Below, one piece after another: positions 1 to 64,000 of a stretch of 64,000 nucleotides of DNA. Origin of the DNA: Chryseobacterium sp. C-71 (GTDB lineage Bacteria; Bacteroidota; Bacteroidia; Flavobacteriales; Weeksellaceae); assembly GCF_020911865.1 (NCBI RefSeq), contig NZ_CP087131.1, forward strand, positions 3,720,001 to 3,784,000, written 5' to 3'. Both the position numbers and the translations under genes were made by a program. Numbering within the stretch: the first letter of the stretch is position 1; each line of letters starts with the position of its first letter. The notes beneath the pieces are model-generated. The model searched no databases. It was not told the origin of the DNA and worked only from the letters and a program-made list of their open reading frames with translations.

Positions 1-473
1 CTGTCGGCTTCGTCTAATACAAAGATTTCAAGATTTTTCAAACTGATAATTCCCTGAGCGATAAAATCTAGTAGTCTTCCTGGAGTCGCCACCAAAATGT
101 CAACACCTCTTCTCAAAGCTGTTTCCTGACTTCCTTGTTTTACACCACCGAAAACTACTAATTTTCTTAAAGGTAAATTTTTTCCGTATGCATCGAAGCT
201 TTCCTCGATCTGTATCGCTAATTCTCTGGTTGGAGTAAGAATTAATGCTTTAATATGATTGTTCTTAGGACCTTTTCTTTCGGTAAGGTTTTGTAAGATA
301 GGGATAGCAAATGCTGCTGTTTTTCCGGTTCCTGTCTGTGCAGTTCCCAGTACATCTCTGTGTTCTAAAATTGAAGGAATTGCTTGTTCCTGAATAGGGG
401 TAGGTTTTTCATAACCTTGCTTTTGAAGCGCATCTAAGATGGGCTTGATAATGTTTAAGTCTGTAAATAACAA
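1..473 (-). CDS. DEAD-box RNA helicase, N-terminal part (runs off the window)
   Basis: ATP-dependent RNA helicase of the RhlE/DeaD type, acting on structured RNA in ribosome assembly or mRNA turnover. The first 157 codons are present. In order they show the Q motif ([11 protein letters not shown]), Walker A (AQTGTGKT), motif Ia (PTRELA), motif Ib (TPGRL) and the DEAD box (VLDEADR) at the window edge. No ATG lies near the start. The TTG at 471-473, giving (M)[12 protein letters not shown], fits the usual N-terminus of the family, but a nearby ATT or ATA codon cannot be excluded. The gene is cut by the window boundary, not broken. A promoter-like element lies about 130 nt upstream, so the leader is long and contains palindromes. 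Confidence 0.9.
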
Positions 474-522
474 AATTGTATTGTGTATTAAAATAGTGCG
501 GGTGAAGCAGTATACTTCATCA

Positions 523-544
523 TTTTTAGCAGATCTGCTAAAAA
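523..544. promoter_or_regulatory. Perfect palindrome in the helicase leader
   Basis: A 22-bp perfect palindrome whose core is TTTAGCAGATCTGCTAAA lies in the 5' leader of the DEAD-box gene. A second small hairpin (TGAAG...CTTCA) sits at 502-519, closer to the start codon. In RNA these could fold as consecutive stem-loops before the start. Their position suggests a leader control element, which is inference. Confidence 0.4.
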
Positions 545-606
545 CTTTTAACAGAATTTTGAGTAAAAAATTACTTTACTGGCTGAGAATGCCGCGAAAT
601 ATACTG

Positions 607-614
607 CAAAGATA
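607..614 (-). promoter_or_regulatory. -7 promoter element (TATCTTTG) for the DEAD-box gene
   Basis: Minus-strand TATCTTTG matches the Bacteroidota TAnnTTTG consensus. It would start transcription near 600, giving a leader of about 125 nt before the TTG start. No clear -33 TTTG is visible. Confidence 0.5.
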
Positions 615-635
615 GACTAAATTAATTGAAAGCTG

Positions 636-1124
636 TTATTTTACTTTCGTCCACTGCTGACTTTGCTTTAAATCCTCAAAAATCTGGTAGACTTTCATGA
701 GTTTTTCAGAACCTCTTTTACCATAATCTTCTGTGTTTTTTGAGGTTCCGTCTGCTAGTTTAATTCTTAAATAAGAAGTTGGCATATCGCTCACATTACG
801 GCTGCCATATTTATCCTGAAGACTTTTTACATCCAGATCATTTAATGAAGTTACCAATTTATTATAATCAGCCTCTTTGATGGTTGTGGTGAAGGTTCCT
901 TCTCTTGGTTTTGAAAATTCGTCTTTTGAAGTACCTTTAGAAAAATTAAAATGTTCTGCCTCCAGAACTGCAGTTCGGTCAGCCTGAATCGTCATTTTGT
1001 AAATCGGGCAAAATCCGAAACACGCTCCGGCTTCATATTCTATCGTTGAATATTTTGACTGACTTTTTTGAGTGCTGCATGAGAATAATAATACTGCAGC
1101 AAATAGACTTAATAAATATTTCAT
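636..1124 (-). CDS. DUF6438 domain lipoprotein
   Basis: 162 aa. The N-terminus MKYLLSLFAAVLLFSCSTQ is a lipoprotein signal with lipobox LFSC (Cys16), so the mature protein should be membrane anchored. The body carries the cysteine motif EAGACFGFCPIYKMTI (about residues 31-46) and a pattern of beta strands typical of DUF6438, a Bacteroidota family of unknown function. It follows obg on the same strand but is separated from it by a hairpin terminator, so it probably has its own promoter. Function unknown. Confidence 0.75.
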   Translation of the reverse strand: MKYLLSLFAAVLLFSCSTQKSQSKYSTIEYEAGACFGFCPIYKMTIQADRTAVLEAEHFNFSKGTSKDEFSKPREGTFTTTIKEADYNKLVTSLNDLDVKSLQDKYGSRNVSDMPTSYLRIKLADGTSKNTEDYGKRGSEKLMKVYQIFEDLKQSQQWTKVK

Positions 1125-1188
1125 TGTTTTTAAATTTGTGTGGAGTCTCTCAATAAGTGTTCCAAAGAGTGAATATTTATATTAACAA

Positions 1189-1218
1189 AAAAGGATAAAC
1201 AATAATGCTTATCCTTTT
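1189..1218 (-). terminator. Terminator downstream of obg
   Basis: Inverted repeat AAAAGGATAA / TTATCCTTTT with a 10-nt loop, followed on the minus strand by a T-rich run. It lies just past the obg stop codon. Confidence 0.7.
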
Positions 1219-1237
1219 ATATATTTTGAATTAAATT

Positions 1238-2221
1238 TTATCCGTGTAGCTGTTTCCAGATGGCATCTTTCAATTCCATCAGGCCTTCTCCGGTAACACC
1301 TGAGAAGAATAATGGTTTTCTATGTTCCGGAAATTCTGCTGAAATTTCTTTTTTCAGTTCATCGTCCAAAAGGTCTGCTTTTGAAACTGAAATAACGAAA
1401 TCTTTATCTAATAATTCAGGATTATATTCTTTCAATTCGTTCTCCAGAATTTTAAATTCCTGAAAATGATGTTCAGAATCTGCAGGAATCAAAAACAATA
1501 AAATTGAATTTCTTTCAATATGTCTAAGAAATCTATGTCCTAAACCTTTTCCTTCCGCAGCTCCTTCAATAATTCCCGGAATATCTGCCATTACAAAAGA
1601 CTTGTAATTTCTGTATTCTACAATTCCTAAATTAGGAGTTAAAGTAGTAAACGCATAGTTAGCAATTTTAGGTCTTGCCGCCGAAACGGAAGCTAAAAGC
1701 GTAGATTTTCCTGCATTTGGGAAACCTACCAAACCAACATCAGCTAAGATTTTAAGTTCGAAAACGATGTAACCTTCCTGTCCGTCCATTCCAGGTTGTG
1801 CGTAACGAGGAGTCTGGTGGGTTGATGATTTGAAATGTTCATTTCCTTTTCCACCTTTTCCACCTTCCATAAGGATGATTTCCTGACCGTGCTCTAAGAT
1901 TTCACCTACAATTTCGCCATCTTCATTTTTGGCAATCGTTCCTATGGGAACTTCGATGTAAGTATCTTCTCCGTATGCTCCGGTTAACTGGTTTTTCGCT
2001 CCGTTTTGTCCACGTTCTGCTTTCACATGACGCGTGTAACGAAGTGGAAGTAAAGTCCATTCCTGTGAATTCCCTTTCATGATGACGTGACCGCCACGAC
2101 CACCGTCTCCACCATCAGGACCACCTTTGGGAATATATTTTTCACGGCGAAGATGGGCAGAACCTGCGCCACCATGACCGCTTTTACAATGAATCTTTAC
2201 GTAATCTACAAAATTTGACAT
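1238..2221 (-). CDS. obg: GTPase Obg/CgtA
   Basis: 327 aa, the usual length without the long C-terminal OCT domain. Residues 1-158 form the glycine-rich Obg fold ([23 protein letters not shown]). The G domain follows: G1 GFPNAGKS at 166-173, the conserved TTLTPNLG switch [10 protein letters not shown] switch II, and G5-like SGVTGEG. The G4 motif reads SKAD rather than NKxD. Obg binds the 50S subunit and links ribosome assembly to stress signalling. It lies downstream of adk on the same strand with a 79-nt spacer that holds short AT-rich repeats (TGAGTTATGA-like). Confidence 0.97.
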
Positions 2222-2300
2222 TTCTTACAATTTGAGTTATGAGTTATGAATTATGAGAATGAATCGTATGAATTAATAACTCATCACTCACAACTTTAAA

Positions 2301-2879
2301 CTATTTTATTTTTTCTACTTCAGCAAAAAGCTTTTCAGAAATCTCATTGATTTCGCCAACGCCGTTGATCTCTACATATTTTCCTTGTTGTTTGTAAAGC
2401 TCAGCAACTTCTGCTGTTTTTGCGTAGTATTCTTTAATTCTATTTTCTATAATTTCTACATTGCTGTCATCGGTTCTTCCGCTTGTTTCACCTCTTTTAA
2501 GCAATCTTTCTACTAAAATTGAATCTTCAACGATCAGTGAAAGACAAACATCGATGTCGTCATTCAACTCATCTTTTACGATTTTTTCTAAAGCTTCTGT
2601 TTGTACAGCTGTTCTTGGATATCCGTCAAAAATAAATCCTGCAGCATCAGTCGGCTTTCTTAGTTCGTCAATCAGCATATCAATCGTTACCTGATCCGGA
2701 ACCAATTCGCCTTTATCAATGTAAGATTTTGCCAGTTTTCCAAGTTCGGTATCATTTTTCATGTTGAATCTGAAAAGATCACCTGTTGAGATTTGTTTTA
2801 AATTAAATTTCTCGATCAGATTTTGAGCTTGAGTCCCTTTTCCACTTCCTGGAGGGCCGAACAGAACAATGTTTATCAT
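2301..2879 (-). CDS. adk: Adenylate kinase
   Basis: 192 aa. Catalyses AMP + ATP to 2 ADP in the cytoplasm. P-loop GPPGSGKGT at residues 8-16, NMP-binding segment STGDLFR, GYPRT motif, and R residues of the LID (RLLKRGETSGRTDD). The LID is the short form without zinc ligands, as in other Bacteroidota. It belongs with obg and hpt in a minus-strand housekeeping block. Confidence 0.97.
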   Translation of the reverse strand: MINIVLFGPPGSGKGTQAQNLIEKFNLKQISTGDLFRFNMKNDTELGKLAKSYIDKGELVPDQVTIDMLIDELRKPTDAAGFIFDGYPRTAVQTEALEKIVKDELNDDIDVCLSLIVEDSILVERLLKRGETSGRTDDSNVEIIENRIKEYYAKTAEVAELYKQQGKYVEINGVGEINEISEKLFAEVEKIK

Positions 2880-3002
2880 AATGTTGAAGTGCTTTTGGCA
2901 ATTGGCGGTTGGCTTTTTACCTTTAGCTATATTTAGTTATTATTAAATTTATTTCTCTTTAATTTTTTAGCTAAAAGCAATCAGCAAATAGCTAAAAGCT
3001 GT

Positions 3003-3557
3003 TTAATGGTTGATCGTTCCTTCTTCCAACTGATACAAATTCGGAAGGTTTCTTCCTAATTCATCGTAGTCAAGACCGTAACCCAAAACAAATTTGTTTG
3101 GAATTTCTTTCCCGATGTAATCTAGCTTGAAATCTTTCTTATAAACTTCAGGTTTCAACAAGAATGAAGCGATTTTTACAGACTTCGGACGTTGTGTTTC
3201 GTTGAAATATTTAAATAAACTTTCCACGGTATTTCCTGTGTCCACAATATCTTCTACCAAGATAATGTGACGGTCTTTTACGTCTTTCGTTAATTCCATT
3301 TTGTGGTAAACAATCCCCGTAGATTCTGTTCCTGCGTAAGAACTCATCTGGATAAATGCAATCTCACATTCACCCGGATAATGCTTCAAAAGGTCTGAGA
3401 AAAACATGATCACTCCGTTCAAAACACCAATGAAAACAGGAACTTCATCCTTATAATCTTCATAAATCTTCAGAGCGGTAGCTTTTACGATCTCCTGAAT
3501 TTCGGCGTCCTCTAAATAAGGAACAAAAGTTTTGTCGTGAACTTGAATACTTTCCAT
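3003..3557 (-). CDS. hpt: Hypoxanthine phosphoribosyltransferase
   Basis: 184 aa from the chosen start. Salvages hypoxanthine (and guanine) with PRPP. The PRPP-binding loop reads ILVEDIVDTGNT, with the N-terminal loop LNGVIMF and the substrate segment KFVLGYGLDYDELGRNLP. The frame is open further upstream to a TTG at 3576-3578, but that TTG is part of a TAACTTTG promoter element (3576-3583). The ATG at 3555-3557 (MESIQVHDKTF) is therefore the better start. It lies next to adk and fits purine metabolism shared with purA nearby. Confidence 0.95.
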   Translation of the reverse strand: MESIQVHDKTFVPYLEDAEIQEIVKATALKIYEDYKDEVPVFIGVLNGVIMFFSDLLKHYPGECEIAFIQMSSYAGTESTGIVYHKMELTKDVKDRHIILVEDIVDTGNTVESLFKYFNETQRPKSVKIASFLLKPEVYKKDFKLDYIGKEIPNKFVLGYGLDYDELGRNLPNLYQLEEGTINH

Positions 3558-3575
3558 AAAATTTTTAGTAGGCGG

Positions 3576-3583
3576 CAAAGTTA
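3576..3583 (-). promoter_or_regulatory. -7 promoter element (TAACTTTG) for hpt
   Basis: Minus-strand TAACTTTG, matching TAnnTTTG, lies 18 nt before the hpt ATG. It overlaps the alternative TTG start and so rules that start out if the promoter is real. Confidence 0.6.
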
Positions 3584-3673
3584 CGGATTTTTGATGAAAG
3601 TTTTTTGTGAGGTCTGTCAGGTTTACAAAACTTGTTTCTCAAAAGAAATTGCTAAAATATTTACCCATTAAAA

Positions 3674-3732
3674 ATTCCCCTCCTCTGGAGGGGTGGCGAA
3701 AATTTCAAAGAAATTTTTGACGGGGTGGTTTT
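3674..3732. repeat. Hairpin repeat, CCCCTCC...GGGGTGG type, copy 1
   Basis: Contains CCCCTCCTCTGGAGGGGTGG (a short hairpin), then AAATTTCAAAGAAATTT (a second hairpin), then GACGGGGTGGTTT. A second copy with the same order lies at 56711-56760. Both sit in intergenic DNA next to the 3' end of a minus-strand gene. Confidence 0.6.
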
Positions 3733-3777
3733 ATGAGTTAAAAATTTAAAAGATTATCAAGCAGATTAATACACTTT

Positions 3778-4077
3778 TTATTCATCCAATCTTGATGATA
3801 TATCCATTTGCTGATGAAGAATCCTGATTATTTCAATTTCTTCATTTTTAATGTTAATTCTATAAAATATAAAATGTGATTTTACTCTTGATCTGAAATA
3901 TCCTTTTCTGATTTTACTGTAATCTTTAACTGATTTTGGATTTTTAGATAAGTATTCAATTTCATTCATAATCAAATCAAAATAATAATCTGCTTGTTTT
4001 TTTGACCAAATTTCAAATGTGTACAACCAAATTTTTTCTAAATCAATTAATGCTTCTTTGCTGATTCTATATTTCAT
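3778..4077 (-). CDS. RelE/ParE-family toxin
   Basis: 99 aa, the normal size of ParE-type toxins. MKYRISKEALIDLEKIWLYTFEIWSKKQADYY is the family N-terminal pattern, with the basic strand YFRSRVKSHFIFYRI and the C-terminal IIRILHQQMDI. ParE members poison gyrase and RelE members cleave mRNA. The sequence does not tell which, though the RILHQQMD tail favours ParE. It starts one nucleotide after the antitoxin stop codon, so the two genes are translationally coupled. Confidence 0.85.
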   Translation of the reverse strand: MKYRISKEALIDLEKIWLYTFEIWSKKQADYYFDLIMNEIEYLSKNPKSVKDYSKIRKGYFRSRVKSHFIFYRINIKNEEIEIIRILHQQMDISSRLDE

Positions 4078-4078
4078 T

Positions 4079-4327
4079 TTATTCAGCTGAATGTTTTTGA
4101 TGAAGATTTTTTAAGAATTTTACACGATCGAAATCTTCTACAAATCCAGATTTTTCACCTTTTTTTAATTCGCTAATTAATTCAGCCTTTTTAGATTCTT
4201 CATGCTCAAACATTCTTAAAGCTGTTCTCACCACTTCACTGGCGGAAGAAAATTTCCCGGATTTAATCTGTTGACTGATAAAATTGTCAAAATAATCGCC
4301 TAATAGTATAGATGTGTTTTTTGCCAT
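4079..4327 (-). CDS. ParD-family antitoxin
   Basis: 82 aa. The N-terminal half (ILLGDYFDNFISQQIKSGKFSSASEVVRTALRMFEHEE) is the ribbon-helix-helix DNA-binding domain of ParD/CopG antitoxins, and the acidic and basic C-terminal tail would bind the toxin. Antitoxin first and toxin second is the standard order. The promoter just upstream carries a perfect 17-bp palindrome, fitting autorepression by the antitoxin or the complex. Confidence 0.87.
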   Translation of the reverse strand: MAKNTSILLGDYFDNFISQQIKSGKFSSASEVVRTALRMFEHEESKKAELISELKKGEKSGFVEDFDRVKFLKNLHQKHSAE

Positions 4328-4343
4328 TGTTTTAATTTTAAAT

Positions 4344-4365
4344 CAAAGATACCAATTATTGGTAT
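4344..4365 (-). promoter_or_regulatory. Promoter and operator of the toxin-antitoxin operon
   Basis: Minus-strand TATCTTTG (4344-4351) is a good -7 element. The perfect palindrome ATACCAATTATTGGTAT (4349-4365) overlaps its first three bases. A bound ribbon-helix-helix repressor would block RNA polymerase. The antitoxin ATG lies 17 nt downstream. Confidence 0.65.
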
Positions 4366-4388
4366 TATATTTAAGATGAATGTGGAAA

Positions 4389-5336
4389 TTATATAGTTTC
4401 GAAAAATAAAATTTCTGATAATTCGTTATTATCTTCCCATATACCAGATTTCTTTTTAATGTAAGTTTTACATAATGAAATTATTTTATCTTCTTGTCCA
4501 AATCTTATTTTTTGTCTTTCAATTTCTGTAATGCTTTCAATTGCATTTTCGGTGTAGCCATACGTAGATAAGAACAACCCAGCATCTCGCTTTTCTTTAG
4601 TGATGATTTTAAGAAAATCTTTTATCATTTTTTCTCCTACTTTCTGTTTTGATCTCCAATGTTTAATTTCAACAATAAAAGATTTGTTATTTATTATTGA
4701 TTGACACTCCAAAATAATATCCTTACCACCGTCTTTTGAAGATGGAGTTAACTTTGTTTTGAAGCCTATTCCCTCAAAAATTTCTGCCATTACTCTTTCC
4801 AAGTCTCTCCATTCTATTTCATCAAGCGTTCTAGGATTTTTACTTATTAATTCAATTATTTTTTTACTTGCGGTAGTAATTATTTTAATGACTTCTGACT
4901 CATCATAATTAGCTTCAATTTTAGATACCCAACTTTTTAAAGAATTGATATCCATTAATTCTATTGCAACTGGGTCAATTTGTTCAGCAATTTCAAAAGC
5001 ATTTTTTGTAAATGATGAACTTGATAATAGTATGACCTTATCAAAACTGCTAATAATTGCACTACCAATAAGAGATCGAACTTCCTTCGATCCTACTAAG
5101 CTTTTATAATGTTTATATTCTATTCCAAGTTTTTCATCGCCTCTAATTCCAACAAAGTCAACACCATTATAATCTCTTCTTTGATCGTTATGCAGTATTT
5201 CATAACCTTGAGAACTTAAAAGAGGTTTTAAGATATTGATTAATGCATTTTCCGCCTCTATAGGAGTATAGATAGATTTTTTTTCTTCAAAGTCTATGAT
5301 GTCAGATATGATTTTTTCTTTAATATTATTTTGCAT
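4389..5336 (-). CDS. Tandem Mrr-like restriction nuclease
   Basis: 315 aa made almost entirely of two PD-(D/E)XK nuclease folds. Domain 1 (about 25-140) has D60 (GVDFVG) and E73-Y-K75. Domain 2 (about 170-290) has D206 (DGGKDIILE) and E223-I-K225, with the Mrr-type segments DLERVMAEIFEGIGF and ALFLSTYG-like DAGLFLSTYG. Both catalytic triads look intact. Mrr_cat proteins are type IV enzymes cutting modified DNA, but no separate target-recognition domain is visible here. It lies just upstream of the ParDE pair on the same strand, with the pair's own promoter in between. A defence role is inferred from family and context. Confidence 0.75.
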   Translation of the reverse strand: MQNNIKEKIISDIIDFEEKKSIYTPIEAENALINILKPLLSSQGYEILHNDQRRDYNGVDFVGIRGDEKLGIEYKHYKSLVGSKEVRSLIGSAIISSFDKVILLSSSSFTKNAFEIAEQIDPVAIELMDINSLKSWVSKIEANYDESEVIKIITTASKKIIELISKNPRTLDEIEWRDLERVMAEIFEGIGFKTKLTPSSKDGGKDIILECQSIINNKSFIVEIKHWRSKQKVGEKMIKDFLKIITKEKRDAGLFLSTYGYTENAIESITEIERQKIRFGQEDKIISLCKTYIKKKSGIWEDNNELSEILFFETI

Positions 5337-5351
5337 ATTAAAATATTATTT

Positions 5352-5359
5352 CAAATGTA
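5352..5359 (-). promoter_or_regulatory. -7 promoter element (TACATTTG) for the Mrr-like gene
   Basis: Minus-strand TACATTTG lies 15 nt before the ATG of the tandem Mrr-like gene. A plus-strand TATCTTTG at 5371-5378 points the other way, toward purA, so the two could form a divergent pair. Confidence 0.45.
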
Positions 5360-5439
5360 ATGAATATCTATATCTTTGAAAAAGAGTTTTATTTTAATCC
5401 ATATTTTCAACACCACCCAAAAATAAAATTCCCCTCAAA

Positions 5440-5471
5440 TTTGCCCACCCAATTTTTTAAAAGTAATTTTG
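5440..5471 (+). promoter_or_regulatory. purA promoter (TTTG, 20 nt, TAATTTTG)
   Basis: TTTG at 5440-5443 and TAATTTTG at 5464-5471 are spaced 20 nt apart, matching the Bacteroidota -33/-7 arrangement. The purA ATG lies 25 nt downstream. Confidence 0.7.
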
Positions 5472-5496
5472 TACGAATCTAAAATAAAAGTAAAAT

Positions 5497-6783
5497 ATGT
5501 CAACTTACGTAGTTGTAGGTCTTCAGTATGGAGATGAAGGTAAAGGAAAGATCACTGATGTTTTATCGGCAAAATCTGATTACGTTGTACGTTTCCAAGG
5601 CGGAGACAACGCTGGTCACACGGTTTATGTGGGTGAGGAGAAATTTGTTTTGCACCTTCTTCCTTCAGGAGTTTTGCAGTGTAAAGGGAAATGTATCATT
5701 GCCAATGGAGTAGTGGTAAATCCTAAGTCTTTCATTAAAGAGGTGGGTCAGATTGAAAGCAAAGGCTTGAGAACAGACCACATTTTTATCAGCAGAAGAG
5801 CGCATGTTATCATGCCTTACCACATTCTTTTGGATACTTACCGTGAGGAAGAGCACGGAGGAACTCAGATCGGAACCACCAAAAAAGGAATCGGACCTTG
5901 CTATGAAGATAAAATTGCAAGAATCGGTATCAGAATGGTAGATCTTTTGAATCCTGAGATTTTAAGAGATAAAATTGAGAAAAACTTAAAAGTTAAAAAC
6001 TCACTTTTCGAAAAATATTACGGAAAACCGACTTTAGATGTTGAAGAAATCTACAACGAATATTTAGAAATCGGAAAACAGCTTCAGGAAAGAATCGTTG
6101 ATACTGAATTGGAGCTTAATGAAGCGATCAGAGACGGTAAAAACGTATTGTTCGAAGGAGCTCAGGCTTTGATGCTTGATATCGACTTCGGAACATATCC
6201 TTACGTTACTTCATCTTCTCCGTCAACTGGAGGAGTTTGTACAGGAGCAGGTGTTCCGCCAACTTCATTGAAAAATCTGATCGGTGTTGCGAAAGCATAT
6301 TGTACAAGAGTCGGAAACGGACCTTTCCCTTCTGAATTGGACAATGAGCTAGGAGAAAGCATCAGACAGATCGGTGGTGAGTTCGGAGCGACTACAGGTA
6401 GACCAAGAAGAACAGGTTGGTTAGACCTAGTTTCTTTGAAGCACGCTTGTATGATCAACGGAATCAATAATTTAGTGATTACGAAACTAGACGTTCTTAC
6501 AGGAATTGAAAACCTGAAAATCGTTACCCATTACAAAACTGAAGATGGAAAAATCATCGATTATTTCACTTCTTCAACAGAAAAATTATACAACTACGAG
6601 CCAATCTACCAAGATTTACCGGGTTGGAAAGAAGATCTTACCAAAGTAAGAAGCTACGACGAACTTCCGGATACTGCTCAGAAATATATCGAGTTTATCG
6701 AAAAGTATTTAGGAATCAATGTTTACTTAGTTTCTGTAGGGCCAGAAAGAAGCCAGAACATTATCAGAAAAGAATTATTCTAA
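5497..6783 (+). CDS. purA: Adenylosuccinate synthase
   Basis: 428 aa, full length. GTP-dependent ligation of IMP and aspartate, first committed step to AMP. P-loop-like GDEGKGK at 12-18, catalytic His in NAGHTVYVG, the IMP-binding QIGTTKKGIGPCYEDK, FEGAQALMLDIDFGTYPYVTSS (written here as separate parts FEGAQ and GTYPYVTSS), and TTGRPRRTGWLD. It has its own promoter and a strong terminator, so it is a single-gene unit. Confidence 0.98.
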   Translation: MSTYVVVGLQYGDEGKGKITDVLSAKSDYVVRFQGGDNAGHTVYVGEEKFVLHLLPSGVLQCKGKCIIANGVVVNPKSFIKEVGQIESKGLRTDHIFISRRAHVIMPYHILLDTYREEEHGGTQIGTTKKGIGPCYEDKIARIGIRMVDLLNPEILRDKIEKNLKVKNSLFEKYYGKPTLDVEEIYNEYLEIGKQLQERIVDTELELNEAIRDGKNVLFEGAQALMLDIDFGTYPYVTSSSPSTGGVCTGAGVPPTSLKNLIGVAKAYCTRVGNGPFPSELDNELGESIRQIGGEFGATTGRPRRTGWLDLVSLKHACMINGINNLVITKLDVLTGIENLKIVTHYKTEDGKIIDYFTSSTEKLYNYEPIYQDLPGWKEDLTKVRSYDELPDTAQKYIEFIEKYLGINVYLVSVGPERSQNIIRKELF

Positions 6784-6809
6784 GAAGAAAATAATTTTCA
6801 TATAAAATC

Positions 6810-6845
6810 AAAAGAGACTGTCAACCGATAGTCTCTTTTCTGTTT
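6810..6845 (+). terminator. purA terminator
   Basis: Perfect 10-bp stem AAAAGAGACT / AGTCTCTTTT with a 10-nt loop, starting 27 nt after the stop codon, then T-rich sequence. Confidence 0.85.
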
Positions 6846-6896
6846 CATTAAAGAAGCATGAATAATAAAAAAATATTCTTAATCTTGTAAATTTCC

Positions 6897-7050
6897 AGCC
6901 CTATCTTCCATCTTCCTTTCTTTTGAAGCTTTTTCCCGCTGGTAATTTACACTGAGCGAAGTCGAAGTGCTATATCTTTTTTGTTTTTCCCAATGCTAAT
7001 TTCCCTCACAAAAAAAAACAAAAAAGGATGCCGTTCCCATCGGGGCTAGG
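6897..7050 (-). ncRNA. Candidate structured RNA element, copy 1
   Basis: On the minus strand it begins TAGCCCCGATGGGAACGG (7048-7031) and ends AGCGGGAAAAAGCTTC (6940-6925). Between them is a long A/T hairpin in which ATCCTTTTTTGTTTTT pairs with AAAAACAAAAAAGAT. A second copy with matching ends but a different internal hairpin is at 49617-49722. Conserved ends with a variable hairpin suggest selection on RNA structure. It resembles elements I know from flavobacterial intergenic DNA and may belong to the Flavo-1 RNA motif, which I cannot confirm. Confidence 0.45.
6950..6969. repeat. CACTGAGC...GAAGTG palindromic unit, copy 1
   Basis: CACTGAGCGAAGTCGAAGTG. Similar units occur at 9195-9213 (one base shorter) and 40972-40991 (opposite orientation, diverged). 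They look like small dispersed REP-type repeats. Confidence 0.5.
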
Positions 7051-7406
7051 ATTTTAGTCATAATTTCAATGTTTCGTTATTCAAGATAATTTTTTTGTAC
7101 GGATGTGTAAGAAATTTTCCTCCCTTTAAAGTAGAGGTAGATAAAATTTCTTTTTGAAAAAACTCGAATGTCAAGAAATTCAATGTATCATGACTTATAC
7201 AATTCATCATCAATAAGTTCCGAATATATGCTTCCTCAAAATCCTATTCAATAAATAGTTAATTTTATAATTCATCACACATTTTAACAAAATGATTCTG
7301 TTTTGATAAATTTTTGGCAAATATTTTGATATTGTTTCAATAATTAATTCAAAGAATATAGAAAACTAATAATCGCAATATATTAACAATTTTAATTTTT
7401 ATCGTG

Positions 7407-8234
7407 ATGAAACACCTACTAGAAAATCAGGAATTTCGATTGAATGAAATCCTATTTGAAAACCGTAACAAACAATACGGTGCTTATGTTTTAAGAAATG
7501 AATCAGACAGAATTTTAACGAAATCACTTTTTATAGGGGTGAGTCTTCTGGCGGCAATGTCTATTACGCCCATGATTATTTCGGCGTTTAAAACTACCGA
7601 AATTATTTCAGATACTGGAATTTCTGATCTTCCGCCGATGATAATCCCTGATGATCCAACTGTAAAGCCACCAGTTGCTCCAACGCAACCTGCTTCAGCT
7701 CCGGTAAAAACTTTCGATGACAGAATTCCTGAGCCGACAGCAAATCCTACTAACGAGCAAGTTGTAGAAAAGATTGATGGCGCAGTAGCAGGTGTGAAAA
7801 ATAATCCGGATGGGGTAGTTGCACCACCGGATGTTTATGTGCCTACAACTCCAACAATCGGAACAGGACCAGTGATTAATCACGTGCAACCACCAAAAGT
7901 TGAAGTTCCGAAAGATCCAATGGATATCGAAGTTGCTGCTGTACCGGCGGATTTTGAAGGTGGTATAGATTCTTTTAGAAATAAAGTAATAAATAAATTT
8001 GATACTTCAGCATTTGAAGAGCAAAACAGCGTAGCCACTGTGGTTACATTCATTGTAGAGACAAACGGAACTATTTCAGATATCAAAACCAACGGAAAAG
8101 ATGCATCTTTCAATGCAGAAGCAATAAGAAGCATCAAAGCTGTAAAAGGAAAATGGATTCCGGGTAAAAATAAAAAAGGGGAAGCGGTAAGAAGCTACTT
8201 TAAGTTTCCCATTTCCATGAAGTTCGATAATTAA
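7407..8234 (+). CDS. tonB: Energy transducer TonB
   Basis: 275 aa. Transmits proton-motive force from ExbBD to outer-membrane receptors. The short cytoplasmic N-terminus (FRLNEILFENRNKQYGAYVLR) is the typical Bacteroidota TonB start. One membrane helix follows at about 38-60, then a Pro-rich periplasmic linker, then the TonB_C domain (VTFIVETNGTISDIKTNG ... KGKWIPGKNKKGEAV). A GTG lies directly before the ATG at 7407. The ATG is preferred. exbB/exbD are not adjacent. It ends in a hairpin built from two DnaA-box-like sequences. Confidence 0.92.
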   Translation: MKHLLENQEFRLNEILFENRNKQYGAYVLRNESDRILTKSLFIGVSLLAAMSITPMIISAFKTTEIISDTGISDLPPMIIPDDPTVKPPVAPTQPASAPVKTFDDRIPEPTANPTNEQVVEKIDGAVAGVKNNPDGVVAPPDVYVPTTPTIGTGPVINHVQPPKVEVPKDPMDIEVAAVPADFEGGIDSFRNKVINKFDTSAFEEQNSVATVVTFIVETNGTISDIKTNGKDASFNAEAIRSIKAVKGKWIPGKNKKGEAVRSYFKFPISMKFDN

Positions 8235-8259
8235 GATTATTCAAAACAAATCTTTTCAC

Positions 8260-8298
8260 TTATCCACAAAATACTATTTTTTGTGGATAATTTTTTTT
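8260..8298 (+). terminator. tonB terminator formed by inverted TTATCCACA boxes
   Basis: 12-bp perfect stem TTATCCACAAAA / TTTTGTGGATAA (8260-8271 and 8279-8290), 7-nt loop, then eight T. Each arm also contains a perfect match to the E. coli DnaA box TTATCCACA. A terminator role is well supported. A DnaA role is only suggested. Confidence 0.75.
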
Positions 8299-8352
8299 AT
8301 GTCTAAAATCCTTATTAACAATATTTTAACTCAACTTTCGTTTTAGTCGTTC

Positions 8353-8382
8353 CTTGAAAGCAGAGAAAAAAGTGTATTTTTG
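8353..8382 (+). promoter_or_regulatory. parAB promoter (TTG, 18 nt, TATTTTTG)
   Basis: CTTG ending at 8356 and TATTTTTG at 8375-8382, spaced 18 nt. The parA ATG is 18 nt further on. An in-frame TTG at 8380 is part of the -7 element and so is not the start. Confidence 0.7.
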
Positions 8383-8400
8383 AAACTTAAAGTTCAAGCA

Positions 8401-9174
8401 ATGGCAAAAATCATAGGTATCGCTAATCAAAAAGGGGGTGTAGGAAAAACTACAACCGCTGTTAATTTAGCCGCAGCATTAGGGGTATTAGAAAAGAAAA
8501 TATTAATCATCGATGCAGATCCGCAGGCTAATGCGACTTCTGGTCTTGGGGTAGAAGAGGTTCAGTATTCTACATATAACCTTTTGGAACACAGTGTTGA
8601 GACGAGAAACTGTATCCAGAGAACGACGACTCCCAATTTAGATATTGTACCTTCTCATATCGATTTGGTTGCCGCAGAAATTGAATTGGTAGACAAAGAT
8701 AACCGTGAGTACATGCTGAAAAAAGCTTTAGCAACGGTAAGAGATGATTACGATTATATCATCATCGATTGTGCACCAAGTTTAGGTTTGATTACGGTCA
8801 ACGCATTGACAGCGGCAGATTCTGTAATTATCCCGATTCAATGTGAGTACTTTGCTTTGGAAGGTTTGGGTAAACTTTTGAATACCATTAAGAACGTTCA
8901 GAAAATTCATAATAAAGATTTAGATATCGAAGGATTGCTTTTGACGATGTATGACAGCCGTTTAAGATTGTCAAATCAGGTCGTAGAAGAAGTACACGCT
9001 CACTTCCCGGAAATGGTTTTTGAAACCATCATCAGCAGAAATGTGAGATTGAGCGAAGCACCAAGTTTCGGTGAAAGTATCTTAAACTACGATGCAGAAA
9101 GCAAAGGAGCGATTCAATATCTTCAGTTAGCAGAAGAGGTTCTGTTGAAAAACGAAAATTTAGTAAAGAATTAA
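8401..9174 (+). CDS. parA: ParA-family chromosome-partition ATPase
   Basis: 257 aa, standard Soj/ParA size. Deviant Walker A KGGVGKTT starting near residue 11, Walker A' DADPQANATSGLG, Walker B YIIIDCAPSLG. Together with ParB it segregates chromosome origins on the nucleoid. The ATG at 8401 is chosen because the upstream extension overlaps the promoter. parB follows in the same orientation after a 65-nt spacer, which contains a small palindromic repeat. Confidence 0.96.
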   Translation: MAKIIGIANQKGGVGKTTTAVNLAAALGVLEKKILIIDADPQANATSGLGVEEVQYSTYNLLEHSVETRNCIQRTTTPNLDIVPSHIDLVAAEIELVDKDNREYMLKKALATVRDDYDYIIIDCAPSLGLITVNALTAADSVIIPIQCEYFALEGLGKLLNTIKNVQKIHNKDLDIEGLLLTMYDSRLRLSNQVVEEVHAHFPEMVFETIISRNVRLSEAPSFGESILNYDAESKGAIQYLQLAEEVLLKNENLVKN

Positions 9175-9194
9175 ATAAAAGTTAAAAGCTGTAA

Positions 9195-9213
9195 CACTGA
9201 GCTGGTCGAAGTG
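9195..9213. repeat. CACTGAGC...GAAGTG palindromic unit, copy 2
   Basis: CACTGAGCTGGTCGAAGTG in the parA-parB spacer, the same family as the unit at 6950-6969. Confidence 0.45.
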
Positions 9214-9239
9214 CAAAAGCAAATAGCCATATGCAAAAT

Positions 9240-10130
9240 ATGAAAGACAAGAAAAGAGCGATGGGACGTGGTTTGGGTGCTATTTTGAGTGCTGAATCAA
9301 AGGCTACGGTAAATTCTGCAACGGATGAAGGAGCAGAAAACTTTGTAGGAAATATCATGGAAGTTTCCATTGAAGATATTTATCCTAATCCCACGCAGCC
9401 AAGAACTTATTTTGACGAAAAAGCATTAAATGAGCTTGCACAGTCTATCAAAAATCTTGGAGTAATTCAGCCGATTACTTTAAGAAAAGACGGTGAAAAG
9501 TTTGAAATCATATCAGGAGAAAGACGTTTCAGAGCGAGTAAAATTGCGGGCTTAACATCTGTTCCAGCCTATATTCGTTTGGTGAATGATCAGGAGCTTT
9601 TAGAAATGGCTCTTGTTGAAAATATTCAGCGTGAAGATCTTGATTCAATCGAAATTGCTTTGACCTACCAAAGGTTGATGGAAGAAATCGGGATGACTCA
9701 GGAAAATCTAAGCCAAAGAGTAGGAAAAGACAGAAGTACGATTACCAACTCGATTAGATTGTTAAGACTAAATCCGGATATTCAAAACGCCATCAGAAGC
9801 GGTGAAATCTCTGCGGGACATGGTAGAGCGATCATCAGTCTTGAAAATGAAGAGCATCAGCAGGCGTTATTTGAATTAATTATCAAAGAAAAACTGAATG
9901 TTCGTCAAACTGAGCAGGCAGCAATCGCTTTTAAAAATCCAAAATCTCCGGCCGCTAAAAAAGCAAAAGTGGAACTTTCTAATAATTATAAGAGAGCACA
10001 AAAAACAATTGCAGATATTCTTGAGGTAAAAGTTGAAATCAAAACAGTCGGAACCGGTAAGAAAGGGAAAATTGTTTTAGATTTTAAAAATGAAGATGAG
10101 CTGGAATATATTTTATCTCATATTAAATAG
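9240..10130 (+). CDS. parB: ParB/Spo0J chromosome-partition protein
   Basis: 296 aa. Binds parS and, as a CTP-dependent clamp, spreads along DNA and stimulates ParA. Family features: GRGLGAIL near the N-terminus, PNPTQPRTYFDEKAL, the CTPase motif ISGERRFRASKIAG, ENIQREDL, and a helix-turn-helix (SQRVGKDRSTITNSIRLLRL). The C-terminal dimer domain is lysine rich. An ATG nine bases earlier (9231) is equally possible. I see no perfect parS (TGTTTCACGTGAAACA) in the window. The stop overlaps nothing and the next gene starts immediately. Confidence 0.95.
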   Translation: MKDKKRAMGRGLGAILSAESKATVNSATDEGAENFVGNIMEVSIEDIYPNPTQPRTYFDEKALNELAQSIKNLGVIQPITLRKDGEKFEIISGERRFRASKIAGLTSVPAYIRLVNDQELLEMALVENIQREDLDSIEIALTYQRLMEEIGMTQENLSQRVGKDRSTITNSIRLLRLNPDIQNAIRSGEISAGHGRAIISLENEEHQQALFELIIKEKLNVRQTEQAAIAFKNPKSPAAKKAKVELSNNYKRAQKTIADILEVKVEIKTVGTGKKGKIVLDFKNEDELEYILSHIK

Positions 10131-10766
10131 ATGAAAAAAATCTTTTTCACACTTTTTTTATGTTTATCTGTGATTACTTTTTCACAGGTTACCCGAAACG
10201 ATACAATCCGTCTGGAAACTGTTCCAATGGACAGTGTTTCTGTAAAAGAAACTCCCAAAACATCGGTTGTTGAAAGCATAGAAAAAGCAAATGCTCCGGC
10301 GAAAGTAATCGTTAAAAAACTTAATCCTACAAAAGCAGGTTTGTATTCTGCAGTTTTGCCGGGATTGGGACAGTTTTACAATAAAAAATACTGGAAAATC
10401 CCCGTCGTTTGGGGAGCAGTTGGTGTAGGAGCAGGAATCGCAATCTGGAATCAAAACCGATATTTAGAATACAGAGAATATTACATCGCAAAGCTCAACG
10501 GAACTCCCAATGAATTTGTTGACAGTAATCCAAGGTTAGATAAAATTGCTTTGGCGAATGCTCAGGACAGATCAAAGAGACAGAGAGATTATGCCATTGC
10601 GATTACCGGACTTATTTATATTTTAAACATCGTTGACGCTGTTGTGGATGCGCATTTGTATGAAGGTCGTAAAGATCCGGATTTGACGTTTACTCCGGCA
10701 ATTATTTATGATGAGTTCGGAAACAATCCGCCAAAAACAGGATTGAGTTTAAATTTCAAGTTTTAA
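10131..10766 (+). CDS. DUF5683 membrane protein
   Basis: 211 aa starting directly after the parB stop. Signal peptide MKKIFFTLFLCLSVITFS, then a linker, then the DUF5683 core LNPTKAGLYSAVLPGLGQFYNKKYWKIP with two membrane segments (PVVWGAVGVGAGIAIW and YAIAITGLIYILNIVDAVVDA). The GLGQxYN motif is shared with small TM2-like domains. Function unknown. Its place between parB and dapB is conserved as far as I recall in Chryseobacterium. Confidence 0.8.
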   Translation: MKKIFFTLFLCLSVITFSQVTRNDTIRLETVPMDSVSVKETPKTSVVESIEKANAPAKVIVKKLNPTKAGLYSAVLPGLGQFYNKKYWKIPVVWGAVGVGAGIAIWNQNRYLEYREYYIAKLNGTPNEFVDSNPRLDKIALANAQDRSKRQRDYAIAITGLIYILNIVDAVVDAHLYEGRKDPDLTFTPAIIYDEFGNNPPKTGLSLNFKF

Positions 10767-10778
10767 AACTTTTTAGAT

Positions 10779-11480
10779 ATGAAAATAGCACTAGTTGGAT
10801 ATGGGAAAATGGGCAAAATCATTGACGAAATTGCCACAAAAAGAGGACATGAAGTTGTCGCCCGCTTAAAAGAAACTCCAACTGCTGAAAATTTAAATAA
10901 TCCTGATGTTGTTATTGAATTTTCTTTACCTGAAGTAGCTTTTGATAACATTAAAGCTTGTCTGGAAAATAAAGTTCCTGTAATCTGCGGAACAACAGGC
11001 TGGCTGGAAAGAAAATCTGAGATAGAAAATTTAGCCATAGAAAACGGAACCGCATTTTTGTATGGTTCTAATTTCAGTTTAGGGGTGAATTTATTTTTTG
11101 CTTTAAACGAGAAGTTGGCAGATTTAATGAAAAGCGTCGACGAATATTCTTGCCAGTTGGAAGAAATTCATCACATTCACAAATTAGATGCACCAAGCGG
11201 AACTGCAATTTCTTTAGCTGAAGGAATTTTTAAAAATAATTCAAAATATGATGCGTGGAAGCTTGAAGAAACTCAGGATAAGCAATTGGGAATTTTTGCC
11301 ATCCGTGAAGATGAGGTTCCGGGTACGCACAGTGTGTTCTACAGAAGCGAAGTGGATGAAATTGAAATAAAACACACCGCATTCAACAGAAACGGTTTTG
11401 CGTTAGGCGCTGTCGTTGCTGCAGAATGGATTAAAGATAAAAAAGGAAATTTCACTATGAAAGACGTTTTGGGACTTTAA
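10779..11480 (+). CDS. dapB: 4-hydroxy-tetrahydrodipicolinate reductase
   Basis: 233 aa. NAD(P)H-dependent reduction in the diaminopimelate/lysine pathway. N-terminal nucleotide-binding GYGKMG at 7-12, CGTTGW at about 73, the catalytic signature HHIHKLDAPSGTA, and the C-terminal HTAFNRNGFALGAVVAAEW. It is slightly short for DapB, as is usual in Bacteroidota. lysC, the first enzyme of the same pathway, is elsewhere in the window (26867-28105). Confidence 0.96.
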   Translation: MKIALVGYGKMGKIIDEIATKRGHEVVARLKETPTAENLNNPDVVIEFSLPEVAFDNIKACLENKVPVICGTTGWLERKSEIENLAIENGTAFLYGSNFSLGVNLFFALNEKLADLMKSVDEYSCQLEEIHHIHKLDAPSGTAISLAEGIFKNNSKYDAWKLEETQDKQLGIFAIREDEVPGTHSVFYRSEVDEIEIKHTAFNRNGFALGAVVAAEWIKDKKGNFTMKDVLGL

Positions 11481-11587
11481 TTTTGTAACAAAATCGCAAT
11501 TTTACAAACTAATTATAGAGATTTGTGTAATCATTAATTATCTTACACATTATCATTACTTATATTACAGATTAGGCACAAAAATTT

Positions 11588-13234
11588 ATGAATTATTTTT
11601 TAACGTACACAGTTTATGTTCTCATTTTATCAGTATTGATGGGGATTTCCACTTGGAAGCTGTTCAAGAAAATGGGGTATAGTCCTTTATTGGCATTTGT
11701 ACCTTTCTACAATTATTTCATTATATTAAAAGAAACAAAACATCCGAAATGGTGGGCGATTTTATCTTATTTGCCAATCGTGGGACCGATTATGATGTCT
11801 GTTTTCCATATTTATTTAATGAAAAAATTTGGAAAAAATCTTGTTCAGCATCAGGTTCTGACGATTATTTTGCCTTTTATCTACATGGCGACTGTCAATT
11901 ATTCTAAAGATGTAGAGCTGGAAGACGAAAATGATTTATACCTTACAGATGAGGAGAAAGCATCTAAGAAAAAAGATACATTTATAGGATCTATCACTTT
12001 TGCAGTGGTATTTGCTACCATTATTCACGTGTTTTTCACCCAGCCTTTTGGGATTCCAACGGGTTCAATGGAGCGTACACTTTTGGTAGGAGATTTTCTA
12101 TTTGTAAATAAATGGAGCTACGGTTACAGATTGCCGATGCGTCCTTTAGCAATCCCATTCTTACAAGGAACTATTCTCGATACAGGCGAAAAAGGTAACC
12201 CGAAAGACGATCCAAAATCTTATGTGGAAGCTGTGAAATTGCCTTACGAAAGAATTTTCCAATTCAGCAAACCTCAGAAAACGGATATTGTAGTTTTTAA
12301 TTATCCAAGAGATTCTGTACACGTTTCGCTTGACCGTGCCGATCCTTATGTGAAAAGATGTGTCGCTGTTGCAGGTGATACTTTTGAAATGCGTGACGGC
12401 AAAATGTTTATCAATGGTAAACCTGAGATATTTCTTGGCGATCAGGAAGTTCAGCACAGATATATTGTCAATACAGGAAGTCAGCTTGATATTCCAGGTT
12501 TGTATAAAATTTTCGGATTTTTACCTGTTCAGGAAGGTCAAAACCAACAAGGTGGATTTGTATATTATTTTCAGGGTCTGACTAAAAAGATGGCTGGTGA
12601 AATTAAGAAACTTCCGCAAGTGATTGATATGCAGGAACACATTCAGCCAAAAGGTGAATCTGCAGTTGCTTATCGTGATGAGACCAAAATGAAAATTGAT
12701 ACCACCAATTCAATCTTCCCAATCAACAGCGGATGGAACCAGGATCAATATGGTCCTCTTAAGATTCCTAAAAAAGGTGATGTTGTAGCCATCAATGACA
12801 AAACTTTACCGGAATATCAGTGGATCATCAAAAACTACGAGCACAATACTTTAGAAAATAAAAACGGTAAAATTTTTATTAACGGAAAAGAAACTAATCA
12901 GTATACGATTCAACAAGACTACTACATGATGGTTGGGGATAACAGAGACGCGTCATTAGATGCAAGGTTCTTTGGTTTTGTTCCGGAAGAGAATATCGTT
13001 GGGAAACCAATGTTTACATGGATGAGTGTGGAAGGAGCTTTCAAAGATTCACAGTCTTCTTACCAAGCTGACGGAATGAGAGTTCGTTGGGACAGAATGT
13101 TTAAAGCAACCAATACTGGTGAAGCTAACAAAACTTCATACTGGTGGATTGCCGCTCTGATTCTTGTACTTTTCTTTGGATGGGAGTATATTGTAAAACT
13201 TTTCGGAAAGAAAAAAACAGAAGACGAATTATAA
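11588..13234 (+). CDS. lepB: Signal peptidase I, long form
   Basis: 548 aa. The N-terminal 100 residues hold about three membrane segments. A further membrane helix (FIGSITFAVVFATIIHVFF) leads into the S26 domain. The catalytic serine is in GIPTGSMERTLLVGDF (S160) and the general-base lysine in DPYVKRCVAVAGD (K256). Box E reads MVGDNRDASLDARFFGFV. A C-terminal membrane helix (YWWIAALILVLFFGWEYIV) follows. A large insertion between the K and E boxes makes it about twice the size of E. coli LepB, normal for Bacteroidota. Removes Sec signal peptides at the inner membrane. Confidence 0.95.
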   Translation: MNYFLTYTVYVLILSVLMGISTWKLFKKMGYSPLLAFVPFYNYFIILKETKHPKWWAILSYLPIVGPIMMSVFHIYLMKKFGKNLVQHQVLTIILPFIYMATVNYSKDVELEDENDLYLTDEEKASKKKDTFIGSITFAVVFATIIHVFFTQPFGIPTGSMERTLLVGDFLFVNKWSYGYRLPMRPLAIPFLQGTILDTGEKGNPKDDPKSYVEAVKLPYERIFQFSKPQKTDIVVFNYPRDSVHVSLDRADPYVKRCVAVAGDTFEMRDGKMFINGKPEIFLGDQEVQHRYIVNTGSQLDIPGLYKIFGFLPVQEGQNQQGGFVYYFQGLTKKMAGEIKKLPQVIDMQEHIQPKGESAVAYRDETKMKIDTTNSIFPINSGWNQDQYGPLKIPKKGDVVAINDKTLPEYQWIIKNYEHNTLENKNGKIFINGKETNQYTIQQDYYMMVGDNRDASLDARFFGFVPEENIVGKPMFTWMSVEGAFKDSQSSYQADGMRVRWDRMFKATNTGEANKTSYWWIAALILVLFFGWEYIVKLFGKKKTEDEL

Positions 13235-13254
13235 CTAAATTTGTAAACTAAAAT

Positions 13255-13288
13255 AAAATGAAGTATTTGAAAAAGTACTTCATTTTTA
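13255..13288 (+). terminator. lepB terminator
   Basis: 11-bp perfect stem AAAATGAAGTA / TACTTCATTTT with a 10-nt loop and following T-rich run, between lepB and the WbqC-like gene. Confidence 0.8.
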
Positions 13289-13294
13289 TATATA

Positions 13295-13909
13295 ATGATA
13301 ATGAAGAACGTATTATTACCGGTATTTTATCTACCGCCTATCTCATGGTTTTCAGTTTTTTTAGATCCTGAAAATGAAGTGACCTTTGAGCAGTACGAAA
13401 GCTTTCCAAAACAGACGTACAGAAACAGAACCAATATCTATGGGGCAAACGGTAAGCTATCCCTTGTTATTCCCATCAATCATACAGGAAAAAGAGAAAT
13501 GAAGGATACTGAAATTTCTTACAGAGAAGATTGGTTGAAGATTCATTGGAAATCGATCAAAAATGTTTACCAAGGTTCGGCTTACTTTGAATATTATGAA
13601 GACAAATTTGAAGTTCTTTATGAGAAGAAAGAAAAATTCTTGCTAGATTTTAATTTAAAAAGTATTGACATTATCCAGAAAATACTAAAGACAGAAAAGG
13701 CACAATCTTTGAATGAAGAATATATCAAAAATCCGTCTGAGATTAATTTTCGTGAAAAATTTTCTACGAAAGTTGAAACAGAATTTGAGATGGAAGAATA
13801 TTATCAAACTTTCACAGATAAATATGGTTTTTTAAAAGATTTATCAATTTTAGATCTTATATGTAATAAAGGGCCAGAATCTGTGACTTATCTTAAAAAT
13901 ATTAAATAA
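13295..13909 (+). CDS. WbqC-like family protein
   Basis: 204 aa. Starts with VLLPVFYLPPISWFSVFLDP, which fits the WbqC (PF08889) N-terminus, followed by FEQYESFPKQTYRNRTNIYGANGKLSLVIPI. The family is named after O-antigen loci, but its biochemical role is unsettled. An ATG at 13301 in the same frame is an equal start candidate. It lies between lepB and a subtilase. The subtilase starts 10 nt after its stop, so those two may be cotranscribed. Confidence 0.8.
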   Translation: MIMKNVLLPVFYLPPISWFSVFLDPENEVTFEQYESFPKQTYRNRTNIYGANGKLSLVIPINHTGKREMKDTEISYREDWLKIHWKSIKNVYQGSAYFEYYEDKFEVLYEKKEKFLLDFNLKSIDIIQKILKTEKAQSLNEEYIKNPSEINFREKFSTKVETEFEMEEYYQTFTDKYGFLKDLSILDLICNKGPESVTYLKNIK

Positions 13910-13919
13910 TTCTAGTAAA

Positions 13920-15596
13920 ATGAAGAAAATAGTATTGGCTGCTGTCTTTTTAGCAGGTTTTAGTTTCGCAAATGCACAAGGAGCAAAAGCTATGGCTGTT
14001 GATCCAAAAGAAGATAAAGATTTAATGACTTGGTATCATAAAGATTTTGCCACTTCAAAAGTATATGGTGTAAATACCGAAAACGCTTATAAATATCTTG
14101 AATCTAAAGGTCTTAAACCTAAAACAGTTGTTGTAGGTGTCTTAGACAGCGGTGTTCAGGTTGATCATCCTGGATTAGTGAAAAATATTTGGTCAAACCC
14201 AAATGAAGTTCCGAATAACGGTAAAGATGATGACGGAAACGGATATATTGACGACGTTCACGGTTGGAATTTCATCGGAGGCAAAAACGGAGATATTGGG
14301 GTTGATAATATGGAAGTAACGAGAGTTGTTGCTAAATACAAGCCGGTCTTCGAAGGCGATGATTCTACAAAAAACAAAGCAAATCAAGCAAAGATGCCAG
14401 AAGAGTTTGCTATGTATATGAAGTCGAAAGAACTTTTTACTAAAAAAAGTGTTGATGCAAGACAATCATTCCAACAAGCAAGCATGGTTAACGATGCAAT
14501 TCCGGAAATGGTTAAAATGCTGAACGGAAAACCATTGACGAAAGAAAACCTCGCATCTATAAAACCCACTGAGCAAAAACAGGCAATTGGTCTTCAAGTT
14601 CTAAATAACTTAGCACAGAGTCCTGAATTTGCAGGAAAATCTCCTGCAGAAGTAGAGAAAATGTTAAAAGAGGAGGTTAAAGGTGCAATGGATCACTTTG
14701 GTCCTATGGCTCAGCAGTATGATCTTTCATTTGATCCGAGAGCAGAAATTGTAGGTGATAACTACGATGACTACTCTGAAAAAAATTACGGAAATAACCA
14801 CTATCAAGGTCTGGACGCCGAACACGGAACTCACGTATCAGGGATTATTGCAGGTTTGCCACAAGGTAAAGAAGTGCAATATGGTGTAGCTTCAAAAGTA
14901 GCTAAAATCATGGTTGTAAGAACAGTTCCTAATGGGGATGAGAGAGATAAAGACGTTGCCAATGCCATCAGATATGCAGTTGATAATGGTGCTAAAGTTT
15001 TGAATATGAGCTTTGGTAAACCGGTTTCTCCGGGTAAAAATGTGGTTTGGGATGCATTTAAATATGCTGATGATAAAGGAGTTCTCTTGGTGAAAGCTGC
15101 TGGGAATGAAAACGAAGATGTTGCTGAGCAGTTAGCATATCCTACCAACTTTAAAAATGTGACTGACGCAGCTCCTTTTGTAGATAATGTTTTAGTTGTG
15201 GGTGCAAGTACCAATAGAAACAATGAGTTGAGAGCAGGTTTCTCAAATTATAATAAAAATATGGTCAATGTATTTGCTCCGGGTGAAGAGATCTATTCTA
15301 CAGTTCCAAATAATGAATACAGTTATCAGCAAGGAACTTCAATGGCTTCTCCTGTGGTTGCTGGTGCTGCGGCTGTATTATTGGCTTATATGCCAAACCT
15401 AAAACCTGCGCAGATCATCGAGGCTTTAGTTAAAACAAGTAACATAAGCACAGAAAACGAGTTTGGGCAAAAATCTCAGGCTGGTGGTGTGATTGATGTG
15501 AAAAAAGCAGCAGAATATGCTTTTACTAATTTCTATAACGGAAAATCATCTTCAGTGAAAAAACCTGCAAAAGCTAAAAAAGCGGTAAGAAAATAA
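13920..15596 (+). CDS. S8 family serine peptidase (subtilase)
   Basis: 558 aa. Signal peptide MKKIVLAAVFLAGFSFANAQ, so secreted or periplasmic. Catalytic triad: D76 in VVGVLDSGVQVDHPG, H302 in EHGTHVSG, S474 in GTSMASPVVAGAAA. The oxyanion Asn region is AAGNENEDVA. There is an insertion of about 170 residues between the D and H motifs, seen in other Bacteroidota subtilases. The tail is Lys/Ala rich (KKPAKAKKAVRK) and has no obvious type IX sorting domain. Confidence 0.93.
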   Translation: MKKIVLAAVFLAGFSFANAQGAKAMAVDPKEDKDLMTWYHKDFATSKVYGVNTENAYKYLESKGLKPKTVVVGVLDSGVQVDHPGLVKNIWSNPNEVPNNGKDDDGNGYIDDVHGWNFIGGKNGDIGVDNMEVTRVVAKYKPVFEGDDSTKNKANQAKMPEEFAMYMKSKELFTKKSVDARQSFQQASMVNDAIPEMVKMLNGKPLTKENLASIKPTEQKQAIGLQVLNNLAQSPEFAGKSPAEVEKMLKEEVKGAMDHFGPMAQQYDLSFDPRAEIVGDNYDDYSEKNYGNNHYQGLDAEHGTHVSGIIAGLPQGKEVQYGVASKVAKIMVVRTVPNGDERDKDVANAIRYAVDNGAKVLNMSFGKPVSPGKNVVWDAFKYADDKGVLLVKAAGNENEDVAEQLAYPTNFKNVTDAAPFVDNVLVVGASTNRNNELRAGFSNYNKNMVNVFAPGEEIYSTVPNNEYSYQQGTSMASPVVAGAAAVLLAYMPNLKPAQIIEALVKTSNISTENEFGQKSQAGGVIDVKKAAEYAFTNFYNGKSSSVKKPAKAKKAVRK

Positions 15597-15625
15597 TAAT
15601 CAAATACTTATTTGAAGATCATATC

Positions 15626-15660
15626 AAAAGCCCGATTTCTTCGGGCTTTTATTTTTTTTA
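15626..15660 (+). terminator. Subtilase terminator
   Basis: 10-bp perfect stem AAAAGCCCGA / TCGGGCTTTT, 5-nt loop, then a T-rich run. Confidence 0.9.
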
Positions 15661-15757
15661 AGAATTTGCTTTGGCACGGTTTTTTATACTAACTTTATGA
15701 ATAATAAACAAATCGATAAAATCGCTTTTCGGTTTTATCTGATATAAAAAAAAACAT

Positions 15758-16249
15758 ATGAAAAAGTTATTACTTGCGGGAATTTTGGGAACATCACTTT
15801 TTGCTGTGTCTTGTTCCACGGTTAAAAAAGGTGCAGACGCACAGAGCAACAGATCAGAATTTCTTAAAATGAAAGGAGATTTCCAAATTGTAAGCATCGA
15901 GTACGACAAGCAATATAAAATCAAGCCTTTTGATGAAGGCGCAGATGCACAATGTTTCGTTGGGAGTCACTGGAGATTCATTCCAAATAATTATACAGGA
16001 GCATATACATTAAACGGTGGCGGTAACTGCCCTGCATTGACTCAGCCAATTAAATTTGAAGTAAAAGACGGAAACACATTTTTATTCAAAAAAATTCAGG
16101 ACGGAACAAAAGCTAAACAAAATACTGTAGGTTACACACTTGATGTAATCAATATGACAACAGATCAGTTTTCATTAGAGCAAAATGTACCATTTGATGG
16201 AAGTACAGTAAGAGTTGTTTACAACTTTGAAAGAGCTGGAATGAAATAA
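15758..16249 (+). CDS. Lipocalin-like lipoprotein
   Basis: 163 aa. Lipoprotein signal with lipobox AVSC (MKKLLLAGILGTSLFAVSCS). The body has the beta-rich pattern of Bacteroidota lipocalin-like proteins (FLKMKGDFQIVSIEY, ...GSHWRFIPNNYTGAYTLN...), with a Cys pair (CFVGSHW, GGNCPA). Likely anchored in the outer membrane. It stands directly before an OmpA lipoprotein, 23 nt away, and the pair is probably cotranscribed, suggesting an envelope role. Ligand unknown. Confidence 0.7.
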   Translation: MKKLLLAGILGTSLFAVSCSTVKKGADAQSNRSEFLKMKGDFQIVSIEYDKQYKIKPFDEGADAQCFVGSHWRFIPNNYTGAYTLNGGGNCPALTQPIKFEVKDGNTFLFKKIQDGTKAKQNTVGYTLDVINMTTDQFSLEQNVPFDGSTVRVVYNFERAGMK

Positions 16250-16272
16250 TTTAACTATTTAAAATAAACATA

Positions 16273-16962
16273 ATGAAATTTAATAAAACATATATAGGAG
16301 CATTTTTCTTATCATCAGCATTATTGCTTACAAGCTGTGAGGCTGTACAGAATTCTAATCATCAGCAAAGAGGTACCGCAGTAGGTGTTGCTTCCGGAGC
16401 TGTAATTGGTGGTGTTCTTGGGAACAATGTAGGTAAAGGTAAAAATGCAGCATTAGGTGCTGTTCTAGGAGGTATTATCGGTGGTGTTGCAGGTAACGTT
16501 ATCGGTAACAAAATGGATAAACAGGCTAAAGACATTAAAGAAACTTTACCTGGTGCAGAAGTAGAAAGAGTAGGTGATGGTATTAAAATCACGATGAATG
16601 AAAGCATTGTTACTTTTGCGTTTGATTCTTCTGATCTTACATCATTAGCAAAAACAAACTTAGATAAGTTAACTCAGGTGTTAGTAAATAATCCTGACAC
16701 AAACATCAACATTTATGGTCACACAGACAGCAAAGGTGCTGATGATTATAATCAAAAGCTTTCTGAAAGAAGAGCTAATTCCGTGAGATCTTACTTAATG
16801 TCAAAAGGAATTTCTTCAAGCAGACTTTTTGCTTTAGGTGAAGGTGAAGCTATGCCTGTAGCATCAAATGATACAGATGCTGGTAGAGCTAAAAACAGAA
16901 GAGTAGAGTTTGCTATTACAGCAAATGAAAAAATGATTAATGACGCTCAGCAAGGGCAGTAA
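16273..16962 (+). CDS. OmpA-family lipoprotein with glycine zipper
   Basis: 229 aa. Lipobox LTSC after MKFNKTYIGAFFLSSALL. Residues about 36-80 are a glycine-zipper segment (GVASGAVIGGVLGNNVGKG ... GGIIGGVAGNVIGNKMD). The C-terminal OmpA domain has NINIYGHTDSKGADDYNQ and the peptidoglycan-binding pattern LSERRANSVRSYL ... AGRAKNRRVEF. It should tie the outer membrane to peptidoglycan. Same operon as the lipocalin-like gene. Confidence 0.92.
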   Translation: MKFNKTYIGAFFLSSALLLTSCEAVQNSNHQQRGTAVGVASGAVIGGVLGNNVGKGKNAALGAVLGGIIGGVAGNVIGNKMDKQAKDIKETLPGAEVERVGDGIKITMNESIVTFAFDSSDLTSLAKTNLDKLTQVLVNNPDTNINIYGHTDSKGADDYNQKLSERRANSVRSYLMSKGISSSRLFALGEGEAMPVASNDTDAGRAKNRRVEFAITANEKMINDAQQGQ

Positions 16963-16991
16963 TCGTTAACATATAAATATTATCATAAAAG

Positions 16992-17012
16992 ACCGCCTTG
17001 GCGGTTTTTTTT
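16992..17012 (+). terminator. Terminator after the OmpA lipoprotein gene
   Basis: ACCGCC / GGCGGT stem with tight loop followed by eight or more T. Confidence 0.8.
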
Positions 17013-17049
17013 GTATTTTTAAACGGCATTTTTTTTGGTTTAAAATCAC

Positions 17050-17057
17050 TATTTTTG
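17050..17057 (+). promoter_or_regulatory. -7 promoter element (TATTTTTG) of the arabinose-donor operon
   Basis: TATTTTTG lies 17 nt before the UbiA-family ATG, right after the preceding terminator. The -33 match is poor. Confidence 0.55.
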
Positions 17058-17074
17058 CAAACGAAATTACATAA

Positions 17075-17959
17075 ATGAAAAAATATCTAAAACTACTTCG
17101 TGTAGAGCAATGGGTGAAAAATCTATTTGTTTTTGTGCCTTTGTTTTTTTCGGGAAGTATTCAAAATATAGACCTGCTTACAAAAAGTATCTTTGCATTC
17201 GTCATTTTCTCTCTGGCGGCAAGTGTTGTTTATATTCTGAATGACTACAATGATATCGAAGCAGATCGCCAACACCCGGAAAAAAGAAGAAGACCTTTGG
17301 CAAGCGGTGCTATCTCAAAAAGAAAAGCACTGAGTATTCTTGCAGGTTTAATCGGTTTAGATATCGCTCTGATCTTCTTTGCACAATTTAGTTTCAATGA
17401 AAGCCTGTGGAAGTTTGCAGCCATTATTGGGATTTATTTTGTGATGAATCTTGCCTATACCTTTAAGCTGAAACACGTTCCCATTATCGATATATTCATC
17501 ATTGCCACAGGATTTGTTCTTAGAGTTCAGGCAGGCGGATATATTACAGGAATCTTTATTTCTCAGTGGGCAACTTTATTGACTTTTGTGCTAGCATTGG
17601 TTTTAGCCATCGGAAAAAGACGTGGCGAACTGATTAATGCTCAGGTTTCAGGCAAAACAAGAAAAGCGCTTGATGGTTACAATGTACAGTTTGCAGACAT
17701 TGCACTTTCTATTTCAGTGACATTGGCAATTGTCTGTTATCTGATGTTTACATTATCTCCGGAAATTCAGCTTAAATTACATAAAGCCGTATTTTACACG
17801 GTGATTTTTGTTGTTTTCGCTTTTTTAAGATATTTACAGCAAACGTTGGTGTACAACAGAACCGAATCTCCCACAAAAATTGTTTACAGAGATCGATATA
17901 TTCAGGTTACATTATTATTATGGGTTGCCGCATTTTTAATTCTAATTTATTTTAAATAA
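17075..17959 (+). CDS. UbiA-family decaprenyl-phosphate phosphoribosyltransferase
   Basis: 294 aa integral membrane protein with about eight helices. The first Asp-rich motif NDYNDIEAD is at 56-64, followed by RRRPLASG. The N-terminus KLLRVEQWVKNLFVFVPLFF matches the branch of UbiA enzymes that move 5-phosphoribose from PRPP to polyprenyl phosphate (mycobacterial Rv3806c, Azorhizobium NoeC) rather than quinone prenyltransferases. It opens a four-gene run with DprE1-like, DprE2-like and phosphatase genes, which supports this assignment. Lipid chain length is not predictable. Confidence 0.85.
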   Translation: MKKYLKLLRVEQWVKNLFVFVPLFFSGSIQNIDLLTKSIFAFVIFSLAASVVYILNDYNDIEADRQHPEKRRRPLASGAISKRKALSILAGLIGLDIALIFFAQFSFNESLWKFAAIIGIYFVMNLAYTFKLKHVPIIDIFIIATGFVLRVQAGGYITGIFISQWATLLTFVLALVLAIGKRRGELINAQVSGKTRKALDGYNVQFADIALSISVTLAIVCYLMFTLSPEIQLKLHKAVFYTVIFVVFAFLRYLQQTLVYNRTESPTKIVYRDRYIQVTLLLWVAAFLILIYFK

Positions 17960-18044
17960 TGGAATTGAGCAGACTAAATAGTATAAACAATAATGAAAAT
18001 TCTATGGTGATTGCATCTGAACTAACAAAAATAATTAATCACAG

Positions 18045-19361
18045 ATGAAACCAAATTTCACACAAAAAGTTACAAATTGGGGCAATTTTCCAATCGTGGA
18101 AAAAGAAATGAGGTCTGAAGACAGCTTCAAAAAAATAAAAGAATTTGTACTCAATCACAATGAAGTTATTGCAAGAGGAAACGGCAGATGCTACGGCGAC
18201 GCTTCTTTGGGCGAAAACATTTTCTCTACCAAAAAACTTAATAAATTTATCAGCTTCGACCGTCTCAACGGAATTATCGAATGCGAATCCGGAGTTTTAC
18301 TTTCCGAGGTTTTAGAAATTTCTGTACCGCAGGGTTATTTTTTATATGTAACTCCAGGAACGAAATTTATTTCTATAGGTGGGGCAATTGCATCAGACGT
18401 TCATGGTAAAAATCATCATGCCGAAGGTTGTTTTTCAGAATATGTTACCGAATTTAAATTAATGACAGAGAACGGTGATATTATCATCTGTTCACGAGAA
18501 GAAAATTCAGATAAATTTTGGGCAACCATCGGCGGAATGGGACTCACCGGAATTATTCTTTCAGCAAAATTTAAGCTTAAAAATATTGAAACCGCTTATA
18601 TTCGTCAGGAAAGCATCAAAGCTGAAAATTTAGATGAAATATTCAGACTTTTTGAAGAAAGTGAAAGCTGGACATACACAGTTGCCTGGATCGACTGTCT
18701 TCAAAAAGGAAAAAATATAGGAAGAAGTATTTTGATGCGAGGCGAACATGCTTTCAGACATGAACTGACAGGAAATGATGCTAAAAATCCTTTAGTTTTA
18801 AAAAAGAAATTCTCTCCGACAGTACCTTTTTATTTCCCGAATTTTGTTTTGAATGCTTTGACGGTGAAGATTTTTAATTTTCTTTATTATAAAAAGCAAT
18901 CTAAAAAAGAGGTGAAGAATTTTACTGACTACGAAACATTTTTCTATCCTTTGGATGCCGTAACCGACTGGAATAAAATCTATGGAAAATCAGGATTTAT
19001 TCAATATCAAATGGTGATCCCAAAAGAAACCGGAAAAGAAGGGATGAAAAAAATCCTTGAAACCATCGCCAATAGTGGAAACGGATCTTTCTTGGCAGTT
19101 TTAAAGCTTTTTGGTGAAAATAATCCTGAAGCATACAATTCATTCCCGACCGAAGGGTATACTTTGGCTCTGGATTTTAAAGTGAATTCAAAACTGAAAA
19201 AGCTGGTTGATCAGTTAGATCAGATCGTTCAGGAGTTTGGCGGAAGAATTTATTTAACAAAAGACAGCATGAGCAGATCTTCACTTACAGCTTATCTGAA
19301 AAATGTCAACAGTTCAAAATTTGTGTCTTTACAGCACAAAAGAATTTTAAATAATAAGTAG
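18045..19361 (+). CDS. DprE1-like FAD-dependent polyprenyl-phosphoribose 2-oxidase
   Basis: 438 aa. VAO-type FAD-binding domain with the RGNGRCYGDASLGENI motif (Y50 corresponds to the conserved Tyr of DprE1) and the GGAIASDVHGKNHH segment, whose His is the usual FAD-linking position in the wider family. The C-terminus has the conserved LTKDSMSRS lysine (K406). DprE1 oxidises decaprenylphosphoryl-ribose to the 2-keto form. The adjacent SDR would reduce it to arabinose. Slightly shorter than the mycobacterial enzyme (about 460 aa). Confidence 0.82.
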   Translation: MKPNFTQKVTNWGNFPIVEKEMRSEDSFKKIKEFVLNHNEVIARGNGRCYGDASLGENIFSTKKLNKFISFDRLNGIIECESGVLLSEVLEISVPQGYFLYVTPGTKFISIGGAIASDVHGKNHHAEGCFSEYVTEFKLMTENGDIIICSREENSDKFWATIGGMGLTGIILSAKFKLKNIETAYIRQESIKAENLDEIFRLFEESESWTYTVAWIDCLQKGKNIGRSILMRGEHAFRHELTGNDAKNPLVLKKKFSPTVPFYFPNFVLNALTVKIFNFLYYKKQSKKEVKNFTDYETFFYPLDAVTDWNKIYGKSGFIQYQMVIPKETGKEGMKKILETIANSGNGSFLAVLKLFGENNPEAYNSFPTEGYTLALDFKVNSKLKKLVDQLDQIVQEFGGRIYLTKDSMSRSSLTAYLKNVNSSKFVSLQHKRILNNK

Positions 19362-19362
19362 A

Positions 19363-20088
19363 ATGATAGTTCTGGGAAGTACATCGGAAGTAGCGCAGGC
19401 ATTTGTAGAAAAGGCTTTGCAGGAAGGCGAAAAGTTTGAAAGAATTTATCTTTTTACCTCAAATAGAGAAACCACGGAGCGATTTGCAAGACATATTGAC
19501 GTTAAATTTTTGCAACAGTCTGAAATTATAGAATTAGATTTAACGAAAACAATCAATTATTCTGAGTTTGACCAAATCAACTCCAGTGTGCTGTTTTGTG
19601 CAACGGGTTATTTGGGAGAAGGCACAGAAGAAGGTCTTTATGACAACAAAAATACAGAGAGAATTATAGATATCAATTACTCAAAATTAGTTCCGGTAAT
19701 GAATTATTTTGCTCAGAAATTCGAAAGCAGAAGATCGGGAACTATCATCGGACTATCATCGGTTGCGGGTGACAGAGGAAGACAGAGTAATTTTATCTAT
19801 GGGAGCGCAAAAGCAGCATTCACAGCTTATTTAAGTGGTTTGAGAAATTATCTTTTTGAAAAAAAAGTACATGTAATGACCGTAAAACCGGGATTTATGG
19901 CAACCAAAATGACAGAAGGTTTACCTTTGAATCCGAAATTGACGGTAACTCCAAAAAAAGCTGCAGAGTGTATTTATAAAGCATTCAAAAAACAAAAAAA
20001 TATAGTATACGTTTTACCGATTTGGGGCGTTATTATGTTAATCATCAGAAATATTCCAGAATTTATTTTTAAGAAATTAAAGCTTTAA
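19363..20088 (+). CDS. DprE2-like SDR reductase
   Basis: 241 aa. Short-chain dehydrogenase with N-terminal nucleotide loop IVLGSTSEVAQAF, catalytic Ser in LSSVAGDRGR and Tyr/Lys in YGSAK (Y146, K150), and substrate-loop signature VKPGFMATKMTEG, all typical of the DprE2 group. It starts one base after the DprE1-like stop, so the two are coupled. Predicted to reduce the 2-keto intermediate to polyprenyl-phospho-arabinose. C-terminal hydrophobic stretch (VLPIWGVIMLIIRNIP) suggests membrane association. Confidence 0.82.
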   Translation: MIVLGSTSEVAQAFVEKALQEGEKFERIYLFTSNRETTERFARHIDVKFLQQSEIIELDLTKTINYSEFDQINSSVLFCATGYLGEGTEEGLYDNKNTERIIDINYSKLVPVMNYFAQKFESRRSGTIIGLSSVAGDRGRQSNFIYGSAKAAFTAYLSGLRNYLFEKKVHVMTVKPGFMATKMTEGLPLNPKLTVTPKKAAECIYKAFKKQKNIVYVLPIWGVIMLIIRNIPEFIFKKLKL

Positions 20089-20094
20089 TTAAGT

Positions 20095-20682
20095 ATGAAA
20101 AAATTGTATTGTTTTGATTTTGACGGCACATTGACTTATAAGGATACGATGTTTATGTATCTTAAATTTTATAATCCATCAAAATTTCGGGTACAGTTTG
20201 TAAAACATATTCCGCTTTTTATTTTATTAAAATTAAAATTGGCGGAGACTGAAAAGGTAAAGAAAAGCTTTATCGGTTCTATTTTAAAAGGCCAGCTTCA
20301 GACCAAAATTGAAGAAAAGTCTAAACAGTTTTTTGAAGAAAATTATCCGAAAATTGTAAGAGAAAATGCCTTGGATTTCATTGGAAATATAGACAGAGAA
20401 AATACTGAAAGTCTTATGGTAACAGCTTCCCTGGATATATGGGCTAAACCATTTGCTGAAAAATTGCAGATGAATCTTGTTTCTACAAAAGCAGAATTTA
20501 AAAATGGTGTTTTCACAGGTAATTTTATTGGTAAAAACTGCAACGGAAAAGAGAAATTAGAAAGAATAAAAAAAGAAATTTCTGATGATAAATACGATAA
20601 AATCATAGCTTTTGGAGATACCTCGGGTGACAAGCCAATGCTGAAATGGGCGAATGAAGGACATTACCAATTTTTTCACTAA
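20095..20682 (+). CDS. HAD-IB family phosphatase
   Basis: 195 aa. Motif I DFDGT (D8, D10), motif II in VTASLD, conserved Lys in NGKEKLERI, motif III GDTSGDKPML. HAD-IB members include phosphoserine phosphatase-like enzymes. Placed 6 nt after the DprE2-like gene, it is a good candidate for removing the 5-phosphate of polyprenyl-phospho-5-phosphoribose, the step done by an unrelated PAP2 enzyme in mycobacteria. That assignment is inferred from context. Confidence 0.8.
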   Translation: MKKLYCFDFDGTLTYKDTMFMYLKFYNPSKFRVQFVKHIPLFILLKLKLAETEKVKKSFIGSILKGQLQTKIEEKSKQFFEENYPKIVRENALDFIGNIDRENTESLMVTASLDIWAKPFAEKLQMNLVSTKAEFKNGVFTGNFIGKNCNGKEKLERIKKEISDDKYDKIIAFGDTSGDKPMLKWANEGHYQFFH

Positions 20683-20706
20683 TTTTGAAAGATTAATAAA
20701 AATAAA

Positions 20707-21165
20707 ATGAATAAGTTGCTAATTGTATGTTTTGCATTCATCATGAGTTGTACAAGCACAACTGCACAAAAATCTGACGGTATGCAAACTAAAGGAGAAA
20801 TTCTCGCTTCCGAAACTCAAGGTGGAGCAGAGCAGGCTAGTTTTACAATCATCAAAGATCAACAGCAACTCGAAAAAGAGATAACAGAAAATTTCGCTGC
20901 TTCAGGTATGGAGCCAGTCATGCAAATTCCTGTTTTTCCTAAAGATCAAAAAGTTGTTTTGTACAATTTAGGAACTTTCAATTCTGGAGATCACAAGGTT
21001 TCAACGATTAAAAGTATTTCTGTGAAGAAAAATATTTTATACGTAGAAGTTCCGGAATATCAATCGGGAGGTATGGAAATTCAGGTAATGTCGAATCCTT
21101 GGTTTATATTCTCTGTTCCTTCAAATTATCAGTTCAATTCAGTAGAATTAAAATATTCAAAATAA
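20707..21165 (+). CDS. Lipoprotein of unknown function (PrcB-like fold possible)
   Basis: 152 aa. Signal MNKLLIVCFAFIMSCTSTT with lipobox IMSC. The C-terminal half (YNLGTFNSGDHKVSTIKSI ... VEVPEYQSGG ... WFIFSVP) resembles the PrcB_C pattern, where a conserved strand ends in protease-inhibitor-like contacts. The match is by eye only. It ends 2 nt before the cysteine desulfurase start and follows the HAD gene by 24 nt, so it may be part of a longer operon. Confidence 0.6.
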   Translation: MNKLLIVCFAFIMSCTSTTAQKSDGMQTKGEILASETQGGAEQASFTIIKDQQQLEKEITENFAASGMEPVMQIPVFPKDQKVVLYNLGTFNSGDHKVSTIKSISVKKNILYVEVPEYQSGGMEIQVMSNPWFIFSVPSNYQFNSVELKYSK

Positions 21166-21167
21166 AA

Positions 21168-22343
21168 ATGAATAAAATATATTTAGATAACGCTGCCACA
21201 ACGCCGCTTTCAGAAGAAGTTATCGATGCCATGGTAGAAACCATGAAGATGAATTTTGGGAATCCGTCTTCAACACATAGTTTCGGACAAGATGCTAAGA
21301 TTTTAATCGAAAATGTAAGGAGGCAGGTTGCAGAATATCTTCACGTGAGTCCGGCAGAGATTATTTTTACGTCTTGCGGAACAGAATCCAACAATATGAT
21401 CATCAAATCAAGTGTTTCACATTTGGGAGTTGAGAGAATTATCAGTTCGCCTTTGGAGCATAAATGTGTTTCTGAGAGTATTTTAGATATGAAAAATAGG
21501 AAAGGTGTTGAGGTTGCTTACATTCGTCCGAATGAAAAGGGAGATATTGATTTAAATAAACTGGAAGAATTGCTAAAAGCTTCTGATAAAAAAACTTTGG
21601 TAAGTTTGATGCATGCTAATAACGAAATCGGAAACATTGTAGATATCAAAAAAATTGCGGAATTGTGTAAAGCAAATAATGCATTATTTCATTCTGATAC
21701 GGTGCAGACAATGGCTCATATGAATTTAGATTTGTCTGATATTCCTGTTGATTTTGCTTCTTGCAGTGCACATAAATTTCACGGTCCGAAAGGAATTGGT
21801 TTTGCTTTCATAAGAAAATCGAGCGGATTAAAAGGAATTATCACTGGCGGTCCTCAGGAAAGAAGTTTGAGAGCAGGTACAGAAAATGTGAGTGGTATTG
21901 CAGGTTTAGGAAAAGCGTTAGAGCTTTCACTTAACAACATGGATGCATATACACAGCACATGCAGAATATTAAAAAATACACTATCGATAGAGTTTCTGA
22001 AGCGATTCCGGGAATTAAATTTAATGGGAGAAGCTCTGAAGCTGAAAATAGTTTGTATACGGTGGTAAGCCTTTTATTACCTTATAAAAACCCTTTAATC
22101 GGTTTGCAGTTGGATATGAAGGGGATTGCTGTTTCTCAGGGCAGCGCATGCTCGTCTGGTGCTTCAAAACCATCAATGGTAATGATGATGGTGCTTTCTG
22201 AAGACGAAATGGATGATTGCACACCTTTACGTGTTTCATTCAGTCACATGACAACAAAAGAAGATATTGATACTTTTGTGGATGCTTTAGCAGAAATTTC
22301 GAAAGATTTAATCATAGAAAATACAAATGTTGAGCATAGATAA
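21168..22343 (+). CDS. Cysteine desulfurase (NifS/IscS family)
   Basis: 391 aa. PLP enzyme that moves sulfur from cysteine to a persulfide for Fe-S clusters or thiolated tRNA. YLDNAATTPLSEEV N-terminus, PLP-binding lysine in SCSAHKFHGPKGIG, active-site Cys in SQGSACSSGASKPS. The frame is open upstream into the preceding gene, but the ATG at 21168 (MNKIYLDNAATT) fits every homologue. It is a single stand-alone copy next to thioredoxin, without iscU or isc regulators, so iscS versus nifS-like naming is left open. Confidence 0.93.
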   Translation: MNKIYLDNAATTPLSEEVIDAMVETMKMNFGNPSSTHSFGQDAKILIENVRRQVAEYLHVSPAEIIFTSCGTESNNMIIKSSVSHLGVERIISSPLEHKCVSESILDMKNRKGVEVAYIRPNEKGDIDLNKLEELLKASDKKTLVSLMHANNEIGNIVDIKKIAELCKANNALFHSDTVQTMAHMNLDLSDIPVDFASCSAHKFHGPKGIGFAFIRKSSGLKGIITGGPQERSLRAGTENVSGIAGLGKALELSLNNMDAYTQHMQNIKKYTIDRVSEAIPGIKFNGRSSEAENSLYTVVSLLLPYKNPLIGLQLDMKGIAVSQGSACSSGASKPSMVMMMVLSEDEMDDCTPLRVSFSHMTTKEDIDTFVDALAEISKDLIIENTNVEHR

Positions 22344-22362
22344 GCTATTCGCTTAAAAGTGG

Positions 22363-22370
22363 TAATTTTG
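22363..22370 (+). promoter_or_regulatory. -7 promoter element (TAATTTTG) for trxA
   Basis: TAATTTTG lies 43 nt upstream of the thioredoxin ATG and downstream of the desulfurase stop, so trxA probably has its own promoter. Confidence 0.5.
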
Positions 22371-22413
22371 ATCTCAGAATTTAAATAGAATATTAATAAT
22401 TAAAAATAAAAAA

Positions 22414-22731
22414 ATGGCTTTAGAAATTACGGACAGCTCGTTCCAGGAAACAGTTTTGAAATCTGATAAACCAGTATTGGTAGACTTTTGGGCAGTATGG
22501 TGCGGACCGTGCAGAACTTTGGGACCAATCATCGAAGAAGTAGCAGCAGATTTTGAAGGAAAAGCTGTGGTAGGAAAAGTAGATGTAGATAACAATCAGG
22601 AAATTTCTATGCAGTACGGAATCAGAAATATCCCTACAGTTCTTATTTTTAAGAATGGTGAAGTAGTTGATAAATTGGTTGGTGTAACTCCAAAAGAGAT
22701 CATCGCTGAGAAATTGAGCGCACACTTATAA
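22414..22731 (+). CDS. trxA: Thioredoxin
   Basis: 105 aa, full length. Redox motif WAVWCGPC, conserved cis-Pro in IRNIPTVLIFKNG, and VDKLVGV. General cytoplasmic disulfide reductase. It has its own promoter element and a strong terminator, so it is likely a single-gene unit. Confidence 0.96.
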   Translation: MALEITDSSFQETVLKSDKPVLVDFWAVWCGPCRTLGPIIEEVAADFEGKAVVGKVDVDNNQEISMQYGIRNIPTVLIFKNGEVVDKLVGVTPKEIIAEKLSAHL

Positions 22732-22751
22732 AAAAAATCGCTTTGATAATG

Positions 22752-22784
22752 AATGCTTTCCGTGTCGGGAAGCATTTTTTTTAT
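22752..22784 (+). terminator. trxA terminator
   Basis: 10-bp stem AATGCTTTCC / GGGAAGCATT (one G-T pair), 5-nt loop, then eight T. Confidence 0.9.
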
Positions 22785-22792
22785 AAAAATAC

Positions 22793-22822
22793 TTGCAGAT
22801 TCGCATTAAAGTTGTATTTTTG
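22793..22822 (+). promoter_or_regulatory. tRNA-Asp promoter (TTG, 19 nt, TATTTTTG)
   Basis: TTG at 22793-22795 and TATTTTTG at 22815-22822, the ideal spacing, 41 nt before the first tRNA-Asp. Confidence 0.75.
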
Positions 22823-22863
22823 CAACCACAATAACAGAGGGTACAAGCTTAGTTATAGTAAGA

Positions 22864-22937
22864 GATCCGGTAGTTCAGCTGGTTAGAATGCCGCCCTGTC
22901 ACGGCGGAGGTCGCGGGTTCGAGTCCCGTCCGGATCG
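22864..22937 (+). tRNA. tRNA-Asp (GTC), copy 1
   Basis: 74 nt. Acceptor stem GATCCGG / CCGGATC, D arm with AGCTGGTTAGA, anticodon stem CCGCC / GGCGG with loop CTGTCAC (anticodon GTC), T arm GCGGGTTCGAGTCCCGT. CCA is not encoded. Confidence 0.97.
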
Positions 22938-22975
22938 CAAAAAGTTTTTATTCAATTTACTTTTAAAAGAAAATT

Positions 22976-23049
22976 GATCCGGTAGTTCAGCTGGTTAGAA
23001 TGCCGCCCTGTCACGGCGGAGGTCGCGGGTTCGAGTCCCGTCCGGATCG
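22976..23049 (+). tRNA. tRNA-Asp (GTC), copy 2
   Basis: Identical to copy 1 over all 74 nt, 38 nt downstream. The pair shares one promoter and one terminator, a recent tandem duplication or one kept identical by gene conversion. Confidence 0.97.
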
Positions 23050-23072
23050 CAACTACAATATCAAAGTAGTCC

Positions 23073-23110
23073 AAAAAGCTTTAAAACATACGTTTTAAAG
23101 CTTTTTTTGT
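23073..23110 (+). terminator. tRNA-Asp operon terminator
   Basis: 15-bp perfect stem AAAAAGCTTTAAAAC / GTTTTAAAGCTTTTT with a 4-nt loop and T run. Confidence 0.9.
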
Positions 23111-23162
23111 TTCGTGTATTGGTAATGATTCAGGACTCAATACTGATCAATTCCAAAAACTT

Positions 23163-24522
23163 GGGGACTAGGCAAAAAGTTTGTATAATCTAAAGAGGAA
23201 AAACGCTCTGTCTTTTACACATTTAAGTTGTAATCTAAAGTTTTTTATTTTGGCATTGAAAGATTCAGCAGCGGCATTGTACTTCTTGCTTCAAAATAAT
23301 TGAGAATATCGTTGTAATGATTTATAATGGTGTTCCTTAGTGTAGAAAATGATTTAAAACCCGACTCTTCAACATTCTTAAACCAATGAGCAAGCTTTAG
23401 CATAGCAACCGATCTGGAGTTGTTTTGATTGTATATTTTTCTTAAATCATCTGATGAATGGGAATTTTTTTCTAAGTCAGGATATTCTCTAAACAAGATT
23501 TTTGCTCGTGTACTTTGATTTTTTGTCCATTTTTCCCTGCTTTTGTAAAGTAAATATCGGCTTCTTGACAAGAGTTGTTTTCGGGTATCGCCGTTTTCAA
23601 ATATCTGAATTTCAGGTTTTACTTTTTTGTCTTTGGATTGTTTTAAAATTTCATTTTCTAAATCAATTGCTTCCCATCGATATTGAATTCTGAGCTCCTG
23701 AACAGCTTCTATAGCGAGTTTCTGGACATAGAATCTATCGACAACCTGCATCGCATTGGGAAGGCATTGTTTTGCGATAAGCTTCATAGAACCCGCCATA
23801 TCTAAAGTGATTTCTTTTACTTTCTGTCTTATTTTTCTGCTGATTTTAAAAAGTCTGTCGGCTACTTCCCGGCTTTTTGTTCCTTTGATGATGTCAATAA
23901 TACTTCCTTTTCTGCCTCGTGCAGTCTTGGAGGTAAGCACCATATAGAGTTCTCCTTGAGACAATGCCACTTCGTCTAAGGATAGGCGGTGAGAACGTTT
24001 TCGGGATAAATAATCCAATTTTCTGCATGAGATTTCTGCTTCCGGTCTTTAAACTCACTGAGTGATTTTTTGTACTGCCTTCGGAATTTTTTGCCGTTAA
24101 TACCATACATTTCACCAATGGTTTATAAGGGAAGTGCTTTAGTGTCGGCTGATTTTTTTTAGAACTCTGCAAAATCCTGTGTCATGCGAGTGCCTTTAGC
24201 GATGAGTTTCCAGTCCCGATGAACAATGTTTCCAGAATTAATATCCGTCCATCTTCTGCGTTTGATATAGAGGTTTTACAGGTTTTCCCCGAAGCGGAAA
24301 ATCATCCACTGTAATGGTTTCATAAAATCCTTTCGATTGAAGTTGATGAGACGAGAACTCTTTAGGTATTGTGCTTTTTTCTTTAAAATACAGGTAAGGC
24401 AAACTTTCTTTTTCTTCACATTTTACAATATCGAAATATTCCACTAAGTATGGTAGAAGTAAAAACTTTAGTAATTCTTGTTCGCTGAACATACAACAAA
24501 GTTGTCACTTTTTATCTTCCCC
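23163..24522 (-). mobile_element. Decayed ISAon1-like (ISL3-type DDE) insertion sequence
   Basis: About 1.36 kb. Ends show an imperfect inverted repeat: GGGGACTAGGCAAAAAGTTT on the left and GGGGAAGATAAAAAGTGAC read from the right. It carries remnants of the two-gene ISAon1 arrangement: an N-terminal-region gene, then the DDE transposase. Both are frameshifted. No clear target duplication is visible. A 10-bp direct repeat TCAATACTGA flanks at 23137-23146 and 24543-24552. It lies between the tRNA-Asp and tRNA-Phe pairs. Confidence 0.75.
23168..24492 (-). pseudogene. ISAon1-family transposase genes, frameshifted
   Basis: Reading leftwards, 24492-24240 encodes the start of the N-terminal-region protein (MFSEQELLKFLLLPYLVEYF), which then shifts frame before WTDI...RDWKLIAKGTRMTQDF. 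The second gene has MYGINGKKFRRQYKKSLSEF and a stop just before it, and shifts frame near 24010. A long intact DDE part follows, with LSLDEVALSQ (first Asp) and ITLDMAGSM...VVDRFYVQKLAIEA (second Asp region). A further one-base loss near 23276 cuts off the last part, ESFNAKIKNF (catalytic Glu) to FLFRLYKLFA, whose stop TAG touches the element end. At least three frameshifts, so it cannot make active transposase. Confidence 0.8.
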
Positions 24523-24582
24523 CAGATTTTGATACTGAGGTTTCAATACTGAGCCGATAATTTGTATTTTTTTTGATATTGC

Positions 24583-24623
24583 ATCAAAAAAATATCCCTT
24601 CAAATCGTTCAATTTGAAGGGAT
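24583..24623 (-). terminator. Terminator after tRNA-Phe copy nearest the IS
   Basis: 12-bp perfect stem ATCCCTTCAAAT / ATTTGAAGGGAT with 6-nt loop, then T run on the minus strand. Confidence 0.85.
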
Positions 24624-24644
24624 GTTAGAATTTGTTTAATTTTG

Positions 24645-24717
24645 TGGTTTCTCCAGGAATCGAACCAGGGACACATGGATTTTCAATCCATTGCTCTACC
24701 AACTGAGCTAAGAAACC
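24645..24717 (-). tRNA. tRNA-Phe (GAA), copy 2
   Basis: 73 nt. Acceptor GGTTTCT / AGAAACC, D arm AGCTCAGTTGGTAGAGC, anticodon stem ATGGA / TCCAT with loop TTGAAAA (anticodon GAA), T arm CTGGTTCGATTCCTG. CCA is not encoded. Confidence 0.97.
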
Positions 24718-24803
24718 ATTTTGGTTTGTAATTCGTTTTGAAGTGATGCAAAAGTAATAATAAATATTAAATTCTGCAAATTACTTTTAAACAATTTTGA
24801 AAA

Positions 24804-24829
24804 GAAAACCGCCTGATGAAAGGCGGTTT
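24804..24829 (-). terminator. Terminator between the tRNA-Phe copies
   Basis: AAACCGCC / GGCGGTTT stem (24806-24813, 24822-24829) followed on the minus strand by TTTTCTTTT. It may be only partly efficient, since the second copy has no obvious promoter of its own. Confidence 0.65.
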
Positions 24830-24832
24830 AAG

Positions 24833-24905
24833 TGGTTTCTCCAGGAATCGAACCAGGGACACATGGATTTTCAATCCATTGCTCTACCAACTGAGCTAAG
24901 AAACC
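24833..24905 (-). tRNA. tRNA-Phe (GAA), copy 1
   Basis: Identical 73-nt sequence to the copy at 24645-24717, transcribed first. Confidence 0.97.
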
Positions 24906-25001
24906 ATTGATTTACTTCGTTGTTTTAAAGTGATGCAAAAGTAGGAAGTTTTGGTATATGAAGCAAATATTAATCAAACTTTTTTATTATTCTATTAAAA
25001 C

Positions 25002-26843
25002 CTACTGATTTTCAGTCTGATTATTTTCCTGCTCTTTTCTTATTTGCTCGCTCATCTCCTCTAAAACAGGCTTAATCGTACTTTCAGGAAGATCGCTGAT
25101 TCTGATATACATCAATCCGTCAATCGCATCATTAAAATTTGGGTCAACATTAAAAGCAATTACCTTGGCATTTTGCTTAATGTATTTCTTAATTAAAACA
25201 GGCATTCTCAGTTCTGGTTCCAGATCATCGATGATTTTATCTAATTTATTCAAATCAGATTCCATTTCATCTAAGAAAAGATGTTTATCACGATCTCTCA
25301 GTTTTACTTTAAAATCATTTCTTGGAGTAATGTATTGAGCGACAGCGGAATCGTAGTAATTTGATCGCATAAACTCTATCATTAAAGATTTAGAAAACTC
25401 AGAAAATTTATTAGAAATACTTACGCCTCCCATTAGGAATTTATGATCCGGATTTCTCAAACAAACGTGAACAATCCCACGCCATAAAAGGAATAAAGGA
25501 AGTGGTTTTTGCTGATATTCTTCGCAGATATAAGCACGTCCCATTTCAATAACCTTTTTGAAAAACGGATGAATATCTTGTTCAAATTCAAATAAAGAAC
25601 TCGTGTAAAAGCCTTTAATTCCGAATTTTTTCATTACATCTTTACCCAAAGCCATTCTGTAAGCGCCTGCAAGTTTTTCTGCAGCGTTATCCCACAAAAA
25701 TAAGTGATGGTAATGTTTATCATATTCATCAAGATCAAACGGTAAATTACTTCCTTCACCCACCGCACGGAAAGTCAGTTCTCTCTGTCTCCCGATTTCC
25801 CTCATCACAGAAGGGATTTCTTCGTATGCTGTAAAATAAATTTCGTAATTACCGTTGCTGAAGAGCATTTTGTCGGTTCCGCGAAGTTTAGAAATATCTT
25901 TAATTAAATCTTCTTTCGGAGTTTCGTCGATAATATTCTGAACGATGTTTTCTTCTCGTAAAAGCTGGAATTTCAGTGATAAATTTTTAAGGTTGATCAC
26001 CTGTGCCAGAGATTTCCTTTTTTCGTAGTAAGATTTCATCATATAAACCTTACGCTTCAGAAACTCTCCCAATTCCTCAATATTTTCCATCTCATCCATT
26101 GTCTTTACAGTGATAGGTTTTCCTATTCTGATTCTGATGGGTTTCTCACGGTCATTCATCATTTCCGCAGGAAGCATAATGGTCTGTAAGTTAGGGTGGA
26201 TTTTGGCTACCTGATAAAATAAAGTGCTGTTCTTCGCATGAAAATACATTGGGACAACAGGAACTTTTGCCATCTTTATAAGCTTCAAAGCTGGTTTTTC
26301 CCACTCTCTGTCCAGAATCTCACCATAAGGATTATTCTTGTTTGAAACTTCTCCGGCAGGGAAAATTCCTACGCAGCCACCATTTTCAAGATGTTTCAAT
26401 GTTTCACGCATTCCGGTTGCACTGTTTCTGACTTCTTTTCTTCCTTCAAAAGGATTTACAGCAATCACAAACGGTTCCATGGGTTTTATTTTTTCTAAAA
26501 GAAAATTTCCCATCACTTTGAAATCCGGACGTACTTCTGAAAGAATTTTACACATCAAAATTCCGTCGATTGCACCCAGCGGATGATTAGAAACCAATAT
26601 GAACGGTCCTGTTTTTGGTATTTTTGCTAAATCTTCCTCAAACGCAACATAGCTTAAATTCCTTTCTCTCACGAAAGAATCGAAAAAATCTTTACCTTCT
26701 TTGTCTTTCAGCTTGTCATAAAGTCTGTTGACTTCATTTATTTTTGCAATGCTCATGACAGCAGACGCAACAGGATTCTTGAGAAATCCTATTTTATGCA
26801 AGCCGGAAGCTTTGATTAAATCAGTTTTCGATATTAAGCTCAT
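25002..26843 (-). CDS. OlsF-like bifunctional acyltransferase (amino-acid lipid synthesis)
   Basis: 613 aa with two acyltransferase domains. The N-terminal half (about 60-290) is a PlsC-type O-acyltransferase with SNHPLGAIDG (H87, D93), NPFEGRKEVRNS and the FPAGE motif (160-164). The C-terminal half (about 330-560) is an OlsB/GNAT-like N-acyltransferase (ELTFRAVGEG, EKLAGAYRMALG, IEMGRAYICEEYQ, LLWRGIVHV). This order matches OlsF, which makes ornithine lipid in Serratia and Flavobacterium. In Bacteroidota the amino acid may be glycine or ornithine. Membrane lipid synthesis is a firm family inference. The substrate is not. It starts 23 nt after lysC, likely one operon. Confidence 0.8.
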   Translation of the reverse strand: MSLISKTDLIKASGLHKIGFLKNPVASAVMSIAKINEVNRLYDKLKDKEGKDFFDSFVRERNLSYVAFEEDLAKIPKTGPFILVSNHPLGAIDGILMCKILSEVRPDFKVMGNFLLEKIKPMEPFVIAVNPFEGRKEVRNSATGMRETLKHLENGGCVGIFPAGEVSNKNNPYGEILDREWEKPALKLIKMAKVPVVPMYFHAKNSTLFYQVAKIHPNLQTIMLPAEMMNDREKPIRIRIGKPITVKTMDEMENIEELGEFLKRKVYMMKSYYEKRKSLAQVINLKNLSLKFQLLREENIVQNIIDETPKEDLIKDISKLRGTDKMLFSNGNYEIYFTAYEEIPSVMREIGRQRELTFRAVGEGSNLPFDLDEYDKHYHHLFLWDNAAEKLAGAYRMALGKDVMKKFGIKGFYTSSLFEFEQDIHPFFKKVIEMGRAYICEEYQQKPLPLFLLWRGIVHVCLRNPDHKFLMGGVSISNKFSEFSKSLMIEFMRSNYYDSAVAQYITPRNDFKVKLRDRDKHLFLDEMESDLNKLDKIIDDLEPELRMPVLIKKYIKQNAKVIAFNVDPNFNDAIDGLMYIRISDLPESTIKPVLEEMSEQIRKEQENNQTENQ

Positions 26844-26866
26844 CTGTGGTTTAGTCGGAATTAGTT

Positions 26867-28105
26867 TTACAATGTTACCATTTGAAGTGTGTTTTTTGAA
26901 ATCTGTTCCAATAATACACTTTTTTCTTGGTAAAATTTGTTGATGTTCTCCATTTTTGCATTTCTTACCGTAAATAAAGATACATTTTTTATAACTTCGG
27001 TTTTGAAAATTTTCTGAAGTTCATTATTCAGCTCCTCAATTTTAAGGAATTTATCTTCAAGGCATAACGCCAATGAAATTGCAGAATTCTGCATCAAAGA
27101 GACTTTGATTTTATGTTTAGCTAAATTGTTGAAAATCAAGCTCATGTGGTCTTCTGCAATGAATGAGAAATCTCTTGTTGAAATTTTAAGCAAAGTTTGA
27201 TCACTTTTTAAAATATAAGACTCTTCACTTTGATTTTTGTCAGAAGCACCTACTTTGGTTCCTTCTTTTGTAGGGTCTACAAAAGATTTCACATAGAAAG
27301 GAATATTTTTTTGCTGAAGTGGTTGTAAAGTTTTCGGGTGAATAACGCTTGCGCCAAAATAGGCCATTTCTATTGCCTCTTCATAAGATATATTAGATAA
27401 AAGCGTAACGTCTTTAAAAATTCTTGGATCACCCGTCATTACTCCAGGAACGTCTTTCCAAATCGTCATCGCTGTTGCATCAAGACAATATGCGAAAATT
27501 GCAGCAGAATAATCTGAGCCTTCTCTTCCCAAAGTTACAGTGAAATTATTGTCATCAGAACCAATGAAACCTTGAGTTACATAGCAAATGTTAGAATTTA
27601 AATTCGATATGAATTCTTCAGTTTTTTGCCAATTCACATTACCATCTCTGTAAGAGTCGTCTGTTTTTATAAAGTCTCTTGCATCAAGCCATTGGTTGGT
27701 AAACTGTATATCATTAAGATATTCGCTTACAATTTTGGTAGATATCATTTCTCCACAGCTTACAACCTGATCGTACACAAAATTATAGTTAGGAGATTTA
27801 TTTCTTCTTAAAAATGAAACAATGTCGTCAAAAAACAAGTTTATTTCTTCAAAAGCTGCATGGTCGTCTGAGAAAAGCCCCTTGGCTATTTCGATGTGTT
27901 TCTGTTTTATATTCTCAATTTCAGTTTGATAGTTGTCTTTTTTGAAATACATTTCTACCACCTTTTCCAGCTCATTCGTGGTTTTACCCATCGCTGAAAT
28001 TACCAATAGACATTTTTCAAAACCCTGGCTGCTAAGAACCATTGATACATTTTTTACACTTTCAGCGTCTTTCACAGATGCGCCACCAAACTTGAAAATT
28101 TTCAT
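26867..28105 (-). CDS. lysC: Aspartate kinase
   Basis: 412 aa, single-function form without a homoserine dehydrogenase domain. KFGGASVKDAESV at the N-terminus, the ATP/aspartate segment VTLGREGSDYSAA, WKDVPGVMTGDPR, AYFGASVIHPKTL, and C-terminal ACT domains (about 300-412) for feedback by lysine or threonine. First step of the aspartate-family pathway, upstream of DapB. Located before the OlsF-like gene on the minus strand. Confidence 0.95.
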   Translation of the reverse strand: MKIFKFGGASVKDAESVKNVSMVLSSQGFEKCLLVISAMGKTTNELEKVVEMYFKKDNYQTEIENIKQKHIEIAKGLFSDDHAAFEEINLFFDDIVSFLRRNKSPNYNFVYDQVVSCGEMISTKIVSEYLNDIQFTNQWLDARDFIKTDDSYRDGNVNWQKTEEFISNLNSNICYVTQGFIGSDDNNFTVTLGREGSDYSAAIFAYCLDATAMTIWKDVPGVMTGDPRIFKDVTLLSNISYEEAIEMAYFGASVIHPKTLQPLQQKNIPFYVKSFVDPTKEGTKVGASDKNQSEESYILKSDQTLLKISTRDFSFIAEDHMSLIFNNLAKHKIKVSLMQNSAISLALCLEDKFLKIEELNNELQKIFKTEVIKNVSLFTVRNAKMENINKFYQEKSVLLEQISKNTLQMVTL

Positions 28106-28423
28106 TAAATTGTTAAGAATAAAATTGTTAGATATAAATCATTCACGTTTTTTTCGGAGGTCAAAATTAGACATTTACGATGAGATATGAAATAGTGCAT
28201 CGGCAGGTTGAATTAAGATTTAATTAAAATTACCGTAAAAGAGATGAAATATTGCTTTCTTAGGTGTGTATTTTGGGAGTAACGCTGACAGTCTGTTTCC
28301 TAATTATTTAAGTGAAATTTAGGTTTAAGATGTTGATTAATAGTGTTTAAAGTCTTTTATGAGAAAATGTTTTTTAGTGTGATAAATTTTACGAAATTTG
28401 ACGGTAAAGTAAAAAACATAAAA
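28106..28423. other. Divergent lysC/fbp control region
   Basis: 318 bp without a gene. A minus-strand TAATTTTG (28162-28169) lies 56 nt before lysC. For fbp no consensus element is evident. The nearest is AAATTTG at 28394-28400, lacking the TA. No riboswitch-like structure is recognised. Confidence 0.5.
28162..28169 (-). promoter_or_regulatory. -7 promoter element (TAATTTTG) for lysC
   Basis: Minus-strand TAATTTTG 56 nt before the lysC ATG. The -33 region lacks a clear TTTG. Confidence 0.45.
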
Positions 28424-29440
28424 ATGTCAGATCAACCGTTACAGACTTTAGGAGAATTTTTAATTGATAAACAGGAAGATTTTCAGTATTCCACTGGTGA
28501 ATTTTCACGTCTTCTAAGTGCTATAAGGCTGGCATCCAAGGTCGTAAACAGAGAAGTTAATAAGGCAGGGATTGTAGATATTACAGGCGCTGCAGGAAAT
28601 CAGAATATTCAGGGTGAAGAGCAGCAAAAGCTTGATGTGATTGCAAATGATATCTTTATCACGGCACTTTCTCAAAGAGAAGTTGTCTGCGGAATTGCTT
28701 CTGAAGAGAATGACGATTTTATCGACATCAAATGTGGAGAAAATGGTCATTTAAGTAAATATGTAGTATTGATCGATCCTTTGGATGGTTCTTCAAATAT
28801 AGACGTTAATGTTTCTGTAGGAACTATTTTTTCAATTTACAGAAGAGTTACCGAGCCTGGTACACCTGTGCAGTTGGAAGATTTCTTACAAAAAGGGATT
28901 AATCAGATTGCTGCAGGATATGTAATTTACGGTTCGTCTACGATGATTGTTTACACAACAGGAAACGGCGTGAACGGATTTACATTAGATCCTTCTTTGG
29001 GAACATATTATCTTTCTCATCCTAATATGACTTTCCCAAGAACTGGTAAAATTTACTCCATCAATGAAGGAAATTATATTAAATTCCCCCAGGGAGTTAA
29101 AAATTACCTGAAATATTGTCAGATGGAAGAAGGTGACCGTCCTTACACTTCAAGATATATCGGTTCGTTGGTAGCAGATTTTCATAGAAATATGCTGAAA
29201 GGTGGAATTTACATTTACCCATCTTACGGTCAGTCGCCTAACGGAAAGCTGAGATTGTTATATGAGTGTAATCCGATGGCATTCTTGGCTGAACAAGCTG
29301 GTGGAAAGGCAACAGACGGTTTCAGAAGAATTATGGAGGTTGAACCTACCGAACTTCACCAGAGAATACCATTCTTTGCGGGTAGTATCGATATGGTAGA
29401 GAAAGCCGAAGAGTTTATGCGAATCGACAGCGTAAAATAA
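28424..29440 (+). CDS. fbp: Fructose-1,6-bisphosphatase, class 1
   Basis: 338 aa. Gluconeogenic hydrolysis of fructose-1,6-bisphosphate. Metal-site [20 protein letters not shown] earlier, and [22 protein letters not shown] near the C-terminus (cite as GGIYIYP and GKLRLLYE). The frame is open 81 nt further upstream, but [15 protein letters not shown] from the ATG at 28424 is the normal N-terminus. Its stop codon abuts the menC start codon, so the two are cotranscribed. Confidence 0.95.
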
Positions 29441-30457
29441 ATGAAAGCAGAATATTTTAGATATTTATTAAAATTCAAACGCCCGAGTGGAACATCTCGC
29501 GGCGTTTTGTATGAAAAGGAAACTTTTATTCTTGAAATTTCTGATGACGGAAAAAAAGGAGTAGGAGAGTGTGCTATTTTCAGAGGACTGAGTTTTGATG
29601 ACCGACCGGATTATGAAGAAAAATTAAAATGGTTGTGTGAAAATATTGATCAGGACTTTGAATTTTTAAAAGAAGAATTAAAAGAATTTCCTTCCATTTG
29701 GTTTGGGTACGAACAAGCTTTGTTGAATTTAAAACATGGCGGAAAACTCTATTTTCCAAGTGAATTTACAGAAGGTAAAAGCTCAATGATGATCAACGGG
29801 TTGATCTGGATGGGCGATTTTGGTTACATGGAAGAGCAGATTCAGGAAAAATTAGCACAGAGTTTTGATTGTATTAAATTAAAAATCGGAGTCGACTGGA
29901 AATCTGAACATGAAATTCTTCAAAAATTAAGACAAAAATTCTCAAAAGAAAAATTGGAACTGCGTGTTGATGCCAACGGCGGATTTTCTAAAGATGAAGC
30001 TAAAATCGTATTGCAACAATTGGCAGATTTGTATATTCATTCAATAGAGCAGCCTATAAGAGCAGGAAATTGGAATGACATGGCAGAATTGTGCGCGCAA
30101 ACTCCAACACCAATTGCTTTAGACGAAGAGTTGATAGGAGTGATTAATTTTACTGAAAAGAGAAAACTTTTAGAAGCTATACAACCTCAATATATTATCT
30201 TGAAACCATCTTTGGTTGGCGGAATTTCTGGTTCTGACGAATGGATATCTTTAGCCGAACAAAATAATATTGGCTGGTGGATTACTTCTGCGCTGGAAAG
30301 TAATTTAGGTCTAAATGCAATTGCACAATATACATTTACAAAAAACAATCCTATGCCTCAAGGTTTAGGAACAGGAGGTCTTTTCACAAACAATTTTGAA
30401 AGTCATTTGGAATTAAAAGGAGATCGATTATTTTTTTTAAGTAAAGTAGTTTTTTAA
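29441..30457 (+). CDS. menC: o-Succinylbenzoate synthase
   Basis: 338 aa, enolase superfamily, menaquinone pathway. Metal ligands and catalytic residues: KLKIGVDW (KxK base), RVDANGGFS, SIEQPI, LDEEL, and the second lysine in ILKPSLVGG. The N-terminal capping domain starts RYLLKFKRPSGTSRGVL. The start directly follows the fbp stop. No other men gene is in the window. Confidence 0.93.
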   Translation: MKAEYFRYLLKFKRPSGTSRGVLYEKETFILEISDDGKKGVGECAIFRGLSFDDRPDYEEKLKWLCENIDQDFEFLKEELKEFPSIWFGYEQALLNLKHGGKLYFPSEFTEGKSSMMINGLIWMGDFGYMEEQIQEKLAQSFDCIKLKIGVDWKSEHEILQKLRQKFSKEKLELRVDANGGFSKDEAKIVLQQLADLYIHSIEQPIRAGNWNDMAELCAQTPTPIALDEELIGVINFTEKRKLLEAIQPQYIILKPSLVGGISGSDEWISLAEQNNIGWWITSALESNLGLNAIAQYTFTKNNPMPQGLGTGGLFTNNFESHLELKGDRLFFLSKVVF

Positions 30458-30677
30458 ATCAATAATTTCCGTTTAAAATTAATTCTGTGTGATTAAATCA
30501 CGTCTTTTCTAATGAACATTGCTTTCTTTATATAGTCTAAAATATAAGAAAACTTTTTTTTGACTCTTTTCATAATAGTATATATAGTTTTGGTTTATCT
30601 GAAGGAACTTGGGTAGGACAAAGGTCGTACCATTTTTAATGATTGTGAATAAAATTACTATTCAATGCATTGTAATT

Positions 30678-31811
30678 TTATTCTGAAATAAGGGTAAAAG
30701 TATATTCATTATTTTTTATTCTGTTAGTAATTAAATTTCTGTCAACTCCATTCAATGTTTGAAAAATATCATCCTGAGCTTGTGAACTTGAAAGGTATCC
30801 CCAATGGTTTCCAAACTCAAATTTGAAAGAGTTTTTCAAATCGTTTTCAATAAAAGTACAGTCGACAATCGATACAATATCTTTAAAATGTTCAATATTT
30901 GAAGGTCCGTTTTTTCCTAATCTTGGGGTAAGAATGTTTTTTGTAAACTGAGAAATTCCCAGAATGGCATCTTTTCTGTTTAAGTAAATAGAAACCCGGT
31001 TTGCCAATAAGGGAAGCTTGTTAAAAGAATTTTCCTCATCATCAAATACTTTATAAGAAACATCAGCATTTAACAATAAAACTTGGTCAATCACTCTTAG
31101 CACATTTTCTTTTTTTAAACTGTACAACATACTTTGAAGCACTCTGTTCCCCATAGAATGCGTCATCAGGTGAATGTGTTGATTGCATGGTTTCAGATCC
31201 TTATTGGAGAAAATATCTTTTAAAAATTGAGTGTAGAAATAAAACATTCTCACCAATGAGGTTCCGGAATTGATGCTTGCAGCTTTGTCATCAAAGTAGG
31301 TCATTGGAACCAAACTGCTTGAAGCCGGCCAACTCACAAACAAAATATGTTCAATCGGAGATTCGTGATTATCGATAAAGAGTTTTTTGAGATCAATTAT
31401 GGCTTTCAGTTCATCATCAAATGTATATGCGTACCCATGAATAAATATCAAAACATCGCTCCTCACCTTTGTGGAAGACATGTTTTTGTATAATTCATAA
31501 AACATTCTCTGAGTTCCGCCGAGATTATTTGCCGTTAATTTTGAGTTTTTTAAACCTTTTTCGTTTAATAAAACCTCCAAAACTTCTTCATATCCTTGTT
31601 TTTCAGGTTCGGAAAACAATTGATAGTCTAAAATTTTTCTATTGGAATAATCTTTTTTCTTTTTTGTCTGAGAAGTTGGCTCTGTGAAATTTTCAAAATT
31701 ACATCTCGCAATCCTGAAATTTGGGATTGAATATTCGTCGTTGGAGAAAGAATCAGTCTTTTCGCGTTTGTGCCGAACAATTTTGCGGTTGCTGAGAATA
31801 TAGACAGCCAT
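30678..31811 (-). CDS. DUF900-type alpha/beta hydrolase
   Basis: 377 aa. Oxyanion segment DVLIFIHGYAYTFDDE, nucleophile elbow LMTHSMGNR (Ser), and a likely acid/His near the C-terminus (SFKFEFGNHWGYL). DUF900 hydrolases act on unknown esters or lipids. No signal peptide from this start (MAVYILSNRKIVRHKREK). A longer frame starts at 31868. I prefer 31811 because the homologues I recall start that way. Convergent with menC. Confidence 0.75.
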   Translation of the reverse strand: MAVYILSNRKIVRHKREKTDSFSNDEYSIPNFRIARCNFENFTEPTSQTKKKKDYSNRKILDYQLFSEPEKQGYEEVLEVLLNEKGLKNSKLTANNLGGTQRMFYELYKNMSSTKVRSDVLIFIHGYAYTFDDELKAIIDLKKLFIDNHESPIEHILFVSWPASSSLVPMTYFDDKAASINSGTSLVRMFYFYTQFLKDIFSNKDLKPCNQHIHLMTHSMGNRVLQSMLYSLKKENVLRVIDQVLLLNADVSYKVFDDEENSFNKLPLLANRVSIYLNRKDAILGISQFTKNILTPRLGKNGPSNIEHFKDIVSIVDCTFIENDLKNSFKFEFGNHWGYLSSSQAQDDIFQTLNGVDRNLITNRIKNNEYTFTLISE

Positions 31812-31922
31812 TATTAATAGTTTTGGAAGTGTAATTTTGGTTGAATAAAGTTCGGAATAAATTTTCAATTGTGTGTGAATTCATTGTTAAAAATATCGTT
31901 TTTTTTAACCCTTAAATTTTCT

Positions 31923-31930
31923 TAAATTTG
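31923..31930 (+). promoter_or_regulatory. -7 promoter element (TAAATTTG) for glnS
   Basis: TAAATTTG 42 nt before the glnS ATG at 31973. Divergent to the DUF900 gene. Confidence 0.5.
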
Positions 31931-31972
31931 CAAATTGCTGTGTAAGTTATGCAGCAACGTAAGTTTACTCTA

Positions 31973-33646
31973 ATGGAAGAAGAAAAAAAATCACTCAATT
32001 TTATTGAGCAAATTATAGAAGATGATTTGGCAAACGGTATGAGAAATGATCAGATCCGTTTCCGTTTTCCGCCGGAACCCAATGGTTATCTGCATGTAGG
32101 TCACACAAAAGCGATCTGCATCAACTTTGGTTTGGGCGAAAAATATAATGCTCCTGTAAACCTTCGTTTCGACGATACAAACCCTGAAAAAGAAGAGCAG
32201 GAATTTGTAGATTCTATCATGAAAGATGTTGAATGGTTAGGTTTCAAATGGGATAAAGTGTTGTATGCATCAGATTACTTCCAGCAGCTTTACGATTGGG
32301 CAGTTCAATTGATTAAAGAAGGTAAAGCTTATGTAGACGAGCAACCATCGCAAACGATTACCGAGCAGAGAAAAAATCCTGCAGAACCAGGTGTAGAATC
32401 ACCTTTCAGAAATCGTCCTGTGGAAGAATCTTTAGAGTTATTCGAAAAGATGAAAAACGGTGAATTTGAAAGTGGTTCAATGTCACTGCGTGCAAAAATC
32501 GATATGGTTTCGCCAAATATGAATATGCGTGACCCTGTTATGTATAGGATTTTAAACAAGCCACACCATAGAACCGGTACAGATTGGAAAATTTATCCGA
32601 TGTATGACTGGGCTCATGGTGAATCTGATTATATCGAACAAGTTTCGCATTCATTGTGCTCTTTAGAGTTTGAAAACCACAGACCGCTTTACAACTGGTA
32701 TTTAGACCAGGTGTACGAAGAAGGTAAGGTTAAAAATAAGCAAAGAGAATTTGCGAGGATGAATGTTTCTTATATGATTACTTCCAAACGAAAACTACAA
32801 AGGCTAGTCGCTGAAAATGTAGTGAATGGTTGGGATGATCCTAGAATGCCTACGATTTCCGGAATGAGAAGAAAAGGGTATACACCAACTTCTATCAGGA
32901 ACTTTATTGAGAAGGTAGGTGTTGCCAAGAGAGAAAATTTAATTTCCATTCAATTATTGGATTTCTGCGTGCGTGAAGACCTGAATAAAGTTGCAAAACG
33001 TGTCATGGCAGTCGTTGATCCGGTAAAATTGGTCATTGAGAATTATCCTGAAGGACAAGAAGAATGGTTAGAGACTGAGAACAATCCTGAGCAGGAAAAT
33101 GCAGGAACAAGAGAAGTTCCATTCTCAAGAGAATTATATATTGAGCGTGAAGATTTTCAGGAAGAAGCTAATAAAAAATTCTTCAGATTAAAATTGGGTG
33201 GCGAAGTCCGTTTAAAATCGGCGTATATCATCAAAGCTGAAAGAGTGGATAAGGATGAAAACGGAGAAATCACAACAATCTACGCTACTTACGACGAAAA
33301 ATCGAAGTCAGGAAGCGGAACTGAAGAGAGTTTAAGAAAAGTAAAAGGAACACTTCATTGGGTTTCTGCATCACATGCTATTCCTGTAGATGTCAGAATT
33401 TACGATAACTTATTCACTGTAGAACAGCCTGATGCTGAGAAAGATGTAGATTTCTTAAATTTCATCAATCCGGATTCTGTTTCTACCATTCAGGGATTTG
33501 CTGAGCCAAGTTTGAAAGATGTTGCTGTGGGCGAACCGCTACAGTTCCAGAGAATTGGATATTTTACGAAAGATCAGGATTCTACGGATACAAATTTTGT
33601 ATTCAACAGAACAGTAACTTTAAAAGACTCCTATAAGCCGGAGTAA
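31973..33646 (+). CDS. glnS: Glutamine-tRNA ligase
   Basis: 557 aa. Class I synthetase: HIGH-type motif PPEPNGYLHVGHTKAI, FDDTNPEKE, and the KMSKS-type loop MITSKRKLQRL, with the C-terminal anticodon-binding beta barrels. The presence of GlnRS means Gln-tRNA is made directly rather than only by the GatCAB route. An in-frame ATG at 31949 would add eight residues. MEEEKKSLNF at 31973 is the common start. Confidence 0.96.
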   Translation: MEEEKKSLNFIEQIIEDDLANGMRNDQIRFRFPPEPNGYLHVGHTKAICINFGLGEKYNAPVNLRFDDTNPEKEEQEFVDSIMKDVEWLGFKWDKVLYASDYFQQLYDWAVQLIKEGKAYVDEQPSQTITEQRKNPAEPGVESPFRNRPVEESLELFEKMKNGEFESGSMSLRAKIDMVSPNMNMRDPVMYRILNKPHHRTGTDWKIYPMYDWAHGESDYIEQVSHSLCSLEFENHRPLYNWYLDQVYEEGKVKNKQREFARMNVSYMITSKRKLQRLVAENVVNGWDDPRMPTISGMRRKGYTPTSIRNFIEKVGVAKRENLISIQLLDFCVREDLNKVAKRVMAVVDPVKLVIENYPEGQEEWLETENNPEQENAGTREVPFSRELYIEREDFQEEANKKFFRLKLGGEVRLKSAYIIKAERVDKDENGEITTIYATYDEKSKSGSGTEESLRKVKGTLHWVSASHAIPVDVRIYDNLFTVEQPDAEKDVDFLNFINPDSVSTIQGFAEPSLKDVAVGEPLQFQRIGYFTKDQDSTDTNFVFNRTVTLKDSYKPE

Positions 33647-33670
33647 AAATTTATTTATATCACTATAAAT

Positions 33671-33706
33671 AAAACAGGGCTTAATTTTTTAAGTCCTGTT
33701 TTTTTT
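33671..33706 (+). terminator. glnS terminator
   Basis: 12-bp stem AAAACAGGGCTT / AAGTCCTGTTTT (one G-T pair), followed by a T run. Confidence 0.85.
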
Positions 33707-33809
33707 CGTCATTTCGAGTGTTTTTCGAAATGAAATGAAGAAAAATGTATCGAGAACTATCAATGAACTTCTCGATACGATTTTCTTCAAAAATCTACTC
33801 GAAGTGACG
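33707..33809. repeat. Long palindromic repeat (CGTCATTTCGAGT...), copy 1
   Basis: 103 nt. The left arm starts CGTCATTTCGAGTG and contains TGTATCGAGAAC. The right arm, read in reverse complement, starts CGTCACTTCGAGTA and contains CGTATCGAGAAG. The arms therefore pair along most of their length. A related copy lies at 43250-43345. The next gene's likely start is only 25 nt beyond it. Confidence 0.75.
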
Positions 33810-33833
33810 TTATTAATCAATAAATCAGAAATT

Positions 33834-35060
33834 GTGAAACTTTTACATATATATACAAGTTCTTACAAAGGACTTTCAAAAGAAAGCTGGATGCTGGCAT
33901 TGGTAATGCTGATCAACCGTTCCGGCTCTATGGTACTTCCGTTTTTGGGAGTATACATGACTGCGCATCTGAAATTCAGTATAGAAAATACCGGAATTGT
34001 TTTAAGCTTTTTCGGAATCGGTTCGGTAATCGGTTCTTGGTTAGGCGGATTTATTACCGATAGAATCGGAGAGTACAAAGTTCAATATCTTAGTTTATTA
34101 TTGAGTGTACCTTTGTTTTGCTTAATTCCGCTTTTTAAAACGGAGGCAGGTGTTGCTTTAATTATTTTACTGCAAAGTATTGTAAGTGATTCATTTCGCC
34201 CGGCGAACTCTGTAGCAATTACAAAATATGCAAAGCCTGAAAATATTACGAGAGCATTTTCGCTAAACCGAATGGCGGTCAATTTAGGATTTTCGATTGG
34301 TCCTGCTTTAGGTGGAATTTTGTCAGCAATTTCTTATGATTTTTTGTTTTACAGTAATGCTTTAGCAGCTTTATTGGCGGGTTTAATCTATATTTGGTTT
34401 TTCTACAAAAGAAATAGACTGGCAAAAATAAAAGCAAAAAAGGTACAAGAAGTTATAGAAATTAAGAAAGAAAACTCGCCATATAGTGACGGTAAATTCT
34501 TGATTTACTGTTTCTTTTGTATGTTATTTTCAATCTGTTTCTTTCAGTTATTCAGTACATTGACCATATTTTACAAAGATACTGCGCATTTAAGTCAGCA
34601 AAGTATTGGATATATTTTAGGATACAGCGGATTTTTGGTGGTTTTACTTGAAATGGGATTGGTTCAGATTGCCGAAAAGTATTTTACTTTGGCTCGTACC
34701 ATGTTTTTAGGAACATTTATTTGCGGACTTTCGTACGCAATGCTTGGCTTCGATCATAGCATTATCACTTTGGTGATTTCAATGAGCCTCTTGTCTGCGG
34801 GTGAAATTTGGGCGTTGCCTTTCATGTCAACCATTACAGCTTTACGTTCAGGCAAAAATAATAAAGGCGCGTACATGGGATTGAATGGAATTTCCTTTTC
34901 GATTGCATTTATCGTTACGCCTTATTTAGGAACTTTAATTGCCGAAAAATTCGGGTTTAATATTCTCTGGATAGGCACCGGAATCTTGGCGACCATGATA
35001 GCCATTGGTTTTTATTTTATCGTGCCTTGGATGTTAAAAGATAAAGAAACTCAAGTTTAG
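33834..35060 (+). CDS. MFS transporter
   Basis: 408 aa, twelve predicted membrane helices with the MFS signature GSWLGGFITDRIGEYK between helices 2 and 3. The N-terminus YTSSYKGLSKESWMLALVMLINRSGSM is typical of a Bacteroidota MFS group (drug or small-metabolite exporters). The frame runs on upstream to an ATG at 33735, but that part is encoded by the palindromic repeat. The GTG at 33834 is the best start outside it. Substrate unknown. Confidence 0.85.
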   Translation: MKLLHIYTSSYKGLSKESWMLALVMLINRSGSMVLPFLGVYMTAHLKFSIENTGIVLSFFGIGSVIGSWLGGFITDRIGEYKVQYLSLLLSVPLFCLIPLFKTEAGVALIILLQSIVSDSFRPANSVAITKYAKPENITRAFSLNRMAVNLGFSIGPALGGILSAISYDFLFYSNALAALLAGLIYIWFFYKRNRLAKIKAKKVQEVIEIKKENSPYSDGKFLIYCFFCMLFSICFFQLFSTLTIFYKDTAHLSQQSIGYILGYSGFLVVLLEMGLVQIAEKYFTLARTMFLGTFICGLSYAMLGFDHSIITLVISMSLLSAGEIWALPFMSTITALRSGKNNKGAYMGLNGISFSIAFIVTPYLGTLIAEKFGFNILWIGTGILATMIAIGFYFIVPWMLKDKETQV

Positions 35061-35111
35061 TCTTAAATAAAATATTGGATGAAGTCGAAAATTCTATCGA
35101 CCAATCAAGAA

Positions 35112-35142
35112 AAAAGCTACAGAATTTCTGTAGCTTTTCTTT
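35112..35142 (+). terminator. Terminator after the MFS gene
   Basis: Stem AAAAGCTACAG / CTGTAGCTTTT with a short AATTT loop, followed by TCTTTG. Confidence 0.75.
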
Positions 35143-35275
35143 GTGTAATATGTATTCAAATAAAAACTGACATTCATTAAAAACAATATTTAAAATCATT
35201 TTCAAATCAAATTATACAGTTTTTTTGAAATTAGATATATTTTATCTCAAACTCCTCACACTTACATAAGGTTTC

Positions 35276-35500
35276 TTATCTGGCAGGCACAAGGAAAATA
35301 GCATTGTCATTAATCGTGTCGCCGGCATCAAAATAGTAACTTCCAATGACAGGAAGAATGTTGGTAATGTTGAAAACTAACCTTCAGACCGTTGACATCT
35401 ACAGTTTCACCGTCAGAAATTTCCTGAGTCTTTGCGAAAGTTCAGAAACTGTTGAATGTTAAAACTAAAAGTAAAAGAATTGAGTTTTTCCACGTGATAT
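35276..35500 (-). pseudogene. Remnant of a small secreted protein gene
   Basis: Minus-strand translation gives ITWKNSILLLLVLTFNSF, which looks like a signal peptide, then a stop, then TFAKTQEISDGETVDVNGLKV in the same frame. After a frame change it continues FNITNILPVIGSYYFDAG and DTINDNAIFLVPAR with a stop at 35276. The three pieces read as one former protein of about 70 residues broken by one stop and one frameshift. No ATG is evident. Family not recognised. Confidence 0.5.
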
Positions 35501-35610
35501 GATTTTGGTGATTTTTATTGATATAAAATTTACAAAATAATGAGAGTTGATAAAGCTAAATTTCCTCATATTCAGAAAAAGTTTGAGCATGAGGAAATGT
35601 AAAACTTATG

Positions 35611-36627
35611 TTATTCGATTTTTGATATCCACTCTGCGCCACTGATATCAGTTAATTTGATAATAGAAATCTTTTCATTTTGAATTAAAGCTTCTTTTAT
35701 ATCTAAACTTAAATCTGCTTTTGCACCTAAGGGAATAATCAAACTGTGCTTTCCGGGTTTTACTTTTGCCACATAATGATTATGAATATTTTCTTTTGAG
35801 AATTTTGAAAGTTCTTTTCCATTCAATGATTGGATAACTTTCCCTTTTTCGTTGAGAAAATCAATTCCTATAAGAAAAGAGCCATAGACATCTGCACCTT
35901 CCGTTCTGTAAATTTCAAATTTAATCTGTGAATGATTCATCTTAATATTAGATATTTCAATCTTTGGTTTTACCGATTTATTGTGCAAAGTTCCAAAGAC
36001 ACCACCATGAAAATATTGATTGGTAAATAAGGTAAGTCCAAAAATAACAAGTGATCCCAATAAGACAAAATACTTATAATTTAACATGGAAAATTGACCG
36101 GAACCTAACCATTTAAACCATTTTTTCTGTGTAAAACCGTATTGTTTATTGTTAAAATATTGGTCTAAAGAATAAGATCCGCTTCCTGTGAGAAAAAGAG
36201 TAAATCCACACGCTATTCCCAAAACCCCTATTTGCCATTCGTCTAAGCAAGTCGTACCGATCCAACCTGAACCCAATAATATGCCCATTGCTAAACCGAA
36301 AACTCCTAAAGCCATTAATCTTGTGAATAACCCAAGAATTATGAATAGTCCTACAATCCCTTCGATAATGGTAAAACTAATCATAGAGGTTTGCAGCGCA
36401 TCGGGATGAGTTATCAAATACTCGATAATGGGTTTTATTCCCAAAGCATTGGGCAAAAAGTGATTGAATTTTTCACCGATATATCCCGCTTCATCAGGTA
36501 TCAGTTTGTTTTCGAGGATAAGTCTGCGCCAAAAAGCTGAAAAGTAGGTCCACCCAATGACAAGACGGATTGGTAAAGCATATAAACCAGCCACATCAAA
36601 GGACTGATTTGTTGTATTGTTTTTCAT
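35611..36627 (-). CDS. Fused DoxD-DoxA-like (TQO subunit) membrane protein
   Basis: 338 aa. The N-terminal part (about 1-165) is a DoxX/DoxD-like membrane domain with four helices (LPIRLVIGWTYFSAFWRR, SFTIIEGIVGLFIILGLFTRL, WIGTTCLDEWQIGVLGIACGF). Another helix follows at about 185-203. The periplasmic part (about 205-338) resembles DoxA. In Acidianus, DoxD and DoxA form thiosulfate:quinone oxidoreductase. Fused versions are known in Bacteroidota, so that activity is plausible but unproven. It follows a small exported-protein gene by 48 nt. Confidence 0.75.
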   Translation of the reverse strand: MKNNTTNQSFDVAGLYALPIRLVIGWTYFSAFWRRLILENKLIPDEAGYIGEKFNHFLPNALGIKPIIEYLITHPDALQTSMISFTIIEGIVGLFIILGLFTRLMALGVFGLAMGILLGSGWIGTTCLDEWQIGVLGIACGFTLFLTGSGSYSLDQYFNNKQYGFTQKKWFKWLGSGQFSMLNYKYFVLLGSLVIFGLTLFTNQYFHGGVFGTLHNKSVKPKIEISNIKMNHSQIKFEIYRTEGADVYGSFLIGIDFLNEKGKVIQSLNGKELSKFSKENIHNHYVAKVKPGKHSLIIPLGAKADLSLDIKEALIQNEKISIIKLTDISGAEWISKIE

Positions 36628-36675
36628 TAAAATTTATTTAAAAATTGATACTAAAAATGAATTTTTGAACGAAAT

Positions 36676-37053
36676 CTAAATCATATATAACTTCAACTGT
36701 TTAAATAAAATATATTTTGGTGGACTGTTTCCGGATGTGTTTCCAGAATAGTTTTTGAGAACGACAGTTTTATTTTCAGAATAGCCATTTACTGATTGTA
36801 AAATGTCAGAAAATAGATGGTTTTTAAATTTAAAATCAGCTTTTAAAAATGAAACCTTTGCAGAAGAACTGATACTCTGACAACTTGAAAATGATAATGC
36901 GGTTGTTTTTACTTTGTTGAGAGAACTTGTATGCTGAATGTTGAAAATCCCCAACACATCTCTCTTTAGTGAGCACGGAGATAATGAAAACGCCACAACA
37001 AGCATCACTACAATCGCTTTGTATATTTTTATATGGAGTTTTACATTTGACAT
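36676..37053 (-). CDS. Small exported protein of unknown function
   Basis: 125 aa from the ATG at 37051-37053. N-terminal hydrophobic segment (IYKAIVVMLVVAFSLSPC) is a signal peptide or membrane anchor. The rest is Ser/Lys rich with an isolated FSSCQS. No family recognised. A GTG six bases upstream (37059) is inside the promoter element and can be dismissed. Transcription would start almost at the ATG. Likely in one operon with the DoxDA-like gene. Confidence 0.6.
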   Translation of the reverse strand: MSNVKLHIKIYKAIVVMLVVAFSLSPCSLKRDVLGIFNIQHTSSLNKVKTTALSFSSCQSISSSAKVSFLKADFKFKNHLFSDILQSVNGYSENKTVVLKNYSGNTSGNSPPKYILFKQLKLYMI

Positions 37054-37058
37054 CTTCA

Positions 37059-37066
37059 CAAAACTA
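37059..37066 (-). promoter_or_regulatory. -7 promoter element (TAGTTTTG), possibly giving a leaderless mRNA
   Basis: Minus-strand TAGTTTTG ends at 37059, only 5 nt before the ATG at 37053. With the usual start 5-7 nt after the element, the mRNA would begin at or near the start codon. Confidence 0.55.
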
Positions 37067-37153
37067 CGGTTTTTATTTGTATTGGATTTTTTCAGATTTA
37101 ATTTCTTACTTAATTTTTTTTGCTACTGACTAACAGTTGTCAATAGTACATCT

Positions 37154-37161
37154 TATCTTTG
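37154..37161 (+). promoter_or_regulatory. -7 promoter element (TATCTTTG) for the MazG-like/tag operon
   Basis: TATCTTTG 17 nt before the ATG at 37179. A TTG at 37137-37139 is 14 nt away, shorter than ideal for a -33 element. Confidence 0.55.
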
Positions 37162-37178
37162 TTAATTGTAAAATATAA

Positions 37179-37502
37179 ATGATGGAATACAATAATTTAG
37201 ACAAAATTATTGAACGCTCACTAGCAATCAGAGAAAAATACCACAAGTTAGAAATTCAGCAAAACGGAACTGAGTGGACACTTGAGCAAGATGCTTTGGC
37301 ATATCTTACAGATGCAGGGTTGGTTGGCAGAAATGTGATGTCTCATGAAAAAACGTGGTCAAAAAAGAATTCTGCTGAAGAATTGGAACATAAATTAGGC
37401 GAAAATATCTGGTGGCTCATTGTTTTGGCAGATCGCACCGGAATTGATATGAAAGAAGCTTTAGATAAATTTTTAACAAAAACAGAAAACCTATTCTCAT
37501 GA
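37179..37502 (+). CDS. MazG-like protein
   Basis: 107 aa. Helical protein with the MazG-type acidic helix pattern EELEHKLGENIWWLIVLADRTGIDMKEAL (as parts EELEHKLGE and GIDMKEAL), including spaced Glu/Asp that bind Mg in NTP pyrophosphatases. Such enzymes clean up damaged nucleotides. Overlaps the tag start by 4 nt (ATGA), so the pair is coupled and linked to DNA damage. A second ATG at 37182 is equivalent. Confidence 0.7.
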   Translation: MMEYNNLDKIIERSLAIREKYHKLEIQQNGTEWTLEQDALAYLTDAGLVGRNVMSHEKTWSKKNSAEELEHKLGENIWWLIVLADRTGIDMKEALDKFLTKTENLFS

Positions 37503-38050
37503 GTTATTGTTCAGTAATCGAAAGAATGCAGCCAGAAAGCAGAAAAGAATTGCACAAAAAATATCACGACAACCATTATGGCTTCCCGATTCATGATGAC
37601 AACGAATTGTTCGGAAGACTCGTCATGGAAATCAATCAGGCAGGTCTGAGCTGGGAAACAATCTTGAAAAAGGAAGAAAGTTTCAGAAAAGCATATGACA
37701 ATTTTAATATTGAAAAAATTGCCGCTTACACCGAAGAAGACCGCAAAAGATTATTAAGCGATCCTGGAATTATCAGAAATAAACTGAAAGTCAACGCTGC
37801 CATAGAAAATGCCAAAACCATTATTGAACTTCAAAAAGAATTCGGATCTTTTGAAAAATGGCTGGAACATAATCATCCGAAAGATTTACAAGAATGGATG
37901 AAATTATTCAAAAAAACATTCAAATTCACAGGCGGAGAAATTGTGAATGAGTTTCTGATGAGCATTGGTTTTTTGAAAGGGGCTCATGCTGAAGATTGTG
38001 CTGTGAATGAGGAGATTCTGAGGCATAATCCGATGTGGAGGAGAGGGTAG
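37499..38050 (+). CDS. tag: DNA-3-methyladenine glycosylase I
   Basis: 183 aa. Removes 3-methyladenine from alkylated DNA. Shows YCSVIERMQPES, YHDNHYGFPIHDDNELF, the catalytic-region motif LEINQAGLSWETIL-like MEINQAGLSWETILKK, and the zinc ligands C4, an N-terminal His, and HAEDC near 162-166. Coupled to the MazG-like gene in front. Confidence 0.93.
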   Translation: MSYCSVIERMQPESRKELHKKYHDNHYGFPIHDDNELFGRLVMEINQAGLSWETILKKEESFRKAYDNFNIEKIAAYTEEDRKRLLSDPGIIRNKLKVNAAIENAKTIIELQKEFGSFEKWLEHNHPKDLQEWMKLFKKTFKFTGGEIVNEFLMSIGFLKGAHAEDCAVNEEILRHNPMWRRG

Positions 38051-38060
38051 GTTACTGTTT

Positions 38061-38085
38061 GTCATTCTGACGAAGGAAGAATCTC
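38061..38085 (+). repeat. GTCATTCTGA...GAATCTC repeat, solo copy 1
   Basis: Shares GTCATTCTGA and GAAGAATCTC with the 38-bp terminal repeats of the GIY-YIG unit at 58076-58473, but the middle is shorter (CGAAG). An identical copy lies at 38673-38697. Confidence 0.65.
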
Positions 38086-38158
38086 TAAAATTTTATTTTC
38101 AACTTCAATTTTTTATGAATGTCCGTTTTTAGTCATAACGCTGAAATGAATAGTCATT

Positions 38159-38223
38159 TTGTCATTCCGGAGGAATCTCAACACACTGAAAATAAAGCAG
38201 TTTAGATTCCTCCGGAATGACAA
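38159..38223. repeat. Palindrome of TTGTCATTCCGGAGGAATCT
   Basis: Perfect 20-bp inverted repeat (38159-38178 and 38204-38223) around a 25-nt spacer. The arm TTGTCATTCCGGAGGAATCT is a variant of the GTCATTC...GAATCTC family. It can form a strong hairpin and may also end transcription of tag. Confidence 0.75.
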
Positions 38224-38260
38224 ACAAACCGTTAAAAACTAATTTGTTAAACTTTTGCAA

Positions 38261-38629
38261 TTATTTCATCTGACTTTTCAATCTCTCGATCAGCATCGTT
38301 ATGATTCTTTTATTGAAAACTTTGCTGTCAGATTGATACAGCTCCAGTTCCTCCATAGTAAACATCCCTATGGTCATCCCAATAAAAGTGTTTTTCAGCA
38401 CAGCATCTTTTTGCAGGCTTTGTTCGATAAACATTTGCTTTTTAAAAGCCGATAACGTAGAGAAATCTGCTTTTTGTCGTAATGCGTAGTTTGTAAACAG
38501 TGACAGATAAAGATCATTCTGCAATTTTAAAATGGGACGCAGGGTTTGGTTTTGAAATATTTCTGTTTCAGTGGTTGTTTCTGAGTTGAGTAGGTTTAGA
38601 GATTCTCTGATGTCTATTTTTGTGGTCAT
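38261..38629 (-). CDS. Conserved Bacteroidota protein of unknown function
   Basis: 122 aa, no signal peptide or membrane segment. Pattern FQNQTLRPILKLQNDLYLSLFTNYA ... FIEQSLQKDAVLKNTFIGMTIGMFT ... FNKRIITMLIERLK is mostly helical and, as I recall, shared by many flavobacteria. Such proteins are sometimes labelled glyoxalase in databases, which nothing in the sequence supports. Bounded on both sides by GTCATTC-type repeats (38061-38223 and 38673-38697). Confidence 0.7.
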   Translation of the reverse strand: MTTKIDIRESLNLLNSETTTETEIFQNQTLRPILKLQNDLYLSLFTNYALRQKADFSTLSAFKKQMFIEQSLQKDAVLKNTFIGMTIGMFTMEELELYQSDSKVFNKRIITMLIERLKSQMK

Positions 38630-38672
38630 GTTCTGTGTTGATTAGTTGTAGATAGTAAATATATCATTGTTT

Positions 38673-38697
38673 GTCATTCTGACGAAGGAAGAATCTC
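38673..38697 (+). repeat. GTCATTCTGA...GAATCTC repeat, solo copy 2
   Basis: Identical to 38061-38085 and, with the preceding TTT, over 28 nt. Same orientation, 612 nt away. Confidence 0.65.
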
Positions 38698-38704
38698 GGC
38701 TATT

Positions 38705-39202
38705 TTATTTCCTCAAAACTACATTAATTCTTCTTTCAGCCTCTTCCTTTGAAATTCCTTTATAAAAATCATGAACAAAAGGATGCTCATGGCTTTCATG
38801 CGGATAAATAGAAGGTCTGCCTATTTTATTATTGATAAAAACATCAGTTGGAATTGGATTATCAAATTCATAATCAGGCAGATATATTGCGAGCCAACCA
38901 AAACATCCTCCTTCAAAATCTTTATTATCGTAATTTTCAACATATTCATTAAAACTTTTCTCACTCAAAGAAACCCAAACTCCATATTCCAAATCCTGAC
39001 AACTTTCATGCACTTCTTGTACGAGAACTACTCTTATAAAATAGCAGGTTTCGTCCGAATACCTGATAATACAAATGTCTGATGTAATTTCAGAATTTTC
39101 CAATTCTTCATCAGAAAGGTTTATATAGGGATAGGGTGATTTGTAAGCTATTGCTGGCCATTCTTCTTTTTCTTCGCTGCAGCACTCGCAGATATATTTC
39201 AT
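38705..39202 (-). CDS. DUF2199 family protein
   Basis: 165 aa, cytoplasmic. Begins YICECCSEEKEEWPAIAYKSPYPY, a paired-Cys motif (C4, C6, C7) followed by the DUF2199 body VWVSLSEKSFNEYVENY and FGWLAIYLPDY. The family is of unknown function, often found near toxin-immunity genes, but no toxin is seen here. Confidence 0.75.
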   Translation of the reverse strand: MKYICECCSEEKEEWPAIAYKSPYPYINLSDEELENSEITSDICIIRYSDETCYFIRVVLVQEVHESCQDLEYGVWVSLSEKSFNEYVENYDNKDFEGGCFGWLAIYLPDYEFDNPIPTDVFINNKIGRPSIYPHESHEHPFVHDFYKGISKEEAERRINVVLRK

Positions 39203-39269
39203 ATAAATAAGTAAAAATTAAAAATAGTAAAAATTGACAATGAACGGTCAAAAAATCTACTTTTATTAG

Positions 39270-39294
39270 CAAACACTCAAACACTCAAACACCA
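39270..39294. repeat. Octamer tandem repeat, intergenic
   Basis: Three copies of an AAACACTC-type octamer between the DUF2199 and patatin genes. It resembles the TCAAACTC octamers inside the glycosyltransferase gene at 57313-57344. Confidence 0.5.
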
Positions 39295-39301
39295 ACCCAA
39301 C

Positions 39302-40888
39302 TCACCCCACCGTCTTCGTATCCTCTTCCTTCAAAATCTTTTTCTCTTTCATGGCAACCATCATTCTTTCGCACTTATATTTTGCCCAATCAAATTGATT
39401 GAGAAAATCTAATGCCGCAGAAAATCCAGCGTTAAAGAGTTGTTCTTTTTCTTCTCTTTTCATAAAGAAATTGAGCCAGCTACTCGTTCCACAGTTGACA
39501 GTTTTGATGCTGTAAAGATTGTAAAAAGAGTATTTGGTCAGAAATGTTTTGTCATTGAACCCTTTTAAAGTTCCGATGATATTTCCGGCGTAGGAAAGGG
39601 GAGTTTTCAGGATTTGTTCACTTGTTTTTCCTTTTTCGCCTAAAATTTCAGAATCGCTGGTCAGTTGTACACCAAACAGAGGAAGTCTCGGATAAAAAAT
39701 ATCATTCATGTGAAAAAGATCGATCGGGAAATTAGAAAGTGTACCGCCATCGATAAAAATTCCGACAGGATAAATATCTTCTTTTTCGGTGTTCATCCAG
39801 AATTTCCAGGCATATTTTACAGAATCATCGTCTTTGTTGATGAGCTTTTGCATCGGCTCAAAAAAGAAAGGAACAGACATCGAAGCCCGTACAAACTCAG
39901 CTGGACTGATGTGTTTCAGTTCTTCCTCAGACCAATAAAGATTCGCCATTGTAGGTAATTCGACTTTTATTTTTGCGTTGATATCTGTGGTAATGACGAT
40001 ATATTCGGTCTGAAGCTGATAAAACGGATTGTTCTTGTAATAATCATTGTTCTCGGCACTCTCGAAGAATATTCGGTAACGGGTTTCGTCGATGTGTTCG
40101 AGATTATTCATCTTGATTTCCTCAATTCCGTTGAGCGCATTGGTGTAAAATTCCATTCCGTTTCCGTAGCGGTAATTGAGATTCATTTGAGCTTCTTTCT
40201 GAATGAATTTTTGGTTGAGTTCGGCAACGGTTTTAATTCCGAATCCGTTCATTACATCGGTCATTTGTTTGAGGAAAACATTTCCGGGATTCAGTCCGCT
40301 GTTGCTTTTCCTGAAATCACTATAAAACTTTTTAAAACAGAAAAACCCAATGATAATAGGAATCAATGGGACTAAAAATAAAAGTTTAGCATTAAGAATT
40401 GTTTCAGACGAAATAATAAACGGCAGCGCAACAAGAATCAACATGACTACAGCAATGATAATCAAATTGATTTTAAGGAAATTTTTATTGTTGAGCATGG
40501 CATGAATGGTAGTTCTCACATACGGTTTCCCATCCATAAAATCAGAAAAATCCCAATTGAATAGAATGTCTTTAATGACTTCACCCTTCGCTTCTTCTTT
40601 TGTTTTACAAGCTGCGATAAGCATCGTGTTGATGGCTCCGGCACTCGTTCCTGCCACTTTCAGAAAACGGATTCCGAAGATTTCCAATGCATAGAGATAA
40701 CCGACCAATGCACTTCCCCAAACGCCACCGCCTTCCTGCACAAACTCAATATACTGATTGCCTTCAGCATCGAGAATGTCAGAAAATTCTTTGCTGGAAA
40801 TGTTTTGGTGTAAAGCGCTAAGCTTCTCTTTTGATTCCTGAGAAAGTACGTCGTCCTCAAGGATTTTTTGAAGGATTTCGGGTTTCAT
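39302..40888 (-). CDS. Patatin-like phospholipase
   Basis: 528 aa. Oxyanion motif EGGGVWGSALVG (52-63), nucleophile Ser82 in GTSAGA, and catalytic Asp in FIDGGTLSN (about 375). Two membrane helices (about 139-159 and 168-186) are inserted within the patatin fold between the Ser and Asp motifs, so the enzyme is probably anchored in the inner membrane. Lipid acyl hydrolase by family. Substrate unknown. Confidence 0.88.
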   Translation of the reverse strand: MKPEILQKILEDDVLSQESKEKLSALHQNISSKEFSDILDAEGNQYIEFVQEGGGVWGSALVGYLYALEIFGIRFLKVAGTSAGAINTMLIAACKTKEEAKGEVIKDILFNWDFSDFMDGKPYVRTTIHAMLNNKNFLKINLIIIAVVMLILVALPFIISSETILNAKLLFLVPLIPIIIGFFCFKKFYSDFRKSNSGLNPGNVFLKQMTDVMNGFGIKTVAELNQKFIQKEAQMNLNYRYGNGMEFYTNALNGIEEIKMNNLEHIDETRYRIFFESAENNDYYKNNPFYQLQTEYIVITTDINAKIKVELPTMANLYWSEEELKHISPAEFVRASMSVPFFFEPMQKLINKDDDSVKYAWKFWMNTEKEDIYPVGIFIDGGTLSNFPIDLFHMNDIFYPRLPLFGVQLTSDSEILGEKGKTSEQILKTPLSYAGNIIGTLKGFNDKTFLTKYSFYNLYSIKTVNCGTSSWLNFFMKREEKEQLFNAGFSAALDFLNQFDWAKYKCERMMVAMKEKKILKEEDTKTVG

Positions 40889-40913
40889 GATTTTGGTTTG
40901 GTGTTTTTTTGGT

Positions 40914-40921
40914 CAAACGTA
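40914..40921 (-). promoter_or_regulatory. -7 promoter element (TACGTTTG) for the patatin gene
   Basis: Minus-strand TACGTTTG 25 nt before the patatin ATG. Confidence 0.5.
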
Positions 40922-40971
40922 AAGGTCCAATGTTTTTATTTAATTTTAATAACATTTTTTAAGACGCAAGA

Positions 40972-40991
40972 CACTTCGGCAAAGTTCAGTG
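40972..40991. repeat. CACTTCGG...TTCAGTG unit, diverged copy 3
   Basis: CACTTCGGCAAAGTTCAGTG is an inverted, diverged form of the units at 6950-6969 and 9195-9213. Confidence 0.4.
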
Positions 40992-41218
40992 TAACAAAAT
41001 GTTTTCAATCAATTTTATCTTTGATAAAATCCTTGCGCCCTAGAGTTTTAAGTTTTAAAATTTATCTTGAGTCTCTGCGTTTGACCAAATGATTTATATT
41101 TTTTGGCTCTCATAGATTTTGCAGACAACGCAGATTTTTTTCCCATATTTAATCTGCTAAATCAGCTCAATCTGCGAGAGATATTTTATTCATATCATTC
41201 TACATCTATGCTGAAATA

Positions 41219-42118
41219 CTACCACTGTTTCCTCCTCGCATAAATAAATGTACAAATCACAATCACCCCCATTAAGCCCAAAGTATAAAAATATCCGTGC
41301 TTGGTATGGAGTTCAGGCATATTGTCGAAGTTCATTCCGTATAATCCTGCAATAAAAGTGATCGGTAAAAAGTACACCGAGTAAATTGCCAAAACTTTCA
41401 TCACCTGATTGGCTTTCTGATCAGACAATGCCAGAAACATCGAAATTAGGTTGGTAATCTGAATATTCAAGTGATCAAAATCGGCAACAACATCCTTCTG
41501 TTTGTCTTTTAAATCGACGACTTCAGAATCTTCCAGTTTCAATAATTTAAACTTATCAATGGCATCATTGGAGATGGTCAAAACCCTCGAATTCAGTCCT
41601 GATTTACGCTTTAGTTTATAAAGTCTTCGGATTTGATTGGTATGGTTTGTATTTTTAAGAAAAATTTCGTTTTCAATATTATCCATCGTCTCAAAAAGGC
41701 TGATGGCTTCATCGTCAAAGGTTTTCATAATGACCAACGAAATCATCAGAGCAATTTTATGAGGATGTACATGATCAGAACTTTCGGTAAGTTCTTTCTT
41801 GGTTTCAGCAATACTTTTTGCCTTCATTCTGTGTACCGTGATAATGGTTTTTTCTAAAAGGAAAATCCCGATTTTGGTACTGATATCGCTAATGGTGTTG
41901 AGGTTTTTCCGTTCGAGTTCGGTGCTTTCCCGAAGGAGGAAGAATTTCACGTTTCCGTCTTCTTCATATTTGGGTAAGTGATTGGGGTCTAAAGTGTCTT
42001 CCAAAAGGAGATTGTTGATCTCATATCTTTCATGAAGGTACTTCATATCTTCGTCCGTAGGTGCTTCTACGTCTATCCATTCGCATCCCGAATCTCTGTA
42101 AATTGTATTGATAGGCAT
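41219..42118 (-). CDS. CorA-family magnesium transporter
   Basis: 299 aa. Long cytoplasmic N-terminal funnel domain, then two C-terminal membrane helices. The pore motif GMN is in FIAGLYGMNFDNMPEL, after helix one (MKVLAIYSVYFLPITFIAG). Second helix FYTLGLMGVIVICTFIYARR. Transports Mg2+ or related divalent cations. Divergent to the KAS III gene. Confidence 0.92.
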   Translation of the reverse strand: MPINTIYRDSGCEWIDVEAPTDEDMKYLHERYEINNLLLEDTLDPNHLPKYEEDGNVKFFLLRESTELERKNLNTISDISTKIGIFLLEKTIITVHRMKAKSIAETKKELTESSDHVHPHKIALMISLVIMKTFDDEAISLFETMDNIENEIFLKNTNHTNQIRRLYKLKRKSGLNSRVLTISNDAIDKFKLLKLEDSEVVDLKDKQKDVVADFDHLNIQITNLISMFLALSDQKANQVMKVLAIYSVYFLPITFIAGLYGMNFDNMPELHTKHGYFYTLGLMGVIVICTFIYARRKQW

Positions 42119-42196
42119 AAAGTAAAAATACTATAAATTTTAAAAAAACCTATGTGTAAAATAAAGTTTTATCTTTACCAAAATTAAACAAACTAT

Positions 42197-43219
42197 ATGA
42201 TTAAAAGTACAATAAAAGGAATCGGATTTCATGTTCCGGATCACGTTGTAACCAATGATGATTTAGCCAAATTAATGACCACCAATGATGAATGGATTAC
42301 TGAGCGAACGGGCATCAAAGAGCGCAGACACAGAATCAACAGAAATGATGCGCAGGAAACTACAGCATTTCTTGGTTTTAAAGCTTCTGAAAAAGCACTT
42401 CAACATGCTGGCATAACGGCAAAAGATATTGATTATATTGTTTTTGCAACGCTTTCACCGGATTATTATTTTCCTGGTTGTGGCGTGTTGCTTCAGGATA
42501 TGTTGGGTTGCGATACAATCGGAGCTTTAGATGTTAGAAATCAGTGTTCAGGTTTTGTATATGCGATGAGTGTTGCCAATGCTTTTATTAAATCTGGTAC
42601 TTATAAAAATATTCTGGTTGTAGGCGCAGAAGTTCATTCTTTCGGACTTGATTTTTCGGATGAAGGAAGAGGAGTTTCTGTAATTTTCGGGGATGGGGCA
42701 GGAGCAATTGTACTTTCGGCAACTGAAGACGAAAATGCAGGTGATATTTTAGCCATGAATATGCATTCTGAAGGAAAGTACGCCGATGAATTATGCACCC
42801 AATTCCCAGGTTCAAAATACGGTTGGAGTGACAGAATGAGAAAAGAACCTGAAAATGTAACCGACAAAGAAGTTTACCCGATCATGAATGGAAATTTCGT
42901 TTTCAAACATGCAGTAACAAGGTTCCCTGAAACGATGCAGGAAGCTTTAGATAAAGCTGGAAAAACGATTAAAGATTTAGATATGTTTATTCCGCATCAG
43001 GCGAATCTGAGAATTGCTCAGTTTGTACAGCAAAAATTTGGTTTACCGGACGAAAAAATTCACAACAACATCCAAAAATACGGAAATACAACCGCCGCTT
43101 CTATCCCGATTGCTTTGAGTGAAGCGATAGAACTTGGGAAAGTTAAAAGAGGAGATTTAGTACTTCTTTCAGCTTTTGGAAGTGGGTTTACTTGGGGAAG
43201 TGTATTATTTCAATACTAA
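42197..43219 (+). CDS. 3-Oxoacyl-ACP synthase III (FabH family)
   Basis: 340 aa. Catalytic triad: Cys in VRNQCSGFVYAM, His in FIPHQANLRI, Asn in KYGNTTAASIPIAL. N-terminal EWITERTGIKERR and VFATLSPDYYFPGCG fit the KAS III fold. The length and TLSPDYYFPG pattern place it in a FabH-like group that may load other acyl starters, and it stands alone without fab genes, so fabH itself is not asserted. TATCTTTA at about 42169 is a weak promoter match. Confidence 0.9.
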   Translation: MIKSTIKGIGFHVPDHVVTNDDLAKLMTTNDEWITERTGIKERRHRINRNDAQETTAFLGFKASEKALQHAGITAKDIDYIVFATLSPDYYFPGCGVLLQDMLGCDTIGALDVRNQCSGFVYAMSVANAFIKSGTYKNILVVGAEVHSFGLDFSDEGRGVSVIFGDGAGAIVLSATEDENAGDILAMNMHSEGKYADELCTQFPGSKYGWSDRMRKEPENVTDKEVYPIMNGNFVFKHAVTRFPETMQEALDKAGKTIKDLDMFIPHQANLRIAQFVQQKFGLPDEKIHNNIQKYGNTTAASIPIALSEAIELGKVKRGDLVLLSAFGSGFTWGSVLFQY

Positions 43220-43249
43220 ATAAATATTACAGAAAACTTAAAAAGGCTA

Positions 43250-43345
43250 CGTCATTTCGAGTAGGTTTTTGAAGAAAACCGTATCGGGAAATTTTCATTA
43301 AGTATAACAAGAAGTTCTCGATACGCTTCGCTACTCGAACTCGCG
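43250..43345. repeat. Long palindromic repeat (CGTCATTTCGAGT...), copy 2
   Basis: Starts CGTCATTTCGAGTAGG, contains GTATCGGGAAA, and the right arm holds GTTCTCGATACGCTTCGC and CTACTCGAAC. Same family as 33707-33809, more diverged at its right end. Confidence 0.7.
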
Positions 43346-43370
43346 AAACTTATAACATAGTCAATAAATA

Positions 43371-43406
43371 AAAATTCCGCTGAAATTTATTTCAGCGGAA
43401 TTTTTT
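43371..43406. terminator. Bidirectional terminator between KAS III and thioredoxin-fold genes
   Basis: 15-bp perfect stem AAAATTCCGCTGAAA / TTTCAGCGGAATTTT with a 4-nt loop, and T or A runs on both sides. Serves both convergent genes. Confidence 0.88.
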
Positions 43407-43424
43407 ATGTTTTTAAATTAAAGC

Positions 43425-44585
43425 TTATAAACTCTTCAATATTTTTTCTGTATCAGCAGTATCTTGACCTTCTGCTTTTCCTAAGGCGATAGACTTTTCA
43501 GCCCAAAGTTTAGCGTTTTTCTTGTCCCCGATTTTGTTATAAAGATTGGCAAGAGTATCTGTATTTGCGTATTCTTCTTTTTTCTTTACAGATTCCTGAG
43601 CCCATTTTACTGCAGTTTCAAGAGAAGATTTTGTGTTGACGTTTTCAAAGAAATTCCATGCAATTGAATTTAATTCTTCTGAATTTGCAGCAGAATAATC
43701 CTTATAAAGATCTAAAGTCATTTTCTCATACGTTGCGAAATCTTTGTCTTTTAAAGCTCTGTTTGATTTTGCTCTTTTTAAAAGCTTTTCAGATTCTTCT
43801 TTTGTTAAGAATTTCTGAGTTTCAGTGTAGAAATAATCGTCATTCCATTTTTTTGTATCGGCGCTGTACGTTTTTTTCATGATCGTATTTAGCTTAATGT
43901 TTTTGTCAAACATTTCGTAACGGTCAGCCGGGAAAACTTTAATGATTTCTTCTTTTTTATTCTGGAAAATCTTATACAAAGGACTTTCGGTACTTTGAGT
44001 TCCTGCAAGAATCATCTGAACATCGTCCTTATCTAAAGTGGTTTTTGCACTGAAATAACGGTCCAGAACTCTTCCTGCAAAGTCTGAATCATTATAAATA
44101 GTAAGACCTGCAAGATTTTTTAAGAATTCAGGATCTTTTTCTCCTTTTTCGAATTTTTGTTTTAGAGCAGTCAGTCTTTTGTTTGGATCTCCTGCATCCA
44201 TTGCAAACTGGATAAAGTCTTTCTCCTCAACATATCCTAAAGTCCTGTGAACTTCTTCACCGTCACCATTGATGAAAAGATAAGTTGGGAAAGCTTTTAC
44301 ATTGTATTTTTTTGCTAAATCTATACCCTCACCCTTCTCCATGTCAATTTTAGCATTGATGAAATTGGCATTGTAATAATCACCAACAGGCTTTAAAGGG
44401 AAAATGTTTTTCACCATCAGTTTACACGGTCCGCACCAAACTGCATAAGCGTCAATGAAAATCAGTTTGTTTTCTTTTTTTGCTTTTGCTAAAAGGCTTT
44501 TAAAATTTCCTTCTTCAAATTTAATTCCTTGTCCGAATGCAATCACGGCAAAGAAAAGAAGTGATAATATTGCTGTTTTTTTCAT
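43425..44585 (-). CDS. Exported thioredoxin-fold protein
   Basis: 386 aa from the ATG at 44583-44585. Signal peptide MKKTAILSLLFFAVIAFGQ. The thioredoxin domain (about 25-140) has AVWCGPCKLM and cis-Pro VKAFPTYLFINGDGEE. The remainder is helical with a TPR-like end (TLANLYNKIGDKKNAKLWAEKSIAL). Probably a periplasmic disulfide reductase or isomerase. Seven extra residues from an upstream ATG (44606) are less likely because they would precede the signal peptide. Confidence 0.88.
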   Translation of the reverse strand: MKKTAILSLLFFAVIAFGQGIKFEEGNFKSLLAKAKKENKLIFIDAYAVWCGPCKLMVKNIFPLKPVGDYYNANFINAKIDMEKGEGIDLAKKYNVKAFPTYLFINGDGEEVHRTLGYVEEKDFIQFAMDAGDPNKRLTALKQKFEKGEKDPEFLKNLAGLTIYNDSDFAGRVLDRYFSAKTTLDKDDVQMILAGTQSTESPLYKIFQNKKEEIIKVFPADRYEMFDKNIKLNTIMKKTYSADTKKWNDDYFYTETQKFLTKEESEKLLKRAKSNRALKDKDFATYEKMTLDLYKDYSAANSEELNSIAWNFFENVNTKSSLETAVKWAQESVKKKEEYANTDTLANLYNKIGDKKNAKLWAEKSIALGKAEGQDTADTEKILKSL

Positions 44586-44710
44586 GAAATATTTTATTGA
44601 ATACAAATGTAATAATTATGTTAATACAAGTCTTTAAAATTATCAATAATTCAATTCATAAAATTAAGTTAAAATCATTAAAGATTATTTGGGTGAAATT
44701 GTCTGAAAAC

Positions 44711-44738
44711 AAAAAATCCACAGAAAATTCTGTGGATT
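44711..44738 (-). terminator. Terminator of the 85-aa lipoprotein gene
   Basis: AATCCACAGAA / TTCTGTGGATT stem followed on the minus strand by TTTTTT. Confidence 0.75.
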
Positions 44739-44743
44739 GTATT

Positions 44744-45001
44744 TTATCTTGAACCGCCTGCTTTTGTGTTTGGGCGTGATTCTTTGCTTTCGTAATCTGT
44801 TGGTTTTTTAAGAGTATCTTGTGCGAGATTTGTAGTGTCTGGAGCGTTTTTTTCAGAGTTGGCCACTGCCGAATCTCCCAAATCATTTCGCATGGCATCT
44901 TTGTTATGCTCAGCTTTAAATTCTTCTCTGTTTTCTTTTTTATCGGCACAGCTTCCGAAAACCAACAATCCTAGAACTGTTCCTATCCATAGTTTTTTCA
45001 T
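44744..45001 (-). CDS. Small lipoprotein, unknown function
   Basis: 85 aa. Signal with lipobox VFGSC (MKKLWIGTVLGLLVFGSCA), then a highly charged, probably disordered tail rich in Lys, Glu, Asp and Asn. No domain recognised. It has its own terminator and lies next to another small lipoprotein gene of similar make-up. Confidence 0.65.
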   Translation of the reverse strand: MKKLWIGTVLGLLVFGSCADKKENREEFKAEHNKDAMRNDLGDSAVANSEKNAPDTTNLAQDTLKKPTDYESKESRPNTKAGGSR

Positions 45002-45030
45002 AGTAAATTTTTTAATGTTTGTTATTCAAA

Positions 45031-45066
45031 TATAAAAAAATCCACAGAACTTTCATCTGTGGATTT
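45031..45066 (-). terminator. Terminator of the 67-aa lipoprotein gene
   Basis: AAATCCACAGA / TCTGTGGATTT stem with a 7-nt loop, then a T run on the minus strand. The stem is nearly the same as at 44711-44738, suggesting the two loci are related by duplication. Confidence 0.75.
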
Positions 45067-45086
45067 CCATTTTTACATTAGACTTT

Positions 45087-45290
45087 TTATTTGGGTGCAG
45101 GAGCGGCTACGGTATCTACTTTCATAGTATCCATCGGAACTGTTGTCATTGTATCTGCTACAACTGGTGCGGCTTGCGCTGCGTCTATTGCTGTAGAATC
45201 TGTGCTACTAGATGACATTTGCTTTTCTTTAGTTCCGCAGCTCGCTGCAAAAAATCCTATCCCTAAGGTTAATAAAACTAACTTTTTCAT
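45087..45290 (-). CDS. Small lipoprotein, unknown function
   Basis: 67 aa. Signal with lipobox AASC (MKKLVLLTLGIGFFAASCG). The mature part is low complexity, rich in Ser, Thr, Ala, Asp and Met (SSSSTDSTAIDAAQAAP, TMTTVPMDTMKVDT). Likely a surface or periplasmic tether with no fold. No family recognised. Confidence 0.6.
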   Translation of the reverse strand: MKKLVLLTLGIGFFAASCGTKEKQMSSSSTDSTAIDAAQAAPVVADTMTTVPMDTMKVDTVAAPAPK

Positions 45291-45399
45291 AATATAATTT
45301 TAAATGGTGTGATAGGAAGTATTCAATAATTATTCCGAAAAGTATCGCTTTATTACTAATTAAATGATAAAAATATTAAAATACTGTTAAATTTTAAAC

Positions 45400-45426
45400 A
45401 AAAAAACCTCGAAATTAACTCCGAGG
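45400..45426 (-). terminator. pruA terminator
   Basis: CCTCG / CGAGG stem (45407-45411, 45422-45426) followed on the minus strand by seven T. It lies 55 nt past the pruA stop. Confidence 0.6.
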
Positions 45427-45480
45427 CCATTTTGTATTTTTGTGAGCAATTATTCATTACCCATTATTTATAATTGATAG

Positions 45481-47106
45481 TTATCCCAAATACGGGTATT
45501 TATAATCTTTAGGAGAAACGAAAGTTTCCTTGATACTTCTCACAGATGTCCATCTTAGTAAGTTCATTTTAGAACCTGCTTTATCGTTAGTTCCTGAAGC
45601 TCTTCCTCCACCGAAAGGCTGCTGTCCTACAACTGCACCTGTTGGTTTATCGTTGATGTAGAAGTTTCCAGAAGCATTTTCTAACGCTTTGAAAGCTTCG
45701 TCAGTTGCATATCTGTCTTGTGAAAATACAGAACCTGTTAATGAATAAGGGGAAGATGAATCTACAATTTTAAGGGTTTCTGTCCAATCTTTATCTTCGT
45801 AAACGTATACAGATAAGATCGGCCCGAAAATTTCTTCTACCATACTTTCGTATTGAGGGTCAGTAGTTTCAATTACGGTAGGACTAACGAACCATCCTTT
45901 AGAATCGTCACATTTTCCACCGATAATTACGTTGGCATTGCTTGATGCTTCAGCTCTGTCGATATAGCCTTTACATTTTTCGAAAGAGTTTTTGTCGATC
46001 ACGGCATTCACAAAGTTAGAAGGATCTTCAGGTGAACCAATTTTAATGGATGCAATCTGAGTTTCCATTACTTTTTTCACGTCTGCCCAAAGAGATCTTG
46101 GAATATAAGCTCTTGAAGCAGCAGAACATTTCTGTCCTTGATATTCAAATGAACCTCTTACTAAACCTGTTGCAACTGCTTCTACGTTAGCAGAAGGATG
46201 AGCGATTACGAAATCTTTTCCACCTGTTTCTCCAACGATTCTTGGATATGTTCTGTAGTTGTGAATATTGTCACCAATCATTTTCCACATTCCCTGGAAA
46301 ACTTTTGTTGAACCTGTAAAGTGAAGTCCTGCAAAATCTCTGTGTGCCAAAACTTTCTCAGCAGTTTCTTTTCCGTCTGTGAAAATCATGTTGATGACCC
46401 CTGCAGGAAGACCCGCTTCAGTAAGAACATCCATAATTACTTTTGCGGAATATATTTGTTTGTCTGAAGGTTTCCAAACCACAACGTTTCCAAGCATTGC
46501 CATACAAGCCGGCAAGTTTCCGGAAATTGCGGTAAAGTTGAAAGGTGTTACTGCAAAAACGAATCCTTCTAAAGGTCTGTACTCTACACGATTCCAGATT
46601 CCAGCGTCAGAAACCGGCTGCTCAGAATACATTTCTGTCATGAATTCTACGTTGAATCTCAAGAAATCGATAAACTCACAAGCCGCATCAATTTCTGCCT
46701 GATGAACATTTTTACTCTGTCCGATCATTGTAGCAGCGTTGATTACATCTCTGTAAGGACCTGCCAAAAGATCAGCAGCTTTTAAGAAAATAGCTGCGCG
46801 GTGTTCCCAACCCAACTCATTCCATTGTTTTTTAGCAGCTAAAGCAGCGTTGATGGCATCATCTACATGTTGCATTGTTCCTCTGTGGTAGAATCCGAAA
46901 TCATGAGCGTGATCCTGAGGAGACTGAAGCTGAACTTTATCGTCAGTTTTTACTTCTTTACCATTGATAACCATTGGAATCTCGATCTTTTGTGCCCACA
47001 TTTTTTTGTATTGAGCGATCAGAGATTTTACTTCCGGAGAACCCGGTTCGTAAGAATTTACCGGTTCGTTTACTGCAAATGGTACTTGCGAAATTGCTTT
47101 TGACAT
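45481..47106 (-). CDS. pruA: L-glutamate gamma-semialdehyde dehydrogenase (P5C dehydrogenase)
   Basis: 541 aa, single-function form. Oxidises glutamate semialdehyde/P5C to glutamate with NAD in proline breakdown. ALDH motifs: FNFTAISGNLP, VVWKPSDKQ, FTGSTKVF, catalytic Glu in VGETGGKDFV, catalytic Cys in YQGQKCSAASRAY, EEIFGPILSVYVY, PFGGGRASGTNDK. No putA-type proline dehydrogenase gene lies beside it. Confidence 0.96.
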   Translation of the reverse strand: MSKAISQVPFAVNEPVNSYEPGSPEVKSLIAQYKKMWAQKIEIPMVINGKEVKTDDKVQLQSPQDHAHDFGFYHRGTMQHVDDAINAALAAKKQWNELGWEHRAAIFLKAADLLAGPYRDVINAATMIGQSKNVHQAEIDAACEFIDFLRFNVEFMTEMYSEQPVSDAGIWNRVEYRPLEGFVFAVTPFNFTAISGNLPACMAMLGNVVVWKPSDKQIYSAKVIMDVLTEAGLPAGVINMIFTDGKETAEKVLAHRDFAGLHFTGSTKVFQGMWKMIGDNIHNYRTYPRIVGETGGKDFVIAHPSANVEAVATGLVRGSFEYQGQKCSAASRAYIPRSLWADVKKVMETQIASIKIGSPEDPSNFVNAVIDKNSFEKCKGYIDRAEASSNANVIIGGKCDDSKGWFVSPTVIETTDPQYESMVEEIFGPILSVYVYEDKDWTETLKIVDSSSPYSLTGSVFSQDRYATDEAFKALENASGNFYINDKPTGAVVGQQPFGGGRASGTNDKAGSKMNLLRWTSVRSIKETFVSPKDYKYPYLG

Positions 47107-47138
47107 ATTACGTTGTATTGTTTAATTTTTGCTTTTTA

Positions 47139-47166
47139 CAAATTTACAACAATTAATTTGTACAAA
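47139..47166 (-). promoter_or_regulatory. pruA promoter (TTTG, 16 nt, TAAATTTG)
   Basis: Minus-strand TTTG (47163-47166) and TAAATTTG (47139-47146), spaced 16 nt, 32 nt before the pruA ATG. Confidence 0.6.
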
Positions 47167-47200
47167 AAATCGATAGAGACTATTTGCATTTTAGAATGAT

Positions 47201-47208
47201 TATATTTG
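47201..47208 (+). promoter_or_regulatory. -7 promoter element (TATATTTG)
   Basis: Plus-strand TATATTTG 21 nt before the ATG at 47230. The alternative start at 47206 is inside it and can be dismissed. Confidence 0.55.
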
Positions 47209-47229
47209 ATAAATACTAAACTTTTGAAT

Positions 47230-47739
47230 ATGGAAAAAATATTTTTGATTTTTTTGTTGTTGTCTCAAACCGTTTTTGCACAACACAAAAAGAAAGTTGT
47301 AAAAGAATATCCTTTAGCTCCTCAAATTGAAGAATATAAAATTCCTGAAGATGAATTGTTGAATAGTAATTTAAAAGGTTCAAAATGGTATTTCGACCTA
47401 AAAAATTATAAAGAAACGGAGCTGTTTTTAGATAAAGACAAAATGAAATCCGATGTTTTGTATTTTGTAGACGCTAAGAATTTTCAGATTAGTATCAATC
47501 AGAAAAACTGCAAAAGTTTAATAAAAGGAACCTACCAGATCATGAAAACGAATGGTGGAACTACGACGGTACAAAAGGGGCATCAACCTTTTAAGATCAA
47601 GTCACCTTATCAAAAATGTGTTGCAAAATTCTCCGGATTTTTGTCAAGAGCACTGGGTGTTTCTTTTAATGAAAATGGAGAGATCATGGAAATGAAAGAA
47701 GGAGAAATTTATTCACCTATTACAGTCCCTGGATTTTAA
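47230..47739 (+). CDS. Exported protein of unknown function
   Basis: 169 aa. Signal peptide MEKIFLIFLLLSQTVFAQ, no lipobox. The mature part has charged linker HKKKVVKEYP, then a beta-rich region (LKGSKWYFDLKNYKETELFL, SINQKNCKSLIKGTYQIM) that could be a META/lipocalin-like barrel, with two Cys. Unrecognised. Convergent with topoisomerase IB with a 13-nt gap. Confidence 0.65.
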   Translation: MEKIFLIFLLLSQTVFAQHKKKVVKEYPLAPQIEEYKIPEDELLNSNLKGSKWYFDLKNYKETELFLDKDKMKSDVLYFVDAKNFQISINQKNCKSLIKGTYQIMKTNGGTTTVQKGHQPFKIKSPYQKCVAKFSGFLSRALGVSFNENGEIMEMKEGEIYSPITVPGF

Positions 47740-47752
47740 TTGAAATGTCAAA

Positions 47753-48856
47753 CTACATTTTTTCGTTTTCCAAAATTTTTAAAACTAATTTTTCCTCGTG
47801 TGTCAGTCCTGCTTTTCCGTCGTTTTCTTCAATGACTTCTAAAGCATCAAGGTATTTTTTGATAGAATTGTTTTCGTAAAGATTGATGACTAAAGGATGA
47901 ACGTAATATTTTCTGCAAACGGTGCTTGTATTTCCGAGATGTTCGGCGACAATATCTAATGCAGCTTTTACTTTCTTTTTGTATTGAGTATTGTTTTCGG
48001 CATATCCGATTTCTTTGAACGCAATTAAAGCGTTGACTGTACCTGACCAGGTTCTGAAATCTTTTGCTGTAAAATCTTCTCCACTTAATTCTTTAATATA
48101 ATCATTCACCATTCCAGAATCAATGTGATGGCGGTTTCCTTCGCTGTCGTAATATTGAAAGAGTTCTTTTCCCGGAATTTCTTTGCATTTTGTAATTAGT
48201 TTTGCGAGTCTTTTACTTTTCAGATTGACATCATGCATCACTCCTTTTTTACCTTTGAAGGCAAAATTGATTTTCTGTCCTTCCACTTTTACGTGTTTTC
48301 CTTTCAGAGTTGTCAGCCCAAAAGAACCGTAAAGTTTTTCGTAAATGCTATTCCCAATTCTAATGTTCGTGCGCTGCATTAAGCTTACAATTAATGCAAG
48401 GATTTTTCTTTTTTCAAAATTTCTTAAGGCTAAATCTTTTTCTAACTGCAGACGGATTTCAGGTAAGGCATAGCCAAACTGAAGCATTCTGTAGAATTTT
48501 GTGTGATTTCTCAATGCACTCCAAAGCGAATGATATCTGTATTGTTTTCTTTTTCTTGCGTCCAGACCTGTTGCCTGAAGGTGGCCGTTATCGATGGCAC
48601 ATATCCACACATTTTCCCATGCCGGAGGAATGACCAAACCGTTGATTCGTTTGATCTCTTCTTTGTCTTTGATTTTCTCGCCGTCTTTGAAATAAAGATA
48701 TTTCTTACCTCTTTTTCTGCGGATGATACCGGCTGTCTCTGCATCGGAAGTGTAAATAAGATTCACTGCCTTTGCAGAAGCTACCGGATCCTTCATAATT
48801 TTAACAATCTTTGACGGCTTCAGGTGAGAAATAATCTCTTGGTCTGATTGATTCAT
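47753..48856 (-). CDS. DNA topoisomerase IB
   Basis: 367 aa, the bacterial poxvirus-like type IB enzyme. N-terminal binding domain includes KYLYFKDGEKI and LVIPPAWENVWIC. Catalytic residues: Arg in QRTNIRIGN, KHVKVEGQKINF Lys, Arg in DFRTWSGT, and Tyr in STVCRKYYVHP. Relaxes supercoils through a 3'-phosphotyrosine. Common but not universal in Bacteroidota. Confidence 0.93.
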   Translation of the reverse strand: MNQSDQEIISHLKPSKIVKIMKDPVASAKAVNLIYTSDAETAGIIRRKRGKKYLYFKDGEKIKDKEEIKRINGLVIPPAWENVWICAIDNGHLQATGLDARKRKQYRYHSLWSALRNHTKFYRMLQFGYALPEIRLQLEKDLALRNFEKRKILALIVSLMQRTNIRIGNSIYEKLYGSFGLTTLKGKHVKVEGQKINFAFKGKKGVMHDVNLKSKRLAKLITKCKEIPGKELFQYYDSEGNRHHIDSGMVNDYIKELSGEDFTAKDFRTWSGTVNALIAFKEIGYAENNTQYKKKVKAALDIVAEHLGNTSTVCRKYYVHPLVINLYENNSIKKYLDALEVIEENDGKAGLTHEEKLVLKILENEKM

Positions 48857-48868
48857 AAAATAATTTGG

Positions 48869-49036
48869 TTAAGAGTTTTTACCCCTAGAAAACAGCCATA
48901 ATAATAAGGCTACGATGCCAACAACTACAATTATTCCCCACCACATTCCGGCTTTGAAGATTGTTTCTACTGCTTCACAACTTGTCAATAAGAGTATGGC
49001 AAAAAGACTCATACTGTATAAAGATAACTTTCTCAT
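48869..49036 (-). CDS. 55-aa membrane lipoprotein
   Basis: Short gene from ATG 49034-49036 to TAA at 48869-48871. MRKLSLYSMSLFAILLLTSC is a lipoprotein signal (lipobox LTSC). After EAVETIFKAGMWWG comes a membrane helix (IIVVVGIVALLLWLFS) and a basic RGKNS end. Lipidated Cys plus a transmembrane helix in so short a chain is a pattern I recall from other flavobacteria, sometimes mislabelled phosphatidate cytidylyltransferase. It lies 12 nt upstream of topoisomerase IB on the same strand. Confidence 0.7.
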   Translation of the reverse strand: MRKLSLYSMSLFAILLLTSCEAVETIFKAGMWWGIIVVVGIVALLLWLFSRGKNS

Positions 49037-49063
49037 AATAGTTTATTTTTAGTGATTATATAA

Positions 49064-49501
49064 TTAAATTCTTTCGTTATCGGGACGCCAATTTTTGATT
49101 GACTTTTTGATCTCGTCTCCTGAAATATTTTCGTTTAAGGCTTTGTATAAAAGTTCTTTAAACTCTTCATCATAAGCAAATCTCAGAGCGGCAATTTGTC
49201 CAAAACTGAGTTTTTCACAAACTTGATCTGACCTTTTATTGAAAATCTCAAAATATCTTTGTCTGAACTCCAATCGTACGATTCTGTTTTGAAGTCCGAG
49301 TGCATAATGCTGTCTGGTCATGAATGCCAAATAGAAAATCAGAAAAATGATGACCGAAAATAAAATCCATATCAGTTGGTTTTCTGAGTCGTCCCAAATT
49401 TTATAAATTCCGTAAGCCTCTAAAACCATCAGTAATGGAAGCAAAATGAAGTGGTGAGGCGGGTAAAATTTCCTGTGATTTTGGTAATTCTGTGTTTTCA
49501 T
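49064..49501 (-). CDS. DUF6526 membrane protein
   Basis: 145 aa. Starts QNYQNHRKFYPPHHFILLPLL. Two membrane helices (about 17-34 and 43-61), then a cytoplasmic helical tail with RIVRLEFRQRYFEI, LSFGQIAALRFA and LLYKALNENISGDEIKKSIKNW. This matches the Bacteroidota DUF6526 family of unknown function. Same strand as the 55-aa lipoprotein gene, 27 nt upstream of it. Confidence 0.75.
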   Translation of the reverse strand: MKTQNYQNHRKFYPPHHFILLPLLMVLEAYGIYKIWDDSENQLIWILFSVIIFLIFYLAFMTRQHYALGLQNRIVRLEFRQRYFEIFNKRSDQVCEKLSFGQIAALRFAYDEEFKELLYKALNENISGDEIKKSIKNWRPDNERI

Positions 49502-49813
49502 TTTTAATGAATAGCAAGAACCTTTCCAAAATTTTATGAAATTGCTAATGATTTAAGTTTATGGTATCTAAAACTATTTGTAATGAGGGTAACTGGCACT
49601 CGTACAAAGACTTCGGCCTAGCCCGGATAGTAGCGGTTACACCGCAGCAGGCGGCGGGCTTTTGTCGCAGACGAAAAAGCGCAGGCGTGAGGAGTATGAG
49701 CGGATAGCCGGATTAAGCTCCTAAAAAAACAAGAGTACCTGCTGAAAACATCCGTAAATCGGAGTAGCGCGCTTGATTTTTTTGTAACTTTCGGTTTTTA
49801 AAATTTATAAAAA
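49502..49813. other. 312-bp region with a GC-rich element
   Basis: Divergent DUF6526 and pepP genes. Most of the middle is the candidate structured element at 49617-49722, clearly more GC-rich than the surroundings. TAACTTTC at 49785-49792 is a weak -7 match for pepP. Confidence 0.55.
49617..49722 (+). ncRNA. Candidate structured RNA element, copy 2
   Basis: Begins TAGCCCGGATAGTAGCGG (49619-49636) and ends with GAGCGGATAGCCGGATTAAG then CTCCT. These match the ends of the element at 6897-7050 (14 of 18 and 12 of 16 positions by eye), while the internal hairpin differs (GGCTTTTGTC against GACGAAAAAGC). It stands about 90 nt upstream of pepP in the same direction, so it could be a leader or an independent RNA. 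Confidence 0.5.
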
Positions 49814-51583
49814 ATGACTTCAAAGGAAAAAGTAGCTGCGCTCCGTGAGGAGATGCAAAAAAACAATGTTGATGCATTTATCATATATTCTGCCGACCCG
49901 CATATGAGCGAATATCTGCCGGAAGAGTGGCAGGAAAGAGCCTGGCTGTCGGGATTTTTAGGCTCTGCAGGTTTTGTAGTAGTGACGAAAGATAAGGCCG
50001 GACTTTGGACGGATGGAAGATATTTTACACAGGCTCCGATTGAATTGGCGGGCTCAGGAATTGACCTTTTCAAAGACGGAATGGAGGGAACTCCAAACTA
50101 TATCGACTGGATTATTTCTGAAATTCCTGTAAGCGGTAAAGTGGCTGTGAATGCTTTGGCGACTTCTCATGCTAACTGGGAACTGCTTTTTGAAAAACTG
50201 AATGCCAAAAACATTACACTAGTTGACAATGCTTTACTAAAGAATGTTTGGAAAGAGAGAGGGGAAGCTTCAAAAAATCCTATTTATACACACCCTGTCG
50301 AAAGAGCTGGGAAATCTGTGGTTGATAAAATTGCAGCGATCCGCCAAAAGATGGAAAGCCTGGAAGTGACTGTTCACGTGATTTCGAGCCTTGATGATGT
50401 TGCATGGACATTGAATTTGAGAGGAAGCGACGTAGAAAGTAATCCTGTATTTTTAGGATACATTATTATTACGAAAAATGACGCAATCTTGTTCACAGGC
50501 CTTGAAAAGATGGAAGTTGAAGCAAGAAAGCAAATGGACGAAGCTTGGGTGAAGATGATGCCTTATGAAGAATTCTACAATCACCTGAGAACTATCAAAA
50601 ACGAAAAAGTTTTAGTTTCACCCAACAGCAATCAATCGATTTTTGAGGCTTTAAAAATCGGAAATGAATTTGTAAAAGCTGCTGTTCCTGGAAATCTGAT
50701 GAAAGCTCAGAAAAATGAAACTGAATTGGAAGGTTTCAGAAAAGTAATGGTAAGAGATGGTGTTGCGATGGTGAAATTTCTTTATTGGCTGACGCACAAT
50801 GCCGGAAAAGAGACGATGAACGAATATTCTATCGGACAAAAACTGAAAGGCTTCCGTGCAGAAGGAGAAAATTTCGTGGGAGAAAGCTTTGGAAGTATCG
50901 TTGGGTATAAAGATAATGGTGCCATCATGCACTACTCTGCAAAAAAAGAAGGTAGCAAAGATGTAACGAATGATGCAACTATTTTAGTAGATTCAGGAGG
51001 TCAGTATTTAGAAGGAACCACTGATATTACGAGAACTTTTGCTTGGGGTACGGCTTCTGAAGAGTTTAAAACAAATTCAACTTTGGTTTTACAGGGATTA
51101 ATCCGTCTTTCAATGGTGAAATTCCCTAAAGGGACGAGAGGCGTACAGTTGGATGCCATTGCAAGACTTCCTTTATGGATGAATGGTAAAGATTTTAATC
51201 ACGGAACAGGTCACGGTGTGGGAAGTTTTATGAATGTACATGAAGGTCCGCAAAACATCAGAAAAGATTTGAATCCTCAGGAATTGCTTGTAGGGATGGT
51301 TTGTTCAAACGAGCCTGGATATTATGTAGAAGGTGAATACGGAATCCGTCATGAGAACCTGATTGCCGTAAAAGAATCTGAAACTACAACTTCTGGAACT
51401 TTCTATGAGTTTGAAACATTGACGTTCTGTCCGTTCTTCAAAGACACGATTGCAAAAGAAATTTTGTCTGTTGAAGAAATCAATTGGCTGAATGATTACC
51501 ACAGAACTTGTGAAGAAAAACTAGCTCCACATTTGGAAGGTGAAGTAAAAGAATGGTTCTTAGAATTGGTAAAACCTTTGTAA
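49814..51583 (+). CDS. pepP: Aminopeptidase P (M24 metallopeptidase), three-domain form
   Basis: 589 aa, the long form like eukaryotic XPNPEP1. Two creatinase-like N-terminal domains (to about 310), then the pita-bread domain with metal ligands: Asp in LVDSGGQYLEGTTDITR (two Asp), His in HGTGHGVGSFMNVHEGP, Glu in SNEPGYYVEGEYGIRHEN (two Glu). Removes N-terminal residues before proline. No signal peptide. Confidence 0.94.
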   Translation: MTSKEKVAALREEMQKNNVDAFIIYSADPHMSEYLPEEWQERAWLSGFLGSAGFVVVTKDKAGLWTDGRYFTQAPIELAGSGIDLFKDGMEGTPNYIDWIISEIPVSGKVAVNALATSHANWELLFEKLNAKNITLVDNALLKNVWKERGEASKNPIYTHPVERAGKSVVDKIAAIRQKMESLEVTVHVISSLDDVAWTLNLRGSDVESNPVFLGYIIITKNDAILFTGLEKMEVEARKQMDEAWVKMMPYEEFYNHLRTIKNEKVLVSPNSNQSIFEALKIGNEFVKAAVPGNLMKAQKNETELEGFRKVMVRDGVAMVKFLYWLTHNAGKETMNEYSIGQKLKGFRAEGENFVGESFGSIVGYKDNGAIMHYSAKKEGSKDVTNDATILVDSGGQYLEGTTDITRTFAWGTASEEFKTNSTLVLQGLIRLSMVKFPKGTRGVQLDAIARLPLWMNGKDFNHGTGHGVGSFMNVHEGPQNIRKDLNPQELLVGMVCSNEPGYYVEGEYGIRHENLIAVKESETTTSGTFYEFETLTFCPFFKDTIAKEILSVEEINWLNDYHRTCEEKLAPHLEGEVKEWFLELVKPL

Positions 51584-51600
51584 GATAAAATATAAGCTGA

Positions 51601-51633
51601 AAGCCCTGCGTCGAATGATGCAGGGCTTTTTTT
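51601..51633 (+). terminator. pepP terminator
   Basis: 9-bp stem AAGCCCTGC / GCAGGGCTT, 10-nt loop, then seven T. Confidence 0.88.
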
Positions 51634-51677
51634 ATTCTGACTTTTTTCAGCGATAAAAATTAGGGTGTTTTTCCTGT

Positions 51678-51707
51678 TTTGCAATCTGAATATTGATTTT
51701 ATCTTTG
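51678..51707 (+). promoter_or_regulatory. Promoter (TTTG, 18 nt, TATCTTTG) for the TonB-dependent receptor
   Basis: TTTG at 51678-51681 and TATCTTTG at 51700-51707, the ideal spacing. The receptor ATG is 172 nt downstream, so the mRNA would have a leader of about 165 nt. Confidence 0.6.
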
Positions 51708-51840
51708 GGATATCAAATTTCAGTATCAAAACACTCACTATATACTTCAAATTAATTTTATCTTAAATCATCTCAGAAATGGGGTGATTTTTCAATTTAA
51801 AACAATTATTCAGCATCTGGCTTGTAAACATCAAAAAAAC

Positions 51841-51869
51841 TGTACAATATTTGCTAATGAAATTGTACA
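51841..51869. promoter_or_regulatory. Inverted repeat TGTACAAT...ATTGTACA before the receptor start
   Basis: Perfect 8-bp arms separated by 13 nt, ending 9 nt before the ATG at 51879. It could be an operator or an RNA hairpin over the ribosome entry site. Confidence 0.45.
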
Positions 51870-51878
51870 AAATCTTTC

Positions 51879-53909
51879 ATGGCCAAATTTTATTTTTTAG
51901 CACTCACTTTTTGCGGTTCATTAGTCTTTTCTCAGAAACGAGATTCAGCGACCTTGATTTCTGAAGTACGAATTGATGCGTACAAAAAACCGACTTCCTT
52001 TATAACTTCTACAAAATCAGTTTCTGTAGTTTCAGAAAATTTATTAAATCAAAATACACCAGAAAGACTGCTCGAATCTATCAATCAGATTGCGGGAGCA
52101 AGAATGGAAGAACGTTCACCAGGAAGTTACAGGATTTCGTTGCGTGGAAGCAGTTTGCGTTCACCATTTGGAGTCAGAAATGTTAAAGTCTATCTGGATG
52201 ATTTTATTTTGTCTGATGCATCGGGAAATACTTATTTTAATCTCGTTTCACCCGAATTGATCAACAGAATGGAAATCTTTAAAGGTCCTGAAAGTGGTGA
52301 TTTTGGAGCAGCAACTGGTGGAACGGTTTTGTTGCAGACGCAGAATTCAGAAAAGACTACGGCCAATCTTTCTGTTGGAAGTTATGGAACTTTTAATGAA
52401 AGCGTAAATTTTTCAAAACAATTTGGGAAGCACTTTTTTCAAATTTTCCAAAATTATTATCGCACAGATTCTTACCGAGAACAGTCTGCAGTTGAAAGAA
52501 AACAGATTTTCATCAAAGACAATTTTAAGTATTCAAAAAATGCTGAACTGAAAGCCATGATTCTTCTTTCAGATATGGATTATCAGACTCCAGGCGGATT
52601 GACTTTAGAGCAAATGCAGCTTAATAGAAAACAGGCCAGACCAAAGACGGCAACTGTTCCTGGAGCAAAAGAACAAGATGCGGGAATCCGTAATAAAATG
52701 GTTTTAGCAGGAATTTCTCATGACTTTAAAATTATTCCAAATCTATCACATTTTGTTTTGGCTCAGGGATCTTATGTAGATTTTGAAAATCCGTTTATTA
52801 CCAATTTTGAAAACCGTTTTGAAAGTAATTTTGCATTAAGAACTCATCTGAATTATCAGCAAAACTGGGAAAAAGTTTCTGCAGAATGGAGATTGGGTTT
52901 TGAAGGCGGAACAAACAATATTTTCATTAAAAATTTTGATAATAATAGAGGAGTAGAAGGTGATCCGCAGAATTTTGATAAGCTTAAAAACAATTCGGGA
53001 TTCTTTTTCGTTTCCCAGAAATTGAATTTTAATGAAAAACTATTTTCAGATATTTCATTAAGTTTAAATTCAAATGCTTACGAATGGGAAAAGCTGTATC
53101 CAACGTCTGAAAATGGGAAAACAAAATTTAAAGATCAGTTGCTTCCCAATTTTGGACTGACCTATCTTATTGGAAAAGGTTTTTCAGTAAGAGGAAAGAT
53201 TGGTAAAGGGAATTCTGCTCCGACCAACGAAGAAATCCGCTCATCTAATCAGGAATTTAATCTCAATCTTGTTCCCGAATATGGTTGGAATAAAGAAATA
53301 GGTGTGAGAAAACAGTTCGGCAATATATTGTTCGCAGAAGCCAATTATTTTGATTTCCGAATGAAAGATGCCATCGTCAGAAGACAAAATGAGCGTGGAC
53401 AGGAATTTTTTGTGAATTCAGGTGCAACCGTTCAAAAAGGAATAGAATTACTTTTAGAATCTAAAAATTTCAATCTAAAAAATGATTTTCTAAGCAATTT
53501 TAAATTTAGGTTTTCAGGAAGTTTCTACGATTTTAAATTTCAAAATTATCAGCAGGGAGAAAATGATTTTTCGGGGAATGATTTAACCGGAGTTCCAAAA
53601 ACGACCATTAACAGTTTATTGAATTTTACTTTCTTTAATAAACTTTCAGTCGATTACTCGCATTTCTATACTTCAAAAATGCCTTTGAATGATGCAAATA
53701 CGGTTTGGCCAGATTCCAATTTGATCGGAAATATTCAGTTCATATATCCTTTACAATTTGAAAAGACAAGACTAAATTTATTTCTGCAAATTCAGAATTT
53801 GTACAATACCGATTACGTTTTAGGATTTGATATCAACGCTTTCGGAAACCGTTATTACAATCCTGCTGCGAAAAGGAATTTTGTTTTGGGTGTGAAGGTT
53901 GATTTTTAA
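51879..53909 (+). CDS. TonB-dependent outer-membrane receptor
   Basis: 676 aa. Signal peptide MAKFYFLALTFCGSLVFSQ. Plug domain with SISVVSENLL-like SVSVVSENLLNQNTPERLLE, RISLRGSSLRSPFGVRN and GPESGDFGAATGGTVLLQT, then a 22-strand barrel ending LGVKVDF with the usual terminal Phe. It lacks the N-terminal carboxypeptidase-like extension and has no SusD partner, so a siderophore, cofactor or metal substrate is more likely than a glycan. Its last 4 nt overlap the end of the convergent S41 gene. Confidence 0.9.
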   Translation: MAKFYFLALTFCGSLVFSQKRDSATLISEVRIDAYKKPTSFITSTKSVSVVSENLLNQNTPERLLESINQIAGARMEERSPGSYRISLRGSSLRSPFGVRNVKVYLDDFILSDASGNTYFNLVSPELINRMEIFKGPESGDFGAATGGTVLLQTQNSEKTTANLSVGSYGTFNESVNFSKQFGKHFFQIFQNYYRTDSYREQSAVERKQIFIKDNFKYSKNAELKAMILLSDMDYQTPGGLTLEQMQLNRKQARPKTATVPGAKEQDAGIRNKMVLAGISHDFKIIPNLSHFVLAQGSYVDFENPFITNFENRFESNFALRTHLNYQQNWEKVSAEWRLGFEGGTNNIFIKNFDNNRGVEGDPQNFDKLKNNSGFFFVSQKLNFNEKLFSDISLSLNSNAYEWEKLYPTSENGKTKFKDQLLPNFGLTYLIGKGFSVRGKIGKGNSAPTNEEIRSSNQEFNLNLVPEYGWNKEIGVRKQFGNILFAEANYFDFRMKDAIVRRQNERGQEFFVNSGATVQKGIELLLESKNFNLKNDFLSNFKFRFSGSFYDFKFQNYQQGENDFSGNDLTGVPKTTINSLLNFTFFNKLSVDYSHFYTSKMPLNDANTVWPDSNLIGNIQFIYPLQFEKTRLNLFLQIQNLYNTDYVLGFDINAFGNRYYNPAAKRNFVLGVKVDF

Positions 53910-54907
53910 TCTTTCTTTTTACCATCAATAAATTCGAAAGCTTTTCTCAAATAAGCTTCATCGGTTTTACCTTCGTCGGATGATTTTTCGATTGTGATAT
54001 CAGGAGAAATTCCTTCACCAATTTTAGCATATTCCTTTCCTGTTCTGTCGACAATATTCCCGATAGTCAGCACAAGAAAAGAACCGTCTGATAATTTGTA
54101 TTCCTGATTTCCGGATGTTAAACCCTGAGTTTTTGTGCCGATTATCTTTATATTTTTTTGGCCTACAAATGCTGCGGTGATAAATTCAGCAGAACTTCCG
54201 GTAACTTTATTCACAAGGATAGCAATGTGCTTTTTTACAGCTTTTGGCTCTTTCTGGGTCAGTTGAAATAATTGAGTTGCCGTAGTGCCTTCATAAAATT
54301 TACCGTTTTTATAATTGTAATATTCAATCGCTCCCTCAGCATCTTTTGTGCCCACCACATTTTTGCTGTCCAAAAAAGGTGCTATTGCGGCATACATCGG
54401 ATAAAGCATTCCTCCAAAATTTCCTCTCAGATCAATAATCCATCCTTTTGGATTGCGTTTTTGTAAGTCATTCACTTTTTCGTAAAAAGTGTTGATATAC
54501 ATATTCCAATCGCCTTTATTGAATGAGCCAATATCTGGCAAATTGATGTAAGCGTATTGGTTTTCTAGCAATTCGCTTTTGATAACCGGGAATTCTTGTC
54601 CTGTTGCTTTGTACCCTAAAGTATATGCTCTTACCATTTTTTCAGAATAAAAATTTGAGTGAGAGTCATTTAAAGAATTTAGAGCATTCTTAATACTCGG
54701 ATAAGTTTCTTTAATAGTTTTAGCTTTTGAAGTTTCTGCTAAGGTCTTATTAAATATATCTTCCCAGTTGAGTTTAGATTTATTAACCGATTTATTTTTC
54801 ATAATCTTTAGTGCTTTGGTGACATACGTTTGAATGCTGTCTGCCTGAGCAAAAGTATGAACCGAACATAATGTAGATATGAATGTGAAGATGACAAGTT
54901 TTTTCAT
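53906..54907 (-). CDS. S41 family peptidase
   Basis: 333 aa. Signal peptide MKKLVIFTFISTLCSVHTFAQ. Tail-specific protease core with GWIIDLRGNFGGMLYPM, nucleophile Ser in VTGSSAEFITAAF and general-base region KTQGLTSGNQEYKLSDGS. No clear PDZ domain, so it belongs to the short S41 group. Periplasmic. The stop overlaps the receptor stop by 4 nt in convergent fashion, and no terminator lies between them. Confidence 0.87.
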   Translation of the reverse strand: MKKLVIFTFISTLCSVHTFAQADSIQTYVTKALKIMKNKSVNKSKLNWEDIFNKTLAETSKAKTIKETYPSIKNALNSLNDSHSNFYSEKMVRAYTLGYKATGQEFPVIKSELLENQYAYINLPDIGSFNKGDWNMYINTFYEKVNDLQKRNPKGWIIDLRGNFGGMLYPMYAAIAPFLDSKNVVGTKDAEGAIEYYNYKNGKFYEGTTATQLFQLTQKEPKAVKKHIAILVNKVTGSSAEFITAAFVGQKNIKIIGTKTQGLTSGNQEYKLSDGSFLVLTIGNIVDRTGKEYAKIGEGISPDITIEKSSDEGKTDEAYLRKAFEFIDGKKKD

Positions 54908-54950
54908 ATTGGATATAGAATGATCAAAAGTAAGATATTTTGAGATGAGT

Positions 54951-55919
54951 TTATTTCTGATTAAAAAGAATGTTTTCTACAATCATCTCCGCATGAATCC
55001 TGGAGTTTTCAATAAACCAAAGATGCGTGTCTTTTCCGCCGCAAACCACGCCTGCCAAATACAAGTTTGGAATATTGGTTTCCATCGTTTTAGAATCATA
55101 AACAGGATTTAAACATTCTCCCTGAAGATCAATTCCTGAATTTTTCAGAAAATCAAAATCTGGAAGATAACCGGTCATTGCAAGCACAAAATCATTTTCA
55201 ATTTCCTGAATTTCGCCATTTTCATCTTTAAAAATCACAGAATTTTCTTTAATTTCTACTAATTCAGAATTAAAATGTGCGGTAATTTTTCCTTCAGCAA
55301 TTCTGTTTTCAATATCAGGTTTTACCCAATATTTTACGTTCTTAGAAATCTCAGAATGACGGATAATCATCGTCACTTCAGCACCTTTTCTATATGTTTC
55401 TAAAGCAGCATCAACAGAAGAATTACTTGAGCCAACGACTACGATTTTTTGTTTAGCGTAAGGATAAGGTTCTGTGTAATAATGTTTTACTTTTTCTAAA
55501 TGTTCTCCGGGAATATTCATCAAATTTGGGATGTCGTAGAAACCAGTAGAAATGATGACGTTTTTTGCCAGATATTTTGATTTTGAAGTTTCAATTTCAA
55601 ATATTTCTTCTTTTTTAAAGACATTTAAAACCTTTTCATACAAATTGATATTCAGATTTTTCTGTCTCGCAATTCCTTGATAATATTCTAAAGCATCCTG
55701 TCTTCCCGGTTTCGGAGCTGCCGAGATAAAAGGAATTTCAGCGATTTCCAATTTTTCGGCAGTCGAGAAAAATCTCATATACAAAGGATATTTGTACAAC
55801 GAATTGACAATGGTTCCTTTTTCTATAATCAAATAACTGAGGTTGTTTTTCTTGGCTTCCAAGGCGCAATTTAAACCGATGGGTCCGGCTCCGATAATCA
55901 GAATATCTACAATTTCCAT
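54951..55919 (-). CDS. ypdA: YpdA-family bacillithiol disulfide reductase
   Basis: 322 aa. Thioredoxin-reductase-like flavoprotein without a CxxC. FAD motif ILIIGAGPIGLNCALEA, NADPH motif KIVVVGSSNSSVDAALE, and FVLAMTGYLPDFDFL and the C-terminal GVVCGGKDTHLWFIENSR typical of YpdA. It reduces bacillithiol disulfide, implying that the organism makes bacillithiol. Two tandem -7 elements precede it. Confidence 0.88.
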   Translation of the reverse strand: MEIVDILIIGAGPIGLNCALEAKKNNLSYLIIEKGTIVNSLYKYPLYMRFFSTAEKLEIAEIPFISAAPKPGRQDALEYYQGIARQKNLNINLYEKVLNVFKKEEIFEIETSKSKYLAKNVIISTGFYDIPNLMNIPGEHLEKVKHYYTEPYPYAKQKIVVVGSSNSSVDAALETYRKGAEVTMIIRHSEISKNVKYWVKPDIENRIAEGKITAHFNSELVEIKENSVIFKDENGEIQEIENDFVLAMTGYLPDFDFLKNSGIDLQGECLNPVYDSKTMETNIPNLYLAGVVCGGKDTHLWFIENSRIHAEMIVENILFNQK

Positions 55920-55923
55920 ATAG

Positions 55924-55939
55924 CAAATTTACAAAAATA
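55924..55939 (-). promoter_or_regulatory. Two abutting -7 elements (TATTTTTG, TAAATTTG) for ypdA
   Basis: Minus-strand TATTTTTG (55932-55939) directly followed by TAAATTTG (55924-55931). The first is 12 nt and the second 4 nt before the ATG. Only the first leaves room for a start site, and the mRNA would be nearly leaderless. Confidence 0.5.
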
Positions 55940-56072
55940 GGTAAAGCAAAAGACCGTGAGATAATGCTAAAAGACTAAAGTTTAAAATTGAAACTCAAAA
56001 ACTCAACAAAATACTCTTTATTCCCTAACTCAATCGTGGCATTGGTTTTGGACTTTTTGTGAAAATTTTAGA

Positions 56073-56708
56073 ATGAAAAAAGCTTTTGCCATATTTGCAC
56101 TTTTATTAGCGCTATCATGTGAAAAAAAACAGGATAAAAATCCAGCAGTTGCTACAGATAATCTTAAAAGGTCAAATGAAAGAACCGATACCAAACAAGA
56201 TGCATTATCAACTGAAGTTGCCTTGAAAAAAACTAACGATGAGCTTATTCAGGCTTTGAAAGTTGGATATTATGATATTTTCGCAAACTACATCCATCCT
56301 AAAAAAGGAGTTCGGTTTTCGATGTACGCATTCATCAATAAAAATGAAGACAAACATTTTACAAAAACCGATTTTGAGAAATATCTTCCTACAAAAACGG
56401 TTTTTACATGGGGATCAAGGGATGGTTCTGGTGAAATTTATAAATCCACATTAGAAAAATATCTTAAAGATTGGGTGTTTAAAAAAGACTTTACCAAATC
56501 TGAATATTCATTTAACCAATTTCGTGGTGGAGGTAATTCTCTGAATAATTTAAAAGAAATGTATCCAAATACCAATTTCACAGAAAATTTTATTCCCGGT
56601 TCAGAAAAGTATGGAGGTATGGATTGGAATGCACTTCGATTTGTATTTGAGGAATATGATGGGAAATATTATGTTGTTGCTGTCATCAACGATGAGTGGA
56701 CGATATAA
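56073..56708 (+). CDS. Lipoprotein of unknown function
   Basis: 211 aa. Lipobox ALSC in MKKAFAIFALLLALSCE. A charged linker (about 17-60) is followed by a globular part with YIHPKKGVRFSMYAFINK and, near the end, YGGMDWNALRFVFEEYDGKYYVVAVINDEWTI. The last part is a domain seen in Bacteroidota lipoproteins of unknown role. Isolated transcription unit. Confidence 0.65.
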   Translation: MKKAFAIFALLLALSCEKKQDKNPAVATDNLKRSNERTDTKQDALSTEVALKKTNDELIQALKVGYYDIFANYIHPKKGVRFSMYAFINKNEDKHFTKTDFEKYLPTKTVFTWGSRDGSGEIYKSTLEKYLKDWVFKKDFTKSEYSFNQFRGGGNSLNNLKEMYPNTNFTENFIPGSEKYGGMDWNALRFVFEEYDGKYYVVAVINDEWTI

Positions 56709-56710
56709 CA

Positions 56711-56760
56711 TTCCCCTTCTTTGAAGGGGTGGATTCAACGAAGTTGAAGACGAGGTAGTT
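56711..56760. repeat. Hairpin repeat, CCCCTTC...GGGGTGG type, copy 2
   Basis: CCCCTTCTTTGAAGGGGTGG, then CAACGAAGTTG, then GACGAGGTAGTTT. Same order of parts as 3674-3732. Its end overlaps the stop codon of the convergent glycosyltransferase gene, so it probably works as a terminator for both genes. Confidence 0.65.
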
Positions 56761-58055
56761 TACAAAATCTCAGCTAAAGTTTTTGTTAAATTCTTTCTGG
56801 AAAACTGTTTAATATTTCTAGTATTTTCTAAAAGATTTCCAGCTTTCCAAAGTTCAAATTTCTCTAAAATAAATTGCTTAATCGTTTCAGAATCCTGATA
56901 ACCGAAATGCTTTCCTGCATCGGTTTCATCTAAAATTTTTGATACATCAGCATCATGCGGACCGAAAGAAATAATCTGTTTCCCAGTTGCCAAATATTCA
57001 AATATTTTCCCTGGGATAATTCCTTTCGAAGATTCATTGGGGAAGTTGGTAATTAACAGTATAGAAGAATTTGACATTTCGTCAATCGCTTTTTCATGCG
57101 ACAGATAACCCAAATTTTCAATGTAATTTTTTAAACTTGAATTTTCTATAGAATTCAAAATCTTATCATCAATTCTTCCTACAAATTTCAATTTGAAATT
57201 CTTTGCAAAATCATTATTTGTTTTCACTAAATCATCAAGTGCTTTCCAAAGGTTTTCAGGGTTTCTCAATTGTTCAAGAACGCCTATATAGCTGAGCGTG
57301 AATTTTGTTGGGGAGTTTGAAGGTTTGAGAGTTTGAGAGTTTGATGAGTCGCTTTCATCAAAACCGTTTGTAATACACACTGCATTAGCTCTGTTTTTTC
57401 TGAAATTTTCAGCATCAGTGTAGCTTGTGGCTAAGGTAATGTCTGCATTTTGGAAAACTTCACTTTCAAGCTGACGGTGCTTTTTATCTGATTTATTCGT
57501 TAGTTTTAAATGTTTATAATAAGAAATCTCTGTCCAGGGATCACGGAAATCTGCAATCCATTTGACGTTTGGGAATTTCTTTTTTAAATTTAAACCGATC
57601 AGATGCAAAGAATGTGGTGGCCCAGAAGTTACTACTACATCAATATTATTTATTTTTAAGTATTGCTCAAGAAATTTCACAGAAGGATTTACCCAAAAAA
57701 CTCTTGCATCGGGAATGAAAAAATTTCCACGAACCCAAATTGAAAGTTTAGATTTCCAGCTTTGGTTATTTCCCACATCAAACTGTCCGGCCTTGAATTT
57801 TTTATTGCTTTTATTAAGCTTTTCAGCCAACTGATAAGGTTCCCAGATTTTAGTTTTTATAATTTCTAAATCTTTAGGAACATCTTTCATTAAACTTTCA
57901 TCAATCAAAGGATAACTCGGATTTTCCGGAGTGAAGATGATTGGTTTCCAACCAAATTCCGGTAAATATTTTGCAAACTTCAACCATCGCTGAACTCCCG
58001 GTCCACCTGCCGGCGGCCAGTAATAGGTGATGATAAGGATTTTTTTTTCCGGCAT
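56760..58055 (-). CDS. GT4-type glycosyltransferase with an internal octamer repeat
   Basis: 431 aa, GT-B fold. N-terminal glycine loop ITYYWPPAGGPGVQRWLKFAKYL, then VTSGPPHSLHLIG and WIADFRDPWTE. The C-terminal domain has LSYIGVLEQLRNPE, FKLKFVGR and the donor-binding GIIPGKIFEYLATGKQII. Residues about 244-256 (SNSQTLKPSNSPT) are encoded by four 8-bp repeats (57313-57344) and look inserted. Surface polysaccharide synthesis is likely. The gene lies downstream of yfhO with a GIY-YIG unit between them. Confidence 0.85.
   Translation of the reverse strand: MPEKKILIITYYWPPAGGPGVQRWLKFAKYLPEFGWKPIIFTPENPSYPLIDESLMKDVPKDLEIIKTKIWEPYQLAEKLNKSNKKFKAGQFDVGNNQSWKSKLSIWVRGNFFIPDARVFWVNPSVKFLEQYLKINNIDVVVTSGPPHSLHLIGLNLKKKFPNVKWIADFRDPWTEISYYKHLKLTNKSDKKHRQLESEVFQNADITLATSYTDAENFRKNRANAVCITNGFDESDSSNSQTLKPSNSPTKFTLSYIGVLEQLRNPENLWKALDDLVKTNNDFAKNFKLKFVGRIDDKILNSIENSSLKNYIENLGYLSHEKAIDEMSNSSILLITNFPNESSKGIIPGKIFEYLATGKQIISFGPHDADVSKILDETDAGKHFGYQDSETIKQFILEKFELWKAGNLLENTRNIKQFSRKNLTKTLAEIL
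57313..57344 (-). repeat. 8-bp tandem repeat inside the glycosyltransferase gene
   Basis: Four octamers, minus strand TCAAACTC, TCAAACTC, TCAAACCT, TCAAACTC. Eight is not a multiple of three, so loss or gain of one unit shifts the frame. Confidence 0.8.
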
Positions 58056-58075
58056 GGGTTTAAAAAAGTGTTGTT

Positions 58076-58473
58076 GTCATTCTGAATGAAGCAAAGCGTA
58101 ATGAAGAATCTCATTAAATTTCATCATTCAAAAATTTCCAAGTAGGATTAAATTCTTTTATCAGGTTGTTTTTTTTAATTCTTGTCCAACCTTTTATTTG
58201 TTTCTCTCTTTTGATCGCAGTTTCAATGTCACTGAATTGCTCGAAGTAGATTAAACAAAAGCATTTGTATTTAGTGGTAAAATGTTTATCAATTGCTTCA
58301 GGATTTTGATGCCAGTATAATCTAATTTTTAAGTCATTAGTTACTCCTGTATACAATACCGTTTTTATTTTATTAGTTAAAATATAAACGTAGTAATTAT
58401 GAGTTCCTAAAGTTTTCATGTTCTTAAGATATTTTTGAGATTCTTCACTTCGCTTTGCTCCATTCAGAATGAC
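58076..58473 (-). mobile_element. Candidate mini-element: GIY-YIG gene between 38-bp inverted repeats
   Basis: Left repeat 58076-58113 starts GTCATTCTGAATGAAGCAAA and ends TGAAGAATCTCA. The reverse complement of the right repeat 58436-58473 starts GTCATTCTGAATGGAGCAAA and ends TGAAGAATCTCA. They match at 35 of 38 positions. The only gene inside is a GIY-YIG nuclease whose stop codon touches the inner edge of the left repeat. The unit fills the gap between yfhO (7 nt away) and the glycosyltransferase (20 nt away). Mobility is inferred. Confidence 0.6.
58114..58419 (-). CDS. GIY-YIG nuclease family protein (UvrC-like domain only)
   Basis: 101 aa, a stand-alone GIY-YIG domain of the YhbQ/COG2827 type. 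The GIY-like YVYILTN and YIG-like YTGVTND are at the start. The conserved Arg is in LKIRLYWH and the metal-binding Glu in DIETAIKREKQIKGW. All catalytic positions appear intact. Its TAA stop abuts an inverted repeat and another copy lies 17 nt before its start. Such genes are common in flavobacteria, often several per genome. Biological role unknown. Confidence 0.85.
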   Translation of the reverse strand: MKTLGTHNYYVYILTNKIKTVLYTGVTNDLKIRLYWHQNPEAIDKHFTTKYKCFCLIYFEQFSDIETAIKREKQIKGWTRIKKNNLIKEFNPTWKFLNDEI

Positions 58474-58479
58474 AGAATG

Positions 58480-61020
58480 TTAAATCTTTTCTTCAATCAA
58501 AACTTCTTTCTTTTTGCTTTTATTCAGCCAGAAAATTCCAAAAGCGCTCAAAGCAACAAACAATCCGAAACATAACATTGAAATCCATTTTCCTGTGGCG
58601 ATAACTTCAGGTTCAAAAACCATTCTGATGCTGTGTTCTCCCGCTGGAACGTGTACTGCACGCAATAAATAATCTGCCTTTATGTACGGAACTTCTTTTT
58701 CATCTACAAACATTTTCCAGCCATGAGGATAATAAATCTCTGAAAATACAGCTAACTGTGGAGTTTTCGATTGAGATTTAAACTCCAGTTCGTTGGCTTC
58801 GTATTTTGTTAAATTAATGGAAGCTGTAGAATCTGCCTGAACCTGCTTTCCGTTCAAATAAGCTTTGTCTTCAACGTTGATAACTGCAGTTTTTTTAGAA
58901 TCAATATTTCCAAGTGATTTTATTTCTTCGTCCGGAGTATTTACAAATTTTACATCAGCAACAAACCATGCATTTCCGTTGGCATTAGGATTCGGAACAA
59001 CTTGTGGCTCCTGCGGATTTCCGAAAACCATGTATTTTGTATTCAGTAAATTCAGGATTTTAGGTGTTTTTACGCTGTCTACATTCGAAATGTATTCATT
59101 CATTAAATCATCATAACGTCTCAGTCTCACTGCGTGATAACCACCTATGGAAGATTTAAAATAAGACGTGTTCGTTTCACTTGTTACACCCAAAACCTGA
59201 TTGTAAACTCGGTAATGTTTTTTGTCTTTTTCAGCAATCGTTTCCAAAGTTTTATTGACAGGAATACTTGCCATAATAGACTGTAAATTTGGATTGTCAC
59301 CTACTTTTTCGGCTAAATAATCTGAACCTTCAGTTTGAAAAGGATTTTCAGCAAAGATTTTATCAACGTAATTTTCGTCATTCAGATAACGTTTGTTTAC
59401 TGTCCATAAATCAAACAAACTTACTGCACCGATGATGAGTAATGCTACGTTCTGATTCAGTTTTTGTTTTAGACTAAAGAATAAAACAGCTGCGGTAATT
59501 CCAACATAAAGTAATGCTTTAATCGCATCAATTCTGAATAATTTGAATCTTTCTTCCGTTAAATAATCTAACAGGAAAGGTGGTAAATATGTTTTCTCGT
59601 TATCTGTATGGAAACCTAACAAAGCCTTCCCAAAAACAATCAATAATAAAGTTAAACCTAAAACTCCTCCGCTTACATAGGTTAGAATTTTCTTTTTGTA
59701 AGCTTCCTCTAAAGTTGAATCTTTGTAAAATCTGTACAATCCAATGATGGCAATCAGTGGGAATAATAATTCCACCACAACCAAAATAGACGACGGTGCT
59801 CTGAATTTGCTGTAAAAAGGAACATATTCAATGAAGAAATCTGAAAGCGGCATGAAGTTGCTTCCCCAAGCCAATAAAATGGTCAGAATAGTCGCTCCGA
59901 GAATCCAGTAGCGGTATTTTTTCCAGGCAAAAAAGAATCCTAATAGTGCAAGGAAACAAACAATTGCTCCTTGATACGCTGGTCCCGAAGTTCCAGGTTG
60001 ATCGCCCCAATAGGTGATGCTGCCAAAACCTTTAGAAATTCTGTCATATTCGGCTTGTGAAGTGACGTTATCCTGTACCAACTGCTGTACGTTTTCCATC
60101 ATTTCTTTTCCTTCAGGCTCCTGGCTTCCGCCTCCCATCAATCTTGGAATGAATAGATTTAAAGTTTCCAATTTACCGTAACTCCACATCAGTATACTTT
60201 CTTTATCCATTCCGGAATTTCCGGCGGTGTGGGTTTCTGTATTTAAAATCTGTTTTCCTCTTACGGTTTCTTTGATGTACTCAGAGTTAGCCATGATTCG
60301 CTGAGAGTTCATCCCAACGCCAATCGCTAAAGCACCGGCAATAATTCCTGATGAGATCAAGAAATGCTTCATCGGAGTTTTCTTTTGGATGGCTCTGATT
60401 AATTCAGATAAAAATAAAAATCCAAGTCCTAAAAACAGATAGTACGTCATCTGCGGGTGATTGGCGGCGACCTGCAATCCGAAGAACAGGGTAGTGACAA
60501 TAAATCCGAGAACGTATTTTTTTCTAATATACACCAATAAAATTCCGGCTAAAAGCGGCGCAAAATATTCAATGGTATTCACTTTTCCGTTATGTCCGGC
60601 AGCAATGATGATGTAGAAATAGGTGGAAAGCCCGAAAAATGTAGCTCCCAAAAGCGCATATTTCCAATTTCTTACAGCGACCATCCCTAAAAGGAAAAAT
60701 CCTGAAAATAAAAGGAATAAGTAGTTGACAGGTCTCGGAAGAATATTCAGATAACTGTCTAATTTTTTAATAATATCACCTTCAAAACGGCTTCCCATCT
60801 GGTAGGTGGGCATACCGCCAAACATCGAGTCACTCCAATACGTTTCTTTATCGTAAGTGTCTCTGTAATCGATGAGTTCTTTGGCTCCGCCTCGATACTG
60901 AACGATATCATGCTGGAAAAGCTGCTTCCCCGTAAACACAGGAGTAGAATATAAAAATGCTAAAACTAAGAATGCGACGATGGAAATCGCAATATAAATT
61001 AAGTTTTTATTTTTCGCCAT
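58480..61020 (-). CDS. YfhO family membrane protein
   Basis: 846 aa. About twelve to fourteen membrane helices beginning LIYIAISIVAFLVLAFLYS, with a large extracytoplasmic loop segment at about 590-790 and a final helix (WISMLCFGLFVALSAFGIFWL). Motifs such as QHDIVQYRGGAKELIDYR and YPHGWKMFVDEKEVPYI are typical of the GT-C-like YfhO family. In Gram-positives YfhO helps glycosylate teichoic acids. In Bacteroidota the role is unknown but likely glycan transfer, which fits the glycosyltransferase downstream. Confidence 0.88.
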   Translation of the reverse strand: MAKNKNLIYIAISIVAFLVLAFLYSTPVFTGKQLFQHDIVQYRGGAKELIDYRDTYDKETYWSDSMFGGMPTYQMGSRFEGDIIKKLDSYLNILPRPVNYLFLLFSGFFLLGMVAVRNWKYALLGATFFGLSTYFYIIIAAGHNGKVNTIEYFAPLLAGILLVYIRKKYVLGFIVTTLFFGLQVAANHPQMTYYLFLGLGFLFLSELIRAIQKKTPMKHFLISSGIIAGALAIGVGMNSQRIMANSEYIKETVRGKQILNTETHTAGNSGMDKESILMWSYGKLETLNLFIPRLMGGGSQEPEGKEMMENVQQLVQDNVTSQAEYDRISKGFGSITYWGDQPGTSGPAYQGAIVCFLALLGFFFAWKKYRYWILGATILTILLAWGSNFMPLSDFFIEYVPFYSKFRAPSSILVVVELLFPLIAIIGLYRFYKDSTLEEAYKKKILTYVSGGVLGLTLLLIVFGKALLGFHTDNEKTYLPPFLLDYLTEERFKLFRIDAIKALLYVGITAAVLFFSLKQKLNQNVALLIIGAVSLFDLWTVNKRYLNDENYVDKIFAENPFQTEGSDYLAEKVGDNPNLQSIMASIPVNKTLETIAEKDKKHYRVYNQVLGVTSETNTSYFKSSIGGYHAVRLRRYDDLMNEYISNVDSVKTPKILNLLNTKYMVFGNPQEPQVVPNPNANGNAWFVADVKFVNTPDEEIKSLGNIDSKKTAVINVEDKAYLNGKQVQADSTASINLTKYEANELEFKSQSKTPQLAVFSEIYYPHGWKMFVDEKEVPYIKADYLLRAVHVPAGEHSIRMVFEPEVIATGKWISMLCFGLFVALSAFGIFWLNKSKKKEVLIEEKI

Positions 61021-61194
61021 TTTGGTTATTGAGTTGATATTTAATTGAGAAGTTCTGCTTTTTCAAGAATCATTCATTTAGATTCGTTTTGTTTCTAACG
61101 CAAAGTCAAAGTCCGCAAAGATTTTTTTTGACTACTATCCGCATAGATTTAAGCTCGCAAAGGCGTTCCACTCAGCAAAGTTCACAAAGAGTTA

Positions 61195-61425
61195 TTAATG
61201 ATTTGCACTGTTTTTATCTTTCACTTCTTCATAGTCTACAGTTTCTGCGTCCCATTTTACCTTCTTTTCAATATTCGTGTTTGAGTTTTTGGTTTCCTGA
61301 TTCGGAACATTATTAGGTTTAAAGCCAGTGTATTTATAAAAAGATTTAAAGAAAATTCTTTTTAAAATATTCCAGACAAAAAAAATAATAATAGTACCGA
61401 GTATTAACTCAAAAAGGAATTTCAT
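61195..61425 (-). CDS. DUF4834 family small membrane protein
   Basis: 76 aa. N-terminal membrane helix (MKFLFELILGTIIIFFVWNIL), then basic KRIFFKSFYKYTG and a charged tail ending WDAETVDYEEVKDK. This tail motif is the mark of DUF4834. Function unknown. It lies upstream of yfhO, separated by repeat-rich DNA (61040-61190). Confidence 0.75.
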   Translation of the reverse strand: MKFLFELILGTIIIFFVWNILKRIFFKSFYKYTGFKPNNVPNQETKNSNTNIEKKVKWDAETVDYEEVKDKNSANH

Positions 61426-61504
61426 ATGTAGTATTTATTTTTTAAGGTTTAAAAGTTTAAGGTTTAGTATTAAAATTTAAGCTCAACCTCAAAACTTTCA
61501 TACT

Positions 61505-62551
61505 TTATTTTGCTGCAGGATTCACCATTACCGAAGAGTTTGAAACACTTTTCATGCTCTGAGACTGCTTTCCGTCTGAGATTGTTTCTATCTGAGTCGT
61601 TTTTACATTAATATTTTGGTTGGTAATCCAACCGGTATTTTGATCAAATTTAATGGTTCCGTTTTGTGCCAGTTCGCTGCTCATTGTGTGAGTCATTTCG
61701 CCCTGAGCTCTTTTTTCTTCTTTTTTTGGAAGTCCGCCAGTGATTGAAATTTCCGCAATTCCATTTCCTACACTTTTCAATGTATAGTTAGAAACTACTT
61801 TATATTTTCCGGTTTCGTCTGCACTTTCGCTTGTTGACCATTTTTCACCAATCTTCACTCCTTTTTTAGGAATTATGGAAAGATTTTTAGCAAATTGATC
61901 TTTTAAAACTTTCTCGTTAAAGGTCTGTTTCAAACCTGCCACAGCGCTCGCTTTTTGATTAGCATCTTTGATTAGCGTGCCCAATGCATTGGAAATTTTG
62001 GTGTAGATCGCATCAAAACCAGTGATAGAAATCACATTTCCTTTGCTATCCATCTTCATGTTCAGTTTGTTTCCGGTCAAAGCTCGGTTCACATTCCAAA
62101 TCATTTTTAGATTATCTTCTTTCGGGATGGGCAGTTTTGTATCAACTACAATCGTTTTTCCGTCAGCACTCTGAGAACTTCTTTTGCCGATCAAATTAAT
62201 CGTGATGTCGTAAATTCCACCTTTCACATCGTTTACCGTAAAGCTCATTTCGTCAGTCGATTCGCTGGTTCCATTCAAGGTTTTTCCTTGTGGATCAGTC
62301 ATCGTCTTTACATCTCTTTGGTAAGTAGTCAAAGGGTAAGTTTTTCCTTTTTCCAATTTAAAAGTCTGAGTAAAAACTCCCAAAGAATCTTTGATTGCAG
62401 GGTTTGCTTTTACTTCAGCTACAGAATCTGCCGGAACTTCAACGGTGATTGTTTTTCCGGTTTTAGGATCAATTTTAGTGATGGTTGCCGTCTCTTTTTT
62501 ACAAGAAATGATGGCTAAAGAGATCAATGCTAGTGCTGCTATATTTTTCAT
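61505..62551 (-). CDS. DUF6263 family lipoprotein
   Basis: 348 aa. Lipobox IISC in MKNIAALALISLAIISCKK. Mature region begins with a charged linker, then the DUF6263 body: KLEKGKTYPLTTYQ, GIYDITINLIGKR, KMDSKGNVISITGFDAI, SIIPKKGVKIGEKWS, TGWITNQNINVKTTQ. All-beta, likely periplasmic or surface exposed. Function unknown. Confidence 0.78.
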   Translation of the reverse strand: MKNIAALALISLAIISCKKETATITKIDPKTGKTITVEVPADSVAEVKANPAIKDSLGVFTQTFKLEKGKTYPLTTYQRDVKTMTDPQGKTLNGTSESTDEMSFTVNDVKGGIYDITINLIGKRSSQSADGKTIVVDTKLPIPKEDNLKMIWNVNRALTGNKLNMKMDSKGNVISITGFDAIYTKISNALGTLIKDANQKASAVAGLKQTFNEKVLKDQFAKNLSIIPKKGVKIGEKWSTSESADETGKYKVVSNYTLKSVGNGIAEISITGGLPKKEEKRAQGEMTHTMSSELAQNGTIKFDQNTGWITNQNINVKTTQIETISDGKQSQSMKSVSNSSVMVNPAAK

Positions 62552-62622
62552 AAATACTATTCTAATTTTGAGAAATTCCCTCTCTTTAAGGCTTAGGGAA
62601 AGAATTTTCTTTTTTATAAATT

Positions 62623-63423
62623 TTAATTAATTTTCACCAATTTTTGTCTCATTGCTTCGTAAAGAATGGCTCCACAAGCTACAGAAACGTTCAGTGACTG
62701 CGTTTTTCCCTCAATAGGAAGTTTTATTTTTTCGTCAGAATGGTGAAGCACTTCTTTTGAAATTCCTGTTTCTTCATTCCCCATCACAATAGCGCAAGGT
62801 TCTGTAAAATTGACATCGTAAATCAGTTTTTGTGCTTTTTCAGTTGCCGAAAATACAGATACACCGCTTTGTTGAAGATAATCTACAACGTGAGCTAAAT
62901 TATTTTCTTTGCAAATCTTGATATTGTACATCGCTCCCGCAGAAGTTTTTATCGCATCAGAATTGATTGGCGCTCCACCTTTTTCTGGAATGACAACGGC
63001 GTGAATTCCTACACATTCTGCGGTTCTACAGATAGCTCCAAAGTTTCTGACATCAGTCAATCGGTCTAAAATTAATATAAAAGGTACTTTTCCTTCTTCA
63101 AACAATTCAGGAATGATGTTTTCAATTTTGTGAAAAGGTACATCCGAAATAAATGCCACGACACCCTGGTGGTTTTTCCTTGTAAAACGGTTCAGTTTCT
63201 CAACCGGAACATAGTTTGGACGAATTTTATATTTTGCTAAAACCGCTTTCAGTTCGGCATAAATTTCTCCCTGCAAAGCATTCTGCACAAAGATTTTATC
63301 AATTGTTTTTCCTGCTTCAATAGCTTCCAATACAGGGCGTAATCCGAATATAAAATCGTCTTTTTTATTAGGTTCTGTATTTCTGAATTCAGGTTTTGAG
63401 TTCTTATGTTGAAAATCTTCCAA
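62623..63423 (-). CDS. rlmB: 23S rRNA 2'-O-methyltransferase RlmB
   Basis: 266 aa, SpoU/SPOUT family. N-terminal substrate-binding domain starts FIFGLRPVLEAIEAGK. The knotted domain has LDRLTDVRNFGAICRTAE (motif 1), VMGNEETGIS (motif 2) and LPIEGKTQSLNVSVACGAILYE (motif 3, given as IEGKTQSLNVSVA). Methylates G2251 (E. coli numbering) in 23S rRNA. The N-terminal 20 residues are a charged extension. Confidence 0.94.
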   Translation of the reverse strand: MEDFQHKNSKPEFRNTEPNKKDDFIFGLRPVLEAIEAGKTIDKIFVQNALQGEIYAELKAVLAKYKIRPNYVPVEKLNRFTRKNHQGVVAFISDVPFHKIENIIPELFEEGKVPFILILDRLTDVRNFGAICRTAECVGIHAVVIPEKGGAPINSDAIKTSAGAMYNIKICKENNLAHVVDYLQQSGVSVFSATEKAQKLIYDVNFTEPCAIVMGNEETGISKEVLHHSDEKIKLPIEGKTQSLNVSVACGAILYEAMRQKLVKIN

Positions 63424-63516
63424 AATTTTTATTTTATTTTTTAATGAATAACTTAGTTATTCAAACTTATTTTACTTGGCTTTTACTTTTGCCTTGATTC
63501 TTTTTCCTTGGCTCTT

Positions 63517-63987
63517 CTAAAACTTTTCTCCTAAAATTGCTCTCTTTATCGCCATTGCATACCCATAATGCAGGCTTTCATGCATGTTGTTGAAAATGAT
63601 AGCATCTTGGATACTCTTCAAATCCATGCCAAAACTTGTGGTGTAGGGTGTGTAATCTGAAAAGAAATCGCTGTCATAATCTTTCATTAAAATTTTTGAA
63701 GTTTCGGTTAAAAGAAATTCCAAATCTTCCACTTCAGATTTCTGTACATTCAGATTGGGCATCGTTCCTTTTTTGTAGGTTTCGATCCAATAATTATCAA
63801 TTCTGAACGGGTTTCCGCTTAGGTAATAATGCAGCAATTGCTGTGTAGCAACAGTGTGGGCAATATTCCAATACAGATTGTTATTAAAACCATCGGGGAT
63901 TAATAAAAGGTCTTCGTGAGAAGTATCCCGCAAGATATCCAAAAGGTTTTTTCTAACCTGTCTGTGAGCTTGAAAATGATAATTCAT
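63517..63987 (-). CDS. DinB family protein
   Basis: 156 aa. Four-helix DinB/YfiT-like fold. Likely metal-binding histidines are in WNIAHTVATQ and in NNMHESLHYGYAMAI. Related proteins include thiol-dependent transferases that use bacillithiol or mycothiol, which would fit the YpdA gene in this window, but the substrate cannot be told. It has its full start in the window. Confidence 0.85.
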   Translation of the reverse strand: MNYHFQAHRQVRKNLLDILRDTSHEDLLLIPDGFNNNLYWNIAHTVATQQLLHYYLSGNPFRIDNYWIETYKKGTMPNLNVQKSEVEDLEFLLTETSKILMKDYDSDFFSDYTPYTTSFGMDLKSIQDAIIFNNMHESLHYGYAMAIKRAILGEKF

Positions 63988-64000
63988 ATTTCAAAAATTT

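Follow-up and report, generated by a model that had tools for sequence, protein, structure and literature searches.

Short palindromic repeats fill the intergenic DNA of many bacteria, and RAYT transposases account for one large class of them. In REP/RAYT systems, a small gene lies between inverted short palindromes with a fixed 5' head, the repeats are dispersed as doublets or singles and are commoner where the gene is present, and inheritance is vertical (PMC2817692, PMC8266576, PMC8049555). A neisserial repeat, dRS3, is given as ATTCCC(N8)GGGAAT, with almost 700 copies in the meningococcus (PMC3898611). The words RAYT and transposase do not occur in the searched text of the RepRanger paper (PMC12306157). 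For repeats of the GTC-hairpin-ATC form, we found no named enzyme. Our search, which covered open PMC full text and was judged partly by title or top matches, listed no paper on a pairing of GIY-YIG proteins with palindromic repeats. The combination of GIY-YIG with RAYT yielded mostly papers on fungal mitogenomes and, by title, none on such a pairing, and the repeat sequences used as literature text gave a match in a Neisseria pilus paper.

GIY-YIG nucleases are known to act in restriction, in repair and in the homing of introns or free-standing genes, and homing nucleases place copies of themselves in the target that they recognize. The stand-alone GIY-YIG proteins of the UPF0213 family are those of the YhbQ type. 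Here, we describe a small GIY-YIG gene and its repeats in the window, that is, the whole 64-kb stretch of Chryseobacterium sp. C-71 DNA that was analysed, and we compare them with related loci in the genus and beyond.

Results

A GIY-YIG gene enclosed by inverted repeats

The original prediction held that a GIY-YIG nuclease gene in the window is framed by terminal inverted repeats, with 35 of 38 positions matching for the arm at 58076-58113. This match was reproduced, and a repeat search of the window confirmed the frame with slightly longer arms of 39 nt, at 58075..58113 (plus strand) and 58436..58474 (minus strand), which are 92% complementary, are separated by 322 nt and are identical at 36/39 positions by direct count. 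The left arm is a REP-like repeat with a GTC head and an imperfect hairpin (GTCATTCTGAATGAAGCAAAGCGTAATGAAGAATCTC); the right arm is the same repeat inverted and lies upstream of the gene. The window contains two matches to a 23-nt arm core when up to 3 mismatches are allowed, whereas 100 dinucleotide shuffles gave no match. The sole ORF of at least 60 aa inside the arms (58114..58419, minus strand, 101 aa) starts 16 nt from the right-hand arm. Its TAA stop codon (58116-58114) abuts the arm ending at 58113, in agreement with the claim that it touches the inner edge of one repeat. The flanking ORFs at 56760-58055 and 58480-61020 had been read in the same prediction as a putative glycosyltransferase and a putative yfhO, respectively.

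Related repeats had also been reported elsewhere in the window, and these proved real by pattern search. Two solo dispersed repeats of a related type (GTCATTCTGACGAAGGAAGAATCT) lie at 38061..38084 and 38673..38696, both on the plus strand. A third repeat, at 38161..38178 (plus strand, GTCATTCCGGAGGAATCT), is the left half of a gene-less doublet whose inverted right half at 38204..38221 (minus strand) had been overlooked; this type is seen beside the host's second GIY-YIG subfamily (L002). The strict hairpin motif defined below was found 7 times in the window, versus 0 to 5 times in the base-shuffled window.

The window protein matched the Pfam GIY-YIG domain (PF01541) with 56.3 bits against a cut-off of 22.6, and the Pfam scan of its 101 residues detected no other domain and no Y1/HUH transposase domain. 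Residues Y12, Y23, G25, R33, H37, E72 and N91 were invariant in a 41-row alignment; all of these except H37 are what we take to be catalytic positions of the domain. Judged by its domain score and its conserved Tyr, Gly, Arg, Glu and Asn residues, the protein is a member of the GIY-YIG nuclease superfamily. A protein search yielded at least 7998 relatives, and Chryseobacterium supplied most of the best named matches. The closest solved structures by sequence were 1zg2 and 1ywl. The structure model (pLDDT 89.7) was best matched in fold by UPF0213 1zg2 (E 5.5e-4, 30% identity), the only Foldseek match below 0.001, followed by Slx1 and UvrC with E values above 0.03.

Each GIY-YIG subfamily carries its own repeat type

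The host genome consists of one 4.22-Mb contig, in which a single-protein search revealed 5 GIY-YIG relatives and a profile search 8 matches. Three of the five, the window copy and two others (L003 and L004), are framed by inverted repeats, and L003 and L004 are bounded by a different repeat (GTCATTGCGAGGAGCGAAGCGACGAAGCAATCT and a near variant). L002 lies within a cluster of short doublets (repeat GTCATTCCGNAGGAATC), and the fifth relative (L005) lies beside a third repeat type. A loose repeat pattern was found at 39 places in this genome versus 3 for a reversed control. Among host repeats no more than 400 bp apart, we counted by eye 8 convergent pairs (7 short-spacer doublets and the window unit), 1 same-direction pair and no divergent pair.

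We then surveyed 60 genomes of the genus, 49 of which contain a GIY-YIG relative, and scored 127 gene places (L121 was left out of the inverted-repeat scoring; L240 and L265 were left without a score in a repeat scoring of loci). Three subfamilies near the window protein, Q1, Q2 and Q3, each had its own repeat type. An inverted-repeat score of at least 26 was reached at 14/16 Q1, 23/23 Q3 and 5/12 Q2 genes; the 99th percentile of 1291 random intervals was 25 and their maximum 46. The strict motif (GTCA[TC], a stem of 5, a loop, the complementary stem, C[TC]) was present within 300 bp of all testable genes (Q1, 15/15, with 1 of the 16 genes left out for its short flanks; Q2, 12/12; Q3, 23/23; 50/50 together), and it was convergent on both sides of the gene at 10 Q1, 10 Q2 and 21 Q3 genes. 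In families further from the window protein, the motif was near just 2 of 70 genes (three bins), and some of these distant families had other inverted repeats, e.g., GTCACCCTGAGCTTGTCGAAG. Thus, other copies of the gene do carry flanking repeats, as had been anticipated, and both the architecture and its specificity to these GIY-YIG subfamilies are plain. The notion that the repeats might enclose unrelated genes equally often was not borne out: among the repeat pairs listed, 7 of 8 convergent pairs lying 200-450 bp apart enclosed a GIY-YIG gene (counted by eye), the eighth being a doublet with a tandem duplication.

Within the Q1-Q3 sets, median dN/dS was 0.076 at the Q1 site (11/28 pairs usable), 0.069 and 0.067 for Q3 (57/66 and 21/21) and 0.10 for Q2 (28/55), with many of the other pairs synonymously saturated. 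These medians of 0.07-0.10 indicate purifying selection on the GIY-YIG orthologues.

Tandem arrays were also observed. A more distant GIY-YIG family is arrayed in this way in G013 (L134), G019 (L143), G056 (L124), G016 (L131) and G006 (L135); its units measure about 357-363 bp, each gene has a palindrome close by, and two to four or more copies follow one another. Two gene-less arrays consist of five ~287-bp units with one doublet each (L422, G026:C1:1168300-1170400) and of four 142-bp units with one repeat each (L424, G038:C1:908300-909300).

The repeats covary as predicted hairpins

The repeats share a GTC head, a stem of the form AT-xyz...z'y'x'-AT and a CT or CC tail, with GTCAT-stem...stem-ATC as the strict form. 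Among 85 distinct 36-nt Q1 repeats, positions 12-26, 16-22 and 17-21 could pair in 73, 80 and 80 sequences, respectively, versus at most 52, 60 and 58 in 2000 shuffles. These sequences are related rather than independent, and the three pairs were chosen after inspection of 37 of the same 85, since they were taken from an all-against-all ranking. Covarying pairs switched among C-G, T-A and A-T, or between G-C and A-T types. Compensatory changes of this kind indicate hairpin covariation in the repeats, although similar symmetry could result from quasi-palindrome correction during replication. Compared with shuffles, standard DNA folding gave z scores of -0.2 for a single Q1 repeat and +1.4 for Q3, no better than shuffles, -3.1 for the short Q2 repeat and -10.5 for a doublet. 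GNA steps in the repeat are, in our reading, reminiscent of stable DNA mini-hairpins such as GCGAAGC.

Repeats are more abundant in genomes with the matching gene

Dispersed repeats were commoner in genomes with the matching gene. The median number of Q1 repeats was 15 where a Q1 gene is present in either intact or broken form (14 genomes), versus 1 in the 46 genomes without (p 2e-6), and that of Q3 repeats was 12.5 in 22 genomes versus 1 in 38 (p 1e-7); these counts include the genes' own arms, and a control pattern gave 0 in each genome. Cross tests were weak, with p 0.03 for Q1 repeats with the Q3 gene and p 0.17 for the other combination. With phylogeny considered (on a tree that includes five gappy rows) and own arms subtracted, independent pairs for Q3 went the same way in 6.4 cases and the opposite way in 0.3 (median p 0.03), those for Q1 split 2.7 to 0, too few to decide, and the cross-controls leaned likewise, at 2.9 to 0.5 and 3.5 to 0.8.

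Among gene-less genomes, repeats linger where a degraded trace of the gene persists at the window site: the median was 7 Q1 repeats in 11 genomes with such a trace versus 0 in 35 without (p 3e-4). In one of the gene-less genomes, G028, we counted 43 Q1 repeats, and its window site retains a degraded doublet; another, G055, has 33, with neither a window-site trace nor a Y1_Tnp match.

Gene, doublet and trace at orthologous sites

The putative yfhO-glycosyltransferase spacer was read in 59 genomes. A copy of the gene, in some cases broken, is present in 10 of them; a degraded trace survives in 13, and the remaining 36 have neither. With G001, which also has the gene beside the glycosyltransferase, the window locus carries a gene copy in 11/60 genomes, some of them broken, so that the unit is not present in all relatives. 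The traces include internal deletions (G053, G016), single arms (G044, G002), 15-nt footprints (G040, G030) and a bare doublet (G028). These counts suggest that the window unit is old and that many lineages have lost it through deletion, rather than that it was freshly inserted. This bears on the original prediction of a minimal REP/RAYT-like element, of which the layout, the specific pairing of GIY-YIG gene and repeat and the solo and doublet repeats elsewhere held up; a mobile element caught moving was not what we saw, since the window copy appears old and decays by deletion, and the majority of the genes occupy orthologous positions that are shared between genomes.

In two other species, different repeat types occupy this spacer: G058 (L153) has a Q2-type doublet there, and in G024 (L162) the repeat pair contains TATCGAGAA and TCGAAGTGACG. 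The spacer may thus be a repeat hot spot.

By flank comparison, which placed most GIY-YIG genes at shared orthologous sites, Q1 genes occupy three sites, Q3 genes two and Q2 genes six (13 Q2 loci); sites were joined when their flanks were similar over 150 bp or more, and diverged sites may therefore be split in these counts. The intergenic site of the host Q2 gene was recognizable on both sides in 6 of the 16 relatives looked at. In the host itself, this site contains the gene as well as a decayed doublet and two other doublets. Among the relatives, G026 has only a short spacer with a stem-loop and no repeat. A perfect doublet is present in G046, one that has half decayed in G049, and decayed ones in G014 and in G033 (decay judged by eye), whereas G034 has a repeat pair of another type. 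Thus, the gene appears where relatives hold a doublet, and presence and absence of gene and doublet are seen at one orthologous site, which fits copying into a doublet or loss from one, in either direction. Comparison of spacers by eye identified no target-site duplication among relatives too diverged to judge.

The pairing extends to other phyla and to plasmid records

Beyond the genus survey, we took the best 80 of 567 loci, all in named records, a sample which for that reason lies nearest the query and includes a few Chryseobacterium (60 Bacteroidota, 10 Bacillota, the remainder from other phyla or unplaced). Three of the 80 were left out of the motif count because of short flanks. Among these best-scoring loci, the strict motif lay within 300 bp in 68/77, on both sides in 48/77 and in convergent orientation in 40/77, and it was missing at 9/77. 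The corresponding figures were 96/1195, 9/1195 and 5/1195 for random positions in the surveyed loci and 1/34, 0/34 and 0/34 for the fetched Y1_Tnp (RAYT-like) loci. A draw by phylum (180 of 296 genomes with a match) gave the motif at 22 of 29 fetched loci and its absence at 7; this set leaves out the host's own copy (L315), and within the draw L317 and L319 are genus loci already counted, L324 has the same flanks as L260, and L310 comes from a contig as long as that of L073 in G041. In named records, the pairing occurs in Bacteroidota, Bacillota, Calditrichota, Thermodesulfobacteriota, Balneolota and Cyanobacteriota, several of them metagenome assemblies, and also in Rhizobium and Shinella plasmid records. 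Some species have up to 15 GIY-YIG matches per genome, with no more than 16 candidates scored in each.

When labelled by its stem pentamer, the repeat type required 45 changes on a protein tree of 128 rows, versus a minimum of 77 in 200 shuffles, and 42 versus 55 with the two broad surveys alone (82 rows, including a few Chryseobacterium); rows were confined to genes that lack a stop and have a hairpin no more than 150 bp away. This distribution on the tree indicates that repeat type is co-inherited with protein type.

A GIY-YIG match was found in 32 plasmid records. Nine loci were fetched, and the motif was near the gene in five (Rhizobium CIAT894, Shinella, Planktothrix, Spirosoma and N. gonorrhoeae) and absent from two Sinorhizobium loci, R. 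tumorigenes and Novosphingobium. The Sinorhizobium and R. tumorigenes loci had similar palindromes with C as the first base (by eye). Four R. leguminosarum plasmid stretches were almost identical to each other, with only stray motif matches that were common to three or four of them, which made them unsuitable for an empty-site comparison. Rhizobium sp. CIAT894 was considered as a clean empty-site case, the right neighbour being conserved in other plasmids without the unit, and was rejected because its left side is an IS4 region. On Planktothrix agardhii plasmid p1 (L348), the GIY-YIG gene and its repeats are flanked by a gene annotated as an MmeI-type restriction enzyme and by one annotated as the DISARM defence gene drmA. 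Two plasmid-labelled records, CP090106.1 (a 3.7-Mb "pSymB" with hfq-hflX) and NZ_CP119142.1 (2.17 Mb, gonococcal), resemble chromosomes. Searches of 50,697 phage records at E 1e-5 gave no match, and Rfam at gathering scores found only two tRNAs at seven loci and no match to the repeats.

Discussion

Our data make a specific and ancient pairing of GIY-YIG nucleases with hairpin repeats very likely. That the nuclease acts on these repeats and spreads them is the best explanation and, on balance, a probable one. We picture a widespread two-part system, in which a small GIY-YIG nuclease gene is coupled to its own family of short hairpin repeats, and inverted repeat pairs enclose the gene or a short spacer (a doublet), or have decayed to a single copy. 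The nuclease would recognize its own repeat as a folded hairpin and nick or cut there, and repair would then carry copies of doublets to other positions and, at times, a copy of the gene into a doublet that is already there, as with homing nucleases. After gene loss, the repeats would stay and then fade, and the gene itself would pass mostly vertically, like domesticated RAYT genes. The occurrence of Q1 genes at three sites only and of Q3 genes at two, as well as repeats in genomes without the gene (G028, G055), speaks against such a system. Also on that side are the loci that lack the motif (9/77 and 7/29), its rarity in the more distant families (2/70), its presence near 5 of the 9 plasmid-record genes, the leaning of the cross-controls, the small number of independent Q1 pairs and the single Q1 and Q3 repeats that fold no better than shuffles.

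Alternatively, the protein could be an immobile nuclease of the host that acts on DNA structures, trimming or resolving hairpins and cruciforms as a small bacterial equivalent of Slx1; the repeats would then be regulatory or substrate sites spread by replication slippage or by another enzyme. The fold matches to UPF0213 (E 5.5e-4) and then to Slx1 and UvrC (>0.03) favour this reading, and strong purifying selection and shared gene positions suit a host gene; however, a host gene for repair would not be expected to require a private repeat type that varies along with the protein, and its presence is patchy, from 49/60 genomes in the genus to up to 15 matches in single genomes elsewhere (of at most 16 candidates scored), so that we consider it unlikely. 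It is less probable still that the GIY-YIG genes are passengers caught between ordinary REPs that are spread by RAYT (Y1/HUH) or another enzyme. An enzyme able to move REPs is indeed often present, since Y1_Tnp exceeded the cut-off in 53/60 genus genomes (about 53-54 over both counts), but among 34 fetched genus loci, about one per genome out of more than 150 matches listed, none had a Q1-, Q2- or Q3-type repeat within 300 bp of the Y1_Tnp gene and only one had the general motif. Moreover, G055 and G024 are without a Y1_Tnp match and yet have 33 and 6 Q1 repeats, the host Y1_Tnp genes (L066-L068) have unrelated palindromes, and passengers would not track repeat type over phyla.

The 398-bp unit might instead be a cut-and-paste transposon with terminal inverted repeats, the GIY-YIG protein being its transposase and the doublets MITEs that arose by internal deletion. 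An arm that abuts the stop codon would suit such an element, as would the internal-deletion derivatives at the window site in G053 and G016 and the bare doublet in G028. The few sites of Q1 and Q3, a target duplication not seen by eye in diverged spacers and the many genes that lie among several repeats of mixed orientation, not between two ends, make it about as improbable as the passenger reading. Mere coincidence with common intergenic hairpins, such as bidirectional terminators, deserves hardly any credence: such repeats are frequent in many genus genomes, and even shuffled bases produce the strict motif, but neither the enrichment among the best 80 of 567 loci over random positions (68/77 versus 96/1195) nor the co-inheritance of repeat type and protein would be expected. 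We retain as our preferred reading a nuclease that acts on and spreads its own repeats.

One small gene family is now tied to GTC-hairpin-ATC repeats by position, repeat type and copy number, and the long-open question of how such repeats arise and spread can therefore be put to a direct test, for which the 101-residue protein and a 36-nt oligonucleotide would serve. The pairing points to an unrecognized enzyme-and-repeat system behind some of the common scattered repeats of bacteria. If the enzyme does spread them, GIY-YIG nucleases would have a role beyond restriction, repair and the homing of introns or free-standing genes. We tentatively suggest, as a possibility on the weaker side of even, that GIY-YIG nucleases form a second, non-homologous enzyme class that makes and maintains REP-like palindromes across bacteria, cutting their own doublets, with repair copying doublets and occasionally the gene (homing into repeats), and that orphan families including Neisseria dRS3/NIME and the Rhizobium and Shinella palindromes belong to one GTC-hairpin-ATC superfamily.

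Among known systems, Neisseria dRS3/NIME is met in one N. gonorrhoeae record, where a stretch of 4.3 kb contains a GIY-YIG relative and, around it, 11 copies of GTC-ATTCCC...GGGAAT-CY; given almost 700 dRS3 copies per meningococcal genome, this nearness may be due to chance. UPF0213/YhbQ-type stand-alone GIY-YIG proteins are alike in that they provide the nearest solved structures (1zg2, 1ywl), whereas the window protein shares 30% identity with 1zg2. With the GIY-YIG homing endonucleases of phages and organelles, the system shares the catalytic domain and a gene at a site that is empty or holds a doublet in relatives; it differs in a protein of 101 aa with no other Pfam domain, in putative targets that form a dispersed repeat family and in the lack of a match among the phage records searched.

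The closest likeness is to REP/REPIN and RAYT (TnpA-REP). Here, too, a single small gene lies between two inverted palindromes with a fixed 5' head that are also dispersed as doublets and singles, the repeats are commoner where the gene is present, and inheritance is probably vertical for the most part. The host seems to have REP-type systems alongside the GIY-YIG one, since its RAYT-like Y1 genes L066-L068 carry palindromes of their own (GCTCCGTAGGAGCG; CCGTAGGTGAAACCTATGG); in the draft genome G012, thirteen Y1 transposase matches fall into identical-score groups, which looks like an IS200-like burst. Two defining features of REP-RAYT set the systems apart. The enzyme there is a HUH/Y1 transposase, whereas Pfam finds only GIY-YIG in our protein and its nearest folds are GIY-YIG; the REP head is GT(A/G)G, whereas GTC stands here directly before the AT-xyz stem, with a CT/CC tail. 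Because of these two differences, the GIY-YIG system is not a member of REP-RAYT, despite an equal layout, and is built on an unrelated nuclease.
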